Source: Streptomyces sp. HUAS ZL42 (lineage in GTDB: Bacteria; Actinomycetota; Actinomycetes; Streptomycetales; Streptomycetaceae). From it: a stretch of DNA of 64,000 nt. Made by a program: the position numbers and the translations under genes. Numbering within the stretch: the first letter of the stretch is position 1; each line of letters starts with the position of its first letter. Below the pieces are notes generated by a model. It worked only from the letters and a program-made list of their open reading frames with translations, was not told the DNA's origin and did not search any database. The stretch spans positions 5,987,001-6,051,000 of the forward strand of contig NZ_CP160403.1 in the NCBI RefSeq assembly GCF_040782645.1, in the 5' to 3' direction. Below are positions 1-64,000 of this stretch, piece by piece.

Positions 1-474
1 GCCCATGAGCAGGTGCGCACCCTTGCCCGGGCGGCGGGTATGCCGGCGTCCTCGACGTCCTTCGCCTTCGTGCACGCCGTGCAGGAGATCGGGGTGGGGC
101 GGGTGGCGGTCGGGGCGACGTACCCGGAGGACGTCGCCCTGCTGTTCGGGGACTTTCTGCGGGCCGGGGGAGTGTCGGTGAGCTCGGTCCGCAGCTCCGG
201 GATCGTGACGGCGGCGGAGGTCGGGGAGTGGGGGGAGGAACAGGTCTTCTCGCTGGCTCGGTCGGCTGACGCGCCGGACGCGGAGGCGGTGCTGTTGCCG
301 GATACGGCGCTGCACACGGCTGCGTACATTCCCGCGCTGGAGAAGGAGCTGGGTAAGCCGGTGCTTACGGCCAACCAGGTCACGGTGTGGGAGGCGTTGC
401 GGTTGACTGATCGGCGGGTGAATGAGCCGGGGCTGGGGGTGTTGTTCACTCGGGAGCCGATCGTTCAGGTGTGA
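1..474 (+). CDS. Maleate cis-trans isomerase/Asp-Glu racemase-like protein (5' end outside window)
   Basis: The reading frame is open from the first base, so this is the C-terminal part of a longer gene. The roughly 157 visible residues have the look of the second half of the Asp/Glu racemase superfamily (maleate isomerase, arylmalonate decarboxylase): a strand ending in a GATYP segment, then a PDTALHT loop, a GKPVLTANQ segment and a closing helix beginning WEALRL. In this family the loop usually carries a catalytic cysteine (a C-T-x-L pattern); here the corresponding residue is Asp, so classic isomerase or racemase chemistry is doubtful. Probably cytoplasmic. The substrate cannot be told from the sequence. 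The next gene lies 95 bases downstream on the same strand. Confidence 0.6.
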
Positions 475-513
475 GGGGTTCGCCCACCCACCCGCCCGGG
501 AATAAGCGGGGAC

Positions 514-564
514 TGCCTCCTGTTAATCACGCCCGGACACCACACGCCCGAACAACAGGAGGCA
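514..564 (+). promoter_or_regulatory. Inverted repeat that can mask the ribosome binding site of the next gene
   Basis: TGCCTCCTGTT at 514-524 is the exact reverse complement of AACAGGAGGCA at 554-564, separated by 29 bases. The right arm contains the AGGAGG ribosome site of the oxidoreductase starting at 570. In the leader RNA the two arms would form an 11-bp helix that hides that site. No T-run follows, so it does not look like a terminator. The pairing is seen directly; translational control is inferred. Confidence 0.6.
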
Positions 565-569
565 CCCCC

Positions 570-1673
570 GTGGTCGCAGACGAAGCCCCCGCCGACGAGG
601 TCCGAGGTGTCGTGCAGGGCGCCGCTCCCGTGCCGCTCTCCGTGTTGGATCTCGTCACCGTCGGGGCCGGGCGTACCGCGACCGACGCGTTGCGGACCAG
701 TGTGGACTTGGTCCGGCTTGCGGAGGCGCGGGGGTTTCACCGGTACTGGGTCGCCGAGCATCACTCCATGCCCGGCGTCGCCTCCTCCTCGCCCGCGGTG
801 ATCCTTGCCCACCTCGCCGCGCACTCCGAGCGCATCCGGCTCGGCTCGGGCGGTGTCATGCTGCCCAACCACGCGCCCCTCGTGATCGCCGAGCAGTTCG
901 GGACGCTCGAGGCCATGGCGCCCGGCCGTATCGACCTCGGGCTCGGGCGTGCCCCGGGGACCGACGGCGCGACCGCCGCCGCCCTGAGGCGCACCGACCG
1001 GCTGAACGAGGGCGCCGACGACTTCCCCGAGCAGCTCGCCGAGCTCATCCGTTTCCTGGACGACGACTTTCCCGACGGGCACCCGTACGGGCGTATTCAT
1101 GCCGTTCCCGGGCCCGTCCAGGGCACGTCCCCGGGTGGTGTCCAGTCCCCGCACCGGCCGCCCGTCTGGCTGCTCGGCTCCTCCGGCTTCAGTGCCCGCC
1201 TCGCCGGTCTGCTCGGCCTGCCCTTCGCCTTCGCCCACCACTTCTCGGCGCAGAACACCGTCCCGGCCCTCGACCTGTACCGGGAGTCCTTCAAGCCGTC
1301 CCGCGTCCTCGACGCGCCGTACGCCCTCATCGGCGTCTCCGTCCTCGCAACCGACGAGGAGAGCGAGGCCCGGCGGCAGGTTCTTGCCACCGGGCTCAAC
1401 ATGGTGCGGCTGCGGACCGGGCGGCCGGGGCTGTTCCCGACACCCGAGGAGGCCGAGGCCCACGAGTTCAGCCCGATGGAACGGGAGTTCGTCTCCTCCT
1501 GGAACGCCAACATCGTCCACGGCTCCGTGGACGAGGTGCGCTCCGGTCTCGACGAGCTGCAGAAGCGCACCGGAGCCGATGAGCTGATGCTCACCTCCCA
1601 CGCCCATCGCGGTGAGCTGCGGCTGCGTTCCTACGAACTCATCGCCGACGCCTACGGGTTGCCCACCATCTGA
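570..1673 (+). CDS. LLM-class (luciferase-like) flavin-dependent oxidoreductase
   Basis: Predicted 367-residue cytoplasmic TIM-barrel oxidoreductase of the bacterial luciferase superfamily, which uses reduced FMN or F420. Evidence is the typical opening strand [11 protein letters not shown], the segment [19 protein letters not shown] near residues 60-80, [23 protein letters not shown] near 110 and the arginine-rich [12 protein letters not shown] near 130, all characteristic of the MsnO8/YhbW-type subgroup. The GTG at 570 is chosen because AGGAGG lies just upstream; a longer in-frame opening to 471 lacks a ribosome site and would overlap the preceding gene. Translation may be restrained by the hairpin at 514-564. 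Converges with the cyclic-di-GMP gene, with only 12 bases between stops. Substrate unknown. Confidence 0.85.
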
Positions 1674-1685
1674 CCCGAGGGGCCG

Positions 1686-3602
1686 TCACGCCTGCGTGCA
1701 GGCCCTGTCGCCCAGCAGCTCGGCGATACGGTCCGGCGACACCGGCCGTGAGTACAGCCACCCCTGGCCGGTGTCACAGCCGATGCGACGCAGCCGGGCG
1801 GCCTGGGCCGAGGTCTCCACGCACTCGGCGGTGACGGTCAGCCCGAGACGGTGGGCCAGCTGGATCATCGCCTCGACGACGACCTCGTCCGCCGGGTTCG
1901 GCGGGGTGCCCGCACCCTCGTACTGGAAGCCGCGGACGAAGGAACCGTCCAGTTTCAGGACCGAGACGGGCAGCCGGCTCAGATAGGCCAGGTTCGAGTA
2001 GCCGGTGCCGAAGTCGTCGATCGCGATGCCCACGCCCATGTCGCTGAGGGCCTGGAGAGCCTGCAACGGCCGGCCCGCCGAGCCCATCACCGCCGACTCG
2101 GTCAGTTCGAGCTGGAGGAGGTGGGGTGGCAGGTCCGTCTCCTCGAGGATCTCCGCCACGTCCGCCACCAGATCCGAGTCCCAGACCTGACGGACCGCCA
2201 CGTTCACGCTCACGAACAGCGGCGGCTCGTCGGGGTGGTCCAGCTGCCAGCGGCGGGCCTGGCGGCAGGAGGCCTCCAGCACCCAGCGGCCCAGCGGCAC
2301 GATCGAGCCGTCCTCCTCCGCCAGTCCGATGAACCGATTCGGCGTCAGCAGACCGAACTGCGGGTGGTTCCAGCGGACGAGCGCCTCGACCCCGCGGATC
2401 CGGCCGTCCGTCATACAGACCAGCGGCTGGTAGTCCAGCATGAACTCGCCGCGCTCGATGGCCGGCCGGAGCGTGGAGGACAGTGCCTGACGGGTCATCA
2501 AGTGGGCGTTGCGCTCGGGGTCGAAGAGCGTCCAGCGGGACTTGCCGTCCACCTTCGCCCAGTACAGCGTCGTATCGGCCGCCTGCATCAGGCCGGTGGC
2601 GGTGGTGCCCGCCGCGTGGCGCTCGACGACACCGATCGACGCGGAGACGGACAGCCGCCGCCCCGCCAGGTCGAAGGGGGCCTGGAGGGCCTGCAGTACG
2701 GATTCGGCGAGATCCGCGAGCTGCTCGGTGCCCGTGGAGTCCTCGATCAGCAGCGCGAACTCGTCGCCGCCGAGTCTGGCCACCAGCGGCGCGCTCGCTC
2801 TGCCGTAACCGGCGTCGTCCGCACAGCGGTTGAGCCGTTCGGCCACGGCCGCCAGCAGACGGTCGCCGACGCGATGGCCGAGGGTGTCGTTGACCGCCTT
2901 GAAGCCGTCGAGATCGAGGTAGCACAGGCCGATCCGGCCCGTGCCGCCCTGCTCGTACGACTCCGACTCCAGCGCGGCCGACAGGCGCTCGAAGAACAGC
3001 GTGCGGTTGGGCAGCCGGGTCGCCGGGTCGTGCATCTGCAAGTGGTGCAGTCGTGCCTGGAGTTCGCGGTGTGCGCTGATGTCGGCGACGGAGAGCAGCA
3101 CGCCGGATGCGGCGTCGGCCAGCGGTGTCGCGGCGACCTGGGCCCACAGCGAGTGTCCGTCGGGGTGCTTCAGACGGCGTGTGCAGCGCAGCTTCGCCCG
3201 GCGGCCGCGCAGGACCTCGCGGTAGGCGTGCCAGGTGCGTGCGTCCGAGGCCAGGTCGAGCAGATCGGCGGCCACCTGCCCGGCGAGCTCGGCGGGTTCG
3301 GCGCCGAGCAGACCGCCGAGCGTGTCGTTCGCGCAGACCACCAGGCCCTCACGGTCGACGACGGCCATGGCGAGCGGGGCGGCCGCGAAGACGGAGCGGT
3401 AGGTGGTGGGGACTTCGGCAGGGACTTCGGCAGGGACTTCCGTGGGCACTTCGGCGGGGGCTGCGATACAGGCATCGGTGTGGGCATCCGGGCGGGTGTC
3501 CGCACCGGTCTCCGTACCGGATGATGTGCTGATGTCGCTCTCTGTGACGGCTGACCGGTCGAGGTCCACCGCGGCCGTCGGCCCTTCGGACGTTGCGCTC
3601 AC
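1686..3602 (-). CDS. cdgA: PAS-GGDEF-EAL cyclic-di-GMP turnover protein (probably CdgA)
   Basis: A 638-residue protein with a Thr/Ser/Pro-rich N-terminal extension (1-66) containing four EVP(A/T) repeats, a PAS domain (about 67-185), a GGDEF domain (about 190-360) with intact GGDEF at 278-282, and an EAL domain (about 380-630) with intact EAL at 406-408. The EAL domain keeps its metal and catalytic residues: the Asn of SVNV, LELTES, the DDFGTG loop, the Lys of LKLDGSF, and AECVET. The RxxD inhibitory site normally five residues before GGDEF is absent. It probably both makes and degrades cyclic-di-GMP, the signal that works with BldD in Streptomyces development. No membrane segment. The name rests on domain order and its position relative to cebR/bglC recalled from S. 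coelicolor (SCO2817), not on a comparison. Confidence 0.9.
   Translation of the reverse strand: MSATSEGPTAAVDLDRSAVTESDISTSSGTETGADTRPDAHTDACIAAPAEVPTEVPAEVPAEVPTTYRSVFAAAPLAMAVVDREGLVVCANDTLGGLLGAEPAELAGQVAADLLDLASDARTWHAYREVLRGRRAKLRCTRRLKHPDGHSLWAQVAATPLADAASGVLLSVADISAHRELQARLHHLQMHDPATRLPNRTLFFERLSAALESESYEQGGTGRIGLCYLDLDGFKAVNDTLGHRVGDRLLAAVAERLNRCADDAGYGRASAPLVARLGGDEFALLIEDSTGTEQLADLAESVLQALQAPFDLAGRRLSVSASIGVVERHAAGTTATGLMQAADTTLYWAKVDGKSRWTLFDPERNAHLMTRQALSSTLRPAIERGEFMLDYQPLVCMTDGRIRGVEALVRWNHPQFGLLTPNRFIGLAEEDGSIVPLGRWVLEASCRQARRWQLDHPDEPPLFVSVNVAVRQVWDSDLVADVAEILEETDLPPHLLQLELTESAVMGSAGRPLQALQALSDMGVGIAIDDFGTGYSNLAYLSRLPVSVLKLDGSFVRGFQYEGAGTPPNPADEVVVEAMIQLAHRLGLTVTAECVETSAQAARLRRIGCDTGQGWLYSRPVSPDRIAELLGDRACTQA
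3409..3456 (+). repeat. Four 12-bp tandem repeats inside the cyclic-di-GMP gene
   Basis: Units 3409-3420 and 3421-3432 are identical (gggacttcggca); 3433-3444 and 3445-3456 are variants. They encode EVP(A/T) tetrapeptides on the minus strand in the linker before the PAS domain. Length is a multiple of three, so changes in copy number keep the frame. Confidence 0.85.
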
Positions 3603-3913
3603 CGTTGCTCCCGCCGTGCACTAGATCGCTGTCCGCCAGGAAAGTGTGCCGATCATAGAGGCTGGCCCCAGGCCCTTCCAGCCGCTCTCCAGTGTCCCGG
3701 AATCATCGACCCTTCTGGCAGATCGTTTCTGCCCGCACCTGGACGGGTTTTTCAGGCGGGCGACCAGATGTGACGTTCCGTGAGTGCCCTCGGGGTGTCG
3801 GTTGTACACCGCTGCCCGGCCCTTCACTCATCCGGGTCAGACAAACAAGGCATAAAACCATAAAGTCACACAGGCTGGGTGCGGTGTCCCGTGAACCGCA
3901 CCCGGAGGTCCCT
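3603..3913. other. Divergent intergenic region
   Basis: This 311-base gap separates the starts of the cyclic-di-GMP gene (minus) and the secreted protease gene (plus), so it should hold both promoters. An unusually AT-rich stretch lies at about 3841-3872, just before the protease gene. I see no convincing operator, no ribosome-site-supported small gene and no RNA gene. Confidence 0.5.
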
Positions 3914-5176
3914 GTGCCGCGTCAGCTCCCGCGCGCCCGACTGCGCAGCACCGCGGCCGTGTTCACCACCCTCTCGGCGCTGGCCGCCACCTCCCTGTTC
4001 GCCGACCCGTCGGCCGCCGAGCCCTTCGCCACGGCTCCCTGCGCCCTGCAGCGCACCGAGGCCCACCACTCGGAGGGACTGGACACCTGGAACGCCGCCT
4101 ACCCGCGGCCGACCCGCTCGCTGGACGCGGTGATGATCTTCCTGTCCTTCCCGGACTGGCCCCCGATGACCACCCCCGCCGAGCTGGCCGCCGACCACTT
4201 CCCGGCCACCAGCCGCTACTTCCAGCAGGCCTCCTACGGCAGGTTCGTCCTGCGCCCGCATCCGCTGAGTCACTGGATCCGGATGCCGAAGCCGTCCACC
4301 GCCTACGCCATAAGGCGCGACTGGAGCCCCGCTCAACGGGCCGCCTACCTGCACGACGCACTCGCGGCCGCCGACGGCCGGGTCGACTTCTCGCGGTACG
4401 ACATCGTGTACTTCGTCGCCGATCCGGGTGCCCCCGGTGTCGACTCGGACGCCACGAAGGTCGTCAATCTCGACGCCCCGCTGCATGCGGACGGTACGGA
4501 CATCCGCCGGGTCGTCACGGTCTTCGAGCAGCACCCGCCGGACCGGCTGGTCCTCGCCCACGAGACGGGGCACGTCTTCGACCTGCCGGACCTCTACCAC
4601 CGGCCGGTGGACGGCAAGGGCGACTGGGACACCTTCGTCGGCGACTGGGACCTGATGGGCAGCCAGTTCGGCCTCGCTCCCGATCTGTTCGGCTGGCACA
4701 AGTGGAAGCTGGGGTGGCTGGATTCGCGCCAGGTGGTGTGTCTGCGGGGGCGCGGCCCGACACGGCTGACTCTGGAACCACTGGGTGCCGGGCCGGGGGT
4801 GCCGGTCACGGGCGCCGCCGGGGCGCCGGCGTTCGGACTCGGCAGGGGCACCAAGCTCGCGGTCGTGCGCACCGGGACCGACAGTGTCCTCGCCTTCGAG
4901 GCGCGCGGACCTGTGGGCGAGGACGCGGCCGCCTGCCGCGCCGGAGTGCTTGTCTACCGGGTGAGCAGTGACGCCGAGTCCGGGCGCGGCCCGGTCGAGG
5001 TGATCGACGCGCACCCGCACACGGAGGCCTGCTGGGAGAACTCGGTCTACCCACCCCTGGCGGACGCTCCCGTCGCCCTCGGCGAGAGCTTCACCGTGCC
5101 GGGCGAGGGGGTACGGGTGGAAGTGGAGGGGCGTACGGCTTCCGGGGCGTGGACCGTGAAGATCACGACGGGGTGA
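3914..5176 (+). CDS. Secreted M6-type zinc metalloprotease-like protein
   Basis: Predicted 420-residue exported protease. The GTG at 3914 follows GGAGG at 3904-3908 and yields an arginine-rich start, a hydrophobic stretch AAVFTTLSALAATSLFA and an Ala-rich cleavage region ending about residue 35. The zinc signature HETGH, followed by VFDLPDLY, matches the HExxHxxxxPDLY pattern of the immune inhibitor A (M6) family. The segment GDWDLMGS downstream also fits M6 enzymes, which carry a conserved DxMG-type turn after the zinc helix. The C-terminal third is beta-rich with several cysteines that may form disulfides. It is shorter than full M6 proteases, so a minimal form. Expected role is extracellular protein breakdown. 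Followed by a terminator hairpin. Confidence 0.8.
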   Translation: MPRQLPRARLRSTAAVFTTLSALAATSLFADPSAAEPFATAPCALQRTEAHHSEGLDTWNAAYPRPTRSLDAVMIFLSFPDWPPMTTPAELAADHFPATSRYFQQASYGRFVLRPHPLSHWIRMPKPSTAYAIRRDWSPAQRAAYLHDALAAADGRVDFSRYDIVYFVADPGAPGVDSDATKVVNLDAPLHADGTDIRRVVTVFEQHPPDRLVLAHETGHVFDLPDLYHRPVDGKGDWDTFVGDWDLMGSQFGLAPDLFGWHKWKLGWLDSRQVVCLRGRGPTRLTLEPLGAGPGVPVTGAAGAPAFGLGRGTKLAVVRTGTDSVLAFEARGPVGEDAAACRAGVLVYRVSSDAESGRGPVEVIDAHPHTEACWENSVYPPLADAPVALGESFTVPGEGVRVEVEGRTASGAWTVKITTG

Positions 5177-5224
5177 GTGTGAAGGTCGCGACGTGGTCTT
5201 CCGGCGCGGACTCGCGCACAGAGA

Positions 5225-5253
5225 AAAGGCCCCTCGCTTGCGCGAAGGGCCTC
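5225..5253. terminator. Hairpin terminator
   Basis: AGGCCC...GGGCCT with an inner CGC/GCG pair forms a stem around a short loop at 5227-5252, between the protease stop and tRNA-Lys. Because the tRNA is on the opposite strand, the hairpin can serve both transcripts. Confidence 0.6.
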
Positions 5254-5262
5254 TCACTGTCG

Positions 5263-5336
5263 TGCGCCGCCAGGGACTCGAACCCCGGACCCGCTGATTA
5301 AGAGTCAGCTGCTCTAACCAACTGAGCTAGCGGCGC
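5263..5336 (-). tRNA. tRNA-Lys (CTT)
   Basis: A 74-base cloverleaf on the minus strand: acceptor GCGCCGC pairs with GCGGCGC, the D-arm is GCTC...GAGC, the anticodon stem GCTGA/TCAGC holds the loop CTCTTAA with anticodon CTT, and the T-arm has the TTCGAGT loop. CCA is not encoded. The 3' end of the upstream 193-codon gene on the same strand overlaps its first ten bases. Confidence 0.97.
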
Positions 5337-5908
5337 CTGCTGACGTCGTAGACCTTAGCATCCTGATCGGCGGGAGGAAAAATCGATATGCGGATAGCCG
5401 CTCGGGCGGCCCTCACCGCAGCCCAGAGCAGGACCTCCGGACCCGGCAGCCAGGGGTGACGCGTGTCCGGGGCGACCAGCCAGCGGGCACCGGAGGGGGC
5501 GGAGGGGAGAGCCGTGGGGATGGGGGCCGGTACGGTCACCGCGTCCCCGTTGCCGTGGCACAGCAGGGGCGGAACGTCCGCCGTACGACCGTCCCGGCGG
5601 CCGTGGGACCCCCACTCCTCCCACTCCAGGAGCGAAGGAAGCCGCTGGGCCGTGCCGGGCGTCGCGAACAGCAGGATCCGCCCCCGGAACTCGGCGACCG
5701 GCCCGGATCCGGGCCCCTCGGTCCAGAGGCGGTCGAGCATCCGGCGCCCGAAGATGGCCGGCGCGTTGACGACGTCGAAGACGGTTCCGCAGGGCAGTAC
5801 GACGGGTGCCCCGGGCTGTTCCTCCCAGAGGGCGAGCGTGCTGCGCGGATACGTTCCTGTCGAGGCGAGCCAGGCGGCTCCGTCAGAGGTGACCCATGCG
5901 CTGCTCAT
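5327..5908 (-). CDS. Prim-pol-like (bifunctional primase/polymerase N-terminal) small protein
   Basis: Encodes 193 residues. Its internal sequence, with an aspartate-containing GTVFDVVNAPAIFGRRMLDRLW helix region, a GPVAEFRGRILLFATPGT segment and LPSLLEWEEW, resembles the short Streptomyces proteins assigned to the primase/polymerase N-terminal family. Whether the polymerase site is complete is not clear, so enzymatic activity should not be assumed; the DNA link is family-level inference. No signal peptide or membrane helix. The TAG stop lies in the 5' end of tRNA-Lys, so the gene and the tRNA overlap by ten bases and may share a transcript. Confidence 0.6.
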   Translation of the reverse strand: MSSAWVTSDGAAWLASTGTYPRSTLALWEEQPGAPVVLPCGTVFDVVNAPAIFGRRMLDRLWTEGPGSGPVAEFRGRILLFATPGTAQRLPSLLEWEEWGSHGRRDGRTADVPPLLCHGNGDAVTVPAPIPTALPSAPSGARWLVAPDTRHPWLPGPEVLLWAAVRAARAAIRISIFPPADQDAKVYDVSRRR

Positions 5909-6031
5909 GCCATCTACATCTACCGGCGGTGAACAACCGATTCCAGAGGGTTGCGGGAATCCGGGACAGGGTGGGGCGGGAGGGAGTATCTTGCCCTCCT
6001 GGCATATGCCGGTGCGGTGGCCGGAGCCGGA

Positions 6032-6400
6032 TCACACGGGGTCGGCGGTTCCGCGGCCCTCGACGGCCCCCCGCATCAGATCCCGCCCGAACTCGACCAT
6101 CTTCTTCGCGTAGTCCTCGGTCCACTCGGCCTCCTCGCCGATGTCCGCCGGGGTCAGCCGGTCGAACCGGCGCGGGTCGGCGAGCTGGGCCGCGGCGATC
6201 GCCTGGAACTCCACCGCCCGGTCGGCGGCCGCACGGAAGGCCTGCGTCAGCTCCGTCGCACGGGCCAGCAGCGCCCGCGGATCGTCGATCGACTCCAGAT
6301 CGAAGAAGTGCTCAGGGTCGGCGGCCACCTCCGCGGGCTCGAACAGCAGGGGCGCGGGGCGTAGCCGCGGTTCGTTCCGACGCGGCGTGGGCTCCGCCAT
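6032..6400 (-). CDS. Conserved hypothetical protein (122 aa)
   Basis: The ATG at 6400 follows a strong GGAGGAG site; the frame can be read further upstream but only through the repeat region, without a ribosome site. The 122-residue product is soluble and mostly helical, with an acidic N-terminal half (AADPEHFFDLESIDDPRALLARATELTQAFRAAADRAVEFQAIAAAQLADP), a conserved-looking RFDRLTPADIGEEAEWTEDYAKKMVEFG helix pair and no membrane segment. I do not recognise a family. It lies 473 bases downstream of the helicase gene on the same strand, separated by the tandem repeats, so it probably has its own promoter. Confidence 0.7.
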   Translation of the reverse strand: MAEPTPRRNEPRLRPAPLLFEPAEVAADPEHFFDLESIDDPRALLARATELTQAFRAAADRAVEFQAIAAAQLADPRRFDRLTPADIGEEAEWTEDYAKKMVEFGRDLMRGAVEGRGTADPV

Positions 6401-6565
6401 GTCTTCTCCTCCTCGTACGGTTGCCGGTGGCGCCGCCTTCTGGTTGTGCCACCCTCCATTGTCTCGCGCCGCCGCAAGGGGGCCCGTTGGCCCCGCCTTC
6501 TCAAGGTCTCCAGCCCAAGGGATGTTCCCCCGGGCAGGGGGCCGGTCACGGTTTCCAGCGCACCC

Positions 6566-6950
6566 GATGCTCCCCGAGGAGCGTCGGCACCGTGTGATTG
6601 GCTTCCCGGCTGTCCGGGCTGTGTCCCATGGCCGTCTTCGGTGGTGTGCCGCCGTGTCGGCCTGCCGCTGCCGTGGCGCCCGGTGCCGGCCGGGCGGGTG
6701 CCGGGTGCCGGTCATGGTCTCCAGACGACCTGATGTTTCCCGAGGACCGTTGGCACCGTGTGATTGGCCTCCGGGCTGTCCGGGCTGTGTCCCATGGCCG
6801 TCTTCGGTGGTGTGCCGCCGTGTCGGCCTGCCGCTGCCGTGGCGCTCCGCGCCGGGCGGGTGCGGGGTTCCCCTCACGGTGTCCAGACGACCCGATGTTT
6901 CCCGAGGAGTGCCAGCACCGCGTGATTCGCCTCCCAGCCGTCCGGGAACT
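6566..6950. repeat. Tandem degenerate copies of the helicase gene's 3' tail
   Basis: Unit A (6566-6731, 166 bp) and unit B (6732-6893, 162 bp) are direct repeats with a long identical core (gtgattgg..., then ccatggccgtcttcggtggt and onward to about 6842). Both begin with a sequence matching the authentic end of the helicase gene at 6894-6950. Read on the minus strand, unit B gives EANHTVPTVLGKHQVVW against the real C-terminus EANHAVLALLGKHRVVW; unit A is more diverged, and a further partial copy is visible at about 6518-6565. The units carry no stop-free gene with a ribosome site. They fill most of the 473-base gap between the helicase gene and the 122-aa gene. Confidence 0.85.
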
Positions 6951-8226
6951 TCACGAGCGTCCCCAGCTGTACCGGTTCCGTCGACGGATAGTCGTCCAGG
7001 AGCTCGCCCACGCCCGCCCGGCACACCACGATGCACGCGTGACGGTGGCGGGAGGCCAGGACGCAGAGGCGGCCCGTTTCCAGGTGGAAGGCGGTGGCGT
7101 CCGGGCGGCCCGAGAGCGGGTGCAGGACCACCGTCACGTCGTACTCCCGGCCCTGCAGCCGGTTCGCCGTGTCCACGGTGACGTCCGTGACGCCCAGCTC
7201 CGCCAGGGCCGTCCGTACCGCCGCGGCCTGGTCGCGGTGGGCCGTGCCGACGGCGATCCGGTCGGCGGTGAGGGGGACGGGCCCCGACGACCGCTCGGAC
7301 ACGGCCGCTCCGCCCCGGTCCAGCAGCCGTCGTACGACCACGGCCACGGCCCGGACCGCCTCCGGGTCCGTGCGCGGCGTGTGCCGGGCCGGCAGCTCCA
7401 GCAGGCCCCAGCCCGAGTCCGCCGCCTCGTCGATCACCCGGTCCGGGCCCGAACCGTCCGAGGCGACGGCGAAGGACAGCCGGCGGTCGTCGTGGTCCGT
7501 GCCGCTGCGGAAGGGGGTGTAGGGGTAGAAGGCGTCCGACACCAGCGGCGCGGCCGACGCCGGGAGCCGCCAGGACACCGGGAGACGGTGCTGCGGCAGG
7601 TCAGGGTTGTGCGCGAGCAGAGTCGTCACGGCAGAGGCCGACGGGTCGTACGACAGGCCCGCCCACTGCTCACTGCCCACGATCGCGAACGGGTCCAGCT
7701 GACCCGGGTCGCCCACGAACAGCGCCCGCTCGAACAGCCCGGCAACGGCGAGGAGCGAGTCCGAGCGCATCTGGTACGCCTCGTCGACGATCGCGTGCCG
7801 CCACGGCTCGTCCACCTTCACATGCGCCCACTTGGCCGCCGTCGAGATCACCACCGGGAGACCGGTCAGCTCCGCTGCCTTCGCCGACTTGCGGACGTTC
7901 GGCAGGTCGTCGAGCGCCTTGTCGTACGGATCGGCGTCGCTGCTGTGCAGTCGGCCGACCGGCAGTTCGGGGTCCTTCTCGGCGAGCCGGACGACCAGGT
8001 CGTCCACCTGCGCGTTCGTCTGCGCCACCACCATCAGCGGGCGTCCCGCGTCGGCGAGTTCGAGCGCCGCGCGGACGACGAGCGTGGACTTGCCGGCGCC
8101 GGGCGGGGAGTCCACCACGACACCACGCGCCGAGCCCTGCAGCGTGTCGTGGAGGATTCGCTCGGTCGCGCGGGAGGCTGCCGAGCCGGGGTCGAACGCG
8201 GCCTCCTCGGTCTGGGGCGCGGTCAC
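6874..8226 (-). CDS. Superfamily 1 (UPF1/Dna2-like) DNA/RNA helicase
   Basis: Predicted 450-residue ATP-dependent helicase. Motifs are in order: Walker A SPPGAGKST at 40-48, the Ia-like AQTNAQVDDLV near 68-78, Walker B DEAYQ at 148-152, motif III GDPGQLDPF at 172-180, a WRLP segment (motif IV region), motif V-like DTANRLQGREYDVTVV, and motif VI-like SRHRHACIVV. This order and the DEA(Y)Q and GDPGQ forms match the SF1B UPF1/Dna2 group. The GTG at 8226 follows GGAGGACCTCCT and overlaps the previous stop as GTGA, so it is translationally coupled to the upstream 531-aa gene. The 3' tail is repeated downstream. Third gene of the nuclease/unknown/helicase operon; DNA repair or phage defence are inferences. 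Confidence 0.85.
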   Translation of the reverse strand: MTAPQTEEAAFDPGSAASRATERILHDTLQGSARGVVVDSPPGAGKSTLVVRAALELADAGRPLMVVAQTNAQVDDLVVRLAEKDPELPVGRLHSSDADPYDKALDDLPNVRKSAKAAELTGLPVVISTAAKWAHVKVDEPWRHAIVDEAYQMRSDSLLAVAGLFERALFVGDPGQLDPFAIVGSEQWAGLSYDPSASAVTTLLAHNPDLPQHRLPVSWRLPASAAPLVSDAFYPYTPFRSGTDHDDRRLSFAVASDGSGPDRVIDEAADSGWGLLELPARHTPRTDPEAVRAVAVVVRRLLDRGGAAVSERSSGPVPLTADRIAVGTAHRDQAAAVRTALAELGVTDVTVDTANRLQGREYDVTVVLHPLSGRPDATAFHLETGRLCVLASRHRHACIVVCRAGVGELLDDYPSTEPVQLGTLVKFPDGWEANHAVLALLGKHRVVWTP

Positions 8227-9818
8227 AGGAGGTCCTCCTCGGTCACGGGATCGGCGGCCTCCGGCACGGCGGCCGTCTCGCCCGGCGGGCCGCCGTGCGT
8301 CCACGGTGTCTCCTCCGGGTCGGGCAGCTTCGCGCCGCCGCGCTGCTCGTGCTCGAAGAGCGTGAAGCAGACCTGGTCGCCCTTCTCCGGCACGGACCCG
8401 GTCTCGGGCTCCTTGCCGCGGCCCATCTTGTCGACGATCCGCAGGACGAGCACACCGTCGCCCTCCGTCCCCACGTACTCGGCCGCCTGCGGCTTCCCGG
8501 CGAGGGACCGGTACACCTTCGCCCGCTCCCCGAGGTGCGGCCGGTCGTCCGTGCGTACGGTGACCAGCGGGCGCGGGCTGGGCCGCTTGCCCTCGCTGTA
8601 CGCCATGACCACGTCCGTGACCTCACCCGCGAAGGCCTCCCCGGCCAGCCTGCGCCCGGCCATCACCAGCGGGTCGTCGAGTGCCTCCTGGGCCTCCAGG
8701 CGGGCCTGCTCCCGCTCGCGGCCGGCCAGCTTGTTCGCGGCGGTGACCGCGTCGTCGCGACGCGGCTGCGGGGGCTCGCCGGCCACGACACGGTCGCGGT
8801 GGCCGGTGAACGACCAGCGGTCGCGGGTCCACCGCTGCTCGACGTGCGCTCCCTCGGGCAGGGTGCGGAGCAGGTCCAGTCCGTCCCACACCTTGTGCCA
8901 GGTGGGCAGCATGACCCGTCCGACCAGGTCGCGGATCTCCCGCTCGGCGGTGGTGAGGTCACCGAGCCTGTCGTCCGCCTCCAGGCCGTCCTCGGCGGCG
9001 GCGAGGGCGGTGCGGGCGCGGTCGTAGCGCTCGATGGCCGGGGCGAGCAGTTTGTTGTCGAAGGCAGGGTCGGTGGCCGGGCCGGCCGGCGGGCACAGCA
9101 GCTGGCCGTCCGCGCTCCGAGCGAGCTCCGCCCGGAGCGCGGCCTCGGCGCCCGTAGCGCCCTCCGGCGGTTCGATCCACGCCAGCAGGGCGCCCAGGTG
9201 CTGGTCCTCCAGAGTGGACTGGCCCGTCGCCCAGTGCCGGGCCAGGACGTCCGTGAGGGCCAGCAGGAGCGAGGAGCCGGGCACCCGGGCCCGCTCCCCG
9301 AAGTGGGTCAGCCACCGGCCGAGCAGCGGCACGCGCGGGGGCGCGGGATGCGGGGTCTCCGGGTCCTGCTCCGCCGTACGCCTGAAACGCATGGAACGGC
9401 CCAGCAGCCGTACGAAGTCGATGCCCGCGCGGCTCGGCACGATCAGCTGCGGCGCGTCCGCGCACAGCTCCACCTCGACCTTGACCCGCTTGCCGGTCTC
9501 CGGGTCGGTCTCGCCCCGCTCGGCGGCCTCCACGACGTCGGCGTAGGAGTCGACATACGGAAGAACGATGTCGGCCAGCTCGGCCAGGAAGGCGAATCTG
9601 AGGTCGCGGTCGCGCGGCTGCGGGACGACGAGGAGGCGCGGGGCCTCGCGGTCGGTCCCGGCCAGCGCGCCGAGCGGGGCGCCGGCCTCACCCGCGGTGG
9701 TGAGCGGCACGAACACCAGCGGACGCTCCGACAGATGCCGGTGCCGGACGGTGGCGGCGGGCTGCGCGCGGCCGGTGGCGACGGCCTCCAGACGGGCGAG
9801 GGTGGAGATCAGCGACAT
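8223..9818 (-). CDS. Uncharacterised protein between nuclease and helicase (531 aa)
   Basis: A 531-residue soluble protein with no family I recognise. The ATG at 9818 lies inside the end of the nuclease gene (stop at 9809), and its own stop overlaps the helicase start, so the three are tightly coupled. The N-terminal 130 residues alternate strands and helices (LVFVPLTTAGEAG, LLVVPQPRDRDLRFAFLAELADIV); the middle is helical and Ala/Arg-rich; residues from about 400 onward look like a small beta-barrel (RPLVTVRTDDRPHLGERAKVYRS, GVLVLRIVDKMGRGK, DQVCFTLFEHEQ). The barrel may be a nucleic-acid-binding adaptor for the helicase, as SF1B helicases often carry such an N-terminal barrel, but this is inference. 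Confidence 0.75.
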   Translation of the reverse strand: MSLISTLARLEAVATGRAQPAATVRHRHLSERPLVFVPLTTAGEAGAPLGALAGTDREAPRLLVVPQPRDRDLRFAFLAELADIVLPYVDSYADVVEAAERGETDPETGKRVKVEVELCADAPQLIVPSRAGIDFVRLLGRSMRFRRTAEQDPETPHPAPPRVPLLGRWLTHFGERARVPGSSLLLALTDVLARHWATGQSTLEDQHLGALLAWIEPPEGATGAEAALRAELARSADGQLLCPPAGPATDPAFDNKLLAPAIERYDRARTALAAAEDGLEADDRLGDLTTAEREIRDLVGRVMLPTWHKVWDGLDLLRTLPEGAHVEQRWTRDRWSFTGHRDRVVAGEPPQPRRDDAVTAANKLAGREREQARLEAQEALDDPLVMAGRRLAGEAFAGEVTDVVMAYSEGKRPSPRPLVTVRTDDRPHLGERAKVYRSLAGKPQAAEYVGTEGDGVLVLRIVDKMGRGKEPETGSVPEKGDQVCFTLFEHEQRGGAKLPDPEETPWTHGGPPGETAAVPEAADPVTEEDLL

Positions 9819-11023
9819 GCCACCGCTCCCAGCGCCTCGGCGCGCAGCTCGGCCGCCCTCCTGAGTGCCACCACCGCCGGATCCTCCGGATCCCCGGCCT
9901 CTCCGCGGGCTGCCGACAGGACGTCGTCGACCGTCGTCAGACCGCCCAGTTCGGCGCGGACCGAGCGGCCGAGCGAGGTCACCGCCCCGGCGGCGCGGGA
10001 GCGGTCGCGGCAGTGGAAGGCCAGCTCGCAGGCGGCCAGGCACTCGGGCGCGTAGGTCGCCGGAACCGACTCCACGGCAGCCGTCAGCTCGGCGGCGGGA
10101 AGATCGGGGGAGAAGCACGTGCCCTCGGGGAGCGTGTCCGCGATGTCCTGGATGCGGGTGAGACGGGCCAACTGGCGGCTGGTCACCGCGCGCTGTTTGC
10201 GGACGTCGACGGCCGAGGCGGTGGGGAGGTTGGAGAAGTCCTTGGGGCAGACGAGCAGGACGCGGTGGCGTACTCGGGGAGCGGGAATCAGGCGCGCAGC
10301 CACCTGTTCGAGGGCCAGTACGTAGACCGCGGCCTGCCGGGCGGCCGCGCCGACCTTCGTCGGGTCCGCCGAACCGTCCAGCATCGGGAAGGACTTGATC
10401 TCCACCACCGTCCAGCTGCCGTCCGGGTGGACGACGACGGCGTCCGGCTCGAGGAAGGCCGGGGAACCGGCGACGTCGAGCGCGAGCATGGGGTGGTCGA
10501 GCAGGGTCCAGCTGCCGCGGCCGTCCTCCGTGGCCTCGCGCAGGGCGAGCGCCGTGCGGGCTGTGCGGCCCTCGGGGCCGATCGCCGCGAGGTCGGGCAC
10601 GCGCGCGTCGGCGGGCGGCTCCGCGCCCCGGTCCAGCTTCTCGTGCACGAGCCTCAGCAGCTCCGCGCCGCCGTCCGCCTTCACCCGCGCCTCGAACGCG
10701 TTGCCGCGGGTGAAGGCGAACTGCGACTGCCCGAAGACCGACGGCGAGCCCAACGCGCCTGCCACCGCCGCCTTGTTCACCCCGGCGCCGTCGAGGATGG
10801 CGCGCCGCTTGCAGCCCGGGTTCGCGGCGAGCGCCGCGAGGGCGCGGGCGTCCAGTGCCTTGGCGGGTACGTCGGGGCCGCGCAGCTCAGCGAGCCGCTG
10901 CCGGAGCGCCCTCTCCCGCGTCCGAGGGAGAGGTACTCGGTTCGGCTCCTGGCCCGAACCGCGCTTCGGGTCGCTGCCGTGGAATTCGCTCACCCGCGGA
11001 AGTCTGGCATCCGCCACTGACAA
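9809..11023 (-). CDS. Cas4/RecB-like PD-(D/E)XK nuclease with predicted 4Fe-4S cluster
   Basis: With the earliest start (TTG 11023) the protein has 404 residues; GTG at 11017 or about 10995 are alternatives. The nuclease core is Asp194 in FLEPDAVVV, Glu208 and Lys210 in VVEIKSF, and Gln230-x3-Tyr234, the QxxxY motif of the RecB/AddB/Cas4 branch. Cys71, Cys328, Cys332 and Cys338 are placed like the one-plus-three cysteines that bind a 4Fe-4S cluster in Cas4 and AddB, here spaced C-x3-C-x5-C. It should cut DNA, probably exonucleolytically. It is the first gene of the operon with the 531-aa protein and the Dna2-like helicase; Dna2 itself joins these nuclease and helicase types in one chain. The annotated 5' end overlaps the PAP2 gene by up to 137 bases. 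Confidence 0.8.
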   Translation of the reverse strand: MSVADARLPRVSEFHGSDPKRGSGQEPNRVPLPRTRERALRQRLAELRGPDVPAKALDARALAALAANPGCKRRAILDGAGVNKAAVAGALGSPSVFGQSQFAFTRGNAFEARVKADGGAELLRLVHEKLDRGAEPPADARVPDLAAIGPEGRTARTALALREATEDGRGSWTLLDHPMLALDVAGSPAFLEPDAVVVHPDGSWTVVEIKSFPMLDGSADPTKVGAAARQAAVYVLALEQVAARLIPAPRVRHRVLLVCPKDFSNLPTASAVDVRKQRAVTSRQLARLTRIQDIADTLPEGTCFSPDLPAAELTAAVESVPATYAPECLAACELAFHCRDRSRAAGAVTSLGRSVRAELGGLTTVDDVLSAARGEAGDPEDPAVVALRRAAELRAEALGAVACR

Positions 11024-11843
11024 TCGAGGCCTCTGTGCCGAGAGAGCTCACCGGGGCGGCCGCGAAACGCACCTCGATCCGGGCCCGGACCCGGTCCGAG
11101 TACCGCATCACGGCCGGCGCGAGGAGCAGCCCGACCCCCATCACGGCCACGCCCGCCACCGCGTCGAGGAAGTAGTGGTTCGCGGTGCCCATCACCACGA
11201 TCGTGGTGAGCAGCGGGTAGGCGACGCCCGCCGCCTTCGCCGTACGCGTGCCGCCGTACCGCCACAGCATGACCCCGCACCACAGGGCCCAGCCCACATG
11301 CAGGCTCGGCATCGCCGCGTACTGGTTCGTCATACCGCCCATCCCGCGCGGCGCGCTCGCCTCGCCGCCCCACCAGCCGTGCGAGCTGTACTGGGCCATC
11401 GTGTCCACGAAGCCATGGCCGGCCGACAGCAGCCGGGGCGGGCAGGTGGGCAGCAGGGTGAAGCCGATGAGCCCGATGAACGTCGAGGTCATCAGCCAAG
11501 TACGGGCCGCGCGGTAGCGCACCGCACGCGATCGGAACAGCCAGACCAGGATCACGGGGGTGACCAGGTAGTGCAGCGACGCGTACCAGAAGTCGGCCGG
11601 CACGCCGAGCCACGCCTCGCGCGTGAAGAGCCGGTTGAGCGGGTGCTCGGCGTTGATGTGAAAGAACTTCTCTATTCGGAGGATCGCCAGGCCGTGGTCG
11701 ACGGCGGTGGAGACGTCGCCGCGGGCGAGCAGTCGGCCCGCGGAGTAGCACGCGTACACCAGCAGGATCAGCGGCAGTTCGGTCCACCAGCGCAGTCGGG
11801 TCCGCGAGGCAGCCTCGATGCCCGGTGTCTCGGTCTGCGGCAT
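10887..11843 (-). CDS. PAP2-superfamily membrane phosphatase/inositolphosphotransferase-like protein
   Basis: A 318-residue protein with about six membrane segments, from LPLILLVYACYSAGRLLA near residue 25 to AVAGVAVMGVGLLLAPAVM near 250. PAP2 signature parts are MPSLHVGWALWCG (the SLHVGWA motif with the catalytic His) and ANHYFLDAVAG (the final His and Asp). This layout is that of the Aur1/Ipt1-like actinobacterial PAP2 group, which acts on lipid phosphates or phospho-head groups at the membrane. The ATG at 11843 follows GGGGGAGG. The C-terminal 50 or so residues are hydrophilic and overlap the nuclease gene, so either the overlap is real or the true nuclease start is further in. Confidence 0.8.
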   Translation of the reverse strand: MPQTETPGIEAASRTRLRWWTELPLILLVYACYSAGRLLARGDVSTAVDHGLAILRIEKFFHINAEHPLNRLFTREAWLGVPADFWYASLHYLVTPVILVWLFRSRAVRYRAARTWLMTSTFIGLIGFTLLPTCPPRLLSAGHGFVDTMAQYSSHGWWGGEASAPRGMGGMTNQYAAMPSLHVGWALWCGVMLWRYGGTRTAKAAGVAYPLLTTIVVMGTANHYFLDAVAGVAVMGVGLLLAPAVMRYSDRVRARIEVRFAAAPVSSLGTEASIVSGGCQTSAGERIPRQRPEARFGPGAEPSTSPSDAGEGAPAAAR

Positions 11844-12035
11844 CCGATCGCCTCCCCCTTCTTGTCGTCCCTGCGGCGCCCGGATGGTCCGGTCGTGCCA
11901 CCCTACGGCGTATGCGCGCGCCCATTCCGGGCGCCCCCGGCCCTCAAAGACGCAGAGATCGCCCGCCAGGTTGCCCCCGCACAGCGTGCGCGATGATGGA
12001 CGAGCTCCGCTCGACTTTTCCCGGAAGGGTCCTTC

Positions 12036-12632
12036 ATGGCACCGCGCATCCTGCTGGCCCGGCACGGAGAGACACAGTGGTCACTGTCCGGCAAGCACAC
12101 CGGCAGGACCGATGTCCCCCTCCTCGAAGAGGGCCGACACGGCGCCAAACTGCTCGGCGAACGCCTGCACCGGGCGCCGTTCGACGGCCTGCCCGGCGTC
12201 GAGGTGCGCACCAGCCCGCTGGCACGCGCGCGTGAGACGTGCGAACTCGCGGGCTTCGGTGAGCGGGCCTCCGTGTGGGACACGCTCCTGGAGTGGGACT
12301 ACGGGGCGTACGAGGGCATGACCCCGGCCGAGATCCAGGCCGTACGGCCGGGCTGGCTGATCTGGCGGGACGGGGTGCCGGAGGGCGAGGGCCTCGCCGA
12401 GGTGACCGCCCGGGCCGACGAGGTCGTCGCGTGGGCGCGTGCGGAGGACCGTGACGTGCTGGTCTTCGCGCACGGGCACATCCTCCGGTCGATCGGGGCG
12501 CGGTGGCTGGGACTGCCGCTGGAGTTCGCGGCGCGGATACGGCTGAACCCCACGTCGTTGTCCGTGCTGAGCTGGGCTTACGGTGAGCCGGCGATCGAGA
12601 GCTGGAACGACTTGGGGCACTTGGCCGCTTAG
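12036..12632 (+). CDS. Histidine phosphatase (phosphoglycerate mutase-like)
   Basis: A 198-residue cytoplasmic enzyme of the histidine phosphatase superfamily. The RHG signature [11 protein letters not shown] at residues 6-16 supplies the phosphorylated His; [15 protein letters not shown] carries the conserved Arg; EWDYGAYEG supplies the acid/base Glu region; and [20 protein letters not shown] holds the second catalytic His. It is of the short, cofactor-independent type that removes phosphate from small molecules; the substrate is unknown. Divergent from the PAP2 gene with about 190 bases between starts. The ATG at 12036 is preceded by GGAAGGG. Confidence 0.88.
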
Positions 12633-12679
12633 GTCGTGCCGCCCCGGCGGCGCGACTGCCCGCAGCCGGGTGTCTCTCC

Positions 12680-14140
12680 TCACACCGTCCGCGGCGACGA
12701 AGCGTGTCTTTCCAGAAACGTCGACACCCCGGAGGCCCGCCGGTGCGGCAGCAACACCCGCGCCGTCCCCGCCAGCATCGTCTGGATCCGCGACGACTGC
12801 ACCTCGGCCAGCAGATCCAGCACCCGCATCCCGGCCACCGCGGCCTCGTCGGGACGGCCCCCGCGGGCCAGATCGTCCGCCAGCTCGGCCGTGTACAGCG
12901 CGATGTTCCGCGTGAAGTGCGGATCCTGCAGCTGCGCCGCCCGCCGCGCATGCCGCGCAGCCCGGGTCCAGTCGCCCAGCGCGGACCAGCACTGCGCCTC
13001 CAGCCCCTCCAGCTCGGCCTCTCCGTAGAAGCTCATCCACTCGGGGTCGGCGTCCGAGCGGCCGCGTTCGAAGAGGGCCTGCGCCCGCGCCAGTGCCTGT
13101 TCGCAGCCGGTGCGGTCGGCGAGGCCCGCCCAGCCGCCGGCCTCGCGCAGCGCGAGCAGGGACATCAGCCGCGCGGAGCCCACGGGGCGCGCGACGCGTT
13201 GCGCGGCCTGCGCGGCGCGCACGGCCTCGCGCGGCCGTCCGGCGTCCCGCGCCAGGAACGCCGTGTTGCAGAAGGCGTGCGCCTCGACGCCCGCGTCCCC
13301 GGCCATCCGCGCGGTCGCCAGGGCTTCCGCGTAGTGGGAGCGGGCGTCGTCGAACCGTCCCGAGTCGTGCGCCAGCCAGCCCACGGAGATGGCGAGTTCA
13401 CCGGCGCCCGCATGCAGCCGGTCGGCGGTCGCCTGCCGGGTCGCGCCGGCGTCCAGCAGCGCGTACGCGGCGCGCAGCGGGGCCGCCGCGCGCCGGTAGA
13501 GCCCGTCGGCGCCGTGCCGGTCGTCGAGCAGCCGGATCCTGCGGACGGCCTCTTCGAGGGCGCCCGCGTCGCTCGCTCCGGCGCGACGCACGGGGCGGTC
13601 CGCGGCCGCGGCGTCGAGGCTGAGCCCGAACGGGCCCAGCGAGGCGGCGGCCACCGTGGCGCCCCCGCCGGTCATGAATGCGCGACGCAGCACGTCGCTC
13701 TCCTCGTGGTTGTGGTGCGTGTCGTACGGGTCCTGCGTGTCATACGGCTCGTGCGCCCCGCGGGTCTCACTTGTGGCCCGCGCGTCATTCGTGGTGTGCG
13801 CCGGGCTTGTGAGGTGCGAGAGGGGCGCGTCCTCGGCGGTGCGTGCCCCACGTCCGCGCACGGACGAGCGGGGCGCGAAGCCGAGGTCGGTGAGCGTGCG
13901 ACCGGGGAACATGTGCAGGAACACCCGTTCGTACGCGTAGTTGGGGCAGCGGATCTCGCCCGCCTCCACCCGGCCGATGTACCGCGCGTCGCAGCTGACC
14001 CGCTCGCCGATCTCGCGAGCGGCCCGCCGTACCAGTGCGGCGAACTCGGCGGGTGAGCGCTGTCCGCGCAGCTGCCGGAAGGCCAGGTTGGGCCGTGGTG
14101 GCCGGTTGGGCTGGGACGAGGTCACCGTTGACGACGCCAT
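12680..14140 (-). CDS. NsdA-like TPR transcriptional regulator
   Basis: Start ATG 14140 after GAGAGGA gives 486 residues. The N-terminal 90 residues form an XRE-type DNA-binding region (FAALVRRAAREIG, RVSCDARYIGRVEAGEIRCPNYAYERVFLHMFPGRTLTDLGF). A low-complexity linker with repeated (D/E)PYDT and His-rich runs follows (about 115-150), then an Ala-rich segment and a helical region with repeated TPR-like units from about 200 to 470. This layout resembles the Streptomyces NsdA/SCO4114 group, which affects sporulation and antibiotic production. The Ala/Gly stretch GGGATVAAASLGPFGLSL after an Arg pair could be mistaken for a signal peptide but sits in mid-protein. Which member of the group this is cannot be said. 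Confidence 0.75.
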   Translation of the reverse strand: MASSTVTSSQPNRPPRPNLAFRQLRGQRSPAEFAALVRRAAREIGERVSCDARYIGRVEAGEIRCPNYAYERVFLHMFPGRTLTDLGFAPRSSVRGRGARTAEDAPLSHLTSPAHTTNDARATSETRGAHEPYDTQDPYDTHHNHEESDVLRRAFMTGGGATVAAASLGPFGLSLDAAAADRPVRRAGASDAGALEEAVRRIRLLDDRHGADGLYRRAAAPLRAAYALLDAGATRQATADRLHAGAGELAISVGWLAHDSGRFDDARSHYAEALATARMAGDAGVEAHAFCNTAFLARDAGRPREAVRAAQAAQRVARPVGSARLMSLLALREAGGWAGLADRTGCEQALARAQALFERGRSDADPEWMSFYGEAELEGLEAQCWSALGDWTRAARHARRAAQLQDPHFTRNIALYTAELADDLARGGRPDEAAVAGMRVLDLLAEVQSSRIQTMLAGTARVLLPHRRASGVSTFLERHASSPRTV

Positions 14141-14396
14141 GGCCGGGTCCTCTCGTGCGAACCGTCGAACCATGCCGGGTCCGGGATGAGTTGTCCGTGT
14201 GACACCCCGTTTCCGGCGGGCAAGAACGTACCTGCTGTGGTCGGGTCGCCACGCAGGGTTTAGCTACAAACCGGATATCTCATACGTGATCTGCCATGAA
14301 CTGCCATCCTTTGCGGCGGACTTCCGCCGTAGCCGTTGACGTCGTGGTGCGTTGAACTCTTCGGACTGCAAGAGGGGTTCCGTGGTGGAGGCGGGG

Positions 14397-14834
14397 ATGG
14401 AGACCAGCCAGAGCATCGATGCTTGTACGCCGCTGACGACGGCGGGGCATCCGCCGACCCCGGAGTGCAGCGCGCCGCCGTTCGCGGGGGCCGGGTGCGA
14501 CGTCGTCACCGTCCCGGCGCGGCAGGGGCTGGAGGCGGTCGACATCCTGCGGCGGGGGGTGGGGGACGCGGTGGGGCCCGTGCTGCACGACGACGACTGC
14601 GACACGCTCGGATTCGTGGTCCCTGCCGGAACCGCGGCGGGGTGGGACGTGCCGGGGAGTACGTGTACGGAGACGGATGGGCGGGGGCTGCGGCTGGATC
14701 CCGAGCCGCCGGTCGAGGGGGCGGGGTGGTTGCTGCCGCCGGAGGAGGCGGATCCGGCGACGGATCCTGCGGTGTTGCGGGCGGCGTTGGGGGAGGCGGC
14801 GAGGTTGATCGAGGCGGCGGACAATTGTTGCTGA
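14397..14834 (+). CDS. Conserved actinobacterial small protein (145 aa)
   Basis: The frame opens at TTG 14352; GTG 14382 (after AGAGGGG) and ATG 14397 (after GGAGG) are the likely starts. The product contains paired cysteines near the N-terminus, a GCDVVTVPARQGLEAVDILRR segment, a GPVLHDDDCDTLGFVVPAGTAAGWDVPG core and a Pro/Gly-rich C-terminal half ending in two cysteines. It resembles a widespread Streptomyces family of small soluble proteins that combine a GCD-VTVP motif with an LGF-VPPGTA core; function is unknown. It lies divergent to the NsdA-like regulator, about 250 bases from its start, as such small proteins often neighbour HTH regulators. Confidence 0.6.
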   Translation: METSQSIDACTPLTTAGHPPTPECSAPPFAGAGCDVVTVPARQGLEAVDILRRGVGDAVGPVLHDDDCDTLGFVVPAGTAAGWDVPGSTCTETDGRGLRLDPEPPVEGAGWLLPPEEADPATDPAVLRAALGEAARLIEAADNCC

Positions 14835-14935
14835 GGTGACTTTTCGGGTGCCCGGTGCTGCGGCTGACCTCCATCGCCCCTGGGGGCACACGCGGTGGCT
14901 GAGCACTACTGCCCCGGCCTTGCGAGAATGGGTGG

Positions 14936-15805
14936 GTGGGAAAGGTCAGGAGTTCTCGGCGTGGGCGGGGTGTCGATGTTGCCGTCTCCGAGACCGTCGA
15001 AGGCGGGCTTGCGCAGCTGATACCGGATCGGGAGCGGGGGCGGGCCTGGACGCTGCTGATCGACGGGGCGCCGCAGTCACATGTCGATCTCGATGATCCG
15101 GCGTTTCTCTCCTTCGAGTACCAGCGGCGGCTCGGGCATGTCATCGATCTCGCCGCACCGCCCGGAAAGCCGGTCCACGCCGTGCACCTCGGCGGCGGCG
15201 CCCTCACACTCGCGCGGTACGTCGCCGCCACCCGCCCCCGCTCCACCCAGCAGGTCGTCGAACGGGACGCGGCACTCGTCCAACTGGTCCGGCGGGAGTT
15301 GCCGTTGGAGCCGAACGCCCGGATACGCGTGCGGTCGGTGGACGCGCGGGAAGGGCTCGGCAGGGTGCCCGACGGCTGGGCCGATCTCGTCATCGCCGAT
15401 GTGTTCAGCGGGGCCCGCACGCCGGCCCACCTGACCTCGACCGAGTTCCTCGACGAGGTGCGCAGGGCGCTCAGGCCCGGCGGGCTCTACGCCGCCAACC
15501 TCGCCGACGGCCCCCCGCTCGCCCACCTGCGCGGCCAGATCGCCACCGCCGCCGCCCGATTCCCGGAACTCGCCCTGGTCGCCGACCCGGCCGTGCTGCG
15601 CGGCAAGCGGTTCGGGAACGCGGTCCTCGTCGCCTGCGACCTGCCCCTCCCGGTCGCCGAGCTCACCCGCCGCGCCGCCTCCGACCCGCACCCGGGCCGC
15701 GTCGAGCACGGCCACGCGCTCACCGACTTCACCGGAGGAGCCGTACCCGTGACGGACGCGTCGGCGGTCGCTTCCCCGGCCCCTCCGCCCTCGGTGTTCC
15801 GTTAG
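14936..15805 (+). CDS. Spermidine-synthase-like SAM-dependent methyltransferase-fold protein
   Basis: A 289-residue soluble protein with a Rossmann fold of the spermidine synthase/methyltransferase type: AVHLGGGALTLARYVA near residue 82 is the SAM-binding glycine loop, QQVVERDAALVQLVRRELPL carries the acidic residue after strand two, VRSVDAREGL is the third motif, and WADLVIADVFSGARTPAHLTSTEFLDEVRRALRPGGLYAANL is the active-site strand and following helix. Actinobacterial copies often replace spermidine synthases and may use other amines; the reaction is undetermined. GTG 14936 is the first usable start. The GNAT gene follows ten bases later, so the two are probably co-transcribed. Confidence 0.75.
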   Translation: MGKVRSSRRGRGVDVAVSETVEGGLAQLIPDRERGRAWTLLIDGAPQSHVDLDDPAFLSFEYQRRLGHVIDLAAPPGKPVHAVHLGGGALTLARYVAATRPRSTQQVVERDAALVQLVRRELPLEPNARIRVRSVDAREGLGRVPDGWADLVIADVFSGARTPAHLTSTEFLDEVRRALRPGGLYAANLADGPPLAHLRGQIATAAARFPELALVADPAVLRGKRFGNAVLVACDLPLPVAELTRRAASDPHPGRVEHGHALTDFTGGAVPVTDASAVASPAPPPSVFR

Positions 15806-15815
15806 CATCGCGATC

Positions 15816-16268
15816 ATGCTGGACTGGGAGATACGACCCGCTTCCGCGGAGGATCTCGAGGCGGCCGTCGAACTGCGTGCCGTCGTGATGCGAGCCGATC
15901 TGGAGCGGCTCGGGCGGTACGACGAGGAGCGGGTGCGGCAGCGACTGCGGGACCGGTTCGAGCCGGCGCACACCTGGGTGATCGAGGTGGGCGGCGCGTT
16001 CGCCGGGTGCGTGGCGCTGCGGCCGGACGGGGACGCGCACTGGCTGGAGCACTTCCTTCTGGACCCGGGCCTGCAGGGCCGGGGCATCGGTTCCGGGGTG
16101 CTGCGGGCGCTGCTCGAGCGGTGCGACCGCGACGGCGTCCGGGTCCGGTTGAACGTGTTGCGGGGCAGCGCGGCCCGGCGGTTGTACGAGCGGCACGGCT
16201 TCACCCTCGAGACCGAGGATCCGGTGGACGTGTTCCTCGTGCGTGAGGTGCCCGAACCGGCCCGGTAG
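15816..16268 (+). CDS. GNAT-family N-acetyltransferase
   Basis: A 150-residue cytoplasmic acetyltransferase. The acetyl-CoA binding segment is LDPGLQGRGIGSGVLRALLERCDRDG (the Q/R-x-x-G-x-G/A pattern), preceded by the beta strand HWLEHFLL and followed by VRLNVLRGSAARRLYERHGFTLE, the usual motif B with a Tyr near the active site. The N-terminal part (WEIRPASAEDLEAAVELRAVV) is the standard first strand and helix. Substrate unknown. It sits directly behind the spermidine-synthase-like gene. Its stop at 16266 is followed within 20 bases by the end of a convergent gene. Confidence 0.85.
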   Translation: MLDWEIRPASAEDLEAAVELRAVVMRADLERLGRYDEERVRQRLRDRFEPAHTWVIEVGGAFAGCVALRPDGDAHWLEHFLLDPGLQGRGIGSGVLRALLERCDRDGVRVRLNVLRGSAARRLYERHGFTLETEDPVDVFLVREVPEPAR

Positions 16269-16269
16269 G

Positions 16270-16293
16270 TACTAGTAGTTGTACTAGTAGTTG
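16270..16293. repeat. 12-bp tandem duplication that doubles a stop codon
   Basis: TACTAGTAGTTG occurs twice in a row. On the minus strand the copies read as NY-stop and then again NY-stop in the same frame, so the membrane-anchored protein gene (16284-16784) ends in two consecutive copies of its last codons and stop. Confidence 0.85.
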
Positions 16294-16784
16294 CCCACTT
16301 CCACCCGCGGCGGTCCGTCGTGCCACGTGCAGAACACCGACACCCGGTCCGCGCCCGAACCGAACTCCACGCGGATCCATGTCTCGGTCCTCCACACCTG
16401 CATCGACCAGCCCGTCCCCGGCGTTGCGGAGACGAGCGTCGCGGAGGTCTTCCCGAGGTCGAAGACGACCCGCCCGCCGTCGGTGTCGTAGCTCTTCACC
16501 TGGCCGGAGGCGGTGGGGGAGGGGCTCGCGGGCGCCGTCTTCGAGGGTGCCGCGGGCGGCGGGCTGGGCTTCGCCGACGGGCTCTTCGACGGGGACGGGC
16601 GCGCCGTCGCCGAGGCCAGTGGCTTCGACTCCTGTGTGGTCGCGCCGCCGGCCGCGATCGGCAGGGCGCGCGGCGGGTCGTACGCCGTGCCCGCCATCAC
16701 CGTGTGGACGCCCCACCACGACAGCGTGACCGCCGCGCCCGTGGCGAGCGACCAAGCCAGTACGTGTACGAGTCCTCTGCGCAT
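16284..16784 (-). CDS. Membrane-anchored Ser/Pro/Ala-rich protein of unknown function (166 aa)
   Basis: Begins with two Arg, then a hydrophobic segment VHVLAWSLATGAAVTLSWWGVHTVMA (residues 5-30) acting as a signal anchor. A 45-residue linker rich in Ala, Ser, Pro and Lys spans about 50-95. The C-terminal 65 residues form a small extracytoplasmic domain (YDTDGGRVVFDLGKTSATLVSATPGTGWSMQVWRTETWIRVEF...VFCTWHDGPPRVEVGNY) with a single Cys. Family unrecognised. It is divergent from the two-component pair (start of the response regulator 122 bases away), an arrangement that suggests a link to that signalling system, for instance as a target or sensor partner. Confidence 0.7.
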   Translation of the reverse strand: MRRGLVHVLAWSLATGAAVTLSWWGVHTVMAGTAYDPPRALPIAAGGATTQESKPLASATARPSPSKSPSAKPSPPPAAPSKTAPASPSPTASGQVKSYDTDGGRVVFDLGKTSATLVSATPGTGWSMQVWRTETWIRVEFGSGADRVSVFCTWHDGPPRVEVGNY

Positions 16785-16905
16785 CGCGGGCCATACTGCC
16801 TCACGCGCCCCACGGGTGTCCCGTCGATGCCCACCGGTTGTCCACAGGACGGGAGTTGTCCACAGGCTCCGGCCGGGTCCGCCGGCATGGCGTACGGTGC
16901 GGCGC

Positions 16906-17613
16906 ATGGCAAGTGTGCTCGTGGTCGAGGACGACCAGTTCGTACGCTCGGCGCTGATCCGGCATCTGACCGACGCCGCGCACACGGTGCGCAGTGTGGG
17001 TACGGCACTGGAGGCGCTGCGCGAGGTCGCCCATTTCCGTTTCGACGTCGTCATCCTGGACCTCGGACTGCCCGATCTCGACGGGTCCGAGGCCCTGAAG
17101 ATGCTGCGCGGCATCACGGACGTACCGGTGATCATCGCCACCGCGCGGGACGACGAGACGGAGATCGTCCGGCTGTTGAACGCCGGGGCGGACGACTACC
17201 TGACCAAGCCGTTCTCGGTCGAGCACCTGTCGGCGCGCATGGCGGCCGTCCTGCGGCGGTCCCGTACCGCCGCCGGAGAGGGCCCGCCGTCCACCGTCCT
17301 GCGCGTCGGCGGCCTCACCGTCGACCCGCTGCGCCGCCAGGCCGAACTCGACGGTGTGCGCCTCGACCTCACGCGCCGCGAGTTCGACCTGCTCGCCTTC
17401 CTGGCCGGCCGGCCAGGTGTCGTCGTACCCCGCAGGGAACTGCTCGCCGAGGTGTGGCAGCAGTCGTACGGCGACGACCAGACCATCGACGTCCATCTGT
17501 CCTGGCTGCGGCGCAAGCTGGGCGAGACGGCCGCGCGGCCGCGCTATCTGCACACCCTGCGCGGAGTCGGAGTGAAGCTGGAGCCGCCCGGGGGAGTGGA
17601 GTTGTCGCCATGA
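16906..17613 (+). CDS. OmpR/PhoB-family response regulator
   Basis: A 235-residue two-domain regulator. The receiver domain starts MASVLVVEDDQFVRSALIRHL with the acidic pair DD, the phospho-acceptor Asp in VVILDLGLPDLDG near residue 53, the Thr in IIATARDDETE and the Lys in DYLTKPFSVEHL. The C-terminal winged helix (about 130-232) includes LDLTRREFDLLAFLAGRPGVVVPRRELLAEVW and the recognition-helix segment DQTIDVHLSWLRRKLGE, typical of OmpR/PhoB members. The stop overlaps the kinase start as ATGA, so both are made from one mRNA. No stimulus can be inferred. Confidence 0.92.
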   Translation: MASVLVVEDDQFVRSALIRHLTDAAHTVRSVGTALEALREVAHFRFDVVILDLGLPDLDGSEALKMLRGITDVPVIIATARDDETEIVRLLNAGADDYLTKPFSVEHLSARMAAVLRRSRTAAGEGPPSTVLRVGGLTVDPLRRQAELDGVRLDLTRREFDLLAFLAGRPGVVVPRRELLAEVWQQSYGDDQTIDVHLSWLRRKLGETAARPRYLHTLRGVGVKLEPPGGVELSP

Positions 17614-18989
17614 GATGGGCACTGGTCAGGGTCTGTCTGGCGGTCACGACGATGGTCGTGGTCGCCTTCGCGGTCCCGCTCGGACTCGTCATCAAGGAGA
17701 TGGCCCGCGACCGTGCCTTCTCCAACGCGGAGCGGGAGGCCGCGGTCGTCGTCCCCGCGCTGTCCATCACCACCGACCGCGACCAGTTGGAGCGGGTCGT
17801 CGCCTCGGCGGGCTCCGACGACGGGATGGCCGTGCACATACCGGCGAGCGGCGGCAAGGCGGCCTTCGACCTCGGCCGGCAGCGCTCCGCCGACGAGGAC
17901 ATCGCGGCCGTGCGGAAGCTGGGGCGCGCCTCGACCACCTCCGTACCCGGCGGCTCCAGCCTGCTGCAGCCCGTCGCGCTGAGCTTCGGGACCGTCGTCG
18001 TCGAGGTGTTCGTCCCCGAGTCCGAGGTCAGCAACGGTGTGTACACGGCCTGGGCGGTGCTCGCCGCGGTCGGCGTCGCGCTGATCGTCGGCTCGGTCGC
18101 CGTCGCCGACCGGCTGGGCGTGCGGATGGTGCAGCCGGCGCAACGGCTGGTCGAGGGCGCGCACGAGCTGGGGGAGGGCAAGCTGGGGGCGAGGGTGCCG
18201 GAGGAGGGGCCGACCGAACTGCGGCTCGCGGCGGTCGCGTTCAACTCCATGGCCGACCAGGTCGTACAACTCCTCGCCAATGAGAGGGAGTTGGCCGCCG
18301 ATCTGTCGCACCGGCTGCGTACGCCGCTCACCGTGCTGCGGCTCAACGCCGCCTCGCTCGGCGACACTTCCGCCGCCGAGCAGACCCGGGCCGCGGTCGC
18401 GCAGCTGGAGCGCGAGGTGGACACGATCATCCGTACGGCCCGGGAGGCCAAGCCGCAGACCGCGGCCGCCGGGCCGGGAGCCGGCTGCGACGCGGCCGAG
18501 GTGGTCCGGGAGCGGATGGCGTTCTGGTCGGCGCTCGCGGAGGACGAGGGCCGCAAGGTGCGGGTGGCGGGCGTCGAACGGCCGGTGCGCATACCCGTGG
18601 CCCGCGCCGACCTCGCGGCCGCACTGGACGCGCTGCTCGGCAATGTCTTCCGGCACACCCCCGAGGGCACGGCCTTCGCGGTCGACGTGCACAACGGCGA
18701 CGACGCGGTGATCGTGCTCGTGTCCGACGCGGGGCCGGGGATCCCGGATCCGGCGGCGGCGATGGCGCGCGGGCGGGGGTCGGGGAGCGACGGGTCCACC
18801 GGGCTGGGCCTGGACATCGTGCGCCGGCTCGCGGAGTCGACGGGCGGGGACGTGCGGATCGGGTCGTCGGTGCTCGGCGGTACCGAGGTGCGGATATGGA
18901 TCCAGCTGGACGGGCGCGAGCGAGCGCCCCTGCGGCGGGGGCACCGGGGCTCCGTCCGCCGTCGCAGGCGTGGTGCGGGCGTGCGCTGA
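17610..18989 (+). CDS. Sensor histidine kinase
   Basis: A 459-residue membrane kinase paired with the preceding response regulator. Transmembrane helix one spans about 5-27 and helix two about 144-165, enclosing an extracytoplasmic region of some 115 residues. A HAMP domain follows (RMVQPAQRLVEGAHELGEGKLGARV), then the dimerisation helix with the phosphorylated His in DLSHRLRTPLTVLRLNA. The ATPase domain has the N-box region LLGNVFRHTPEG, the G1 box VSDAGPGIPD and the G2 box GSTGLGLDIVRRLAE. A basic tail ends the protein. No ligand motif is visible in the sensor loop. Confidence 0.92.
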   Translation: MRWALVRVCLAVTTMVVVAFAVPLGLVIKEMARDRAFSNAEREAAVVVPALSITTDRDQLERVVASAGSDDGMAVHIPASGGKAAFDLGRQRSADEDIAAVRKLGRASTTSVPGGSSLLQPVALSFGTVVVEVFVPESEVSNGVYTAWAVLAAVGVALIVGSVAVADRLGVRMVQPAQRLVEGAHELGEGKLGARVPEEGPTELRLAAVAFNSMADQVVQLLANERELAADLSHRLRTPLTVLRLNAASLGDTSAAEQTRAAVAQLEREVDTIIRTAREAKPQTAAAGPGAGCDAAEVVRERMAFWSALAEDEGRKVRVAGVERPVRIPVARADLAAALDALLGNVFRHTPEGTAFAVDVHNGDDAVIVLVSDAGPGIPDPAAAMARGRGSGSDGSTGLGLDIVRRLAESTGGDVRIGSSVLGGTEVRIWIQLDGRERAPLRRGHRGSVRRRRRGAGVR

Positions 18990-18996
18990 GCCCCGA

Positions 18997-19012
18997 ATTG
19001 GTCTCTACCTTT
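18997..19012 (+). promoter_or_regulatory. Candidate chitinase-promoter/DasR-type element
   Basis: TGGTCTCTACCT at 18999-19010 resembles both the 12-bp element of Streptomyces chitinase promoters (TGGTCCAGACCT) and the DasR-responsive dre core (TGGTCTAGACCA), with 9 of 12 positions matching each. It lies about 145 bases before the chitinase start. Only one copy is visible. Confidence 0.35.
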
Positions 19013-19154
19013 AACCGTCCCCGATCCCTTCCTTAAGCGCGCCATAAGATCGCCAACGCCCGTCCGGTTGACGGGAATTGCCCGATTCCGGATCGCTAGC
19101 GTGCTGCCGCATCCCATCCCCGGGAACCCCGTGAGCAGCGAAGGCAGGCAGGCG

Positions 19155-20591
19155 ATGAGCACGCACCGGCGCAAGGTCAGTGGCAGGAACAAGGTGATCG
19201 GCGGTGTCGTCGCCGCGGCCGTCGTGGGCGGCGGTGCGGTCCTGCTCACCGGCACCGCGCAGGCGGCCGGCGTCGGCGCCGCGTACACCAGGACCAGTGA
19301 CTGGTCGACGGGCTACACCGCGCAGTACGTCGTCACGAACAACAGTGGCGCGACGCAGAAGGACTGGACGCTGGAGTTCGACCTGCCGTCGGGCTCGAGG
19401 CTGAGCTCGCTGTGGAACGCCGAGTCGAGCGTCAGCGGGCAGCATGTCACCGTGAAGCCGCCGAAGTGGGACACGGACGGGCTGTCCGCCGGCGAGTCGG
19501 TCACCGTCGGCTTCGTCGTCAACGGCACCGGCAACCCGACCGGCTGTCTCATCGGCGGTGCGAAGTGTTCCGCGGACGACGGCGCGACGCCCGAGCCGAG
19601 CGGCCGCCCGACCCAGTCGGCGACCCCGACCGCGACCCCCACGGTCAAGCCCACCCCCACGGCCTCCCCCTCCCAGAGCCCCGGCACCGGCACACCCGCG
19701 TCCGCCGGCTTCGCCCCGTACGTCGACACCTCTCTCTACCCGGCCTTCGACCTGCTCGCGAGCGCCGCCGCGACCGGCGTGAAGAACTACAACCTCGCCT
19801 TCATCACCGACGGGGGCGGCTGCACCCCGAAGTGGGGCGGGGTCACCGACCTCGGCAGTGACGGTGTGGCGTCCCAGATAGGCGCCCTGCGGGCCAAGGG
19901 CGGCGACGTCCGCGTCTCCTTCGGCGGGGCCGCCGGCTCCGAGCTGGCCACTACCTGCTCGTCGGCGGACGCGCTGGCGACGGCGTACGGCAAGGCCGTG
20001 GACGCCTACAACCTCACCAAGGTCGACTTCGACGTGGAGGGCGGCGCGCTGCCCGACACGGCTGCGAACACACGCCGGGCCCAGGCGATCGCGAAGCTGC
20101 AGCAGCAGCATCCGAACCTGGACGTCTCCTTCACGCTCCCGGTCATGCCGGAGGGCCTGACCCAGGACGGTGTGAACCTCCTGGCGAACGCCAGGTCCAA
20201 CGGTGTGAAGATCAACACCGTCAACATCATGGCGATGGACTACGGCCCCGCGTACAGCGGCGACATGGGTACCTATGCCGAGCAGGCCGCCACGGCAACT
20301 CAGGCCCAGATCAAGAGTGTTCTCGGCCTCTCCGAAAGCGCCGCCTGGAAGGCCGTGGCCGTCACTCCGATGATCGGCGTCAACGACGTCGCGTCCGAGA
20401 TCTTCAAGGTCGACGACGCGGCCCAACTCGTCGATTTCGCGAAAGCGAAGGGTCTCGGCTGGCTGTCGATGTGGTCCGCCGGCCGCGACAAGCAGTGCCC
20501 CGGTGGCGCGAAGAACTCCGCGGACGCGACCTGCAGTTCGATCCTCCAGGACGCCTTCGCCTTCTCCAGGGCATTCGGCGCCCTCGGCTAG
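19155..20591 (+). CDS. Secreted chitinase, CBM2-GH18
   Basis: A 478-residue exported enzyme. Signal peptide: KVSGRNKVIGG then a hydrophobic run and cleavage near TAQAAG (about residue 38). Residues about 40-138 are a carbohydrate-binding module family 2 domain with exposed Trp residues and paired cysteines (Cys131, Cys138). A Thr/Pro/Ser linker covers about 141-182. The GH18 barrel runs to the end; the catalytic signature is DFDVE at 291-295 with Glu295 as acid. This is the compact GH18 form close to Streptomyces chitinases with DVEGG at the active site. It should cleave chitin outside the cell. A possible chitinase-type promoter element lies upstream and a strong hairpin terminator follows. 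Confidence 0.92.
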   Translation: MSTHRRKVSGRNKVIGGVVAAAVVGGGAVLLTGTAQAAGVGAAYTRTSDWSTGYTAQYVVTNNSGATQKDWTLEFDLPSGSRLSSLWNAESSVSGQHVTVKPPKWDTDGLSAGESVTVGFVVNGTGNPTGCLIGGAKCSADDGATPEPSGRPTQSATPTATPTVKPTPTASPSQSPGTGTPASAGFAPYVDTSLYPAFDLLASAAATGVKNYNLAFITDGGGCTPKWGGVTDLGSDGVASQIGALRAKGGDVRVSFGGAAGSELATTCSSADALATAYGKAVDAYNLTKVDFDVEGGALPDTAANTRRAQAIAKLQQQHPNLDVSFTLPVMPEGLTQDGVNLLANARSNGVKINTVNIMAMDYGPAYSGDMGTYAEQAATATQAQIKSVLGLSESAAWKAVAVTPMIGVNDVASEIFKVDDAAQLVDFAKAKGLGWLSMWSAGRDKQCPGGAKNSADATCSSILQDAFAFSRAFGALG

Positions 20592-20610
20592 ACCGCACTG
20601 CCCTCGGGAG

Positions 20611-20646
20611 CACGGGACGCACGGCCAACCGGCCGCGCGTCCCGTG
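20611..20646 (+). terminator. Hairpin terminator after the chitinase gene
   Basis: CACGGGACGC (20611-20620) pairs exactly with GCGTCCCGTG (20637-20646); the loop contains a further GGCC/GGCC pair. A T-rich stretch follows. It starts 19 bases after the stop. Confidence 0.8.
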
Positions 20647-20682
20647 TTGCTTCTTGATCGTTTCCGTGGGGGTGCGCGGTGA

Positions 20683-20701
20683 TGTCGATTACGTTTCGAC
20701 A
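20683..20701. promoter_or_regulatory. Inverted repeat upstream of the galactoside operon, likely operator
   Basis: TGTCGA and TCGACA flank a seven-base spacer, about 143 bases before the binding-protein start. A TTGACG hexamer at about 20717 with TGTCAT 18 bases later could be the promoter just after it. Sugar operons in Streptomyces are usually controlled by LacI- or DeoR-type repressors at such sites; none is encoded next to this operon. Confidence 0.4.
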
Positions 20702-20779
20702 AATGAAGGCGCGAGGTGTTGACGGGGTACCGAACGAAGGGCTGTCATTACGCCACCATGTTCGGTCACGTTGGTTTCT

Positions 20780-20793
20780 GGTCGGTTCCGACC
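20780..20793. promoter_or_regulatory. Second inverted repeat upstream of the galactoside operon
   Basis: GGTCGG-TT-CCGACC is a perfect inverted repeat lying 50 bases before the start of the binding protein. It could be a protein site or a leader RNA feature; its two-base loop argues for protein binding. Confidence 0.35.
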
Positions 20794-20843
20794 GACTGTG
20801 GCGCGACGCATCATGACCCGAACCCTGTCGTCAGGAGCCGTTC

Positions 20844-22157
20844 ATGCATGACCTTTCTCCTTCCGGTCCGTCCCTCCCCGCACCGAGCCGCCGCACCCTG
20901 CTGCGCGGCATGGGCGGGGCCGCCGTCCTCGGCGCCGGCATACCGCTGCTGAGCGCCTGCGGCGGCAGCAGCAGCGCCTCGGACCCCAAGACCGTCAGTG
21001 TTGGCTCCAACGACTCGGACGCCGTGCCGAAGAAGGCGTACGCGGATGTCTACGCGGACTTCAAGAAGCAGTCCGGCATCACCGCCAAGGTGAACACGAA
21101 GGACCACAACACCTTCCAGGAGCAGATCAACTCGTATCTGCAGGGCACCCCGGACGACGTGTTCAAGTGGTTCGCCGGTTACCGCATGCAGTTCTTCGCG
21201 GCCAAGAACCTCGCCTCGCCGATCGACGACGTGTGGGAGAAGATCGGGGGCAACTTCCCCGAGGCGATGAAGAAGCTGTCCAAGGGCGCGGACGGCAAGT
21301 ACTACTTCGTGCCGATGACCACGTACCCGTGGGCGATCTTCTACCGCAAGAGCGTCTTCCAGGCCAAGGGCTACACCGTCCCCACCACCTGGGACGAGCT
21401 GGTGGCGCTGTGCAAGCAGATGAAGAAGGACGGCCTGGTCCCGATCGCGTTCGGTGACAAGGACGCCTGGCCGGCGATGGGCACCTTCGACCAGATCAAC
21501 TTCCGGCTCAACGGCTACGACTTCCATGTCGAGCTGATGGCGGGCAAGGCCGCCTGGACGGACGCCAAGGTCAAGGCGGTCTTCGACCACTGGGCCGAGC
21601 TGCTGCCCTACCACCAGGACGGGTTCATGGGCCGCACCTGGCAGGACGCCGCGCAGACGCTGGTGTCGAAGAAGGCCGGCATGTACCTGCTGGGAACGTT
21701 CGTGGCGCAGCAGTTCACCAACAAGGCCGACCTGGACGACCTCGACTTCTTCGCCTTCCCGGAGATCAACTCGCAGTTCGGTCAGGACACCGTCGAGGCG
21801 CCCACCGACGGCTTCATGGTCAGCAAGGCCCCGAAGAACAAGGACGGCGTCGCGAAGCTGCTGGAGTTCCTGGGCACCCCGCAGGCCGAGGAGCTCTACC
21901 TCAAGGGCGACCCGAGCGTGGTGGCCGCCTCCAACAAGGCCGACACCTCCGCGTACTCGGCGCTGCAGAAGAAGGCGTTCGAGATGATCGGCCAGGCCAA
22001 GTCCCTGACGCAGTTCATGGACCGCGACTCCCGCCCGGACTTCACCTCCACGGTGATGCAGCCCGGTCTGCAGAAGTTCCTCCAGAACCCCAAGGGCGTC
22101 GACAGCCTGCTGTCCTCGATCGAGCGCCAGAAGAAGACGATCTTCGCCTCCGCATGA
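20844..22157 (+). CDS. Sugar ABC transporter substrate-binding lipoprotein (CUT1)
   Basis: A 437-residue extracellular lipoprotein. The start carries a Tat-like twin-arginine segment (APSRRTLLRGMGG) and a lipobox LLSAC with Cys39 as the lipid-modified residue, followed by a Gly/Ser linker. The mature part has typical binding-protein family 1 features: YADFKKQSGITAKVNTKDHNTFQEQINSYLQGTPDDVFKWFAGYR, then FYRKSVFQAKGYTVPTTWDELVALCKQMKKDGLVPIAFG. First gene of an operon with two permeases and GH36 and GH42 enzymes, so the ligand is probably an alpha- or beta-galactoside oligosaccharide. No ATPase is encoded; Streptomyces CUT1 systems share MsiK. Confidence 0.9.
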   Translation: MHDLSPSGPSLPAPSRRTLLRGMGGAAVLGAGIPLLSACGGSSSASDPKTVSVGSNDSDAVPKKAYADVYADFKKQSGITAKVNTKDHNTFQEQINSYLQGTPDDVFKWFAGYRMQFFAAKNLASPIDDVWEKIGGNFPEAMKKLSKGADGKYYFVPMTTYPWAIFYRKSVFQAKGYTVPTTWDELVALCKQMKKDGLVPIAFGDKDAWPAMGTFDQINFRLNGYDFHVELMAGKAAWTDAKVKAVFDHWAELLPYHQDGFMGRTWQDAAQTLVSKKAGMYLLGTFVAQQFTNKADLDDLDFFAFPEINSQFGQDTVEAPTDGFMVSKAPKNKDGVAKLLEFLGTPQAEELYLKGDPSVVAASNKADTSAYSALQKKAFEMIGQAKSLTQFMDRDSRPDFTSTVMQPGLQKFLQNPKGVDSLLSSIERQKKTIFASA

Positions 22158-23134
22158 CCTCCGAGACGACCACGAAGAGCCCGGAGGCGGCAGCCGTGCC
22201 GCCTCCGGGCCACGCGCCTGAGAAGAAGCGGGTCCCGCAGGGCCACCAGCGCCTGCTGACCCGCCGTGACCGCATCACGCTCGCCTTCATGGCGGGCGTG
22301 CCCACGGTTTTGCACGTGGCCCTGGTCTGGGTCACCGCCATCGCCTCGATCGCCCTGGCCTTCACCACCTGGGACGGCATCGGCTTCGACTCCATCAAGT
22401 GGGTCGGCTTCGACAACTTCAAGCAGTTGTTCAGCGACAACCCGCAGTTCTGGCCGGCCGTCCAGCACAACATCATCTGGTTCGTCGCGCTGATCCTGAT
22501 CCCCACCCCGATGGGCCTGTTCCTGGCCGTCCAGCTGGACAAGAAGATCCGCTTCAGCCGGGTCTACCAGACCGCGTTCTTCCTGCCCGTCGTGATGTCC
22601 CTGGCCGTCATCGGATTCGTCTGGCAGCTGATCTACAACCCCGACACCGGCCTGATCAACAGCCTCATCGGCGCCAACGAACCCGGCCACTACATCGACT
22701 GGATCGGCGACCCCGACCTCAACCTGTGGGCCGTCCTGGTCGCCGCGTCCTGGCGGCACACCGGCTACATGATGATCCTCTACCTCGCCGGCCTCAAGGG
22801 CGTCGACCCGGCCCTGCGCGAGGCCTCCGCCCTCGACGGCGCCAATGAGTGGCAGACCTTCAAAAACGTCGTCTTCCCCACCCTGCGCCCCACCAACACC
22901 GTCGTCCTGGTCGTCACCATCATCGAGGCGCTGCGCGCCTTCGACCTGGTCTTCGTGTTCAACAAGGGCGCCCAGGGCACCGAACTGCTCTCCATCCTGA
23001 TCACCAACAACATCATCGGCGAGTCCAGCCGGATCGGATACGGCTCCGCGATCGCCGTCGTCCTCCTGGTGATCTCCCTCGCCGTGATCATCCCGTACCT
23101 GATCGCGACCTTCCGGAAGGAGCGGCAAGCGTGA
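22154..23134 (+). CDS. Sugar ABC transporter permease (MalF-like)
   Basis: A 326-residue inner-membrane permease with about six helices, the first at ITLAFMAGVPTVLHVALVWVTAIASIALAF. The conserved EAA loop that docks the ATPase is visible as YLAGLKGVDPALREASALDGANEWQTFKNVVFPTLRPT near residue 215. The ATG overlaps the binding-protein stop (ATGA), and its own stop overlaps the next start. It forms the channel with the second permease for the same galactoside-type sugar. The N-terminal 35 residues are a cytoplasmic, charged extension. Confidence 0.92.
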   Translation: MTSETTTKSPEAAAVPPPGHAPEKKRVPQGHQRLLTRRDRITLAFMAGVPTVLHVALVWVTAIASIALAFTTWDGIGFDSIKWVGFDNFKQLFSDNPQFWPAVQHNIIWFVALILIPTPMGLFLAVQLDKKIRFSRVYQTAFFLPVVMSLAVIGFVWQLIYNPDTGLINSLIGANEPGHYIDWIGDPDLNLWAVLVAASWRHTGYMMILYLAGLKGVDPALREASALDGANEWQTFKNVVFPTLRPTNTVVLVVTIIEALRAFDLVFVFNKGAQGTELLSILITNNIIGESSRIGYGSAIAVVLLVISLAVIIPYLIATFRKERQA

Positions 23135-24021
23135 GCACCCCCACCGCCGCGCTCGGCCGGCAGCGCACCCCCCTCCGTCCGGCCCGGGTCCTGCTGCACG
23201 TGTTCCTCGTCGTCACCGCGCTGGCCTGGCTCGGCCCGCTGCTGTGGGCGATCTTCGCGGCCCTGCGCCCGTACGCGGAGACCAGCAACAAGGGCTACGT
23301 CTCCTGGCCGGACAAGCTGACCTTCGACAACTTCACCAACGCCTTCGAGCAGTCCGACATGCTGCACTACTTCGGCAACACGCTGCTCATCGCGGTGCCC
23401 GCCGTGCTGCTGACGCTGTTCCTGTCGTCGATGGTCGCCTTCTACGTCAGCCGCTTCGACTTCCGCCTCAACATCTTCCTGCTGCTGGTCTTCACCGCCG
23501 GCAACCTCCTCCCGCAGCAGGTCATCATCACCCCGCTGTACCGCATGTACCTGCTCATCGACCTGCCCGGCATCACCATGAGCGGCAAGCTCTACGACTC
23601 CGCCCTCGGCCTGGTCCTCATCCACATCGCCTTCCAGTCCGGCTTCTGCGCCTTCGTCCTGAGCAACTACATGCGCATGCTGCCGCACGAGCTGACCGAG
23701 GCCGCCCTGGTCGACGGGGCCTCGGTATGGCGGATGTACTGGCAGATCGTGCTGCCGCTGTGCAAGCCCGCCATGGCCGCCCTGGCCACCCTGCTGTCCA
23801 TCTGGATCTACAACGACTTCTTCTGGGCCATCGTGCTGATCTCCACCGGCGAGAACATGCCCATCACCTCGGCCCTGAACAACCTCTCCGGCCAGTACTT
23901 CACCGACCCCAACCTGGTCGCCGCCGGCGCCCTGCTCACCGCCATCCCCACGCTGATCGTGTACTTCGCGCTCCAGCGCCAGTTCGTCAGCGGCCTCACC
24001 CTCGGCGCCAACAAGGGCTGA
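23131..24021 (+). CDS. Sugar ABC transporter permease (MalG-like)
   Basis: A 296-residue inner-membrane protein with six predicted helices, beginning ARVLLHVFLVVTALAWLGPLLWAIFAALR. The EAA motif is MRMLPHELTEAALVDGASVWRMYWQIVLPLCKPAMAALA near residue 185. The C-terminus ends QRQFVSGLTLGANKG, the usual MalG-type tail. The GTG start overlaps the first permease's stop (GTGA), so translation is coupled. Partner of the preceding permease; the two should share the general MsiK ATPase. The alpha-galactosidase gene follows after about 40 bases. Confidence 0.92.
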   Translation: MSTPTAALGRQRTPLRPARVLLHVFLVVTALAWLGPLLWAIFAALRPYAETSNKGYVSWPDKLTFDNFTNAFEQSDMLHYFGNTLLIAVPAVLLTLFLSSMVAFYVSRFDFRLNIFLLLVFTAGNLLPQQVIITPLYRMYLLIDLPGITMSGKLYDSALGLVLIHIAFQSGFCAFVLSNYMRMLPHELTEAALVDGASVWRMYWQIVLPLCKPAMAALATLLSIWIYNDFFWAIVLISTGENMPITSALNNLSGQYFTDPNLVAAGALLTAIPTLIVYFALQRQFVSGLTLGANKG

Positions 24022-24065
24022 CGCCTCGACAGGCAGCTCGGCCCCTTTCCGTGAAAGAGATCTCA

Positions 24066-25379
24066 GTGCACCACCTCTTCACCCCCGTCGCCTCCGTGCC
24101 CGTGGACCCGGGCCGTGCCCGTGTCCACGAGGAGGGCTGGCAGTCCTGGAGCCCCAGCGGCGCCTACGCCCTCGACGCGACGCCGTACCGCCCGACCAAC
24201 GGCAACTGGGCGACGGTCTGCTATCGGCCGGGCGTCACCGTCCCCGCCGGCACCTTCCAGGGCGAGGGCCTGCTCGCGCTCGACCCGGGCGACGGCTCAC
24301 CGGTCCGGCTGTGGGCGGCGGTGGATCCGACCCGTGAGGTGCCGTCCGTCCGGCTCGTCGTGACGGACGGCGTGGCGCACGTCAGCGCCGACGGCCCGGT
24401 CAAGGAGTGGACGGGCACGGACATCCAGTCGGTGCTGGCGGACTGGGCGTTGGGTCTCGGGGTCGAGGCGCCCCGCCCGGCGCCCACTGTCTGGTGCTCC
24501 TGGTACGAGTACTTCACCGCGGTCACCGAGGACGACATCCACGAGAACCTCCGTGCGATGGACACCCTCGACCTGCCCATCGACGTCGTCCAGATCGACG
24601 ACGGCTACCAGAAGGCGCTGGGCGACTGGCTCACCCTCTCGGGCCGCTTCCGCTCCCGTGCCGGGATCGCGGACGCCATCCGGGCGCGGGGCCGCAGGGC
24701 GGGTATCTGGACGGCACCGTTCCTGGTGGACCCGGCGAGCGACCTGGCCACCGAGCACCCGGACTGGCTGGTCCGGGACACGGCGGGCGGCTTCGCGCAC
24801 GCCGGCCGCAACTGGGGCCACGACCTGCGAGTCCTGGACACCACGCACCCGGAGGCGGCGGCGTACCTGACGGAGGTCTTCCGGACCCTGCGCGCCGAGG
24901 GCTACGACTACTTCAAGGTCGACTTCCTGTACGCGGGCGCGCTGGACGGCGTACGGCACTCCCCGGCGGACGCCCTGACGGCGTACCGCGAGGGCATCGC
25001 GCTGATCCGCGAGGCGATCGGCGATGACGCGTACCTGCTGGGCTGCGGCGCGCCGATCCTCCCGTCGATCGGCCTGTTCGACGCGATGCGCGTCAGCCCG
25101 GACACGGCGCCGCACCGCCTCCCCGAGGCCGGCGACTACAGCCAGCCCGGCCAGGACCCGGCCGAGTTCACCGGCGCCGGACGCCAGTGGCAGCACGGCC
25201 GCCTCTGGGTCAACGACCCCGACTGCCTGATGGCCCGCCCCGCGGTGGAGACCCGGGAGCAGTGGGCGGCGCACGTCAAGGCGACGGGCGGACTGATGGC
25301 GTCGAGCGACCGCCTGCTGTCACTGGACGAGTGGGGAGTCTCCACGACTCGCCGCCTCCTCTCGGGAGCCGCCGAGTGA
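24066..25379 (+). CDS. GH36 alpha-galactosidase (intracellular)
   Basis: Start GTG 24066 follows GAAAGAGAT; GTG 24051 is a possible alternative. The product has 437 residues without a signal peptide, so it acts on imported sugar. A short beta domain (residues 1-135) precedes the barrel. Signatures of glycoside hydrolase family 36/clan D: VWCSWYEYF near 143, IDVVQIDDGYQ near 172-182, the nucleophile Asp286 in YFKVDFLYAG, and the acid/base Asp346 in MRVSPDTAP. It is shorter than classic 700-residue GH36 enzymes, fitting the compact actinobacterial subgroup. Should release terminal alpha-galactose from melibiose- or raffinose-like sugars. Its stop overlaps the GH42 start as GTGA. Confidence 0.88.
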   Translation: MHHLFTPVASVPVDPGRARVHEEGWQSWSPSGAYALDATPYRPTNGNWATVCYRPGVTVPAGTFQGEGLLALDPGDGSPVRLWAAVDPTREVPSVRLVVTDGVAHVSADGPVKEWTGTDIQSVLADWALGLGVEAPRPAPTVWCSWYEYFTAVTEDDIHENLRAMDTLDLPIDVVQIDDGYQKALGDWLTLSGRFRSRAGIADAIRARGRRAGIWTAPFLVDPASDLATEHPDWLVRDTAGGFAHAGRNWGHDLRVLDTTHPEAAAYLTEVFRTLRAEGYDYFKVDFLYAGALDGVRHSPADALTAYREGIALIREAIGDDAYLLGCGAPILPSIGLFDAMRVSPDTAPHRLPEAGDYSQPGQDPAEFTGAGRQWQHGRLWVNDPDCLMARPAVETREQWAAHVKATGGLMASSDRLLSLDEWGVSTTRRLLSGAAE

Positions 25380-27385
25380 GCCGCGAACTGAAGGTCCCCG
25401 GCATCGCGTACGGCGGTGACTACAACCCCGAGCAGTGGTCCGAGGAGGTCTGGGCCGAGGACATGCGCCTGATGCGCGAGGCCGGGGTGACGATGGTCAG
25501 CGTCGGCATCTTCTCGTGGGCGCTCCTCGAACCGAAGGAGGGCGAGTACGACTTCTCCCTCCTGGACCGGGTCCTCGACATGCTGTACGCCCACGGCATC
25601 GCCGCCGACCTGGCGACCCCGACGGCCGCGCCCCCCGCCTGGTTCTTCAAGGCCCACCCGGAGGCGCTGCCGGTCGACAAGGACGGCCGGGCGCTGTCGT
25701 ACGGCAGTCGCCAGACGTTCTGCCCGAGCAGCCCGGCCTACCGGACGGCGGCCCTGCGCATCGCGGGTGAGCTGGGGCGGCGCTACGCCGGCCACCCCGC
25801 GGTGGTGATGTGGCACGTCCACAACGAGTACGGCTGCCACAACGCGGAGTGCTTCTGCGACGAGAGCGCGGCCGCTTTCCGCCGGTGGCTGCGGGCGAAG
25901 TACGCGGACGACCTGGGGGCGCTGAACGAGGCCTGGGGCACACGGTTCTGGAGCCAGTGGTACTACGACTGGGACGAGATCCTGCCGCCGCGGGCGACGG
26001 GCGCGGTCCCGAACCCGACGCACCGGCTGGACTGGCGCCGCTTCTGCAGTGACGAACTGCTGTCGCTGTGCAAGGCGGAGCGTGAGGTGCTGCTGGCGGC
26101 GGCCCCGGACCTCCCCGCCACCACCAACTTCATGGTGATGCACAACTTCGACGCCCTGGACTACTGGCGCTGGGCCCCGGAGCTGGACATCGTCTCGAAC
26201 GACCACTACCTCCAGTCCACCGATCCCGAGTCGGAGATCGACCTGGCGTTGAGCGGCGACCAGGTGCGCTCCCTGGCGGGCGGCGCGCCATGGTTGCTGA
26301 TGGAACACTCCACGGGTGCGGTGAACTGGCAGCCGGTCAACCGGGCCAAGCGTCCCGGCGAGCTCCGCCGCAACGCGCTGGCCCATGTGGCGCACGGCGC
26401 GGACGGCATCGCGTACTTCCAGTGGCGGGCGGCGAAGGCGGGCGCCGAGCAGTGGCACTCGGCGATGCTGCCGCACGCCGGGACGGACAGCCGGATCTGG
26501 CGGGACGTGATGGCGCTCGGCGCGGACCTGAAGGCCCTGGCCGAGGTGCGCGGCAGCAGGGGCGTCGCCGAGGTGGCCGTCGTCTGGGACTGGGACGCCC
26601 GCTGGGCCGTCGAACTCCCCTCCCAGCCGAGCGAGCTGGTCCGGCACGCGGAGCTGGTCCGGGCCTGGTACGAGCCCCTGTGGCGTTCGGGCGTCGCGGT
26701 GGACTTCGTCCGCCCGGACGCGGATCTGTCCCCGTACCGCCTGGTCCTGGCGCCGAGCCTGTACCTGGTGGACGACGCGGGCGCGGCGAACCTGACGGGA
26801 TTCGCGGAGCGCGGCGGCACGCTGGCCGTCGGCTTCCACAGCGGCGCGGTCGACGAGAACTGCCATGTCCGGCTGGGCGGTTACCCGGGCGCGTTCCGGG
26901 AGGCACTGGGCGTACGGACGGACGAACTGTTCCCGCTGCTGCCGGGGGAGACGCTGGACCTGAGCGGGGGCGGCACGGCATCGCTGTGGTCGGAGCGGGT
27001 GAGCCCGGCCGGCGCGGAGACGGTGGAGTCGTACACGTCAGGCGTGCTGACGGGCGGCCCGGCGGTCACCCGTCACGCGTACGGCACGGGCACGGCCTGG
27101 TACCTGGCAACCCGACCGGATCCGGCAACGCTGGCCGCACTCCTGGACCGCATCCGCACGGAGGCGGGCGTGGAGCCGGTCCGGGTGACGCCGGAGGGGG
27201 TGGAGGCAGTGCTGCGGCGCGGTGCGGACGCCGACTACCTCTTCCTCATCGACCACGCCGGCAACGGCGCGGAGGTGGCGGTCGCTGCGGACGCGGTCGA
27301 ACTCCTGACGGGCAAGCCGGTGACGGGCGGCACGGTGAGCGTCCCGCCGGGGGAGGTCGTGGTGGTGCGGGAGCCGCGCGGCTGA
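25376..27385 (+). CDS. GH42 beta-galactosidase
   Basis: A 669-residue cytoplasmic glycosidase. The N-terminal barrel has GDYNPEQW at 14-21, acid/base Glu151 in HVHNEYG and nucleophile Glu310 in WLLMEHS. Cys116, Cys154, Cys159 and Cys161 look like the zinc cluster of Thermus-type GH42 enzymes. The trimerisation domain (about 390-600) includes WDWDARWAVELPSQPSE and LAPSLYLVDDAGAANLTGFAERGGTL; the small C-terminal beta domain ends at PGEVVVVREPRG. It removes beta-linked galactose. As last gene of the operon with an alpha-galactosidase, it suggests uptake of mixed-linkage galactosides. Start GTG 25376 overlaps the previous stop. Confidence 0.93.
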   Translation: MSRELKVPGIAYGGDYNPEQWSEEVWAEDMRLMREAGVTMVSVGIFSWALLEPKEGEYDFSLLDRVLDMLYAHGIAADLATPTAAPPAWFFKAHPEALPVDKDGRALSYGSRQTFCPSSPAYRTAALRIAGELGRRYAGHPAVVMWHVHNEYGCHNAECFCDESAAAFRRWLRAKYADDLGALNEAWGTRFWSQWYYDWDEILPPRATGAVPNPTHRLDWRRFCSDELLSLCKAEREVLLAAAPDLPATTNFMVMHNFDALDYWRWAPELDIVSNDHYLQSTDPESEIDLALSGDQVRSLAGGAPWLLMEHSTGAVNWQPVNRAKRPGELRRNALAHVAHGADGIAYFQWRAAKAGAEQWHSAMLPHAGTDSRIWRDVMALGADLKALAEVRGSRGVAEVAVVWDWDARWAVELPSQPSELVRHAELVRAWYEPLWRSGVAVDFVRPDADLSPYRLVLAPSLYLVDDAGAANLTGFAERGGTLAVGFHSGAVDENCHVRLGGYPGAFREALGVRTDELFPLLPGETLDLSGGGTASLWSERVSPAGAETVESYTSGVLTGGPAVTRHAYGTGTAWYLATRPDPATLAALLDRIRTEAGVEPVRVTPEGVEAVLRRGADADYLFLIDHAGNGAEVAVAADAVELLTGKPVTGGTVSVPPGEVVVVREPRG

Positions 27386-27459
27386 GGGGCCCGTCGTCGT
27401 CCTGGGCGCTGCGGGGCAGGGTTCGGTAGGTCGCGGTGCGGACGACATGCGGGGCGGCA

Positions 27460-27511
27460 CGTCCCCTCCGCGTGCCGCGCCCCGTCCCCTCCGCGTGCCG
27501 CGCCCCGTCCC
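27460..27511. repeat. 23-bp tandem repeat between convergent genes
   Basis: A unit starting cgtcccctccgcgtgccgcg recurs at 27460 and 27483, with a partial third copy (cgtccc) at about 27506. It lies in the 181-base gap between the GH42 gene and bglC. No coding or hairpin role is evident. Confidence 0.8.
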
Positions 27512-27566
27512 CCGACTCATCCACCGTGACCGGCCCCCCGACCGGTCCCGGTCGATCCCCCGGGCC

Positions 27567-28994
27567 CTACACCCCCTCGACCACCGGCAACGCCCCCGTC
27601 CGCGCCGCCTCTCCGTACCAGCGCGCGCTCGACTTCGGCGTGCGCTCCAGGGTGGCGTAGTCGACGTACACCGCGCCGAAGCGCTTGTCGTAGCCGTACG
27701 CCCACTCGAAGTTGTCCATCAGCGACCAGAGGTAGTAACCGCGGACGTCCGCGCCGTCGGTGATCGCCCGGCGCACCGCCGAGAGGTGACCGTGCAGGTA
27801 GGCGATCCGCTCCGGGTCGTGAACACGGCCGTCGGGGTCGGGCTTGTCGTCGTAGGCCGCACCGTTCTCCGTGATGTACAGCGGCAGGCCCGGGACCTCC
27901 CTCGCGTAGCGCATGATCAGCTCGTGCAGGCCCGTCGGGTCGATCGTCCAGCCCATCTCCGTGCGGTCGCCGGGGGTCTGATGGAACGCCACGTCGTCCG
28001 CGCCCGGCCACGGTGAGAACTCGCTCGCCCCATGGCCGTCCGCGCGCGGGCCCTTCGCCGTCGTCTCCAGTGCCGAGACCAGAGCGGGGGTGTAGTAGTT
28101 CAACCCCAGTGCGTCCAGCGGCTGGTTGATCGTCTGTACGTCGCCGTCCAGGACGTACGACCAGTCCGTCAACGACGCCGTCGCCGCGAACAGCGTCTCG
28201 GGGTACGCCCCGTGCAGCATCGGGCCGTGGAAGACCCCGTTGGCCAGGTCGTCGATCTTCCGGGCCGCCGCCAGGTCCGCCTGGTCCTGCGAAAGGGGCC
28301 GTACGACGGAGGAGTTGAGGCTGATCGCGACCGTGTTGCGGGCCGGCATCACCGAGCGCAGGGCCGACGCGCCCAACCCGTGCGCCAGGTTGAGATGGTG
28401 GGCCGCCTTCAGTGAGGCCGCCGCGTCCGTACGGCCCGGCGCGTGCACCCCGGACGCATAGCCCAGGAACGCGCTGCACCACGGCTCGTTGAGCGTGATC
28501 CACTGCTCCACGCGGTCGCCCAGCGCCTCGCCGACGATCTGCGCGTACTCGGCGAAGCGGTACGCCGTGTCGCGCTCCGGCCAGCCGCCCGCGTCCTCCA
28601 GCTCCTGGGGCAGGTCCCAGTGGTACAGCGTGACGGCGGGCTTGATGCCTGCGGCCAGCAGCTCGTCCACCAGACGGCGGTAGAAGTCCAGGCCCACCTG
28701 CACGGCCGGGCCGCGGCCGGTCGGCTGGACCCGGGACCAGGAGATCGAGAAGCGGTACGCGGTCAGGCCCAGCTCGGCCATCAGCGCCACGTCGTCGCGG
28801 TAGCGGTGGTAGTGGTCGACAGCGATGTCACCGGTCTCGCCGCCGACCGTCTTTCCCGGCGTATGGCTGAAGGTGTCCCAGATCGACGGGGTGCGGCCGT
28901 CCTCCCGCACCGCCCCCTCGATCTGGTACGCGGACGTCGCGGCGCCCCAGAGGAAGGCGGGAGGAAAGGTCACCGGGGTAACGGGCTCAGGCAT
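27567..28994 (-). CDS. bglC: GH1 beta-glucosidase BglC
   Basis: A 475-residue cytoplasmic family 1 glycosidase. The N-terminal signature [14 protein letters not shown] is at 14-27; Glu170 in ITLNEPW is the acid/base and Glu376 in YITENG the nucleophile; [21 protein letters not shown] near the C-terminus supplies the aglycone/glucose contacts. It splits imported cellobiose and cello-oligosaccharides into glucose. It lies 128 bases after cebG on the same strand, and its start codon is embedded in a CebR-like operator (28994-29007), so it is expected to be repressed by CebR and induced by cellobiose. The ATG at 28994 also fits the normal GH1 length. Confidence 0.95.
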
Positions 28995-29007
28995 GGAAGC
29001 GCTCCCA
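28994..29007. promoter_or_regulatory. CebR operator overlapping the bglC start codon
   Basis: TGGAAGCGCTCCCA differs at one position from the palindromic CebR box TGGGAGCGCTCCCA and includes the first base of the bglC ATG (minus strand). A repressor bound here would sit on the ribosome-site region of the gene. Confidence 0.85.
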
Positions 29008-29122
29008 TTGGTGGTCGTCGAGACCGACGGAAGGAAAGAGGGGGGAAGGGAGGGGAAGAGGAGGGGGAGGAAGGGGCCGAGGCGGCGGTGACCCGGCCCC
29101 CGAGGACATGAGGGAGGGTGCG

Positions 29123-30028
29123 TCAGCCCTTCACGGCGCCCTGCATGATGCCGCCCACGATCTGCTTGCCGAAGATCGCGAAGACCAGCAGCAGCGGCAG
29201 AGTGCCGAGCAGCGCGCCCGCCATGATCAGCGACTGGTCGGGGGTGTACCCGCGGCCGAGGCCCGCGACCGCGACCTGCACGGTCGGGTTGCCGCTCTGG
29301 GTGAGGACCAGGAACGGCCACAGGAAGTCGTTCCACGTCTGGACGAACATCAGCATGCCGAGCACGGCCATCGCAGGACGTGCGGCGGGGAACACCACGT
29401 GCCACACCACGCGCCAGCTGCTCGCGCCGTCCACCCGCGCCGCCTCGATGATCTCGTCGGGCAGGGCCTGGAGCAGGTACTGCCGCATGAAGAACACACC
29501 GAACGCGCTCACCAGCGAGGGGAAGATCACCGCCTGCAGCTGGTCGGTCCAGTCGAGCCTGGCGACCATCATGTACAGCGGGATCACGCTGAGCTGCGGC
29601 GGCACCATCATCGTGCCGATCACGATCAGCATCATGGCGTTACGGCCCCGGAAGCGCAGCTTGGCGAAGGCGAAACCGGCGATCGTCGACAGGAACACGA
29701 TCGTCGCCGCCGAGACGCCCGCCACGAACGTCGTGTTGACGAACGCCTCGCCCAGATTGGCGTCGTTCCAGGCGATGTCGAGGTTGTCGAAGAGGTTCGA
29801 GCCGAACCAGAAGGGCGGCGGGCTCTCCGCCAGCCGCTGGTTGTCGCGCGAGGCTGCGATCGCCGTCCACACCAGCGGGAACAGCGAAACCATGCTGAAC
29901 AGGGCGAGGATGACGTACGCGATGGGGCCCGCGTGCATCTGGCCGCCCGCACGCGCGGACTTGGGACGGCGGACGCGCCGTGGCTCCTCGGGAGCGGCGT
30001 CCGCGGGTTTCGTCAGGGTCGTCGTCAC
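29123..30028 (-). CDS. cebG: Cellobiose ABC transporter permease CebG
   Basis: A 301-residue permease with a basic N-terminus and six helices, the first at [28 protein letters not shown]. The EAA loop [37 protein letters not shown] is near residue 190; the tail [13 protein letters not shown] is of MalG type. Together with CebF it forms the membrane channel for cellobiose and cellotriose; the ATPase MsiK is encoded elsewhere. Its start is 12 bases from the cebF stop, indicating one operon cebE-cebF-cebG. bglC follows after 128 bases. Confidence 0.93.
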
Positions 30029-30040
30029 GGCCGGAACTCC

Positions 30041-31057
30041 TTAGGAACTGGCGCGCAGCCGGCGCGAGATGACGTAGTTGACGATCCCGACCACGATGAG
30101 GATCAGGAACATCGTCCAGGCGATCGCCGAGGCCCGGCCCAGATGCTGGTTCACCCAGCCCTGCTCGTACAGGTACAGGCCGAGCGTCTGGAACTGGTGC
30201 TCCGCTCCGCCGGACGCGCCCTTGTTGGCGTCGAAGAGGAGCGGCTCGCCGAAGACCTGGCTCGCGCCGATCGTCGAGACGACGCACGTGAACAGGATCG
30301 TCGGCCGCAGCGACGGCAGCGTCACATGGATGAACTGCTGCCAGCGGCTGGCGCCGTCCAGGGCCGCCGACTCGTACAGATCCTGCGGGATCGCCTGCAT
30401 CGCCGCCAGGTAGATCAGCGCGTTGTAGCCGGTCCAGCGCCAGACGATGATCGACGAAACCGCGATCTGCGAGGGCCACTTGTCGTTCTGCCAGTCGATC
30501 GCGTCGATGCCGAAGAAGTGCAGCGCCCAGTTGATCATGCCGTAGTCACGGCCGAAGAGCAGCACGAACACCAGGGAGGCGGCTGCGATCGAGGTGGCGT
30601 ACGGCGCGAGCATCACGACCCGGTAGAAGGTCGAGGCACGCAGCTTGTAGTTGAGGATGTGCGCGAGGCCCATCGCCATCAGCAGCTGCGGGACCGTCGA
30701 GATGATGCCGATGGTCAGGGTGTTCTTCGCCGCGTTCCAGAAGAAGTCGTCGTCGAAGATCCGCGTGTAGTTGCGCATCCCCGCCCACTCCATGTCCGTC
30801 GGCGCCGTCAGCTCCACCGTGTGCAGCGAGGCCCACGCGGTGTAGATCAACGGGAACAGGCCGAACGCGACGAACAGCAGGAAGAACGGGGAGACGAAGG
30901 CGTACGGGCTCCAGCGCACGTCCCGCTGCCAGCGGCGGGACAGCCGGGCCCGGCGCCGATGGTCCTTGTCCGCGGGTACGGCGTCGGCGGGCGGACGGCC
31001 CGGGGCCGCGCCCCCCTCCTTCGCGGGGGGCGCGGCGGTGTCGTGCCGGGTGGCCAT
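30041..31057 (-). CDS. cebF: Cellobiose ABC transporter permease CebF
   Basis: Start ATG 31057, preceded by GGAGAAG at the end of cebE, gives 338 residues; a longer in-frame opening would lie inside cebE. An N-terminal charged cytoplasmic region of about 45 residues precedes helix one (YAFVSPFFLLFVAFGLFPLIYTAWASL). The EAA motif AIPQDLYESAALDGASRWQQFIHVTLPSLRPTILF is near residue 230. MalF-type partner of CebG for cello-oligosaccharide import. The start lies five bases beyond the cebE stop. Confidence 0.93.
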   Translation of the reverse strand: MATRHDTAAPPAKEGGAAPGRPPADAVPADKDHRRRARLSRRWQRDVRWSPYAFVSPFFLLFVAFGLFPLIYTAWASLHTVELTAPTDMEWAGMRNYTRIFDDDFFWNAAKNTLTIGIISTVPQLLMAMGLAHILNYKLRASTFYRVVMLAPYATSIAAASLVFVLLFGRDYGMINWALHFFGIDAIDWQNDKWPSQIAVSSIIVWRWTGYNALIYLAAMQAIPQDLYESAALDGASRWQQFIHVTLPSLRPTILFTCVVSTIGASQVFGEPLLFDANKGASGGAEHQFQTLGLYLYEQGWVNQHLGRASAIAWTMFLILIVVGIVNYVISRRLRASS

Positions 31058-31062
31058 ACCGG

Positions 31063-32388
31063 TCACTTCTCCAGGTTGTTGTCGATGGTCTTGGTGGCCG
31101 TCTGCCAAGCCTCCTCGGGCGACTTGCCCTTCGTCACGAGGATGACGCCGTTGTCCGTCAGGCCCTGCTGGATGATCTGGTCCTTGGGGCCGATCGTCTG
31201 GACCGGAATGGCCTTGGCCGCCTCGGCGAAGATCGTGCCGATCGGGGCGTCACCGGTCATGTCGTTCTTGGCACCGGTCACCTGGGACATGGTGTACGCA
31301 CTCGGCGCGCTCGGGAAGCTGCCCTGCACGCCGAACAGCTTGGCCTGCTGCTCGGGTGCGGTGAGCCAGGCCACCAGCGCCTCGGCCTCCTTCACGTGCT
31401 TGCCGCTCTTCGGCACGGTCAGGAAGGAGCCGCCCCAGTTGCCGGACTTCGGGGCCAGCGCCACGTCCCACTTGCCGGCCGCCTCGGGCTTCGACTTGCC
31501 CTTGATGTAGCCGAGCATCCACGGCGGGCAGGCCATCGCGGCGAACTTGCTGTTGGCGATCGTCGTGTCCCAGGCCGGCTGGAACTGCGTCTGCGCGCCG
31601 ACCAGACCCTCCTCCGCGGCCTTCGCGGTCAGGTCGAAGGCAGCCTTGACGGCCGGGTTCGTCTTGTAGATGACCTTGCCGGAGGAGTCGTAGAACCTGT
31701 CCTTCTCACTGCTGAGGACGGCGTTGATCAGACCGCCGGGGGAGTCCATGAAGGTGGTGCCCTTGGGGGCCTTCGCCTTGTACTGCTCGCCGACGGAGAC
31801 GAACTTGTTCCAGTCGCCCTCCCACAGCTTGGCCACCTCCGCGCGGTCGGTCGGCAGACCGGCCTGCTGGAACAGGTCCTTGCGGTAGCAGATGGCCATC
31901 GGCCCGATGTCGGTGCCCAGTCCGATCGTCTGGTTGTCCTTGGTCGTGGCCTGCGCCCACTTCCAGTCCAGCCAGTTGCTCGCCTTCACGCCCGAAACCT
32001 TCGACAGGTCCTGGAGCTTGCTCGACTGCGTGCCCACGATCTCGGCGATGTTGCCGACTTCGACGGCCTGGACGTCCTGCAGGCCGCTGTTGGTGGTGAG
32101 GTGGTTGAGGAGTGCGGGGTAGTAGTTCTCGTTCCGCTCGACCACGTTCTCGGCGATCTTGATGTTCGGGTTGAGCTTCTCGTACTCGGCGTAGAGGCCG
32201 GCCTCCTTGAAGCCGAACGTTCCGAAAAGTCCCAGGGTGATCGTGGTCTTGCCCTTGCCGCCGCCGTCCGACGAGCCGGAGCCGTCGTCCTTGCCGTCGT
32301 CGGCACAGCCGGCCAGCAGCCCGGCGCCCAGCGTTGCGACGGCCGCGAGGACCACCGCCTTGCGGGCGGTTCGGGTACGTGCTCGCAT
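31063..32388 (-). CDS. cebE: Cellobiose/cellotriose-binding lipoprotein CebE
   Basis: A 441-residue solute-binding protein. The signal peptide has RTARKAVVLAAVATLGAGLLAGC with the lipobox Cys28, then a Ser/Gly/Asp linker. The mature part has binding-protein family 1 features such as LYAEYEKLNPNIKIAENVVERNENYYPALLNHLTTNSGLQDVQAVE and WNKFVSVGEQY. The ATG at 32388 follows AGGAGGA. It captures cello-oligosaccharides outside the membrane for CebFG. A perfect CebR palindrome lies 117 bases upstream, so transcription is expected to be repressed by the divergently encoded CebR. Synteny with cebR, orn and adpA matches the known Streptomyces order. Confidence 0.94.
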   Translation of the reverse strand: MRARTRTARKAVVLAAVATLGAGLLAGCADDGKDDGSGSSDGGGKGKTTITLGLFGTFGFKEAGLYAEYEKLNPNIKIAENVVERNENYYPALLNHLTTNSGLQDVQAVEVGNIAEIVGTQSSKLQDLSKVSGVKASNWLDWKWAQATTKDNQTIGLGTDIGPMAICYRKDLFQQAGLPTDRAEVAKLWEGDWNKFVSVGEQYKAKAPKGTTFMDSPGGLINAVLSSEKDRFYDSSGKVIYKTNPAVKAAFDLTAKAAEEGLVGAQTQFQPAWDTTIANSKFAAMACPPWMLGYIKGKSKPEAAGKWDVALAPKSGNWGGSFLTVPKSGKHVKEAEALVAWLTAPEQQAKLFGVQGSFPSAPSAYTMSQVTGAKNDMTGDAPIGTIFAEAAKAIPVQTIGPKDQIIQQGLTDNGVILVTKGKSPEEAWQTATKTIDNNLEK

Positions 32389-32746
32389 TGCGTCCTCCTG
32401 TTGCCCTGACGTGCCGACCCCCCGGCCAACTGCATTGTTGGGCCCGTTAGTTTCACGCTGCGGCTCGGGCGGGGAACGTGCGGGATGTGTATGTGTCAGG
32501 TACCGTGGGAGCGCTCCCACAAGTGATGTGTTGAAGAGTCGCCGGTTCGAGCGGGGGTGTCAAGGGTGGGGGCGCGGGGAGATGCGTTCAGTTATCGGGC
32601 TGTTAGCTAACCTCGAAGTGCGGCTCCCATATGACCCATTTCGGCACAAATCGGCCCGTTCAGCAGCCCCCGGCGACGGTCACGGCACAGGACGGGACTG
32701 TTAAATTCCAGGCCAGCTACATCACAACGGCGGGAAGGCGGAGCCC
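32389..32746. other. Divergent cebE/cebR control region
   Basis: The 358-base gap between cebE and cebR contains the cebE ribosome site, a perfect CebR palindrome at 32505-32520 and presumably both promoters. The right half (32580-32746) has less G+C than the surroundings. I see no second CebR box near cebR and no small gene. Confidence 0.6.
32505..32520. promoter_or_regulatory. CebR operator of cebEFG
   Basis: GTGGGAGCGCTCCCAC is a perfect 16-base palindrome holding the exact CebR box TGGGAGCGCTCCCA. It lies 117 bases upstream of the cebE ATG. CebR releases this site when cellobiose is present (known for the family). Confidence 0.93.
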
Positions 32747-33802
32747 ATGGCAAGCCACGGAGCGCGGGGCCGGAGCGGTGGTCGCCCCACCCTCGAGGAG
32801 GTCGCCGCACGCGCCGGCGTGGGCCGTGGAACGGTCTCCCGGGTGATCAACGGCTCGCCCCGGGTCAGCGACGCGACCCGCGCCGCCGTCGAGGCGGCCG
32901 TCGCGGAGCTGGGCTACGTGCCCAACACGGCGGCCCGCGCCCTCGCCGCGAACCGCACCGACGCGATCGCCCTGGTCGTCCCCGAGCCGGAGACCCGCTT
33001 CTTCGCGGAGCCGTACTTCTCCGACATGCTGCGAGGTGTGGGCGCCGAACTGTCGGACACGGAGATGCAGCTGCTGCTGATCTTCGCGGGCAGCGACCGC
33101 GAGCGCCGGCGCCTGGCCCAGTATCTGGCGGCGCACCGCGTGGACGGGGTCCTGCTGGTCTCGGTCCACGCGGACGATCCCTTGCCGGATCTCCTCGCCC
33201 AGCTGGAGATCCCCGCGGTGATCAGCGGCCCGCGATCGGCCGCGGAGACGCTCACCTCGGTGGACTCCGACAACTACGGTGGCGCCCGCTCGGCCGCCGA
33301 ACACCTCCTGTCCCGGGGCCGCACCCGCATCGCCCACATCACCGGCCGCCTCGACGTGTACGGCGCCCAGCGGCGCGTCGACGGCTACCGCGACGCCCTG
33401 CGCGACGCGGGCCACGAGGTGGACGAACTCCTCATCGAGCCGGGCGACTTCACCGAGGAGGGCGGCAGCCGCGCGATGCGGAACCTGCTGGCGCGCTGCC
33501 CCGACCTGGACGCGGTCTTCGCCGGCTCGGACGTCATGGCGGCGGGCGCCCGCCAGGTGCTGCGCGAGGCGGGCCGCCGCATCCCGGACGACGTGGCGCT
33601 GGTCGGCTACGACGACTCGGCCATCGCCCGTCACATGGACCCGCCGCTCACCAGCGTTCGCCAGCCCATCGACGAGATGGGCCGCGGGATGATCGACCTC
33701 CTCCTCGAGGAGATCGCCGACCGCCGCCCGGCGGCGTCCCGGGGTCTGGAGCGGCGGCAGGTGGTGCTGGCGACGGAACTGGTCGCGCGCGCGTCGTCCT
33801 GA
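32747..33802 (+). CDS. cebR: Cellobiose-responsive LacI-family repressor CebR
   Basis: A 351-residue regulator. The helix-turn-helix is at about 14-42 (PTLEEVAARAGVGRGTVSRVINGSPRVS), with the hinge helix region AARALAANRTDAIALVVPEPETRFF. The rest is a periplasmic-binding-protein-like sensor domain: VDGVLLVSVH, SVDSDNYGGARSAAEHLLSRGRTRIAHITG, FAGSDVMAAGARQVLREAGRRIPDDVALVGYDDS. Divergent from cebE, with a perfect CebR box between. It should repress cebEFG and bglC until cellobiose binds; in plant-pathogenic species CebR also controls thaxtomin genes, but none are in this window. A strong terminator follows. Confidence 0.95.
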   Translation: MASHGARGRSGGRPTLEEVAARAGVGRGTVSRVINGSPRVSDATRAAVEAAVAELGYVPNTAARALAANRTDAIALVVPEPETRFFAEPYFSDMLRGVGAELSDTEMQLLLIFAGSDRERRRLAQYLAAHRVDGVLLVSVHADDPLPDLLAQLEIPAVISGPRSAAETLTSVDSDNYGGARSAAEHLLSRGRTRIAHITGRLDVYGAQRRVDGYRDALRDAGHEVDELLIEPGDFTEEGGSRAMRNLLARCPDLDAVFAGSDVMAAGARQVLREAGRRIPDDVALVGYDDSAIARHMDPPLTSVRQPIDEMGRGMIDLLLEEIADRRPAASRGLERRQVVLATELVARASS

Positions 33803-33820
33803 GCGACACCGGGAAAGACG

Positions 33821-33857
33821 ATCAGCCGGTGACCTGTGGGAAAGGTCACCGGCTGAT
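33821..33857. terminator. Strong hairpin terminator after cebR
   Basis: ATCAGCCGGTGACCT pairs perfectly with AGGTCACCGGCTGAT (15 bp, loop of seven). It separates cebR from the tRNA-His gene on the opposite strand and can stop both transcripts. Confidence 0.9.
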
Positions 33858-33864
33858 TACTCAG

Positions 33865-33938
33865 GGTGAGTGACGGGACTCGAACCCGCGACATCCTGGA
33901 CCACAACCAGGTGCTCTACCAGCTGAGCTACACCCACC
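33865..33938 (-). tRNA. tRNA-His (GTG)
   Basis: Minus-strand cloverleaf with anticodon stem CCTGG/CCAGG around TTGTGGT (anticodon GTG), a T-loop TTCGAGT and acceptor GTGGGTG pairing with CACTCAC. An extra 5' G faces the discriminator C, the identity pair of tRNA-His. CCA is not encoded. Confidence 0.97.
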
Positions 33939-34046
33939 ACGACCGGCGGTGGACTTGATGGTTTCCCCGACCGGCCGAGAAAAAGTGTACAGGGTCCGAA
34001 GGGGTGCTCGCGCACCGCTTTTGCGGCGCCCCTCCGTGCACCCCCG

Positions 34047-34655
34047 TCACACCTGCTGAGCAGGCAGTACGTGCTTCGCGGCGATCGTCCTCGCGGTCTC
34101 CGAGTCCGGGCCCGGCTGCGGTACGAAGATGGACTCGCGGTAGTAGCGCAGCTCCGCGATGGACTCGCGGATGTCGGCGAGGGCGCGGTGGTTGCCGTTC
34201 TTCTCGGGGCTGTTGAAGTAGGCCCGCGGGTACCAGCGCCGGGCCAGTTCCTTGATGCTGGACACGTCCACGATCCGGTAGTGGAGGTAGTCCTCCAGCG
34301 TCGGCATGTCCCGGAGCAGGAAGCCGCGGTCCGTGCCGACGGAGTTGCCGCACAGGGGTGCCTTGCCGGGTTCCTTGACGTGCTCACGCACATAGGCGAG
34401 GACCTGCTCCTCGGCCTCGACCAGCGTCGTGCCGCCGGCCAGCTCGTCGAGCAGGCCGGAGGCGGTGTGCATCTGGCGCACCACGTCCGGCATCGTTTCC
34501 AGGGCCCTGGCCGGCGGGCGGATGACGATGTCCACGCCCTCGCCGAGCACGTTCAGCTCGGAGTCGGTGACGAGGGCGGCCACCTCGATGAGCGCGTCGT
34601 CGGACAGCGAGAGGCCGGTCATCTCGCAGTCGATCCACACCATGCGATCGTTCAT
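34047..34655 (-). CDS. orn: Oligoribonuclease Orn
   Basis: A 202-residue 3'-5' exoribonuclease of the DEDDh class that degrades two- to five-base RNA fragments, including pGpG from cyclic-di-GMP breakdown. The catalytic residues are visible: Asp and Glu in [11 protein letters not shown] near the start, Asp in [30 protein letters not shown], and the His/Asp pair in [11 protein letters not shown]. Cytoplasmic and dimeric in the family. It lies downstream of adpA on the same strand, beyond the adpA terminator, an arrangement conserved in Streptomyces. In S. griseus and S. coelicolor loss of the gene (ornA) impairs growth and sporulation. Confidence 0.95.
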
Positions 34656-34752
34656 GCGTCCACCCTAAGGCTGACGTCCGTCTGTCGGGTGCCCCCCCTG
34701 GCTGTGCGGACGCTGCCGGGCGCCTCGCCCCCGGACCCTCGTTCCACAGGTC

Positions 34753-34785
34753 AGGGGGTTCAGGGGCTCCGCCCCTGAACCCCCT
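34753..34785 (-). terminator. adpA terminator
   Basis: AGGGGGTTCAGGGGC and GCCCCTGAACCCCCT form a perfect 15-bp stem with a three-base loop, eight bases past the adpA stop at 34793. It separates adpA from orn. Confidence 0.9.
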
Positions 34786-34792
34786 CAACCGC

Positions 34793-36043
34793 TCACGCCC
34801 CGCTGCGCTGCCCCGGCACGCTCGCGCGGCTCGTGATGTATGCCTCGCGGGCGTGCTCCGGGGAGACCGGGCCCGGGCCGACCGTGCTGGCCGCCGGTGT
34901 GCGACGGGTCTGCATCGGGACCGCGCTCTCCGGGTGCAGGGTGACCTGCGCGCCGGAGGAGGTCAGCGCACCGGGTCCGCCGGGCGGCGCCGCGGGTGCC
35001 TCGCCGTCCGTCGGCCTGTCGCCCTGCGGCCGGCGGGCGCGGTACGCGGCCCGGTAGGCGGCCGGGGACGAGCCCAGCTGGCGGCGGAAGTGACCCCGCA
35101 GCGCGACGGGGGAGCGGAATCCGCACCGGCCCGCCACCTCGTCCACCGAGTAGTCCGACGTCTCCAGGAGGCGCTGCGCCTGCAGCACCCGCTGCGTGAT
35201 CAGCCACTGCAGCGGCGCGCTTCCCGTCAGCGAGCGGAAACGGCGGTCGAACGTACGCCGGCTCATGTACGCGCGCGCCGCCAGCGTCTCCACGTCGAAC
35301 TGCTCGTGGAGGTGCTCCAGCGCCCAGGCGACGACCTCGGCGAGCGGGTCGGCGCCGATCTCCTCGGGTAAAGACCTGTCGAGGTAGCGCTCCTGGCCGC
35401 CCGCCCGGCGCGGCGGGACGACGAGTCGCCGGGCCAGCGCGCCCGCCGCCTCGTTTCCGTGGTCCGTCCGCACGATGTGGAGACAGAGGTCGATTCCGGC
35501 GGCCGTACCGGCGGACGTCAGCACGTCGCCGTCGTCGACGAACAGCTCTCTCGGATCCACGTGCACCGACGGGTAGCGCTTGGCCAGCGTCGGCGCGTAC
35601 ATCCAGTGTGTGGTCGCGGGGCGGCCGTCCAGCAGACCCGCCGCCGCCAGAACGAAGGCGCCCGTGCACAGCCCGACGATGCGGGCGCCCTCCTCGTGCG
35701 CCCGGCGCAGTGCGTCGAGCGCCTCCTCCGGTGGCGGAGAAGTGATCGAACGCCAGGCCGGCACGACGACCGTGCCGGCTCGCGAGATCGCTTCCAGGCC
35801 ATGTGGCGCGGTGAGTTCCAGGCCCCCTGTGGTCCGCAGCGGGCCTTCCTCGCCGGCCGCCACCAGAAGGCGGTAGCGCGGCACGCCGGCGTCCTGGCGG
35901 TCAATCCCGAACACCGACAGCGGAATGGAACTCTCGAAGATGGGGCCGCCGCTGAACAGCAGCACCGCGACGATCTCCTTGCGGCGTCGCCCGGAAAGCT
36001 TCCGGGCCGCGGCTTCCGGCGCGGCAGTGGAGTCGTGGCTCAT
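34793..36043 (-). CDS. adpA: Central developmental regulator AdpA (BldH)
   Basis: A 416-residue AraC-family activator. Residues about 25-205 form a DJ-1/PfpI (type-1 glutamine amidotransferase-like) domain: VAVLLFSGGPIFESSIPLSVFGIDRQ, VVVPAWRS, GLCTGAFVLAAAGLLDGR. Residues about 245-345 are the AraC DNA-binding domain (VETLAARAYMSRRTFDRRFRSLTGSAPLQWLITQRVLQAQRLLETSDYSVDEVAGRCGFRSPVALRGHFRRQLGSSPAAYRAAYR). Leu225, in the linker (DRSLPEE), is encoded by TTA at complement 35369-35371, so translation should depend on the bldA tRNA. AdpA activates aerial growth, secreted protease and antibiotic genes. The long upstream region holds AdpA-like sites, suggesting self-control. Confidence 0.97.
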   Translation of the reverse strand: MSHDSTAAPEAAARKLSGRRRKEIVAVLLFSGGPIFESSIPLSVFGIDRQDAGVPRYRLLVAAGEEGPLRTTGGLELTAPHGLEAISRAGTVVVPAWRSITSPPPEEALDALRRAHEEGARIVGLCTGAFVLAAAGLLDGRPATTHWMYAPTLAKRYPSVHVDPRELFVDDGDVLTSAGTAAGIDLCLHIVRTDHGNEAAGALARRLVVPPRRAGGQERYLDRSLPEEIGADPLAEVVAWALEHLHEQFDVETLAARAYMSRRTFDRRFRSLTGSAPLQWLITQRVLQAQRLLETSDYSVDEVAGRCGFRSPVALRGHFRRQLGSSPAAYRAAYRARRPQGDRPTDGEAPAAPPGGPGALTSSGAQVTLHPESAVPMQTRRTPAASTVGPGPVSPEHAREAYITSRASVPGQRSGA

Positions 36044-36420
36044 ACTGCTAAGCCCCCCTCGGTGGTCGCGGCTCCTCGGTTGTGTCGCTCCTGCACGTTT
36101 CCCCTCGGTCCTGCACGAGTCCCCCGCCGTAGACAGTCAAGATCGAATCTACTGTGTCGCGTGATGCCGGCGTGGCCAGTTCACCACCCGGCAGATTGTC
36201 GACTTGGCAACTTGGCGTGAAGCATTCGATCACGAAGCGTTGCACTCGTGGGCCGTGCAGGGAAGTGCGCCTTGTCGCGGTGGCCAATCCACGTAGGGTG
36301 CGCGGGGCCCTGGAGGCCCTTTCCGTGCAGGTGGAACGGGGGGTGGGGGGTGGTCGGGGCAAGGGATGCGGGCCCGCCAGAAGTTGGCTGAAAAGATACG
36401 GGCGCGTGCGCGGAAACCGG
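36044..36420. promoter_or_regulatory. adpA upstream region with AdpA-like binding sites
   Basis: The 377 bases before adpA have no supported gene. TGGCCAGTTC at 36173-36182 matches the AdpA consensus TGGCSNGWWY fully, and TGGCGTGAAG at 36213-36222 matches nine of ten positions; both are 130-180 bases before the start. A GAGGGGGG ribosome site is at about 36054-36061. I could not identify a convincing BldD box by eye. Confidence 0.55.
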
Positions 36421-36693
36421 TCAGCCGACCGGTGTGTTTCCACCAGTGTGACGTGCGCCTCGGCGGACCCGCGCACCGCGCTGGGATTCGCGCAGCAGGA
36501 ACCGGCAGGCGACGGTGACGGCGGCCAGGCCGAGCGCGGCGCTGAGGGCGCCCGCGAAAGATGCGCCGTGGCAGAGCAGCACCACCGGCACGAGGACACA
36601 GCTGAAGGCCGCCCAGCGCAGGAAGTCGGACACGGTGTCCTCGGCGGGGCGTGCCTCGGTGGCCGGGCGGGACGAGGGCGGGGCGGGCTGCAT
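36421..36693 (-). CDS. Small membrane protein (90 aa)
   Basis: The ATG at 36693 follows AGGGAG. After a 20-residue Pro/Ala-rich N-terminus come two adjacent membrane helices (FLRWAAFSCVLVPVVLLCHGAS and FAGALSAALGLAAVTVACRFLL), then an Arg-rich tail with a His-Thr-Gly-Gly end. No family recognised. It is on the adpA strand, 377 bases upstream of adpA, and conserved position next to adpA is known to me only as a general impression. Divergent from the universal stress protein. Confidence 0.65.
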   Translation of the reverse strand: MQPAPPSSRPATEARPAEDTVSDFLRWAAFSCVLVPVVLLCHGASFAGALSAALGLAAVTVACRFLLRESQRGARVRRGARHTGGNTPVG

Positions 36694-37005
36694 GGAGGCT
36701 CCCTGGGGCGGTGGCTCGCCGGGAACAACGCGCGTCCCGGCGGTCGGGTCACCCACGGGGCCGACCTGCCCGCCCGTGGATGAGTGAACCCTGCGCAAAC
36801 CGCCTGTACGGCGCAGCAACCATTGCGTTACGGGCGCCCCCTCGTGCATGCTCCGGGGAACCCGCGCGGACCGTGCGGGGGATCTGGGCTAAGGAGGCGT
36901 GCCGCCGTACCCTTGGGGGTATGGGGTTGGGAAGATGATTCCCGGACACAGCTCCGCCGCACACTGTCGTCCCCACCCATAAAGGATCACAACCCCGAGA
37001 CAGCC
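36694..37005. other. Divergent intergenic region with a CsoR-like palindrome
   Basis: 312 bases between the small membrane gene and the stress-protein gene. The notable element is TACCC-TTGG-GGGTA at 36908-36921, an inverted repeat similar to CsoR-family copper-sensor operators, about 85 bases before the stress-protein start. No small gene with a ribosome site was found. Confidence 0.45.
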
Positions 37006-37533
37006 ATGGCCGGTCACGAATTCTTCGAACCCGCGGACCGCAAGCGGCCGGTCGCCGACCCCACGGCGGCCGATCCCCTGGCGGCGGAAGAGACACGCCC
37101 CACCTGCGATCCCGCCTTCAAGCACGGCGTCGTCGTCGGCTTCGACGGCTCCACGTCCAGTGAACGTGCCCTCGCGTACGCCATCGGCATGGCCGACCGC
37201 TCCCGCTCGGGCCTGATCATCGTGCACGTCGCCAACCGGCTGCCCACCACGGTGTGGGCCGGCTGTGAGCCGCCCGTCTTCGTGGACGTTCCCGACCACC
37301 GGACCGAGGTCCTCGGTCTCGAGCTCGCCTGCGCGGAGTACCTCGCCGAGGTGCCGTGGATCCTCGTCGAGCGCGGCGGCGACATCTGCCACGAACTCGA
37401 AGAGGTGGGCCGGGAGTACGAGGCCGACGCCATCGTCGTGGGCTCCACGCACGGCATCGTGGGGCGCATCTTCGGCTCCGTCGCGGGACGGCTCGCCAAG
37501 CGGGCCAAGCGGCCCGTCGTTGTCATTCCGTAA
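37006..37533 (+). CDS. Universal stress protein (UspA family)
   Basis: A 175-residue cytoplasmic protein with a 35-residue acidic N-terminal extension ahead of one Usp domain. The domain starts HGVVVGFDGSTSSERALAYAIGMADRSRSGLIIVHVAN and ends in VVGSTHGIVGRIFGSVAGRLAKRAKRPVVVIP, the ATP-binding G-x2-G-x9-G-S type loop followed by the last strand. The unusual segment CEPPVFVDVPDHRTEVLGLELACAEYLAEVPW lies in the middle. Such proteins bind ATP and modulate survival under stress. The ribosome site is weak (GAGAC). Alone in its transcription unit; the acetate-transporter gene follows after 150 bases. Confidence 0.9.
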   Translation: MAGHEFFEPADRKRPVADPTAADPLAAEETRPTCDPAFKHGVVVGFDGSTSSERALAYAIGMADRSRSGLIIVHVANRLPTTVWAGCEPPVFVDVPDHRTEVLGLELACAEYLAEVPWILVERGGDICHELEEVGREYEADAIVVGSTHGIVGRIFGSVAGRLAKRAKRPVVVIP

Positions 37534-37580
37534 CTCGCCGTCGGCCCTGGTGAGATGCACCATGGGCAACGTCGACTTCC

Positions 37581-37614
37581 TTTGTGCGTCGCGCAAATCT
37601 ACTCGTGCGTAGAT
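37581..37614. promoter_or_regulatory. Two adjacent palindromes upstream of the acetate-type transporter gene
   Basis: TTTGTGCG-T-CGCGCAAA (37581-37597) has one mismatch in eight pairs; ATCTAC-tcgtgc-GTAGAT (37597-37614) is a perfect six-base inverted repeat abutting it. Both lie 70-103 bases before the start and look like operator sites. Confidence 0.45.
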
Positions 37615-37683
37615 GTGTTTGTGCTCTTGTGAAGGGCATATACCGGTCACCGCACAACTGCATCTGCACGAAGGGAGCCCGCC

Positions 37684-38250
37684 GTGGACAACGACGTCTC
37701 TGCGGGAAGCGGAATCACCACCGTGGTCGGCCGACTTGCCCTGGGTGTCACCCTGTTGGCCTTCGGGCTGGGGTACACCGACGTGATCGACGGCGTGACA
37801 GTGGCCGACGCCGTGTCAATCGCCCAGTACGTGGGCGGTATCGCCCTGTTCGTCGCCGGCCTGATGGCGCTCCGCGACCGTGACGCCGCGGCCGGTACGG
37901 CGTATGTGGCCCTCGGGGCCTTCTGGTTCACCTGGGCCGTTTCCGCCGACGCGTCGGTCTCCGACAATGCGGCGGGGTTGTTCCTGCTGCTGTTCGGCCT
38001 CGTGGCGCTGTCCCTCACGCTCGCGGGTGGCGACCAACTCGGGCAGGGGGCCTACGGGTTGTTCTTCGTCTCCCTGGTGCTTCTCGCCATCGGCCGCTTC
38101 GCCGACAACGACGGCCTGGCCAAGGTCGGTGGTTGGTTCGCCGTCGCGGCGGGGGCGGTGGCCTGGTACGCGGCGACCGCCGCGTTGGCCCACTGGCCGA
38201 CGGCACTTCCCAGGCGCGCTGCCGGCCGAGGTGTGACGGCCACGGGCTGA
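37684..38250 (+). CDS. GPR1/FUN34/YaaH (SatP)-family acetate/succinate transporter
   Basis: A 188-residue membrane protein with six short helices, close to the family's usual length. Visible helices start at VVGRLALGVTLLAFGLGYTDV, VADAVSIAQYVGGIALFVAGLMALR, GTAYVALGAFWFTWAVSA, NAAGLFLLLFGLVALSLTLAG, GAYGLFFVSLVLLAIGRFA and VGGWFAVAAGAVAWYAATAALAHW. The layout is that of the acetate/succinate channel family, though the classic NPAPLGL motif is not seen, so the substrate assignment is cautious. Ribosome site AAGGGAG lies eight bases before the GTG. Two palindromes upstream suggest regulated expression, and a terminator follows. Confidence 0.65.
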   Translation: MDNDVSAGSGITTVVGRLALGVTLLAFGLGYTDVIDGVTVADAVSIAQYVGGIALFVAGLMALRDRDAAAGTAYVALGAFWFTWAVSADASVSDNAAGLFLLLFGLVALSLTLAGGDQLGQGAYGLFFVSLVLLAIGRFADNDGLAKVGGWFAVAAGAVAWYAATAALAHWPTALPRRAAGRGVTATG

Positions 38251-38296
38251 TCGGCAGCGGACGCCGGGGCGTTGGGCGGCCCCGGCGATGAGAACG

Positions 38297-38337
38297 GACC
38301 CCCCGTGTTTGGTGGCAACACGTGGGGGTCTGTTTTT
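38297..38337. terminator. Hairpin terminator with T-run
   Basis: GGACCCCCCGTGTT and AACACGTGGGGGTCT form a stem of about 14 pairs, followed by TTTTT at 38333-38337. It ends the transporter transcript and faces the convergent glmS. Confidence 0.9.
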
Positions 38338-38421
38338 GCGCCTGAACCGGCGCCGCTCTCACGGAGGTGCTTGCTCGCCGTGGGGGTTGCTCAATTATCG
38401 CTTCCGCCGTGGGTGGAATTC

Positions 38422-40239
38422 CTATTCCACCGTCACCGACTTCGCGAGGTTCCTCGGCTTGTCGATGTCCCGGCCCAGGGCCAGGGCCGTGTGGTACGCG
38501 AGGAGTTGGAGCGGGATGCCCATCAGGATCGGGTCCAGTTCGTCCTCGTTCTTCGGGACGACGATCGTGTGGTCGGCCTTCTCCTGCTCCTGGTGGGCCA
38601 CCGCGAGGATCCTGCCGCTGCGGGCCTTGATCTCCTCCAGGGCCGCGCGGTTCTTCTCGAGCAGGTCGTCGTCCGGGACGATGGCGACCGTCGGCAGGGC
38701 GGGCTCGATGAGCGCCAGCGGACCGTGCTTGAGCTCGGAGGCCGGGTAGGCCTCGGCGTGGATGTAGGAGACCTCCTTGAGCTTCAGGGAGGCCTCACGC
38801 GCCACCGGGTAGCCCCGGACGCGGCCGATGAAGAGCATCGAGCGGGCGTCGGCATACTGCTCGGCCAGCTTCTTGATCTCCTCCTCCTGCTCCAGCATCT
38901 CGGCGATCTGGGCGGGCAGCTTGCGCAGGCCCTCGATGATCCGCCTGCCGTCGCGGACCGAGAGGTCGCGGGTGCGGCCCAGGTGGAGCGCGAGGAGGGC
39001 GAAGGCGACCGTGGTGTTCGTGAAGCACTTCGTCGACACCACGCAGACCTCCGGGCCCGCGTGGACGTAGATGCCGGCGTCCGCCTCCCGTGCGATCGCC
39101 GAGCCGACCACGTTGACGATGCCGAAGACCCGAGCGCCCTTGCGCTTCAGCTCCTGGACGGCCGCCAGCACGTCGTACGTCTCACCGGACTGCGAGACGG
39201 CCACGTAAAGGGTGTCGGGGTCCACGACCGCGTTGCGGTAGCGGAACTCCGAGGCCGGCTCGGCGTCCGCCGGGATGCGGGCCAGTTCCTCGATCATCTG
39301 GGCGCCGATCATGCCCGCGTGGTACGAGGTGCCGCAGCCGAGGATCTTCACGCGGCGGATCTGGCGCGCCTCGCGGGCGTCCAGGTTCAGGCCGCCGAGG
39401 TGCACGGTGGAGAAGCGGTCGTCGATGCGGCCGCGCAGCACACGGTCCACGGCGTCGGCCTGCTCGTGGATCTCCTTGTGCATGTAGGTGTCGTGGCCGC
39501 CCATGTCGTACGACGCGGCCTCCCACTCCACGGTGGTCGGCTCGGCGGTCGTGCGGGTGCCCTCGGTGGTGTACGTACGGAAGTCGTCGGCCTTGAGGGT
39601 GGCCATCTCGCCGTCGTCGAGCGTCACTATCTGGCGGGTGTGGGCGACCAGGGCGGCGATGTCCGAGGCGACGAACATCTCCTTCTCGCCGATGCCGAGG
39701 ACGACCGGGGAGCCATTGCGGGCCACCACGATGCGGTCGGAGAAGTCGGCGTGCATCACGGCGATGCCGTACGTGCCCTCGATCACGCGCAGCGCGTCGC
39801 GGACCTTGTCCTCGAGCTTCTCGGCCTGGGAGCGGGCGATGAGGTGGGTGAGGACCTCGGTGTCGGTCTCGGAGAGGAACTCGACGCCGTCCGCCTCGAG
39901 CTTCTTCCGCAGGTCCGACGCGTTGTCGATGATGCCGTTGTGGACGACGGCGACCTTGCCCTCGGGGTCCAGGTGCGGGTGGGCGTTCACGTCGGACGGG
40001 GCGCCGTGGGTGGCCCAGCGGGTGTGGGCGATGCCGGTGGTGCCCTTGAAGCGCGCCGGGACCTTGGCCTCCAGATCGCGCACCCGGCCCTTGGCCTTGA
40101 CCATCTTCAGGCCGGCCGTCTTCGGGGAGGTGACGACGATGCCGGCCGAGTCGTAGCCGCGGTACTCCAGGCGCTGCAGGCCCTCCAGCAGGAGGGGTGC
40201 CACGTCACGCTTCCCGATGTATCCGACGATTCCGCACAT
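38422..40239 (-). CDS. glmS: Glutamine--fructose-6-phosphate aminotransferase GlmS
   Basis: A 605-residue enzyme that makes glucosamine-6-phosphate, the entry step to peptidoglycan and amino-sugar synthesis. Cys2 in MCGIVGYIGKRD is the glutaminase nucleophile once Met is removed; HTRWATHG and NGIIDN are glutaminase-domain motifs. Two SIS isomerase domains follow (about 285-605) with GCGTSYHAGMI, SQSGETYDVLAAV and the C-terminal LAKSVTVE tail. Typical full length. Streptomyces have more than one glmS; from recalled order this would be the glmS2-type copy near desABCD. An 86-residue gene lies 43 bases upstream on the same strand and may be co-transcribed. Confidence 0.96.
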   Translation of the reverse strand: MCGIVGYIGKRDVAPLLLEGLQRLEYRGYDSAGIVVTSPKTAGLKMVKAKGRVRDLEAKVPARFKGTTGIAHTRWATHGAPSDVNAHPHLDPEGKVAVVHNGIIDNASDLRKKLEADGVEFLSETDTEVLTHLIARSQAEKLEDKVRDALRVIEGTYGIAVMHADFSDRIVVARNGSPVVLGIGEKEMFVASDIAALVAHTRQIVTLDDGEMATLKADDFRTYTTEGTRTTAEPTTVEWEAASYDMGGHDTYMHKEIHEQADAVDRVLRGRIDDRFSTVHLGGLNLDAREARQIRRVKILGCGTSYHAGMIGAQMIEELARIPADAEPASEFRYRNAVVDPDTLYVAVSQSGETYDVLAAVQELKRKGARVFGIVNVVGSAIAREADAGIYVHAGPEVCVVSTKCFTNTTVAFALLALHLGRTRDLSVRDGRRIIEGLRKLPAQIAEMLEQEEEIKKLAEQYADARSMLFIGRVRGYPVAREASLKLKEVSYIHAEAYPASELKHGPLALIEPALPTVAIVPDDDLLEKNRAALEEIKARSGRILAVAHQEQEKADHTIVVPKNEDELDPILMGIPLQLLAYHTALALGRDIDKPRNLAKSVTVE

Positions 40240-40282
40240 ATATACGTATTCCTCAGTTGTGGACAGTATGGACCGGGTGGTC

Positions 40283-40540
40283 TCAGCCGTAGACCATGCG
40301 GCGCAGCTGCCTCAGCGTAAGCTCCGGCGGTGCGACGGCCCGATATTTGAGATCCGCCTCGATCCGTTCGAAGATCGCCGCGTTCACCAGGCCCTGGGCC
40401 TGGAGCTCGCGGTGGCGGCGACGGACGTATTCCTCGGTCGTCTCGTCGAAGTAGGCGAGCACGTCCTGGATCACACGCAGCGCCTCGCCCCGGTTGAGGG
40501 GCGTGGACCGCGTCAAATGATCAACAAGTTCGTCGTGCAC
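40283..40540 (-). CDS. Conserved actinobacterial hypothetical protein (86 aa or slightly longer)
   Basis: GTG 40540 starts an 85-residue product, MHDELVDHLT..., with a weak AGGAT site; the open frame extends further but into sequence shared with the decayed phosphatase gene on the other strand. The protein is highly charged and helical (GEALRVIQDVLAYFDETTEEYVRRRHRELQAQGLVNAAIFERIEADLKYRAVAPPELTLRQLRRMVYG) and looks conserved in this position beside glmS in Streptomyces. No catalytic motif, signal peptide or membrane segment. A small regulator or adaptor is possible, but the function is unknown. Confidence 0.65.
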   Translation of the reverse strand: MHDELVDHLTRSTPLNRGEALRVIQDVLAYFDETTEEYVRRRHRELQAQGLVNAAIFERIEADLKYRAVAPPELTLRQLRRMVYG

Positions 40541-40633
40541 CCGGTAGATCCTGGGGTACCGGCGGCGGTTTCGCAAGAAACCTGCCCGATTTCGGGCAGG
40601 TGTGTGCGGAAACTCCTTGGTCGAACCGAGCGC

Positions 40634-40997
40634 ATGAGCATGGCCGAGCAGCACGAATACCTGCGCGCCAGGTTCTCGCGGCGCACGATGATCAGATGCG
40701 GCGCGGTCACGCCGGGCGCCGTCGCGGGTGGCGCGTTCGTGCCGGGCGCCGTCGCCCAGGCCGCATTTCCGACGCAGCGCACCGCCCCCACGGCCGAGAC
40801 GGTCGACGGCTCCCTCGTCGCGCCGTTCGACGTGACGGCGGGTGCGGCGGGCCGCAGCCTGTACGCGTTCACTGCACCGGACTCGTACGAGGGGCACGAG
40901 AACGAGGTCGACTCGGTGAAGTCGTTCATCTGCCTCAAGGACGGCGCCAAGCAGAACGAGACGGTCGCCTGGTCCCGCGTGCGCTACCGGGATTCAT
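40634..40997 (+). pseudogene. Gutted Tat-exported phosphatase-like gene (N- and C-terminal parts only)
   Basis: Starts with a twin-arginine signal (RARFSRRTMIRCGAVTPGAV...) and about 25 residues that resemble the mature start of Streptomyces purple-acid-phosphatase-like exported proteins. It then runs directly into SLYAFTAPDSYEGHENEVDSVKSFICLKDGAKQNETVAWSRVRYRD, which resembles the C-terminal tail of the same type of protein. The metal-binding catalytic middle is missing, and the tail is cut by the left end of the TnpB element at about 40997. The frame stays open through the element to 41122 by chance. The family assignment is from remembered sequence patterns and is moderate; the loss of a central domain is inferred from that. 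Confidence 0.5.
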
Positions 40998-41155
40998 TCG
41001 TCCGGCCTTCAGGCCGGGGTGAAGCGAATCCTGTGGTCGCGACGCGGAGCGTCGTGGTGGCGTTCCGGAGGAGCCGGACCCTGCTTCGTGACGGTGACGG
41101 GTCGCTCGCATGTTCCCGGTGACGACGTGGGTTCGACTTGCCTAGTGTGATCGTC

Positions 41156-42379
41156 ATGCAGCTCCGGTACGCCTTCAGGTTGTACCCCGACGCCGCTCAG
41201 CAGGCCGCGCTGGCCAGGGCGTTCGGGTGCGCCCGCGTCGTGTTCAACGACGCGGTCCGCGCTCGCGAGGACGCCCGCACAGCAGGTCTGCCGTTCCCGA
41301 CGGCCGGTCAGCTGTCCCGGACACTGATCACCGAAGCCAAGCAGACAGCCGAGCGGTCTTGGCTGGGCGAGGTCTCCGCCGTCGTCTTGCAGCAGTCCCT
41401 GCGGGACGCCGAGACCGCCTGCCGCAACTTCTTCGCCTCACTCAACGGCACCCGCAAGGGACCGAAGGTGGGCCCGCCCCGGTTCAAGTCCCGCAAGGAC
41501 GCCCGGCAGTCGGTCCGGTTCACCGCCAACGCCCGCTGGAGCATCACCGGCAGTGGCCGTCTGAACCTGCCGAAGATCGGCGCCGTGAAGGTGAAGTGGT
41601 CCCGCACCCTGCCCGCCACACCGTCCTCGGTCACCGTCATCAAGGACGCGGCCGGCAGATTCTTCGCGTCCTTCGTCATCGAAACCGACCCCACTGCCGA
41701 CCAGACGCGGATGCCGTCAACCGACCGCACCATCGGCATCGACCTCGGCCTCGCACACTTCGGCGTCCTGTCCGACGGCACGAAGATCGACTCCCCGCGC
41801 TTCCTCCGGCGTGCGCAGAAGAAGCTGAAGAAGGCCCAGCGCGAGCTGTCCCGCAAGCAGAAGGGATCAAACAACCGCACCAAGGCCCGCCTGAAGGTCG
41901 CCCGTGCCCATGCCAAGGTCGCTGATGCGCGCCGCGAATTTCACCACCAGCTCTCCACGAAGCTGATCTCCGAGAACCAAGGGATCGCCGTGGAGGACCT
42001 GTCGGTGAAGGCTCTGGCTCGCACAAGGCTGGCCAAGTCCGTGCACGACGCCGGATGGGCACAGTTCATCAGCATGCTGGAGTACAAAGCAAAACGGTAC
42101 GGCCGCACCCTGGTGACCATCGGCCGGTTCACACCGACCTCCCAGACCTGCTCAACCTGCGGCATCGTGGACGGGCCCAAACCCCTGAGCGTGCGGGAAT
42201 GGACCTGTACCGCCTGCGGCACCGTCCACGACCGGGACACCAACGCCGCGATCAATGTGAAGACGGCCGCCGGACTGGCGGTATCGGCCTGTGGAGCGCA
42301 GGTAAGACCGGGAGCAGTCCCGGCACAGCGCGAAGAAACAGGAAGCCACGGATTCCCCACCGGAAACCGTGCCGCGTAG
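41156..42379 (+). CDS. tnpB: RNA-guided nuclease TnpB (IS605 OrfB)
   Basis: A 407-residue TnpB. The start ATG 41156 gives the typical opening MQLRYAFRLYPDAAQQAALA; GTG or TTG codons a few residues earlier are alternatives. RuvC catalytic residues are all present: Asp196 in IGIDLGLAHFG, Glu280 in IAVEDLSVKAL and Asp361 in HDRDTNAAINV. The zinc finger cysteines are Cys332, Cys335, Cys351 and Cys354 (CSTCG...CTACG). TnpB proteins use a right-end RNA to cut DNA next to a short target-adjacent motif, which helps the element persist. The gene looks intact and possibly active; no ribosome site is obvious. Confidence 0.93.
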   Translation: MQLRYAFRLYPDAAQQAALARAFGCARVVFNDAVRAREDARTAGLPFPTAGQLSRTLITEAKQTAERSWLGEVSAVVLQQSLRDAETACRNFFASLNGTRKGPKVGPPRFKSRKDARQSVRFTANARWSITGSGRLNLPKIGAVKVKWSRTLPATPSSVTVIKDAAGRFFASFVIETDPTADQTRMPSTDRTIGIDLGLAHFGVLSDGTKIDSPRFLRRAQKKLKKAQRELSRKQKGSNNRTKARLKVARAHAKVADARREFHHQLSTKLISENQGIAVEDLSVKALARTRLAKSVHDAGWAQFISMLEYKAKRYGRTLVTIGRFTPTSQTCSTCGIVDGPKPLSVREWTCTACGTVHDRDTNAAINVKTAAGLAVSACGAQVRPGAVPAQREETGSHGFPTGNRAA

Positions 42380-42439
42380 CGGCACAGCAACCGGTAGGGA
42401 AGGCCAGGATCCTCGCCCTTCAGGGCGAGGAGCAAGTCA
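42290..42439 (+). ncRNA. Probable omega RNA (TnpB guide scaffold)
   Basis: In IS605-group elements the guide RNA covers the 3' end of tnpB and the right end. Here that region ends with the perfect hairpin at 42411-42430 and the tail agcaagtcaa. Guide bases would follow immediately, reading into the 3' end of the DUF4429 gene. The 5' limit is unknown; position by analogy only. Confidence 0.4.
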
Positions 42440-43324
42440 AATGCGCTTGAGGACCGCCTGTTTGGCCGCGGTGAACTCCTCGTCCGTCAGGACTCCGTCG
42501 CGGTGCAGTTCGCCGAGCTCGCGCAGCCGCCGCAGCAGGGCGTCGTGGTTGTCCTCGCCGCGGGCGGCCGGGAGCCGTGCCGGGGACTCGTGCTTCGGCG
42601 GCCGTACGTCCGTGGTGGCGGCCGCGGCCGGATGCGGGAGCCGCGCCTGCACGGCCGCCGCGATCAGGGCCATCAGCGGGTCCTTCTTGAAGCCCCACAG
42701 CTCCACGGAGTCGGGGTCGTACTTCGGCGGGGCCTTGGTGGGCGCGTGGCGCACGGTGAAGCGCAGATAGCCGTTCTCCAGACCGGCCGCCGGATGCCAC
42801 TCCACTGCGGTGATGTCGGTGACGGCGAGCGTCCGGGCGCCCGCGGAGGCCTTGGCGTCCTCCGTCTTCCAGTTCCACTCCAGGCGCACATGGTCGCCGT
42901 CGAAGCTCGCGGTGCCGTCCCCGGCGGACACCGACAGCGGCAGGGGGGGGCCCGGCAGGAGGTATCCGTCCACCGGGTCGGACGGAACCTGGTCGAGCAG
43001 CAGCGCGTTGCGGACCTCGTCCGTGAAGTACTCGGCGACGCCGTACCGGTCGGACTCGACGATCAGCTGGTAGGGGTCGTTGGGCTCGGTGAGCCGGCCG
43101 CCGGTCGCGTGCAGCAGCGGGTCGGCGCCGTCGCGCAGGCGCAGCCGCAGCCGCCCGGTCTTCTTGCCCTGCTCGAACGAGACACCGGCCAACGCGCCCA
43201 GCGGGACGACGAGTTCACCCAGTTCCTTCCGGAACAGACTGACGTTCTTGTCCCGACCGGGCGTCAGCCGCAGCGCGTCACCGTCGAAGACCCACGTGCC
43301 GTCTTTCTGGATGATTTCCGCCAT
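42437..43324 (-). CDS. DUF4429/SHOCT domain protein
   Basis: A 295-residue soluble protein. Two copies of a beta-rich DUF4429-type module are visible, the first beginning IIQKDGTWVFDGDALRLTPGRDKNVSLFRKELGELVVPLGALAGVSFEQGKKTGRLRLRLRDGADPL and the second SAGDGTASFDGDHVRLEWNWKTEDAKASAGARTLAVTDITAVEWHPAAGLENGYLRFTVRH. The C-terminus is a SHOCT helix pair (DNHDALLRRLRELGELHRDGVLTDEEFTAAKQAVLKRI), common at the ends of bacterial proteins and thought to aid oligomerisation. Function unknown. The stop codon coincides with the presumed right end of the TnpB element, so the insertion may have supplied it. Confidence 0.85.
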   Translation of the reverse strand: MAEIIQKDGTWVFDGDALRLTPGRDKNVSLFRKELGELVVPLGALAGVSFEQGKKTGRLRLRLRDGADPLLHATGGRLTEPNDPYQLIVESDRYGVAEYFTDEVRNALLLDQVPSDPVDGYLLPGPPLPLSVSAGDGTASFDGDHVRLEWNWKTEDAKASAGARTLAVTDITAVEWHPAAGLENGYLRFTVRHAPTKAPPKYDPDSVELWGFKKDPLMALIAAAVQARLPHPAAAATTDVRPPKHESPARLPAARGEDNHDALLRRLRELGELHRDGVLTDEEFTAAKQAVLKRI

Positions 43325-43332
43325 GAGGGAGA

Positions 43333-43508
43333 TTGTTTCACCGGTTCGTGGCAGCGGCAGGAGTCTTCACGGTCGGAGCGGCACCGGCGCCCGGGGCGCG
43401 GACATCGAGTACATGGCCTTCCCGCGGCCGGAGGCGCAGGGGCCGCGCTGGGACGCGCTCGGGGTCAGGTACTACAAGTCGCCCCAGGTCTCCTCGCCGA
43501 CGAGTTGA
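43333..43508 (+). pseudogene. Gutted GH20 beta-N-acetylhexosaminidase gene
   Basis: TTG 43333 follows GAGGGAGA and starts a signal-peptide-like MFHRFVAAAGVFTVGAAPAPGA. In another frame the sequence continues DIEYMAFPR-PEAQGPRWDALGVRYYKSPQV and stops at 43508. These are two pieces of the C-terminus of a family 20 hexosaminidase, normally separated by an AEVGWSP-type segment of about 20-25 residues. The whole catalytic barrel is absent. In S. coelicolor the gene next to desD is a hexosaminidase (SCO2786, recalled), so this is its remnant. The C-terminal match is convincing; the signal-peptide part is a weaker inference. Confidence 0.65.
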
Positions 43509-43518
43509 TCACAAGCTG

Positions 43519-43555
43519 ACGGGCACCCCGGAGGACCGTACTCCGGGGTGCCCGT
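43519..43555. terminator. Bidirectional terminator at the desD 3' end
   Basis: ACGGGCACCCCGGAG and CTCCGGGGTGCCCGT form a perfect 15-bp stem with a seven-base loop, ten bases past the desD stop at 43565. It also follows the hexosaminidase remnant on the plus strand. Confidence 0.92.
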
Positions 43556-43564
43556 CGGTTCGGG

Positions 43565-45334
43565 TCAGAACCCCGCGATGGGGTTCCGCAGGGTTCCTAC
43601 CAGTTGCAGGGCGCCGGACGGGTCCGCCAGGTCCACCATCTGCCGGTTGTTGCGCAGCTGGAGCCGGTTGAGGCAGGACAGGGCGAACTCGGGGGCGAAC
43701 ATGTCGTACTGCCGGAACCTGTCGGCCAGTTCGGGCGCGGACTCCTGGTACTCGCGGGTGACCTCGGCGACGGTCCGCCAGAAGTCGTCCTCCTTCAGGA
43801 TCCCCTCGGTCGCGAGGTTGGCGGCAAGGAAGCGGAAGAAGCAGTCGAAGACGTCCGTGAAGATCGACAGGAGCTTCTTGTCCTCGGGGACCTCGACGCG
43901 GATGCGCTGCACCTCGGGCGGCAGCACCGCGTCCGGGTCCATGACAGCGATCTCCTCGGCGATGTCCTTGTAGATCGCGCGCCGGACGACCCCGTCCTTC
44001 AGGACCAGGATCACGTTCTCGCCGTGCGGCATGAAGACCAGGTCGTAGGCGTAGAAGCTGTGCAGCAGCGGGGTGTAGTACGCCCGCAGGTAGTGGCGCA
44101 GCCACTGCGTCGGCGGCAGACCGGACCGGGAGATCAGCGCACCGGCGAAGGACGCGCCCTCGTGGTCGACGTGCACGAGGGAGGCCATCGTGGCCAGGCT
44201 CTCGCCCTCCTGGAGGGACGGCACCGGGCTCTCCCGCCACAGCGCGGCCAGCATCTTGCGGTACGGCGAGTAGCGGTCCGTGGCCTGCTCGTACTCCAGG
44301 TGCCGGAAGCCGACGGCCGCCCGCTCCCGGATGATCGACAGGCCCGTCGACTTCAATACCGGGTCGTTGTCGACGAGCTGGGCCAGCCAGTCGTTGATCG
44401 CCGGGGTGGCCTCCATGTAGGCCGCCGAGAGACCCCGCATGAAGCCCATGTTGAGGACGGACAGGGCCGTCTTCACGTAGTGCTTCTCGGGGTGCGACCG
44501 GTTGAAGAAGGTCCGGATGGATTGCTGGGCCAGGTACTCGTCGTCACCCTCGCCCAGGCAGACCAGGTGCCCGCGGGCGACCTCGGCGGCGAAGGTGACG
44601 GTCAGCTTGTTCCACCACTGCCAGGGGTGGACCGGGATGAGGAGGTAGTCGGCGGGGTCGAGGCCCCGGTCGGTGAGCCGGCCGTGGAAGCGGTCGACCG
44701 TCTCCGGCCCCAGTTCCTGCCGTACGAAGGACTCGTACTCGATGCCCACACCCGCCGTGAACGCCGCCCGCGAGCGGTGCGCGGCCAGCCACACCAGCCG
44801 GACGGGGCTCGCGGTCTCGGGGGCGTACGACAGGTACTCGTGGATGCCGAACCCGAGCCGACCGTTGTTGGCGACGAAGCAGGGGTGGCCCTCGGTCATG
44901 CCGGTCTCGATGGCCTGGAAGCCGGAGCGGACCAGCTCGGCCACCGGAACCTGCGGCTTGGTGAGCTTGTAGCAGGTGCCGGAGAGGGTGGAGGAGATCT
45001 CCTCCAGATACACGGGAAGGATCTCGTCGCTCAGGCCCAGGGTCTGCTTCAGCTCGATGAAGAAGTCCAGGGCGGCGACCGGGAGCTCGGTCCCGTCGCG
45101 GTGGCGGGTGATCGAGCCGGCCTCGACCTGCCAGTGGTCCAGGGCGCGCAGGACGGCCGTGAAGCGGTAGCAGGTCAGCCCGTCGTCACCGCGTACGACG
45201 TACTCGTCGCCGTCCTTCTCCGGGGTGATCAGGCGCTCGTGCGCGAACTCCGCGAGCGCCTTGCGGACCAGCAGGCGGTTGGCCTTCTCCCAGTTCTCGG
45301 GGGAGAGGTGCGCCACCGCGTCGGCGAGGCTCAT
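43565..45334 (-). CDS. desD: Desferrioxamine synthetase DesD (IucA/IucC family)
   Basis: A 589-residue NRPS-independent siderophore synthetase that condenses and cyclises N-hydroxy-N-succinyl (or acetyl) cadaverine units into desferrioxamines using ATP. Family features include AVLRALDHWQVEAGS, EGHPCFVANNGRLGFGIHEYLSYAPE, LIPVHPWQW with the conserved His-Pro, RTFFNRSHPEKHYVKTALSVLNMGFMRGLS and SFYAYDLVFMPHGENVILVLKDGVVRRAIYKDIAEEI. Length is normal. The ATG overlaps the desC stop. Last gene of desABCD, ended by the hairpin at 43519-43555 and controlled by the iron box before desA. Confidence 0.97.
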   Translation of the reverse strand: MSLADAVAHLSPENWEKANRLLVRKALAEFAHERLITPEKDGDEYVVRGDDGLTCYRFTAVLRALDHWQVEAGSITRHRDGTELPVAALDFFIELKQTLGLSDEILPVYLEEISSTLSGTCYKLTKPQVPVAELVRSGFQAIETGMTEGHPCFVANNGRLGFGIHEYLSYAPETASPVRLVWLAAHRSRAAFTAGVGIEYESFVRQELGPETVDRFHGRLTDRGLDPADYLLIPVHPWQWWNKLTVTFAAEVARGHLVCLGEGDDEYLAQQSIRTFFNRSHPEKHYVKTALSVLNMGFMRGLSAAYMEATPAINDWLAQLVDNDPVLKSTGLSIIRERAAVGFRHLEYEQATDRYSPYRKMLAALWRESPVPSLQEGESLATMASLVHVDHEGASFAGALISRSGLPPTQWLRHYLRAYYTPLLHSFYAYDLVFMPHGENVILVLKDGVVRRAIYKDIAEEIAVMDPDAVLPPEVQRIRVEVPEDKKLLSIFTDVFDCFFRFLAANLATEGILKEDDFWRTVAEVTREYQESAPELADRFRQYDMFAPEFALSCLNRLQLRNNRQMVDLADPSGALQLVGTLRNPIAGF

Positions 45335-45861
45335 GCGGGCACCCCCGTCGCGGCGACGAACTGTGCCCGGGTGCAGAAGCTCAGCAGCGCCTTCTTCTCC
45401 GGCTTCCGGATCTCGCGCTCGGGCACGAAACCGACGGCTTCGTTGAGGGCGTGGACGGCCTTGTTGGACACGTCCGGCTCGACGACGACGCGTTCCACCG
45501 CCGGGTCCTCGAAGAGGTGCGCCATCACGGCGGTGATGACGGCCCGGGTGAAACCGTGCACCGGCCGGTCGGTGGGGGCGACCAGGAAGTGCATGCCGAC
45601 ATCGCCCGGCTGCGGCTCGTAGAGGCCGACCAGCTCACGGTGGGCGGGGTCGTAGTACTCCATCAGGAAGGCGGGCCCGCCGTCGTGCAGGCCGAGCAGG
45701 GCGTGGTGGTGCTCGTCGGCGGCGATGTCCATGTAGGCGCGCTCGACGTCCTCCAGCTTGGCGTCCTGCATCATCCAGAACGCGGCCTTGGGATGGGTGA
45801 CCCAGGCGTGCAGCAGCTCGGCGTCCTTCAGCGGGTCGAGCAGGCGGAAGGCGAACGTCAT
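45331..45861 (-). CDS. desC: Siderophore N-acyltransferase DesC
   Basis: A 176-residue GNAT-type acyltransferase that attaches acetyl or succinyl groups to N-hydroxycadaverine. The siderophore-acyltransferase features are visible: [25 protein letters not shown] at the N-terminus, [84 protein letters not shown], as in the IucB/RhbD group. Overlaps of four bases at both ends (with desB and desD) show tight translational coupling. Confidence 0.96.
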
Positions 45862-47150
45862 ACGGCGAACTCCTGGAACGCGATGGTCTTCTCGACCGGG
45901 TAGTACTCGGTGCCGAGCAGCTCACGGATGATGTAGCTGTTGCGGTACGGGCCCATGCCCAGGTCGGGGGATGTGATGCTGTGCGTGTGCACGCCGGCGT
46001 TCTGCAGGAAGATGCCCCGGCCGGTGGTGTCGATCGAGTAGTTGCGGGCCACGTCGAAGCGGCCGTGGCCGTCGAAACGGATGCGGTCGCGGACCGGCTC
46101 GAGGAAGGCCGGCGGCTCGTAGTGGTAGCCGGTGGCCAGCACCAGGCCCTCCGTCTCGATCTCGAAGTCCTTGCCCTGCTCGTCCTGGTGCAGGCCCAGC
46201 GTGTACGTCCCGTCCTCGTAACGCGCGCTGTTCAGGGAGGAGTTGGTGAGCAGACGGGTGGGGACCGGGCGGCCGCCGCTCGTGACGTTCTTCTGGTAGA
46301 GGAGGTCGAAGATCGAGTCGATCAGGTCCGAGTTGATGCCCTTGAACAGGCCCTTCTGCTGCTTCTCCAGCCGGTAGCGGGTCTCCTCCGGCAGCGCGCG
46401 GAAGTAGTCGATGTAGTCCGGGGACGTCATCTCCAGCGTCAGCTTGGTGTACTCGAGCGGGAAGAACCGCGGGGAGCGGGTGACCCAGTTGAGCCGGTAG
46501 CCGTGGACGTCGATCTCGGAGAGCAGCTCGTAGTAGATCTCCGCGGCGCTCTGGCCGCTGCCGACGATCGTGATGGACTTCTTGGTCAGCAGCTCCGCCT
46601 TGCGGTGCATGTACTGCGCCGTGTGGAAGAGACCGCCGTCGAGCCCCTGGCACGCCTCGGGAACGAAGGGGACCGTGCCGGTGCCGAGGACGAGATGACG
46701 GGCGCGGTACACCTCCCCGGCCTCCGTACGCACGAGGTAGTGCCCGGCCCCTTCGTCGTACGTCACCTCGGCGACCGTCGTGTCGAAGCGGAGGCTGCTC
46801 AGCTTGCTCGCGGCCCAGCGGCAGTAGTCGTCGTACTCGACCCGGAGCGGGTAGAAGTTCTCGCGGATGTAGAAGGAGTACAGCCGGCCCTGCTCCTTCA
46901 GGTAGTTCAGGAAGGAGTACGGCGACGTCGGGTCGGCCAGGGTGACCAGGTCCGACATGAACGGCGTCTGCAGATGGGCGCCGTCGAGGAACATGCCGGC
47001 GTGCCACTCGAAGTCGGGCTTGGACTCCAGGAAGACGCCGTCGAGTTCGGCGACGGGCTCGGTGAGACAGGCCAGGCCGAGGTTGAAGGGGCCGAGCCCG
47101 ATGCCCACGAAGTCGTAGGTGTGCACTCGGGGTTCAGGAAGCGCGGTCAA
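45858..47150 (-). CDS. desB: Cadaverine N-monooxygenase DesB
   Basis: A 430-residue FAD- and NADPH-dependent N-hydroxylase of the lysine/ornithine type that turns cadaverine into N-hydroxycadaverine. FAD motif [15 protein letters not shown] at the N-terminus, the substrate-side segment [44 protein letters not shown], the NADPH motif [15 protein letters not shown] near 190 and [15 protein letters not shown] near the C-terminus are all present. The start lies 17 bases inside the end of desA. Second step in desferrioxamine synthesis. Confidence 0.97.
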
Positions 47151-48576
47151 GGGAGTCTCCCAGGTACTGCTCGGCGTGGCCGGCGACGAGGTCGAGGACG
47201 GCGGCGATGTCGGCCGTCGTGGTCTCGGGGTTGAGCAGGGTGAACTTCAGGTAGTGGCGGCCGCCCACCTTGGTGCCCGCGACCACCGCGTCACCGGAGG
47301 CGAACAGGGCCTTGCGGGTGTACAGGTTGGCGCGGTCGATCTCGGCGGGGTCGGTGACGGCGGCCGGGATGTAGCGGAAGACGAGGGTGGAGAGGCTCGG
47401 CTGGACCACGACGTCGAAGCGGGGGTCGGCGGCCAGCAGTTTCCAGCCCTCCGCCGCCAGGTCGCAGACCTCGTCGAAGAGCTGCCCGATGCCGTCCGCG
47501 CCCATGGTCCGCAGGGTCATCCACAGCTTGAGCGCGTCGAAGCGGCGGGTGGTCTGCAGGGACTTGTCGACCTGGTTGGGGATGCGCTCCTGGACCATGC
47601 GGCGGGGGTTGAGGTACTCCGCGTGATAGGTCGCGTGGCGCAGGGTGGCGGCGTCCCGTACCAGCACGGCGGACGAACTCACCGGCTGGAAGAAGGACTT
47701 GTGGTAGTCGACGGTGACCGAGTCGGCGCGCTCGATGCCGTCGATGCGGTCCCGGTGCTTCAGGGAGGCGAGCAGCCCGCAGCCGTAGGCGGCGTCCACG
47801 TGCATCCACACCCCGTACTGGGCGCACAGCTCGGCGATCTCGGGCAGCGGGTCGATGGAGCCGAAGTCGGTGGTGCCGGCGGTGGCGACGACGGCCATGG
47901 GGACGAGGCCGTCCTTCTTGCAGCGTTCCAGCTCGTGGGCGAGGGCGACCGTCTGCATGCGCTTGTCGTGGTCGACGGGGACGGAGACCACGGAGTCCGG
48001 GCCCAGGCCGAGCAGTTTCGCCGACTTCTTCACACTGAAGTGGCTGACCTCGGAGGAGAAGACGCGCAGCCGGGCGTTCGAGTCGCTCTTTGCCTCCTCG
48101 CGGGCGAGCAGCAGCGCCTGGAGGTTGGACTGGGTGCCCCCGGAGGTGAACACGCCGTCGGCGGCCGGCCCCAGGCCGATGCGGTCGGCAGTCCAGTCGA
48201 TGAGCTTGCGCTCGATCAGGGTGCCGCCGGCCGACTGGTCCCAGGTGTCGAGGGAGGAGTTGACGGCGGACAGGACGGCCTCGCCGAGTACGGCCGGGAT
48301 GACGACCGGGCAGTTGAGGTGGGCGAGGTAGCGGGGGTGGTGGAAGTAGATCGCGTCGCGGAGGTAGACCTCCTCGAGCTCGTCGAGCACGGCCGCGGTG
48401 TCGTGCAGTGGCTTGTCGAGGTCGATCCCCTCGATGCGGGGAGCGAGGGCGTCGACCGTGACGCCGGTGAACGGACGGTCGGTGGCTGCGATTTTGGCGG
48501 CCACCCGCTCGACGCCTTCGGTCACGGAGCGGCGGTACAGCTCCGCGGTCGTGTCATTGAGCAGGTGCGAGCGCAT
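47134..48576 (-). CDS. desA: Lysine decarboxylase DesA (PLP-dependent)
   Basis: A 480-residue pyridoxal-phosphate decarboxylase of the group II type that makes cadaverine from lysine, the first step to desferrioxamines. PLP-site features include [36 protein letters not shown], the Asp in [13 protein letters not shown] and the Schiff-base Lys in [17 protein letters not shown]. First gene of desABCD. GGAGGA precedes the ATG by ten bases, and a perfect iron box lies about 60-85 bases upstream, so DmdR1-type iron repression is expected. Confidence 0.97.
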
Positions 48577-48637
48577 CGTGGGGGTCCTCCGGTGGGGACG
48601 GTCCGTGCGGGACGGAAGAGGGACGGAGCCTCGGTAA

Positions 48638-48660
48638 ACTTAGGTTAGCCTAACCTAAGT
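48638..48660. promoter_or_regulatory. Iron box (DmdR1 operator) of desABCD
   Basis: A perfect 23-base palindrome centred on 48649 with the core TTAGGTTAGCCTAACCTAA. This is the DmdR/DtxR-family iron-repressor site; it lies 62 bases upstream of the desA ATG and probably overlaps its promoter. Confidence 0.96.
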
Positions 48661-48739
48661 TGCAGCGACCGAAACGCCGCCCCCCCGTGACTGTGATCAC
48701 GTCTGTACTTGTCGGTAACTCCCGTGCGCGGACGTGCAG

Positions 48740-49576
48740 TTACTTGTCCGACTCGCGCAGCTGCTCCTCCGTCAGCCCCTGGCGCCAGTACCCGACGAAG
48801 GTGACGCGGCGCCGGTCGATCCCCCGCTCGCCGACGAAGTGCCGCCGCAGCTCCTTCACGCACCCCGACTCGCCGGCGATCCAGACGTACGGCCGCTCGG
48901 CGGGGGGAAGCCGGGCATCGCGAAGGGCGCCGAGGGTCGTGGGGGACCCCTCGGTACGACTGTGTTCCTGGACGAGCCAGGTGATCTCGGCGTCCGCCTC
49001 GGTCACCAGGTCCTGGATGTTCCCGGCGTCATGGACCTCCAGCCAGACCCGCGCCCGCTGCCCGGCCGGCAGCGATTCGAGGATCGCCGAGATCGCCGGA
49101 AGGGCCGTCTCGTCCCCCCAGAGCACGACGAGATCGGTGTCCTCGGGCGGCCGGAAACGGATGGCCCGGTTGTCCGCGATCGCGGGCCCGAGCAGCAGGA
49201 CCCGGTCACCGGTGCCTGCCCGGGAGGCCCACTGCGAGGCCGGTCCGGCCGGAGTGTGCAGCACGAAGTCGATGTCGATCTCGTCGGGATCCCGCCGCAG
49301 TGCGCGCAAGGTGTACGACCGCATCACGGCCCGTACGTCGTCGGGCAGTTCCCGCCACCCCTGCCACCAGCCGTCCCCGAGCTCCACCGGGACCTGCGGC
49401 TCGCTCTGCCCCGGATGCGGCAGGAACAGCGACAGTGACTGGTCACGCCCCTGGGAGAAGAAGTACCGCAGGTCCTCCCCGGTGAAGCTGACCCGCACAA
49501 GAGACGACCCGAGCCGCCGCGTCCGCACGACTCGAAGGGAGAAGAAACGGAACGGGGCGGCAACGGCCGTAGTCAT
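48740..49576 (-). CDS. Siderophore-interacting protein (ferric-siderophore reductase family)
   Basis: A 278-residue cytoplasmic flavoprotein of the ViuB/SIP family, which reduces ferric siderophores to free the iron. The N-terminal FAD barrel has FFSLRVVRTRRLGSSLVRVSFTGEDL and the FAD-contact RSYTLRALRRDPDEIDIDFVLH near residue 85-105, with PAGPASQWASRAGTGDRVLLLGP close by; the C-terminal NAD(P)H domain has VVLWGDETALPAISAILESLPAGQRARVWLEV, YVWIAGESGCVKELRRHFVGERGIDRRRVTFVGYWRQG. It starts 34 bases after desE on the same strand, so it is part of an iron-controlled desE operon. In S. coelicolor this is the neighbour of desE. Confidence 0.93.
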   Translation of the reverse strand: MTTAVAAPFRFFSLRVVRTRRLGSSLVRVSFTGEDLRYFFSQGRDQSLSLFLPHPGQSEPQVPVELGDGWWQGWRELPDDVRAVMRSYTLRALRRDPDEIDIDFVLHTPAGPASQWASRAGTGDRVLLLGPAIADNRAIRFRPPEDTDLVVLWGDETALPAISAILESLPAGQRARVWLEVHDAGNIQDLVTEADAEITWLVQEHSRTEGSPTTLGALRDARLPPAERPYVWIAGESGCVKELRRHFVGERGIDRRRVTFVGYWRQGLTEEQLRESDK

Positions 49577-49610
49577 CAGAGCTCCTGAGTTGTTGTCAGG
49601 GGGCGGGGTC

Positions 49611-50669
49611 TCAGCTGACCTTCTTCGCCTTCTCGAGCGCCTCGGCCAGCTCCTCGAGCAGAGGCGTGCACTTGTCGTAGGACAGGATCGGCTCGGGGTT
49701 ACGGGCGATGACCTGTCCCGCCTTCACCGCGGGCAGCTTCTTCCAGGTCGCCTCGGTGATCGCATCCGGCTGGATCGCCGACGTCCGGTTGTCCATCATG
49801 ATGATGTCCGCCGCGTACTTGTCGACGTTCTCCCAGCTCAGCGACTCGTACCAGCCACCACCCTGCTTCTTCGCCGACTCCGGGGGCTCGACGAAGTTCA
49901 CGCCGAGAGCCTTGAAGTACTCGAGGTCGACGGAGAGGTTGGAGCCGGAGACGTAGAACAGCTCCTGGCTCGCGGAACCCGCCAGCACCTTGATGTCCGG
50001 CTTGGCCTTGGCGGCGGCGCGCAGCCGGGCGGCCGCGTCCTCGAAACGCTTCTTCGCCTCGGTGACCTTGGCGGAAGTCACGTCCGCGCCGAGCGACTTG
50101 GCGAGCTCCAACATGCGCTGCAGCGGCTCGGCCAGCTGGCGGTCGTAGACGGAGATGCCGACGCTCGGGGCGCCGACGGCCTCGATCTTCTTCTTCGACT
50201 CCTCCGGGACGTACCAGAGGGTGCCGACGTTGTCGAACAGTGTGGAGACGAGGAGGTCCGGGGTGAGGGCCGCGTACTTCTCGACGTTGAACTCGCCCCA
50301 GACGTTGCCGAGGATCGTCACCTTGCTGATGTCCATGTCGCCGGCCTGGACGTCGGCCTTGCCGTCCGTGGTCCTGGTCGGGCCGAAGACGCCCTTGGCC
50401 TGGATGCCGTAGTCGTACAGCGCGGCGGCGACACCCACGAACGCGACGATGTTCGACGGGATCTTGTCGGCCTTGGCGGTCTGGCCGCGGTCGTCCTTGA
50501 AGGACCAGGGACCGGACTTGGCGGCAGCGCTCGCGGTCGAGCCCGAGCCACCGCTTTTCGCGTCGTCGTCGCCGCAGGCTGCGAGCACGGCACCGAGGCC
50601 GAGGGCGCCGCCCGCGGCGAGGATGCCGCGGCGGGTGAGGTGGGTGGCGCTGGCGTTGGACATGGGCAT
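49611..50669 (-). CDS. desE: Ferrioxamine-binding lipoprotein DesE
   Basis: A 352-residue solute-binding protein (a start at 50663 is two residues shorter). N-terminus: twin-arginine-like TRRGILAAGGALGLGAVLAAC with lipobox Cys32, followed by Gly/Ser. The mature protein is of the FepB/FhuD class with a long connecting helix: NIVAFVGVAAALYDYGIQAKGVFGP, LTPDLLVSTLFDN, WENVDKYAADIIMMDNRTS. It captures ferrioxamines for uptake. An iron box lies about 43-61 bases upstream. The SIP gene follows. No permease or ATPase genes are adjacent. Confidence 0.95.
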   Translation of the reverse strand: MPMSNASATHLTRRGILAAGGALGLGAVLAACGDDDAKSGGSGSTASAAAKSGPWSFKDDRGQTAKADKIPSNIVAFVGVAAALYDYGIQAKGVFGPTRTTDGKADVQAGDMDISKVTILGNVWGEFNVEKYAALTPDLLVSTLFDNVGTLWYVPEESKKKIEAVGAPSVGISVYDRQLAEPLQRMLELAKSLGADVTSAKVTEAKKRFEDAAARLRAAAKAKPDIKVLAGSASQELFYVSGSNLSVDLEYFKALGVNFVEPPESAKKQGGGWYESLSWENVDKYAADIIMMDNRTSAIQPDAITEATWKKLPAVKAGQVIARNPEPILSYDKCTPLLEELAEALEKAKKVS

Positions 50670-50711
50670 GCTGCCTTCGAACAGGGCGGATCAGCCGCGG
50701 ACGATTCGAAG

Positions 50712-50730
50712 GTAGGTTAGCCTAACCTCA
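50712..50730. promoter_or_regulatory. Iron box of desE
   Basis: AGGTTAGCCTAACCT (50714-50728) is a perfect 15-base palindrome and with its flanks matches the DmdR/DtxR iron-box consensus, except at the outermost pairs. It lies 45 bases before the desE ATG on the minus strand. Confidence 0.92.
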
Positions 50731-50797
50731 CCTGATGTCCAGAGGGCGGGGCATCCCGGCCTCGAACCCGTGCGGATGCCGTGCTCTGCGAAGGTCC

Positions 50798-51958
50798 TCA
50801 GCCCACCAGCCCCAGCTCCCGGGCGATCAGCATCCGCTGGACCTCGCTCGTGCCCTCGCCGATCTCCAGGATCTTGGAGTCGCGCCACATACGGGCGACC
50901 GGGTACTCGTTCATGAAGCCGTAGCCGCCGTGGATCTGCGTGGCGTCGCGGGCGTTGTCGACCGCGATCGTCGACGAGTACAGCTTCGCCAGGGCCGCCT
51001 CCTTCTTGAAGGACTCGCCGGACACCAGGCGGGCGGCCGCGTCGCGCCAGGCGAGGCGGGCCGTGTGGGCCTTCATCTCCATGTCGGCGATCTTGAACTG
51101 GATCGCCTGGTTGGCGCCGATGGGGCGGCCGAAGGCGTGGCGTTCCTTCGCGTACTTCACGGACTCGTCCAGACAGCCCTGGGCCAGCCCCGTGGCCAGC
51201 GCGGCGATCGCGATACGGCCCTCGTCCAGGATGCGCAGGAACTGCGCGTAGCCGCGGCCCTCCTCGCCCAGCAGGTTGGCCGCCGGAACCCGCACGTCGT
51301 CGAAGGACAGCTCGCGGGTGTCCGAGGCGTTCCAGCCGACCTTGGAATAAGGGGCGGCCACCGTGAAGCCCGGGGTGCCGGACGGGACGATGATCGCCGA
51401 GATGCGGGGGCCGCCGTCGGGCTTGCGGCCCGTGACCGCGGTGACCGTCACCAGCCCTGTGATGTCCGTGCCCGAGTTGGTGATGAAGCACTTCGTGCCG
51501 TTGATCACCCACTCGTTCGTCTCCGGGTCCAGCCGGGCCGTCGTCCGGGTGGCTCCGGCGTCGCTGCCGCCGTCCGGCTCCGTCAGGCCGAAGGCACCCA
51601 GGATCTCGCCCGTGCACAGCCGCGGAAGCCACTCGCGCTTCTGCTCCTCGGTGCCGAAGAGATGGATCGGCATGGCGCCCAGCGACACCCCCGCCTCCAG
51701 CGTGATCGCCACCGAGGAGTCGACCCGGGCCAGTTCCTCCAGGGCCACGCCCAGGGCCAGGTAGTCGCCGCCCATGCCGCCGTACTCCTCCGGGAACGGC
51801 AGCCCGAACAGGCCCATCCGGCCCATCTCGCGGACGATCTCGTACGGGAACTCGTGGTGCTCGTAGTACTCGCCGATCTTCGGCGCCACGACCTCGTGCG
51901 CGAACTCCTCGACCGTACGGCGGAGTTCTTCCAGTTCGGGGGAGAGTCGGTAGTCCAT
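50798..51958 (-). CDS. acdH: Acyl-CoA dehydrogenase AcdH (short/branched-chain type)
   Basis: A 386-residue FAD enzyme (start ATG 51958; the longer open frame lacks a start with a ribosome site). Typical features are LCTGEILGAFGLTEPDGGSDAGATRTTA, FITNSGTDITG, FLRILDEGRIAIAALATGLAQGCLDESVKYAKERHAFGRPIGANQAIQFKIADM and IHGGYGFMNEYPVARMWRDSKILEIGEGTSEVQRM. The Glu of GEGTSE is the usual catalytic base of short-chain enzymes; true isovaleryl-CoA dehydrogenases have Gly there, so the enzyme may accept several branched acyl-CoAs. Last gene of the accD1-accC-hmgL-acdH operon, five bases after hmgL. Confidence 0.93.
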   Translation of the reverse strand: MDYRLSPELEELRRTVEEFAHEVVAPKIGEYYEHHEFPYEIVREMGRMGLFGLPFPEEYGGMGGDYLALGVALEELARVDSSVAITLEAGVSLGAMPIHLFGTEEQKREWLPRLCTGEILGAFGLTEPDGGSDAGATRTTARLDPETNEWVINGTKCFITNSGTDITGLVTVTAVTGRKPDGGPRISAIIVPSGTPGFTVAAPYSKVGWNASDTRELSFDDVRVPAANLLGEEGRGYAQFLRILDEGRIAIAALATGLAQGCLDESVKYAKERHAFGRPIGANQAIQFKIADMEMKAHTARLAWRDAAARLVSGESFKKEAALAKLYSSTIAVDNARDATQIHGGYGFMNEYPVARMWRDSKILEIGEGTSEVQRMLIARELGLVG

Positions 51959-51963
51959 GGTGG

Positions 51964-52923
51964 TCAGTGCTCCTCGTTGGCCTCGTAGGCCTCGCTGTCC
52001 TGGTGGGACAGGGCTCGGACGGTGCGGGACGGGCTGGGTCGGCCCAGTTGTTCGGCCATCCACACGCTCGTGGCGACGAGGCGGCCGAGGTCGACTCCGG
52101 TGTCGATGCCGAGACCCTGAAGCATCCACACGAGGTCTTCGGTGGCGAGGTTGCCGGTGGCGGACCTGGCGTACGGGCAGCCGCCGAGGCCGCCCGCGGA
52201 GGCGTCGACCGTGGTGACGCCGTGCTGGAGCGCGGCCAGGGTGTTGGCGAGGGCCTGGCCGTACGTGTCGTGGAAGTGCACGCCCAGGGCGGCGGTGGGG
52301 ATCCGCCGGCCGTTGAGCGCCGTCAGGAGATCGAGGACGTGCCCCGGGGTCGCCACCCCGATGGTGTCGCCCAGGCTCAGTTCGTCGCAGCCCATGTCGA
52401 GAAGGGCCTTGCAGACCCGGACGACCTGGGGGATCGGCACCGGCCCCTCCCAAGGGTCGCCGAAGCACATGGAAAGGTAGCCGCGGACGTGCACCTGCTC
52501 CGCCCTCGCCCTGGCCACCACCGGCTCGAACATCGCCAGCGCCTCGTCCACCGTGCGGTTGAGGTTGGCCTTCGCGAAGGACTCGGTGGCGCTGGCGAAG
52601 ACGGCGACGCGCCGCGCCCCGAGCGACAGGGCACGGTCCAGGCCCCGCTCGTTGGGCACGAGGACGGGCAGGGCCACCGGGAGGTCGCTCACGAGCGGGA
52701 ACAGCTGCTCGGCGTCCGCGAGTTGGGGCACCCACTTCGGGTGGACGAAGCTGGTCGCCTCGATCGTCGTCAGGCCCGCGTCGGCGAGGCGTCGGACGAA
52801 CTGCGCCTTGATTTCGGTCGGTACGGCCGACTTCTCGTTCTGCAGGCCGTCACGCGCGCCGACCTCGTGGATCCGCACGCGCGCGGGCAGATCCCGGGCC
52901 GGTACGACCATGGGGAGCGTCAT
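51964..52923 (-). CDS. hmgL: Hydroxymethylglutaryl-CoA lyase
   Basis: A 319-residue aldolase-type lyase that splits HMG-CoA into acetoacetate and acetyl-CoA, the last step of leucine breakdown. The N-terminal RVRIHEVGARDGLQNEKSAVP provides the catalytic Arg and metal Asp, VSMCFGDPWEG and LGDTIGVATPG are barrel loops, and GLGGCPYARSATGNLATEDLVWML holds the conserved active-site Cys and the HMG-CoA lyase pattern. The start overlaps the accC stop (ATGA). No 3-methylglutaconyl-CoA hydratase gene is seen in the operon, so that step must be elsewhere. Confidence 0.94.
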   Translation of the reverse strand: MTLPMVVPARDLPARVRIHEVGARDGLQNEKSAVPTEIKAQFVRRLADAGLTTIEATSFVHPKWVPQLADAEQLFPLVSDLPVALPVLVPNERGLDRALSLGARRVAVFASATESFAKANLNRTVDEALAMFEPVVARARAEQVHVRGYLSMCFGDPWEGPVPIPQVVRVCKALLDMGCDELSLGDTIGVATPGHVLDLLTALNGRRIPTAALGVHFHDTYGQALANTLAALQHGVTTVDASAGGLGGCPYARSATGNLATEDLVWMLQGLGIDTGVDLGRLVATSVWMAEQLGRPSPSRTVRALSHQDSEAYEANEEH

Positions 52924-54950
52924 TTCTCCTCCTCTCCCGGGGCGATCTCCGCCGGGGTGATGACCGCCAGCACCTGGTCCATGGCGACCGTCGTGCCCGG
53001 TGCCACGTCCAGTTCGGTGACCGTGCCGGCGTGCGGGGCGGAGATGACGTGCTCCATCTTCATCGCCTCCACGACCAGCAGGCTCTGACCGGCGGCCACC
53101 TCGTCGCCGACGGCGACCTTCACGACGGTGACCGTGCCGGGCATGGGGGCGGTGAGCGAGTCGGCACCGGAGTGCGCGGCCCGGCCGAGCGACGCGGCGA
53201 CCGGGTCGTGGTCGCGCACGTGCCAGGCGTCGCCGTCGCGGCCCAGCCAGGTGCCCTCCGGCAGGGCGGCGAAGGTGTGGGCGGCGCCGTCGAGGTGGAA
53301 GGTGAACCGTGCCTCCGCTCCCGGGCCCGGGGGCCGGCCCCCGTACCCCCGCAGGGGCGTCTCCGCGCCGTCGGGCAGCACCTCGACCGCGCCGTCCGGC
53401 GTGCTGCGCACGCGGACGGTGATCGGGTCATGCCCTGCCACCCGCAGATGGTGTTCCGTCCAGGCCCGTTCGCCGCCCAGGCGCCAGCCGTCCGGAACGG
53501 AGAACGGGTCGACCCAACCGGAGCCCTGCGCCGGGCCGGCGGCGGCCCGGCGCAGCAGCGCCGCCGCGGCGTAGACCTCGTGCGGCACCTCGCCCGGGAC
53601 CAGGGAGTCGACCTCCCGTTCCACCAGGCCCGTGTCCAACTCGCCCGCCACGACCGCGGGATGCGCCAGCAGCCGCCGCAGGAACCCGGCGTTCGTCTGC
53701 ACGCCCAGCGTGACCGTCTCCGCGAGGGCCGCCCGGAGCTTGCGCAGCGCGGTCGCCCGGTCCGGGCCGTACGCGATCACCTTGGACAGCATCGGGTCGT
53801 ACAGGCTGCCGACCTCCGTGCCCTCGCTGAGCCCGGAGTCGGTGCGGATGCCGTGGCCCTGGGGTTCGCGCAGCCGGAGCACCGTGCCGCCCGACGGGAG
53901 GAAGCCGCGCGAAGGGTCCTCGGCGCAGACGCGGGCCTCGACGGCATGGCCGGTGAAAGTGATGTCCTCCTGCTTGTACGGCAGTTGCTCGCCCGCCGCC
54001 ACCCGCAGCTGCCACTCCACCAGATCCAGGCCGGTGATGAGTTCGGTGACCGGGTGCTCCACCTGGAGACGGGTGTTCATCTCCATGAAGTAGTACGAGG
54101 AGGGGTCGCCGCCGGGGACGATGAACTCCACCGTGCCCGCGCCCCGGTAACCGCAGGAGCGGGCCGCCTGCACGGCCGCCTCGCCCATAGCGGCCCGGGT
54201 CCCCTCGTCGAGGAGCACGCTCGGCGCCTCCTCGATGATCTTCTGGTGCCGGCGCTGCAGGGAGCATTCGCGCTCGCCCAGGTGAACGACGTTTCCGAGG
54301 CCGTCCGCCAGGACCTGGATCTCGATGTGGCGGGGCCGGTCGATCCACCGCTCGACGAGGAGCGTGTCGTCGCCGAAGGAGGCGCGGGCCTCACGACGGG
54401 CGGCCGCGATCTCGTCGGACAGCCTCTGAGGGTCCCTGACCAGCCGCATGCCCTTGCCGCCACCACCCGCGGACGGCTTGAACAGCACGGGCATGCCGAT
54501 CTCGCGGGCTGCGTCGGCGAGTTGGCCGTCCGTCAGTCCACTGCCGCTCGACCCGGGCACCACCGGCACCCCGGCCGCCCGCACGGTCTCCTTGGCCCGG
54601 ATCTTGTCGCCCATGAGGGAGATCGCGTCCGCCGGCGGCCCGACGAAGACCAGCCCGGCGTCGGCGCACGCGCGCGCGAAGCCGGCGTTCTCCGCGAGGA
54701 AGCCGTACCCGGGGTGGACGGCCTGCGCGCCGGTCCGCGCGGCCGCGTCGAGGAGCCGCTCGGCCGACAGATAGCTTTGCGCCGCCGGGGCCGGACCGAT
54801 CCGTACGGCCGTGTCGGCCTCGCGGACGTGCCGGGCGTCGGCGTCGGCGTCGGAGAAGACGGCGACCGAGCGCACGCCCATCGACCGCAACGTACGGATG
54901 ACGCGCACCGCGATCTCGCCCCGGTTGGCCACGAGCACTGTGTCGAACAT
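52920..54950 (-). CDS. accC: Biotin-dependent acyl-CoA carboxylase alpha subunit (MccA/AccC type)
   Basis: A 676-residue protein with biotin carboxylase (MFDTVLVANRGEIAVRVIRTLRSMGVRSVAVFSDADADARHVREADTAVRIGP, the Gly-rich ATP loop SAGGGGKGMRLV, EMNTRLQVEHPVTE) in the first 450 residues, a BT-type linker domain, and a biotin carrier at the end with the biotinylated Lys631 in VVEAMKMEHV. The long open frame upstream to 55484 overlaps accD1 and is not used. It partners AccD1; the neighbours (hmgL, acdH) suggest 3-methylcrotonyl-CoA carboxylase. Other acyl-CoA substrates cannot be ruled out from the sequence. Confidence 0.93.
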   Translation of the reverse strand: MFDTVLVANRGEIAVRVIRTLRSMGVRSVAVFSDADADARHVREADTAVRIGPAPAAQSYLSAERLLDAAARTGAQAVHPGYGFLAENAGFARACADAGLVFVGPPADAISLMGDKIRAKETVRAAGVPVVPGSSGSGLTDGQLADAAREIGMPVLFKPSAGGGGKGMRLVRDPQRLSDEIAAARREARASFGDDTLLVERWIDRPRHIEIQVLADGLGNVVHLGERECSLQRRHQKIIEEAPSVLLDEGTRAAMGEAAVQAARSCGYRGAGTVEFIVPGGDPSSYYFMEMNTRLQVEHPVTELITGLDLVEWQLRVAAGEQLPYKQEDITFTGHAVEARVCAEDPSRGFLPSGGTVLRLREPQGHGIRTDSGLSEGTEVGSLYDPMLSKVIAYGPDRATALRKLRAALAETVTLGVQTNAGFLRRLLAHPAVVAGELDTGLVEREVDSLVPGEVPHEVYAAAALLRRAAAGPAQGSGWVDPFSVPDGWRLGGERAWTEHHLRVAGHDPITVRVRSTPDGAVEVLPDGAETPLRGYGGRPPGPGAEARFTFHLDGAAHTFAALPEGTWLGRDGDAWHVRDHDPVAASLGRAAHSGADSLTAPMPGTVTVVKVAVGDEVAAGQSLLVVEAMKMEHVISAPHAGTVTELDVAPGTTVAMDQVLAVITPAEIAPGEEEK

Positions 54951-54961
54951 GGGTCCCCTCC

Positions 54962-56578
54962 TCACATCCGGAAGACGCCGAAGGCGGGTTCGCCCAGCGG
55001 GGCGTTCGCGCACGCGGTCAGAGCCAGGCCCAGCACCTGCCGGGTCTCGAGCGGGTCGATCACCCCGTCGTCCCAGAGGCGGGCCGTCGCGTAGTAAGCG
55101 TTCCCCTGACGCTCGTACTGCGCACGGACAGGCGCCTTGAAGGCTTCCTCCTCCTCCGCGGGCCAGGACTCCCCGCGCGCCTCCAGCTGGTCGCGCTTGA
55201 CGGTCGCGAGGACGGAGGCGGCCTGCTCGCCGCCCATCACGGAGATCTTGGCGTTGGGCCACATCCACAGGAAGCGGGGGGAGTAGGCCCGGCCGCACAT
55301 GGAGTAGTTGCCGGCGCCGTACGACCCGCCGACGACGACCGTCAGCTTGGGCACGCGCGTGCAGGCCACGGCCGTGACCATCTTGGCGCCGTGCTTGGCG
55401 ATGCCGCCCGCCTCGTAGTCCCTGCCGACCATGAAGCCGGAGATGTTCTGGAGGAACACCAGCGGGATTCCGCGCTGGTCGCACAGCTCGATGAAGTGGG
55501 CGCCCTTCTGGGCGGACTCGGAGAACAGGATGCCGTTGTTGGCGACGATCCCGACCGGGTGACCGTGGATCCGGGCGAAGCCGGTGACCAGGGTCTGCCC
55601 GAACTCGGCCTTGAACTCCGAGAAGCGGGAGCCGTCGGCCACGCGCGCGACGATCTCGCGTACGTCGTAGGGGGTGCGGGAGTCGACGGGCACCGCGCCG
55701 TACAGCCCGTACGGGTCCGCCTTGGGTTCGACGGAGGGCTCCACCGCCCAGGGCAGCGCCTGGCGTGCGGGCAGCGTGGCGACGATGTTCCGGACGATGC
55801 GCAGGGCGTGGGCGTCGTCCTCCGCGAGGTGGTCGGTGACGCCCGACACGCGCGCGTGGACGTCGCCGCCGCCGAGCTCCTCGGCCGTGACGACCTCCCC
55901 GGTGGCGGCCTTCACCAGCGGGGGGCCGCCGAGGAAGATGGTGCCCTGGTTGCGGACGATGACGGCCTCGTCGCTCATGGCGGGGACGTACGCCCCGCCT
56001 GCGGTGCAGGATCCGAGGACGGCCGCGACCTGGGGGATCCCGGCGCCGGACATGCGGGCCTGGTTGTAGAAGATGCGGCCGAAGTGCTCGCGGTCGGGGA
56101 AGACCTCGTCCTGCATGGGCAGGAAGGCGCCCCCGGAGTCCACGAGGTAGACGCAGGGAAGCCGGTTCTCGAGGGCCACCTCCTGCGCGCGCAGGTGCTT
56201 CTTCACCGTCATCGGGTAGTACGTCCCGCCCTTGACGGTGGCGTCATTGGCGACGATCACGCACTCGCGTCCGCTGACCCGGCCGATCCCGGCGATGACT
56301 CCGGCGGCGGGGGCCTGTCCGTCGTACATCCCGTCGGCGGCGAGGGGGGCCAGCTCTAGGAAGGGCGAGCCCGGGTCGAGGAGGGTGTCCACGCGGTCGC
56401 GCGGCAGCAGTTTCCCGCGCGCGGTGTGGCGCGCGCGGGCCTTCTCGCCGCCGCCGAGCCGGGCCGCGGCGAGCTTGCCGCGCAGCTCCTCGACGAGGGC
56501 GCGGTGCGCCTCCTCGTTGGCCCGAAAGGCCTCCGACGCGGGGTCCGCCGCGCTCGTCAGCTCCGGTGCCTGTTGCAT
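54962..56578 (-). CDS. accD1: Acyl-CoA carboxylase beta subunit (methylcrotonyl-CoA carboxylase-like, AccD1)
   Basis: A 538-residue carboxyltransferase. The N-terminal crotonase-type half contains [83 protein letters not shown], and [38 protein letters not shown] fits the methylcrotonyl-CoA carboxylase beta subgroup. The C-terminal half has [35 protein letters not shown]. First gene of the four-gene operon, divergent from a TetR regulator, with two GTTA(N8)TAAC operator-like sites between. Confidence 0.95.
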
Positions 56579-56597
56579 CCTGCGATCCCCTCACCTT

Positions 56598-56642
56598 GTT
56601 AATGAGCGTTAACGCATTTCCTTCAGGTTAACGACCGCTAAC
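56598..56642. promoter_or_regulatory. Twin TetR-type operators between accD1 and the regulator gene
   Basis: GTTAATGAGCGTTAAC (56598-56613) and GTTAACGACCGCTAAC (56627-56642) share the pattern GTTA-N8-TAAC, with centres 29 bases apart. The second extends to AGGTTA...TAACCT. The placement in an 86-base divergent gap makes them the likely binding sites of the adjacent TetR protein. Confidence 0.8.
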
Positions 56643-56664
56643 CTCCCTGTCTAGAATTGCCTTC

Positions 56665-57261
56665 ATGGCCACCAGAACCGACGCCCCCACCCGTCGCGAG
56701 CAGATCCTCAAGGAGGCCGCGCGGCTGTTCGCCGAACGCGGCTTCCACGGCGTCGGTGTGGACGAGATAGGGGCCGCGGTCGGCATCAGCGGGCCGGGTC
56801 TGTACCGCCACTTCGCGGGCAAGGACGCGATGCTCGCGGAGCTGCTGGTGGGGATCAGCGGTCAGCTGCTGACCGGTGCCAAGCGGCGACTGCAGGAGGC
56901 CGACGGGGTGCCGGCCGAGGCGGTCCTCGACTCGCTCATCGAGGGGCACATCGACTTCGCGCTCGACGACCGCCCCCTCATCACCCTGCACGACCGCGAG
57001 CTGGACCGCCTCCGGGACAGCGACCGCAAGCTCGTGCGCCAGCTGCAGCGGCAGTACGTCGAGCTGTGGGTGGAGGTGGTGCGGGAGGTGTACCCGGGCC
57101 TGGCGGAGCCGACGGCGCGGTCTGCGGTGCACTCGGTGTTCGGGCTGCTGAACTCCACGCCACACCTTGGCCGCCCCGGGTCACTGCCGGGGCGCGGGGC
57201 GACCGCGGAGCTGCTGCACCGGATGGCGCGGGGGGCGTTCGCGGCGGCGCAGGCGGACTGA
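56665..57261 (+). CDS. TetR-family repressor of the leucine/acyl-CoA operon
   Basis: A 198-residue regulator. The helix-turn-helix is at the N-terminus: REQILKEAARLFAERGFHGVGVDEIGAAVGISGPGLYRHFAGKDAMLAELL, the standard TetR signature. The C-terminal domain (SLIEGHIDFALDDRPLITLHDRELDRLRDSDRKLVRQLQRQYVELWVEVVREVY) is of the AcrR/SACE-like type that often binds acyl-CoAs. Divergent from accD1 with two matching inverted repeats in between, it probably represses itself and accD1-accC-hmgL-acdH and is released by an acyl-CoA intermediate; the ligand is inferred. Confidence 0.9.
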   Translation: MATRTDAPTRREQILKEAARLFAERGFHGVGVDEIGAAVGISGPGLYRHFAGKDAMLAELLVGISGQLLTGAKRRLQEADGVPAEAVLDSLIEGHIDFALDDRPLITLHDRELDRLRDSDRKLVRQLQRQYVELWVEVVREVYPGLAEPTARSAVHSVFGLLNSTPHLGRPGSLPGRGATAELLHRMARGAFAAAQAD

Positions 57262-57345
57262 GCGACCCGACCTTGATCAAACGTACGTGACGAGCGTTAC
57301 GGATCGTCTGGTCTGGACGCGTGTTGATACTCGCCGGTACGGTAA

Positions 57346-57365
57346 GTCTGAGCAAGCGCTTAGAC
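57346..57365. promoter_or_regulatory. Inverted-repeat operator upstream of the acyl-CoA dehydrogenase gene
   Basis: GTCTGAGCAAGCGCTTAGAC is a nearly symmetric 20-base element with the core GAGCAAGCGCTTA. Its form resembles TetR/FadR-type sites seen before fatty-acid degradation genes. It lies 27 bases before the start codon, where a bound protein would block transcription. Confidence 0.55.
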
Positions 57366-57391
57366 ATACTGACGTACGTGGAGGTGGCGGC

Positions 57392-58549
57392 GTGCGCCGT
57401 ACGGTGTTCAACGAGGATCACGAGGCGTTTCGGGAGACCCTCCGGGCCTTCATCGAGGCCGAGGTCGTTCCCGTCTACGACGAGTGGTTCGCCGCGGGCC
57501 AGGCGCCGCGCGAGTTCTACTACAAACTCGCCGAGCTGGGCGTCTTCGGCATACGCGTCGACGAGGAGTACGGCGGCGCCGGCATCGACTCGTACAAGTT
57601 CGAGGCCGTGCTCTACGAGGAGACCGCCCGCGCGGGCGTGACCTTCGGCGGCTCCGGCGTGCACGTGCTGCTCGGTCTGCCGTACATCAAGATGCTCGCC
57701 AGCGACGAGCAGAAGAAGCGGTTCCTGCCGAAGTTCGTCTCCGGTGAGGAGATGTGGGCGATCGCGATGACCGAGCCGGGCACCGGCTCCGACCTCGCGG
57801 GCATGAAGACCACCGCCAAGCTCTCCGAGGACGGCACGCACTACGTCCTCAACGGCGCCAAGACCTTCATCACCGGCGGCGTCCACGCCGACCGCATGAT
57901 CGTCTGCGCGCGCACCGCCGCGCCCACCGCCGAGGACCGCCGCCACGGCATCTCCCTCTTCGTCGTGGACACCAAGGCCGAGGGCTACTCCGTCGGCCGC
58001 AAGCTGGACAAGCTCGGCCTGAAGACCTCCGACACCGCCGAGCTGGCGTTCGTCGACGTCAAGGTGCCCGTCGAGGACCTGCTCGGCGAGGAGAACAAGG
58101 GCTTCTACTACCTCGGCCACAACCTCGCCTCCGAGCGCTGGGGCATCGCCTACGGGGCGTACGCGCAGGCCAAGGCGGCCATCCGGTTCACCAAGCAGTA
58201 CGTCCAGGACCGTGTCGTCTTCGGCCAGCCGGTCGCCGCCTTCCAGAACACCAAGTTCGAGCTGGCCGCCTGCCAGGCCGAGGTGGACGCGGCCGAGGCC
58301 GTCGCCGACCGCGCCACGGAGGCCCTCGACGCCGGGGAGCTGACCCCGGCCGAGGCCGCGAGCGCCAAGCTGTTCTGCACCGAGGTCGCCCACCGCGTCA
58401 TCGACCGCTGCCTCCAGCTGCACGGCGGCTACGGCTTCATGAACGAGTACCCGATCGCCCGCCTGTACGCGGACAACCGCGTCAACCGCATCTACGGCGG
58501 CACCAGCGAGATCATGAAGTCGATCATCGCGAAGGACATGGGTCTGTAA
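57392..58549 (+). CDS. Acyl-CoA dehydrogenase (long-chain/isovaleryl-like)
   Basis: A 385-residue FAD enzyme; GTG 57392 follows GGAGG by seven bases. Family features: IAMTEPGTGSDLAGMKTTAKL, FITGGVHADRMIVCAR, VFGQPVAAFQNTKFELAACQAEVDAAEAV, LHGGYGFMNEYPIARLYADNRVNRIYGGTSEIMKSIIAKDMGL. At the position of the common catalytic Glu it has Gly (YGGTSEI), as in long-chain and isovaleryl-CoA dehydrogenases, which use an earlier Glu, here possibly in ASERWGIA. It lies behind the TetR gene on the same strand, with its own operator-like element; the thioesterase follows. Confidence 0.92.
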   Translation: MRRTVFNEDHEAFRETLRAFIEAEVVPVYDEWFAAGQAPREFYYKLAELGVFGIRVDEEYGGAGIDSYKFEAVLYEETARAGVTFGGSGVHVLLGLPYIKMLASDEQKKRFLPKFVSGEEMWAIAMTEPGTGSDLAGMKTTAKLSEDGTHYVLNGAKTFITGGVHADRMIVCARTAAPTAEDRRHGISLFVVDTKAEGYSVGRKLDKLGLKTSDTAELAFVDVKVPVEDLLGEENKGFYYLGHNLASERWGIAYGAYAQAKAAIRFTKQYVQDRVVFGQPVAAFQNTKFELAACQAEVDAAEAVADRATEALDAGELTPAEAASAKLFCTEVAHRVIDRCLQLHGGYGFMNEYPIARLYADNRVNRIYGGTSEIMKSIIAKDMGL

Positions 58550-58585
58550 GCCCACCGCAATCACTGCCCGATACAACTGGACGTC

Positions 58586-59470
58586 ATGAGCCAGGCACTT
58601 CAGGGTCTCCTCGATCTGCTCGACCTCGAGCAGATCGAGGAGAACATCTTCCGCGGTCAGTCCCGGTCCGCCGTCGTCCCCCGCGTCTTCGGCGGACAGG
58701 TGGCGGCACAGGCGCTGGTCGCCGCGGGGCGTACGGTCCCCGCGGACCGGCACGCCCACTCCCTGCACGCGTACTTCCTTCGCATGGGTGACCCGGGCGC
58801 GCCCATCGTCTACAACGTCGAACGCATCCGCGACGGCCGCTCCTTCACCACCCGCAGGGCGGTCGCGGTCCAGCACGGCCGGCCGATCTTCACGCTGTCG
58901 GCGTCCTTCCAGACGTACGAGGAAGGCCTCGACCACCAGGCCCCCATGCCGCCCGCCCCCGACCCGGAGACCGTCCCCACCAGCCAGGAACGCCTGCGCG
59001 GTTACGACCATCTCGACCCCGTGATCGTCGAGAGGTTCCTGGAGGCCCGCCAGGCGGTCGACCTGCGCTACGTCGACGAGCCGCCGTACGGGAAGTTCGG
59101 CGAGCCCCGCGAGCCGCACTCCCAGGTGTGGTTCCGCACCAACGGCAAGCTCGCCGACGACCCCTTGCTGCACGTCGTCCTCGCCACGTACGTCTCCGAC
59201 ATGACCCTCCTCGACTCGGTCCTCCTCGCGCACGGCCGCGGCGGCTGGGCGGTCGGTGACGTGGTCGGGGCCTCGCTGGACCACGCCATGTGGTTCCACC
59301 GCCCGTTCCGCGCCGACGAATGGCTCCTGTACGACCAGGAGTCCCCGTCGGCGTACGGCGGCCGCGGCCTCGGCCAGGCCCGCATCTACACCCAGGACGG
59401 CCGCCTGGCCATCTCGGTGATCCAGGAGGGCGTGGTCCGGGTCCCCCAGGAGCGGCCCGAAACCGGTTGA
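58586..59470 (+). CDS. tesB: Acyl-CoA thioesterase II (TesB)
   Basis: A 294-residue double hot-dog thioesterase. The first half has LEQIEENIFRGQSRSAVVPRVFGGQVAAQALVAAGRTVPADRHAHSLHAYFLRMGDPGAPIVYNVERIRDGRSFTTRRAVAVQHGRPIFTLSASFQ. The second half carries the catalytic Asp region TYVSDMTLLDSVLLAHG and the SLDHAMWFHRPFRADEWLLYDQESPSAYGGRGLGQARIYTQDGRLAISVIQEGVVR block typical of TesB. It hydrolyses medium- to long-chain acyl-CoA. It lies 36 bases after the acyl-CoA dehydrogenase on the same strand, so co-transcription is likely and fits fatty-acid turnover. Confidence 0.94.
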   Translation: MSQALQGLLDLLDLEQIEENIFRGQSRSAVVPRVFGGQVAAQALVAAGRTVPADRHAHSLHAYFLRMGDPGAPIVYNVERIRDGRSFTTRRAVAVQHGRPIFTLSASFQTYEEGLDHQAPMPPAPDPETVPTSQERLRGYDHLDPVIVERFLEARQAVDLRYVDEPPYGKFGEPREPHSQVWFRTNGKLADDPLLHVVLATYVSDMTLLDSVLLAHGRGGWAVGDVVGASLDHAMWFHRPFRADEWLLYDQESPSAYGGRGLGQARIYTQDGRLAISVIQEGVVRVPQERPETG

Positions 59471-59502
59471 GGCGCCCGGCGGCCGCAGGCTGGGATGGGA
59501 CC

Positions 59503-60171
59503 ATGACCGAGACATGGAACTGGCGCGGCGGGCGGATCCGGCCCGCTTTCCTGGAAGCCGCCGACACCGTCGCCGACCTGCTGGCACAGCCCGCAGTGGC
59601 CGCCGCCTGGGACAAGCCGAGTGTGCTCGAGGACTTCGGCGTGAGCGGCCTCGCCGGGCACGTCTTCTGGCAGGAGCTGGCCCTGCCCGGGCTGCTCGCG
59701 CGGCCGGTGCCGGCCGAGCCCGTGGTGTCCCTGCGCGAGTACTACCTGCAGCGGGTGATCTGGCTGGACGCCGGTGCCGACGCGCCCGTCAGCGCACGCA
59801 TCCGGCAGGGCGGCGAGGCCACCGCCGCGGACGGGCACGCGGCGCTGCACGCGCGCGTGCGGGACGCGCTCGGGCGGCTGCACACCGAGGTTGCGGCCGC
59901 ACCCGCCGTGCGTCCCCTCCGCATCCCCTCCTGGGGCGACTGGTCCCTCGACCTCGACGACTTCCTGCTCACCCGGCTGATGGAACTCGTCGTCCACGCC
60001 GACGACCTGGCGTGCAGTGTGGGTCTGCCGACGCCGCGGTTCCCGGAACGGGTGACCGCACCGGTCGTGGAGCTGCTCGCCAGGCTCGCGGTCCGGCGCC
60101 ACGGCACCGTCGACGTCGTACGGGGGCTCGCCCGCGCGGAACGCGCCCCCGCCTCGATCGCCGGTATCTGA
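59503..60171 (+). CDS. DinB-like/maleylpyruvate isomerase-family protein
   Basis: A 222-residue four-helix-bundle protein. The N-terminal half (FLEAADTVADLLAQPAVAAAWDKPSVLEDFGVSGLAGHVFWQELALPGLLARPVPAEPV) has the conserved His in a SGLAGHV segment, as in the mycothiol-dependent maleylpyruvate isomerase/DinB superfamily, and the second metal ligand region is LMELVVHADDLACSVGL (His-x2-Asp). Members often use mycothiol as thiol cofactor, in keeping with actinobacteria, but the substrate is unknown. It is the last gene of the rightward run behind tesB, converging on the phosphatase-like gene. Confidence 0.75.
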   Translation: MTETWNWRGGRIRPAFLEAADTVADLLAQPAVAAAWDKPSVLEDFGVSGLAGHVFWQELALPGLLARPVPAEPVVSLREYYLQRVIWLDAGADAPVSARIRQGGEATAADGHAALHARVRDALGRLHTEVAAAPAVRPLRIPSWGDWSLDLDDFLLTRLMELVVHADDLACSVGLPTPRFPERVTAPVVELLARLAVRRHGTVDVVRGLARAERAPASIAGI

Positions 60172-60186
60172 GCGCTAGGTAGGGGG

Positions 60187-60975
60187 CTATGCGAGCCCGG
60201 CCTCCGCCAGCAGGTACGCCGTCATCGGGTCGTAGTGGCGCGGGCTGACCACATGGTCGTCGAGCGGGACCGTCACCTGTACGGTCCCCTCGGCCTCCGC
60301 GATGAACAGCGCGGGGTCGTTGCAGTCGGCGTAGCCGACGGAGTCGATGCCGTGCTGCCCGGCGTAGCCCGCCCAGCCGTGGTCGGCGACGACCAGGTCG
60401 GGCAGGGGCCGGCCCTCGCGTTCCAGTGCGGTGAGGACGGCCTTCATCGGCTCGCCCGAGTGGGTGTGCCAGAGGGTGGCGCCGTGCTCCAGGACCGCCA
60501 CGTCCGCGAACTGCATGACATAGCCCTCGTCCGTCTGCAGTCCGTCCGGGATGACCACGATCTCGCAGCCCGCCGTGCGCAGGGCCGCGGCCGTGGCGCG
60601 GTGGACGTCGAGCAGGCCGCCCGGGTGACCGGTCGCGAACAGGACGCGCTGCTGCCCGTCCGCCGCCTTGCGCAGGCGCCCCGCCAGCCGGTCCAGGCCG
60701 TCGAGGGTCAGCTGGGGGTCGATGGTGTCCCGGCCGTACCGGTACTCGGGATCGTCGTTGACACCCACCCGCTCCGCCATCACCGCGAGCACGTCCTGCT
60801 CGTCGGTCCAGCGGTCGCCGAGCTCCAGGCCGAGCCAGAAGTTGCGGACACCGTTGGCGAGCTGGCGGTAGTGGGAGAGGTTGTTCTCGCGCGGGGTGGC
60901 GACCTCACCCGCGATACGGGTCTTCACGAGGTGCTCGACGAGTTCTGCGCGGCTGGGCGTCCCGGGTATCGGCAT
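60187..60975 (-). CDS. Conserved actinobacterial phosphatase-like protein (262 aa)
   Basis: The start ATG 60975 follows GGAG; ATG 60984 is an alternative. The protein is soluble, with conserved-looking segments ENNLSHYRQLANGVRNFWLGLELGDRWTDEQDVLAVMAERVGV, ATGHPGGLLDVHRATAAALRTAGCEIVVIPDG, AVLEHGATLWHTHSGEPM, LVVADHGWAGYAGQHGIDSVGYADCNDPALFIAEAEGTVQV and DDHVVSPRHYDPM. Related Streptomyces proteins are called phosphatases, but the classic motifs of any one phosphatase superfamily are not evident; the many His/Asp pairs suggest metal binding. It follows the PucR regulator by 66 bases on the same strand. Confidence 0.6.
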   Translation of the reverse strand: MPIPGTPSRAELVEHLVKTRIAGEVATPRENNLSHYRQLANGVRNFWLGLELGDRWTDEQDVLAVMAERVGVNDDPEYRYGRDTIDPQLTLDGLDRLAGRLRKAADGQQRVLFATGHPGGLLDVHRATAAALRTAGCEIVVIPDGLQTDEGYVMQFADVAVLEHGATLWHTHSGEPMKAVLTALEREGRPLPDLVVADHGWAGYAGQHGIDSVGYADCNDPALFIAEAEGTVQVTVPLDDHVVSPRHYDPMTAYLLAEAGLA

Positions 60976-61041
60976 GGTCTCCATTGTGGTGCAGCCGACT
61001 GCGGGAGTCCGCGCTGTTCCGGACGCTGGGACGCGCGTCAC

Positions 61042-62496
61042 TCACCGCTGTTTCAGCGCGAACCACAGCTCCATCCGTACGTCCGGATCGTCCAGGTCCG
61101 TCTCCAGCAGGGCGGTGCAGCGGGCGATGCGCTGCCGCACGGTGTTGCGGTGCACGGACAGGGCCACCGCCGTGCGATCCCAACTGCCGTGCAGGGAGAG
61201 CCAGGTGCGCAGGGTCTCGATGAGGGCCGGGATGCCGGCGATGGGGGCCAGGAGGGCGCGGGCGTGCGCCGTGGCCTCGTCCTGCGGGACCAGGTCGGCG
61301 AGGGCGGCGCGGGTGCCGTGGCGGACCAGTGCCGTGCGGGTGGCCCGGGCACGGGCCAGGGCACGGGCGGCCTGGGTGTCGGCGGCGGGCCACGCCTCCG
61401 GGGCGACGGCGGCGCTGACGCCCAGCGTCCAGCCGGGCTGCGGGCCCGGCTCCCGTTCGGCCGGGACGAGGACCCGTACGACGTCCTTCGCCACGTCGAC
61501 CAGCGGTGACCCGAGCGCGGCGCCCAGCGCGGAGGCGGCCACGGCGTCCGGGGTCCGCGCGGCGGGGCGGGCGTGCACGACCAGCCACTCCCCGGCACCG
61601 AGGAGAGGGGCCACGGCAGGGGGCGTGGAACCGAGCAGCAGCCGTACGAGGGCGGAGGACCGGTCCGCTCCCGTACCGCTGCGGTGCTCGCCGGTGAGAA
61701 GGGAGAGCAGGACCGCGGCGACCGAGGCGATGGTGTGGTCACCGGGCTCCCGCTGCGGCGCCGCGACCCCGAGCACGAATCCCTGCCCCGAGCCGAGGGC
61801 GTAGGCGGCGAGGTGGGTGCCGGAGACGGTGTCGGTGGCGGTCGAGGAGCCGCGGCCCGTCACGACCTGCGCCAGCGCGGCCAGCGCCCTCTCGACGGCG
61901 CCTTCCGGCTCCCGGCCCGCCCCCGCGATCTCCGCCCCCTCCGGTCCGTACAGCACCGCCCGCCCTCCGACTCCCCGGGCCAGTCGGCGCAGGATCGACG
62001 GGACCGGGTCCGGGCGGGCCGCCGCGGCCGCCATGCTCTGCTGGGCCTCCGTGACGCGGCGGAGTTCGGCCAGGCGGGCCCGGGCCATCAGCTGCCAGAC
62101 CGCGCGGGCCACGCCCGAGAAGGTCGTCTGCGGCGGGACCTCCAGGAGCGGCAGCTGGTACGCGTCGCAGGCGGCCATCAGTGCGCGCGGCACCGTGTCG
62201 TGCACGGGAGCGAGCCCGAAGCCGAGCGCCGCGCCGCCGGCCGCCACGATCCGCGACACGTAGTCGTCGAAGTACGTGCCCGACCCGGCCGCCTCCGGGA
62301 TGTGTACGCCCGCCGTCAGCAGCAGTTCACCGCCCAGCAGGTACGGGTAGGGGTCGGCCATCTCCGACGTGTGCACCCAGTGGACGACGGCGCCGGGGCC
62401 GGACGGTCCCGCGACCTGCCGCAGGGCCAGGTCCTCGCGGGCCAGGAGTGCCGCGAGGGGCACGGGTGGCGTAGGGGGAACAGCAGGGTCCGGCAT
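61042..62496 (-). CDS. PucR-family transcriptional regulator
   Basis: A 484-residue regulator. The N-terminal PucR sensor domain ([54 protein letters not shown]) is followed by a middle domain and a C-terminal helix-turn-helix with [54 protein letters not shown], the PucR/CdaR pattern. It lies divergent from the agmatinase-family gene with a long inverted repeat between (62505-62538), so it probably controls that gene and its TPP-enzyme partner in response to a nitrogen compound such as agmatine or guanidinobutyrate; the ligand is an inference. Confidence 0.9.
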
Positions 62497-62504
62497 GGTG
62501 TGCG

Positions 62505-62538
62505 TTTCATTCACTCCGTACGGTTGGAATGGATGAAA
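62505..62538. promoter_or_regulatory. Inverted-repeat operator between pucR-type gene and agmatinase gene
   Basis: TTTCATTCACTCC (62505-62517) and GGAATGGATGAAA (62526-62538) are inverted repeats with 11 of 13 pairs matching and an eight-base centre. It lies nine bases before the regulator start and 77 bases before the agmatinase start. Confidence 0.7.
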
Positions 62539-62615
62539 TGTACACTTCGCACTCTCTTTCCGGCCACCTAGTGTCGGTCCCGACCGCACCGAAGCCCAGG
62601 AAGAAGGCACACCCC

Positions 62616-63587
62616 ATGAGCAGCAACGAGACGCCCCGCGGCCCCGTCGACTCCTCCCGTGTCCCGCGGTACGCCGGTCCCGCGACCTTCGCCCGGCTGC
62701 CCCGCCTCGACGAGGTCGGCCGCGCGGACGTCGCCGTGGTGGGCGTGCCGTTCGACTCCGGTGTCTCGTACCGGCCGGGCGCTCGCTTCGGCGGCAACGC
62801 GATCCGCGAGGCGTCCCGGCTGCTGCGGCCGTACAACCCGGCGCAGGACGCCTCCCCCTTCGCCCTCGCGCAGGTCGCGGACGGCGGGGACATCGCCGTG
62901 AACCCCTTCAACATCAACGAGGCCGTCGAGACCGTCGAGGCGGCGGCGGACGAGCTGCTCGGCACGGGCGCGCGCCTGATGACCCTGGGCGGCGACCACA
63001 CCATCGCCCTTCCGCTGCTCCGCTCGGTCGCGAAGAAGCACGGCCCGGTCGCGCTGCTGCACTTCGACGCCCACCTCGACACCTGGGACACGTACTTCGG
63101 CGCCGAGTACACGCACGGGACGCCGTTCCGCCGGGCGGTGGAGGAGGGCATCCTCGACACGGAGGCGCTGTCGCACGTCGGCACCCGCGGTCCCCTGTAC
63201 GGCAAGCAGGACCTGACCGACGACGAGAAGATGGGCTTCGGCATCGTCACGTCGGCGGACATCTACCGCCGGGGCGCCGACGAGGTCGCCGACCAGCTGC
63301 GCGAACGCATCGGGGACCGGCCGCTGTACATCTCGATCGACATCGACTGCCTCGACCCGGCGCACGCGCCCGGCACCGGCACCCCGGAGGCGGGCGGTAT
63401 GACCTCCCGCGAGCTGCTGGAGATCCTGCGCGGTCTCGCGTCCTGCAACCTGGTCTCGGCGGACGTCGTCGAGGTGGCCCCCGCGTACGATCACGCGGAG
63501 ATCACGTCGGTGGCCGCGTCCCACACGGCGTACGAACTGACCACGATCATGTCCCGGCGGATCGCGCGGGAGAAGGCGGCGAAGTGA
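62616..63587 (+). CDS. speB: Agmatinase/guanidinobutyrase (ureohydrolase)
   Basis: A 323-residue manganese ureohydrolase of the agmatinase/guanidinobutyrase type, splitting a guanidino compound into urea and an amine. Metal-binding motifs: [11 protein letters not shown] near residue 127, the [10 protein letters not shown] block near 148-157 and [22 protein letters not shown] near 240. Length fits the family. The ATG at 62616 lies after AGGAAGAAGG. Divergent from a PucR regulator and overlapping the following TPP-enzyme gene (GTGA). Agmatine versus 4-guanidinobutyrate cannot be decided by eye. Confidence 0.9.
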
Positions 63588-64000
63588 CCCACGACCACGA
63601 CCTGGTGCTCCGCCCGACCGCCGCACAGACGGAGGCCGCGCTGAACCCTCCCCCCGGCCGCATCGGCGGGGACCTGGTCGTGGAGACCCTGGCCGGGCTC
63701 GGCGCGACGACCGTCTTCGGTCTGCCCGGGCAGCACGCGCTGGGCATGTTCGACGCGTTGCGCCGCTCCGATCTGCGGTACGTCGGCCTGCGCGTGGAGA
63801 ACAACGCGGGCTTCGCGGCGGACGCGTACGGCAGGATCACGGGGGAGGCGGCCCCGCTGCTGCTGTCGACGGGCCCGGGCGCGCTGACCTCCCTGGCCGC
63901 GTTGCAGGAAGCGGCCATGGCCTCCGCTCCCGTCCTGGCGATCAGCAGTCAGATCCCCACCGCGGGCCTGGGCGGCGGCCGCCACGGTTACCTCCACGAA
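63584..64000 (+). CDS. Thiamine-diphosphate-binding enzyme, acetolactate-synthase-like (3' end outside window)
   Basis: The first 139 residues are present. After a 24-residue extension comes the TPP N-terminal (PYR) domain: [98 protein letters not shown], with the activating Glu in [15 protein letters not shown]. It belongs to the acetolactate synthase/oxalyl-CoA decarboxylase/benzoylformate-type superfamily; the specific reaction cannot be told without the rest. The GTG overlaps the agmatinase stop, indicating a functional pair in amine or guanidine catabolism. Confidence 0.8.

Follow-up and report, generated by a model that had tools for sequence, protein, structure and literature searches.

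Dna2-like enzymes and the three-gene locus

A bacterial Dna2-like enzyme is already known in the single-chain protein Bad of Geobacillus stearothermophilus. Excerpts of its description present Bad as a polypeptide of 1245 amino acids with a rare and sporadic distribution, and credit the purified enzyme with 5'-3' helicase activity and a nuclease activity that cuts single strands; in Geobacilli its gene adjoins one for a type III-like methyltransferase (PMC7430649). In eukaryotic Dna2 the domains follow one another in the order nuclease, stalk and barrel, and helicase domains 1A and 2A, according to the portion of the source used here (PMC4716839).

The 64,000-nucleotide stretch of Streptomyces sp. 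HUAS ZL42 DNA analysed here (the window) contains a three-gene operon whose products, named NUC, MID and HEL, appear to distribute such an enzyme over separate proteins. Compared by layout with the excerpts on Bad, the triple likewise combines a predicted iron-sulphur nuclease, a central part (a domain of unknown structure in Bad) and an SF1B helicase, but Bad is one chain and sporadic whereas the triple consists of three genes found in nearly all Streptomyces sampled. With eukaryotic Dna2, as partially sourced, it shares the type of nuclease, a predicted stalk and barrel and a 1A/2A motor, and its genes stand in the order of the Dna2 domains. The description 'split Dna2-like' in an earlier note on this DNA proved apt in these respects, the types of nuclease and motor, the gene order and the fold matches all agreeing with it. 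Unlike the triple, Dna2 is a single chain that has an OB domain and lacks an exonuclease/RNase-H-like domain, and the triple's motor seems to be cut between the barrel (MID) and domain 1A (HEL). The four-cysteine RecB-type nuclease of the Dna2/Bad type is present in NUC, and the SF1B motor with stalk and barrel is found, by predicted structure, only across MID and HEL together. Because gene fusions were found in none of 118 loci, and Dna2 and Bad fuse nuclease and helicase in a single chain, the triple may work like Dna2 but is not classed as one.

AddAB and AdnAB, in which UvrD-type SF1A motors are fused to nucleases, resemble the triple in bringing a RecB-type nuclease (with an iron-sulphur cluster in AddB) and SF1 motors to DNA ends. 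The triple differs in its UPF1-type SF1B motor and its separate subunits, and HEL reaches only 10.8 bits against the Pfam UvrD-helicase model, below the cut-off of 23. NUC has the predicted iron-sulphur nuclease fold of Cas4; a search of window positions 1-30000 for CRISPR-like repeat arrays was empty, in keeping with the earlier remark that no CRISPR array lies near. The RecB-RNase H-UPF1 fusions of the TM0106 (TIGR03491) family contain a UPF1-type helicase part resembling HEL, but they are fused, and a sequence link to NUC or MID was not found. Wadjet (JetABCD) and SbcCD are frequent neighbours of second copies of the triple and are presumed to be partners, not relatives.

Among the defence systems known to PADLOC, none matched all three genes: NUC and MID gave no match, and HEL matched MkoC, MkoA, DpdJ and four others weakly. 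The helicase of the PLuB system (NF040671) aligned with HEL at 60.7 bits against a curated cut-off of 999, over the helicase part only. The earlier note had named the discovery of one known system covering all three genes as grounds for rejecting its reading, and the libraries searched yielded no such system. In the titles and abstracts of the literature matches listed, among which subscription journals are thinly covered, the triple is not described, and Bad is its closest counterpart in print.

Organization of the operon

All three genes lie on the minus strand. NUC (9809-11023) encodes 404 amino acids from a TTG codon that is a tentative start, compared with 394 amino acids in the protein database; MID (8223-9818) encodes 531 amino acids from ATG, and HEL (6874-8226) 450 amino acids from GTG. 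The overlap measures 10 nt between NUC and MID and 4 nt between MID and HEL. The operon and its motifs are confirmed as earlier described, with the same coordinates and both overlaps. Chance occurrence can be dismissed because MID has 3671 and NUC 3202 relatives at E ≤ 0.001 (8000 scored candidates each); the named relatives of the two proteins among the 120 matches listed belong to Streptomyces and are mostly annotated 'hypothetical protein'.

A predicted iron-sulphur nuclease

NUC was compared across 117 sequences, comprising the window and loci L031 and up (L001-L030 lie outside the set), after proteins of ≤ 300 or ≥ 520 amino acids had been dropped. The putative cluster cysteines C71 (10811-10813, minus strand) and C328, C332 and C338 (10010-10042, minus strand) are each retained in 117/117. 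The nuclease core, D194, E208-x-K210 and Q230-x3-Y234 (10322-10444, minus strand), is nearly as constant, with D194 and E208 in 112/117, K210 in 115, Q230 in 114 and Y234 in all 117; E111 is kept in 112. The residues that the earlier note had read from the single sequence are present at the positions it gave, and the loss of the cysteines and QxxxY in relatives, which would have counted against it, is not seen in this set.

The predicted fold of NUC matches Cas4, EXO5, AddB and Dna2, and also cluster-free exonucleases. Pfam, NCBIfam, PADLOC and PHROGs hold no credible family match for NUC, and searches of PDB sequences with the protein and its alignment returned no real match. By motifs and predicted fold, NUC is an iron-sulphur nuclease of the RecB/Cas4 type (AddB/Dna2-like), the cluster itself being predicted. 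In PDB sequence searches with the NUC and MID alignments, two low E-values stemmed from designed proteins and covered 32 residues only.

A helicase motor apparently divided between MID and HEL

HEL scores 46 bits with Pfam AAA_11 and 32.9 bits with AAA_12, and aligns with SMUBP-2 (E 7.4e-9) and with Dna2 (E 2.8e-6; HEL 38-191 on Dna2 647-806). Its Walker A motif, PPGAGKS (residues 41-47; 8086-8106, minus strand), keeps G43, G45 and K46 in 128/128 sequences; D148, E149 and R393 are equally invariant, and Q152 of DEAxQ occurs in 127/128. From its sequence HEL is identified as a UPF1/Dna2-type SF1B motor with RecA domains 1A and 2A, as the earlier note had proposed for the third gene. Ahead of the Dna2-aligned start at residue 38 it has 37 residues only, and it is without the N-terminal stalk and barrel.

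The missing parts appear to reside in MID. At the level of sequence, the earlier impression that MID matches nothing held: Pfam, NCBIfam, PADLOC and PHROGs contain no credible match (best rows E 0.038 and 0.29, below their cut-offs), a PDB sequence search with the MID alignment found no real match, 50,697 phage records contain no relative at E 1e-5, and a viral fold library gave no match at E ≤ 0.001. At the level of fold it did not hold. The AlphaFold2 model of MID (pLDDT 90.0, pTM 0.88; alignment of 126 sequences) contains a helical region and a beta-barrel with a match in the 1B domain of both IGHMBP2 and senataxin, the barrel being assigned to residues 385-488 (8355-8666, minus strand) as a UPF1-type domain 1B. 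Residues ~31-330 (8829-9728, minus strand) resemble the 3'-5' exonuclease region of family-B DNA polymerases, which has an RNase H fold. The Foldseek and profile comparison that the earlier note had suggested for MID answers its claim of novelty with a predicted IGHMBP2/senataxin-type barrel and an exonuclease-like domain. F1-ATPase and ferredoxin-reductase barrels, which headed the Foldseek list, were set aside as common-barrel matches.

C-terminal of the barrel, a TPWTHGG tail motif (residues 504-510; 8289-8309, minus strand) is invariant in 126/126 sequences; in a wider set, W506, T507 and H508 occur in 139/141, the other two being gapped there. It is proposed to act as a docking motif. Since MID appears to carry the 1B barrel that HEL is without, the split seems to cross the motor itself, and MID, as modelled, appears to be less a new adaptor than half of a motor. 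The earlier term 'new adaptor' keeps its force for the domain foreign to Dna2, but not for the barrel, which belongs to the UPF1/Dna2 motor.

The exonuclease/RNase-H-like domain of MID probably has a structural role; the usual catalytic acids are not recognised in it. IGHMBP2 and senataxin are helicases with RNA and hybrids as substrates. Their barrels are the closest to that of MID in predicted-fold comparison, and this invites the reading that the UPF1-type motor and the RNase-H-like fold together remove R-loops, with RNA or RNA-DNA hybrids as substrate. We regard this as very unlikely: NUC matches DNA nucleases, DNA is likewise the substrate of SbcCD and Wadjet, the partners presumed for the triple, and the catalytic acids of an RNase H are not recognised despite the conservation of E44, E204, D205 and E231.

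A different line of descent, compatible with the main mechanism, would derive the triple from a split TM0106 (TIGR03491) RecB-RNase H-helicase fusion instead of the Bad/Dna2 kind. The domain order of these fusions is similar to that of the triple, and HEL resembles the helicase portion of the fusions, at E 8e-23 by hhalign and at E values as low as 2e-24 by hmmsearch. NUC and MID do not follow: hhalign gave 0.0048 for NUC and 0.25 for MID with an uncleaned set that is of low value as it includes wrong-frame open frames, and 0.088 and 0.74 with a cleaned set of 3 sequences only, and hmmsearch gave E 2.3 for NUC and nothing for MID. TIGR03491 itself matches none of the three proteins, NUC finding no NCBIfam family, and the rows for MID and HEL lacking TIGR03491 up to an E value of 1. 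TM0106 as parent family of NUC and MID was accordingly discarded as unsupported by any profile match, and descent of the triple from these fusions seems quite improbable. TM0106 fusions over the cut-off were seen in 1/11 triple-bearing genomes vs 21/87 others, numbers too small for use.

Distribution and gene linkage

Across 394 genomes of the class, the three genes share an identical set of 70 genomes, of which 39 belong to the window's genus. These figures derive from searches at E ≤ 1e-60 for HEL and 1e-3 for MID and NUC, with the genome lists compared by eye; the raw counts were 71 for MID, 70 for HEL (at its stricter limit) and 71 for NUC, and weak hits in G217 (MID, E 2.7e-6) and G176 (NUC, E 3e-8) were excluded from the 70. 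In a larger sample of the genus, 233/246 genomes have at least one copy of MID. Very divergent triples were also noticed in two genomes outside the class.

With adjacency counted from matches at E ≤ 1e-20, NUC and MID adjoin on the same strand in 80/80 named loci. HEL lies within 400 bp in 64 of these and 0.4-2.6 kb away in 4, and was not found in the flank in 12, some of them on short contigs; in two genomes checked with HEL apart from the pair, it lies ~36 and ~49 kb away. By an approximate test, the MID start codon overlaps the NUC stop in 37/80 named, 17/20 distant, 15/15 accessory and 27/30 core loci.

Genes for relatives of HEL on Rhodococcus, Mycolicibacterium, Euzebya and Xylanimonas plasmids each directly follow a gene for a 'hypothetical protein' of 388-448 amino acids. 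Searched against 46 real and 46 reversed sequences, the MID profile matched exactly six genes, each directly upstream of HEL, at E 8.7e-10 for Euzebya and 0.005-0.24 for the others; hhalign of MID with the first four plasmid MID-like genes together gave E 7.2e-11. A seventh locus of this survey, Arthrobacter L215, had no MID profile match, and the NUC profile found nothing when run on three to five neighbouring genes at each plasmid locus. MID and HEL would then form a UPF1-like helicase of two subunits that either gained the nuclease or lost it.

The core chromosomal copy

The window copy is the core locus of the genus, at a fixed and largely syntenic place. Many neighbouring genes are shared with ten additional genomes of the genus (L137-L146) and with L053 and L054; in L142 and L146 they are retained on one side only. 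In a tree of the joined proteins, rooted on L049 by choice, the 12 core copies form one clade with support 1.0. Matches to SbcCD, to the fourth gene described below and to Wadjet I are lacking from ten 20-kb core regions, and the fourth gene is absent from the window's own genome.

Second copies and their neighbours

Twenty second copies were assembled, 5 from the class sample, 2 from plasmids and 13 fetched from the larger genus sample. In the latter, 22 genomes have at least two MID matches: the 13 fetched, 3 already included and six left out (G711, G766, G785, G834, G872 and G889). L042 and L049, single copies chosen for SbcCD, lie outside the 20. All 20 are complete triples with a fourth gene directly upstream, which encodes 281 amino acids in L147 and has no family match. 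The fourth gene accompanies 61/80 named loci, and among 12 whole genomes tested it occurs in one, G348, beside the second copy.

Divergently upstream stands either sbcD (12/20, with an sbcC match in 11 of those) or a PD-(D/E)XK gene (8/20; PprPDDEXK in PADLOC). L197 has a partial sbcD only, and L148 fragments of sbcD and sbcC. Loci bearing SbcCD do not form one clade in the tree, and in 4/80 named loci, from two Amycolatopsis, one Kibdelosporangium and one Micromonospora, sbcD-sbcC follows HEL instead.

At least 13 of the 20 second copies have a defence-type gene downstream, in a scan that omitted L196, L200, L201, L203 and L205 and covered the remaining loci in part. Wadjet genes (I or II) occur in seven: Wadjet I lies downstream on the same strand in L147, L148 and L198 and, behind a DEAD/HA helicase gene, in L046, and Wadjet II genes do so in L195, L197 and L199, the Jet genes of L197, L198 and L199 being assigned by similarity to L042 and L147. 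Other same-strand genes downstream encode a DEAD/HA helicase (L047, L048), HmaA (L041), an HKD+Snf2 protein (L204, L206, with a type III methyltransferase as well in L204) and a GmrSD-type protein (L207). L043 and L202 gave no same-strand PADLOC match; L202 has a PD-Lambda-1-like gene on the opposite strand. By simple arithmetic, the chance of any one target locus lying 9 kb or less to either side in a genome of 9 Mb is ~0.2 percent.

Such surroundings could mean that every copy is a defence system in which the triple alone degrades phage or plasmid DNA, the core copy being a domesticated set. An sbcD or PD-(D/E)XK gene upstream of all 20 second copies, the defence-type genes downstream, the presence of the triple on two Streptomyces plasmids and the methyltransferase beside Bad (excerpts of PMC7430649) all speak for it. 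We nonetheless judge it unlikely, as the core copies form one clade and have largely syntenic surroundings throughout the genus, their regions are without SbcCD, fourth-gene or Wadjet I matches, and at least one copy in nearly every genus genome would be unusual for a defence gene. The opposite reading, that the triple serves genome maintenance only and the defence genes are passengers of variable chromosome arms, accords with the fixed core locus, the SbcCD linkage and the reported enrichment of Wadjet and Lamassu at Streptomyces chromosome ends (PMC10482375, in part). It too strikes us as rather improbable: L198 carries Wadjet I in the slot following HEL, where L197, its sister in the tree, has Wadjet II genes, and directly adjoining Wadjet genes follow HEL on the same strand after a gap of ~75-235 bp, an arrangement more orderly than expected of random passengers.

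The earlier alternatives of defence or repair are thereby sharpened, not settled. The neighbourhood survey that had been suggested, weighing a defence island against a fixed position, returned a different answer for each kind of copy: the core locus is fixed and syntenic, without SbcCD or Wadjet I in the ten regions, and second copies stand beside SbcCD or PD-(D/E)XK genes and defence-type genes.

Proposed mechanism

The reading we favour, and hold to be moderately probable, is that the operon encodes a three-subunit DNA2-like helicase-nuclease that processes DNA ends, maintaining the chromosome when encoded by the core copy and providing a chassis for defence when encoded by accessory copies. 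The two RecA-like domains of HEL and the helical stalk and 1B barrel of MID would make up one UPF1/Dna2-type 5'-to-3' motor, docked through the TPWTHGG tail, and NUC would sit on this motor and cut the single strand fed to it. SbcCD (Mre11-Rad50), often the partner, may open or trim the end before NUC-MID-HEL unwinds and degrades it. Sequences and models support the operon, its motifs and folds, the barrel missing from HEL, the co-occurrence and the linkage to SbcCD and defence genes; from these we infer complex formation, polarity, the docking role of the motif and the division of labour.

The core copy would process broken chromosome ends, and in accessory copies the same chassis would clear foreign DNA cut by a neighbouring system such as Wadjet. 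Excerpts of PMC10586767 describe Wadjet as cutting circular plasmids of small size while leaving linear DNA intact, and attribute the sensing of DNA ends to Rad50 complexes. A helicase-nuclease attacking the ends left by a Wadjet cut would finish the destruction of the DNA. More tentatively, and as a conjecture we would not yet call probable, the triple may be the actinobacterial equivalent of Mre11-Rad50 plus Dna2: a three-subunit engine with a two-protein motor, turned into a plug-in immunity chassis. Its fixed upstream part (SbcCD or a PD-(D/E)XK nuclease, the small fourth protein and NUC-MID-HEL) would destroy DNA opened by an exchangeable downstream effector (Wadjet I, Wadjet II or SNF2-type systems).

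Implications

Within the literature searched, and as far as these searches show, the division into three genes, what looks like a cut within the motor and the structural interpretation of the middle part are new. So are the core locus shared by nearly all Streptomyces sampled and the modular chassis, in which SbcCD is combined with interchangeable defence genes. Three 'hypothetical' genes of nearly every Streptomyces genome sampled thereby gain a testable function. They suggest a point at which a UPF1/Dna2 motor may be divided over two proteins, and MID gives a structural clue to central domains of the type left unexplained in Bad. The locus also connects bacterial Mre11-Rad50 and Wadjet with a machine of the Dna2 kind, which in the case of Wadjet could provide the DNA-degrading step that follows the cut.

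Genes adjoining the operon and its relatives

Downstream of the helicase gene (HEL) in the window, a gene at 5327-5908 (minus strand) encodes a protein whose N-terminal domain is of the primase-polymerase type (PF09250, 25.8 bits against a cut-off of 22.8); this protein is matched in 8 of the 12 core loci, the largely syntenic chromosomal copies. A small ORF also lies downstream of HEL, at about 6032-6532 (minus strand), and is matched in 10 of these 12 loci; it has no family assignment. Close to the operon, the window also encodes a PAS-GGDEF-EAL protein (1686-3602, minus strand). A relative of this protein also adjoins the nuclease and middle-protein genes in those Micromonospora-type loci whose flank yielded no HEL.

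Among the second copies, which are accessory versions of the triple, L041 and L043 are sisters in the tree and their upstream nucleases are 99% alike, yet the gene following HEL differs, being HmaA-like in L041 and encoding a ResIII-domain protein, without a PADLOC match, in L043. Some second copies (L147, L196 and L046) are located near a terminus, within about 7-15 kb, either of a linear plasmid or of a single-contig chromosome. In L147, the fourth gene of the cluster (L147:10721-11566), directly upstream of the triple, encodes a 281 aa product for which the family search returned no match, only a UVR motif below threshold.

Five actinobacterial plasmid loci (L211, L212, L214, L216 and L217) keep a gene cluster in common, comprising an AAA ATPase, a VWA-like protein, a small protein, a MID-like protein (resembling the middle protein) and a HEL-like protein; a nuclease is absent among the genes tested. 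Outside the class, one genome carries a locus (L052:4059-7044) in which HEL and a neighbouring gene share 17 bp; the neighbour contains an RNase_H_2 domain and matches Cas4 weakly (E 4e-4). This domain combination recalls the TM0106 proteins, a RecB-RNase H-helicase fusion family, minus their helicase.
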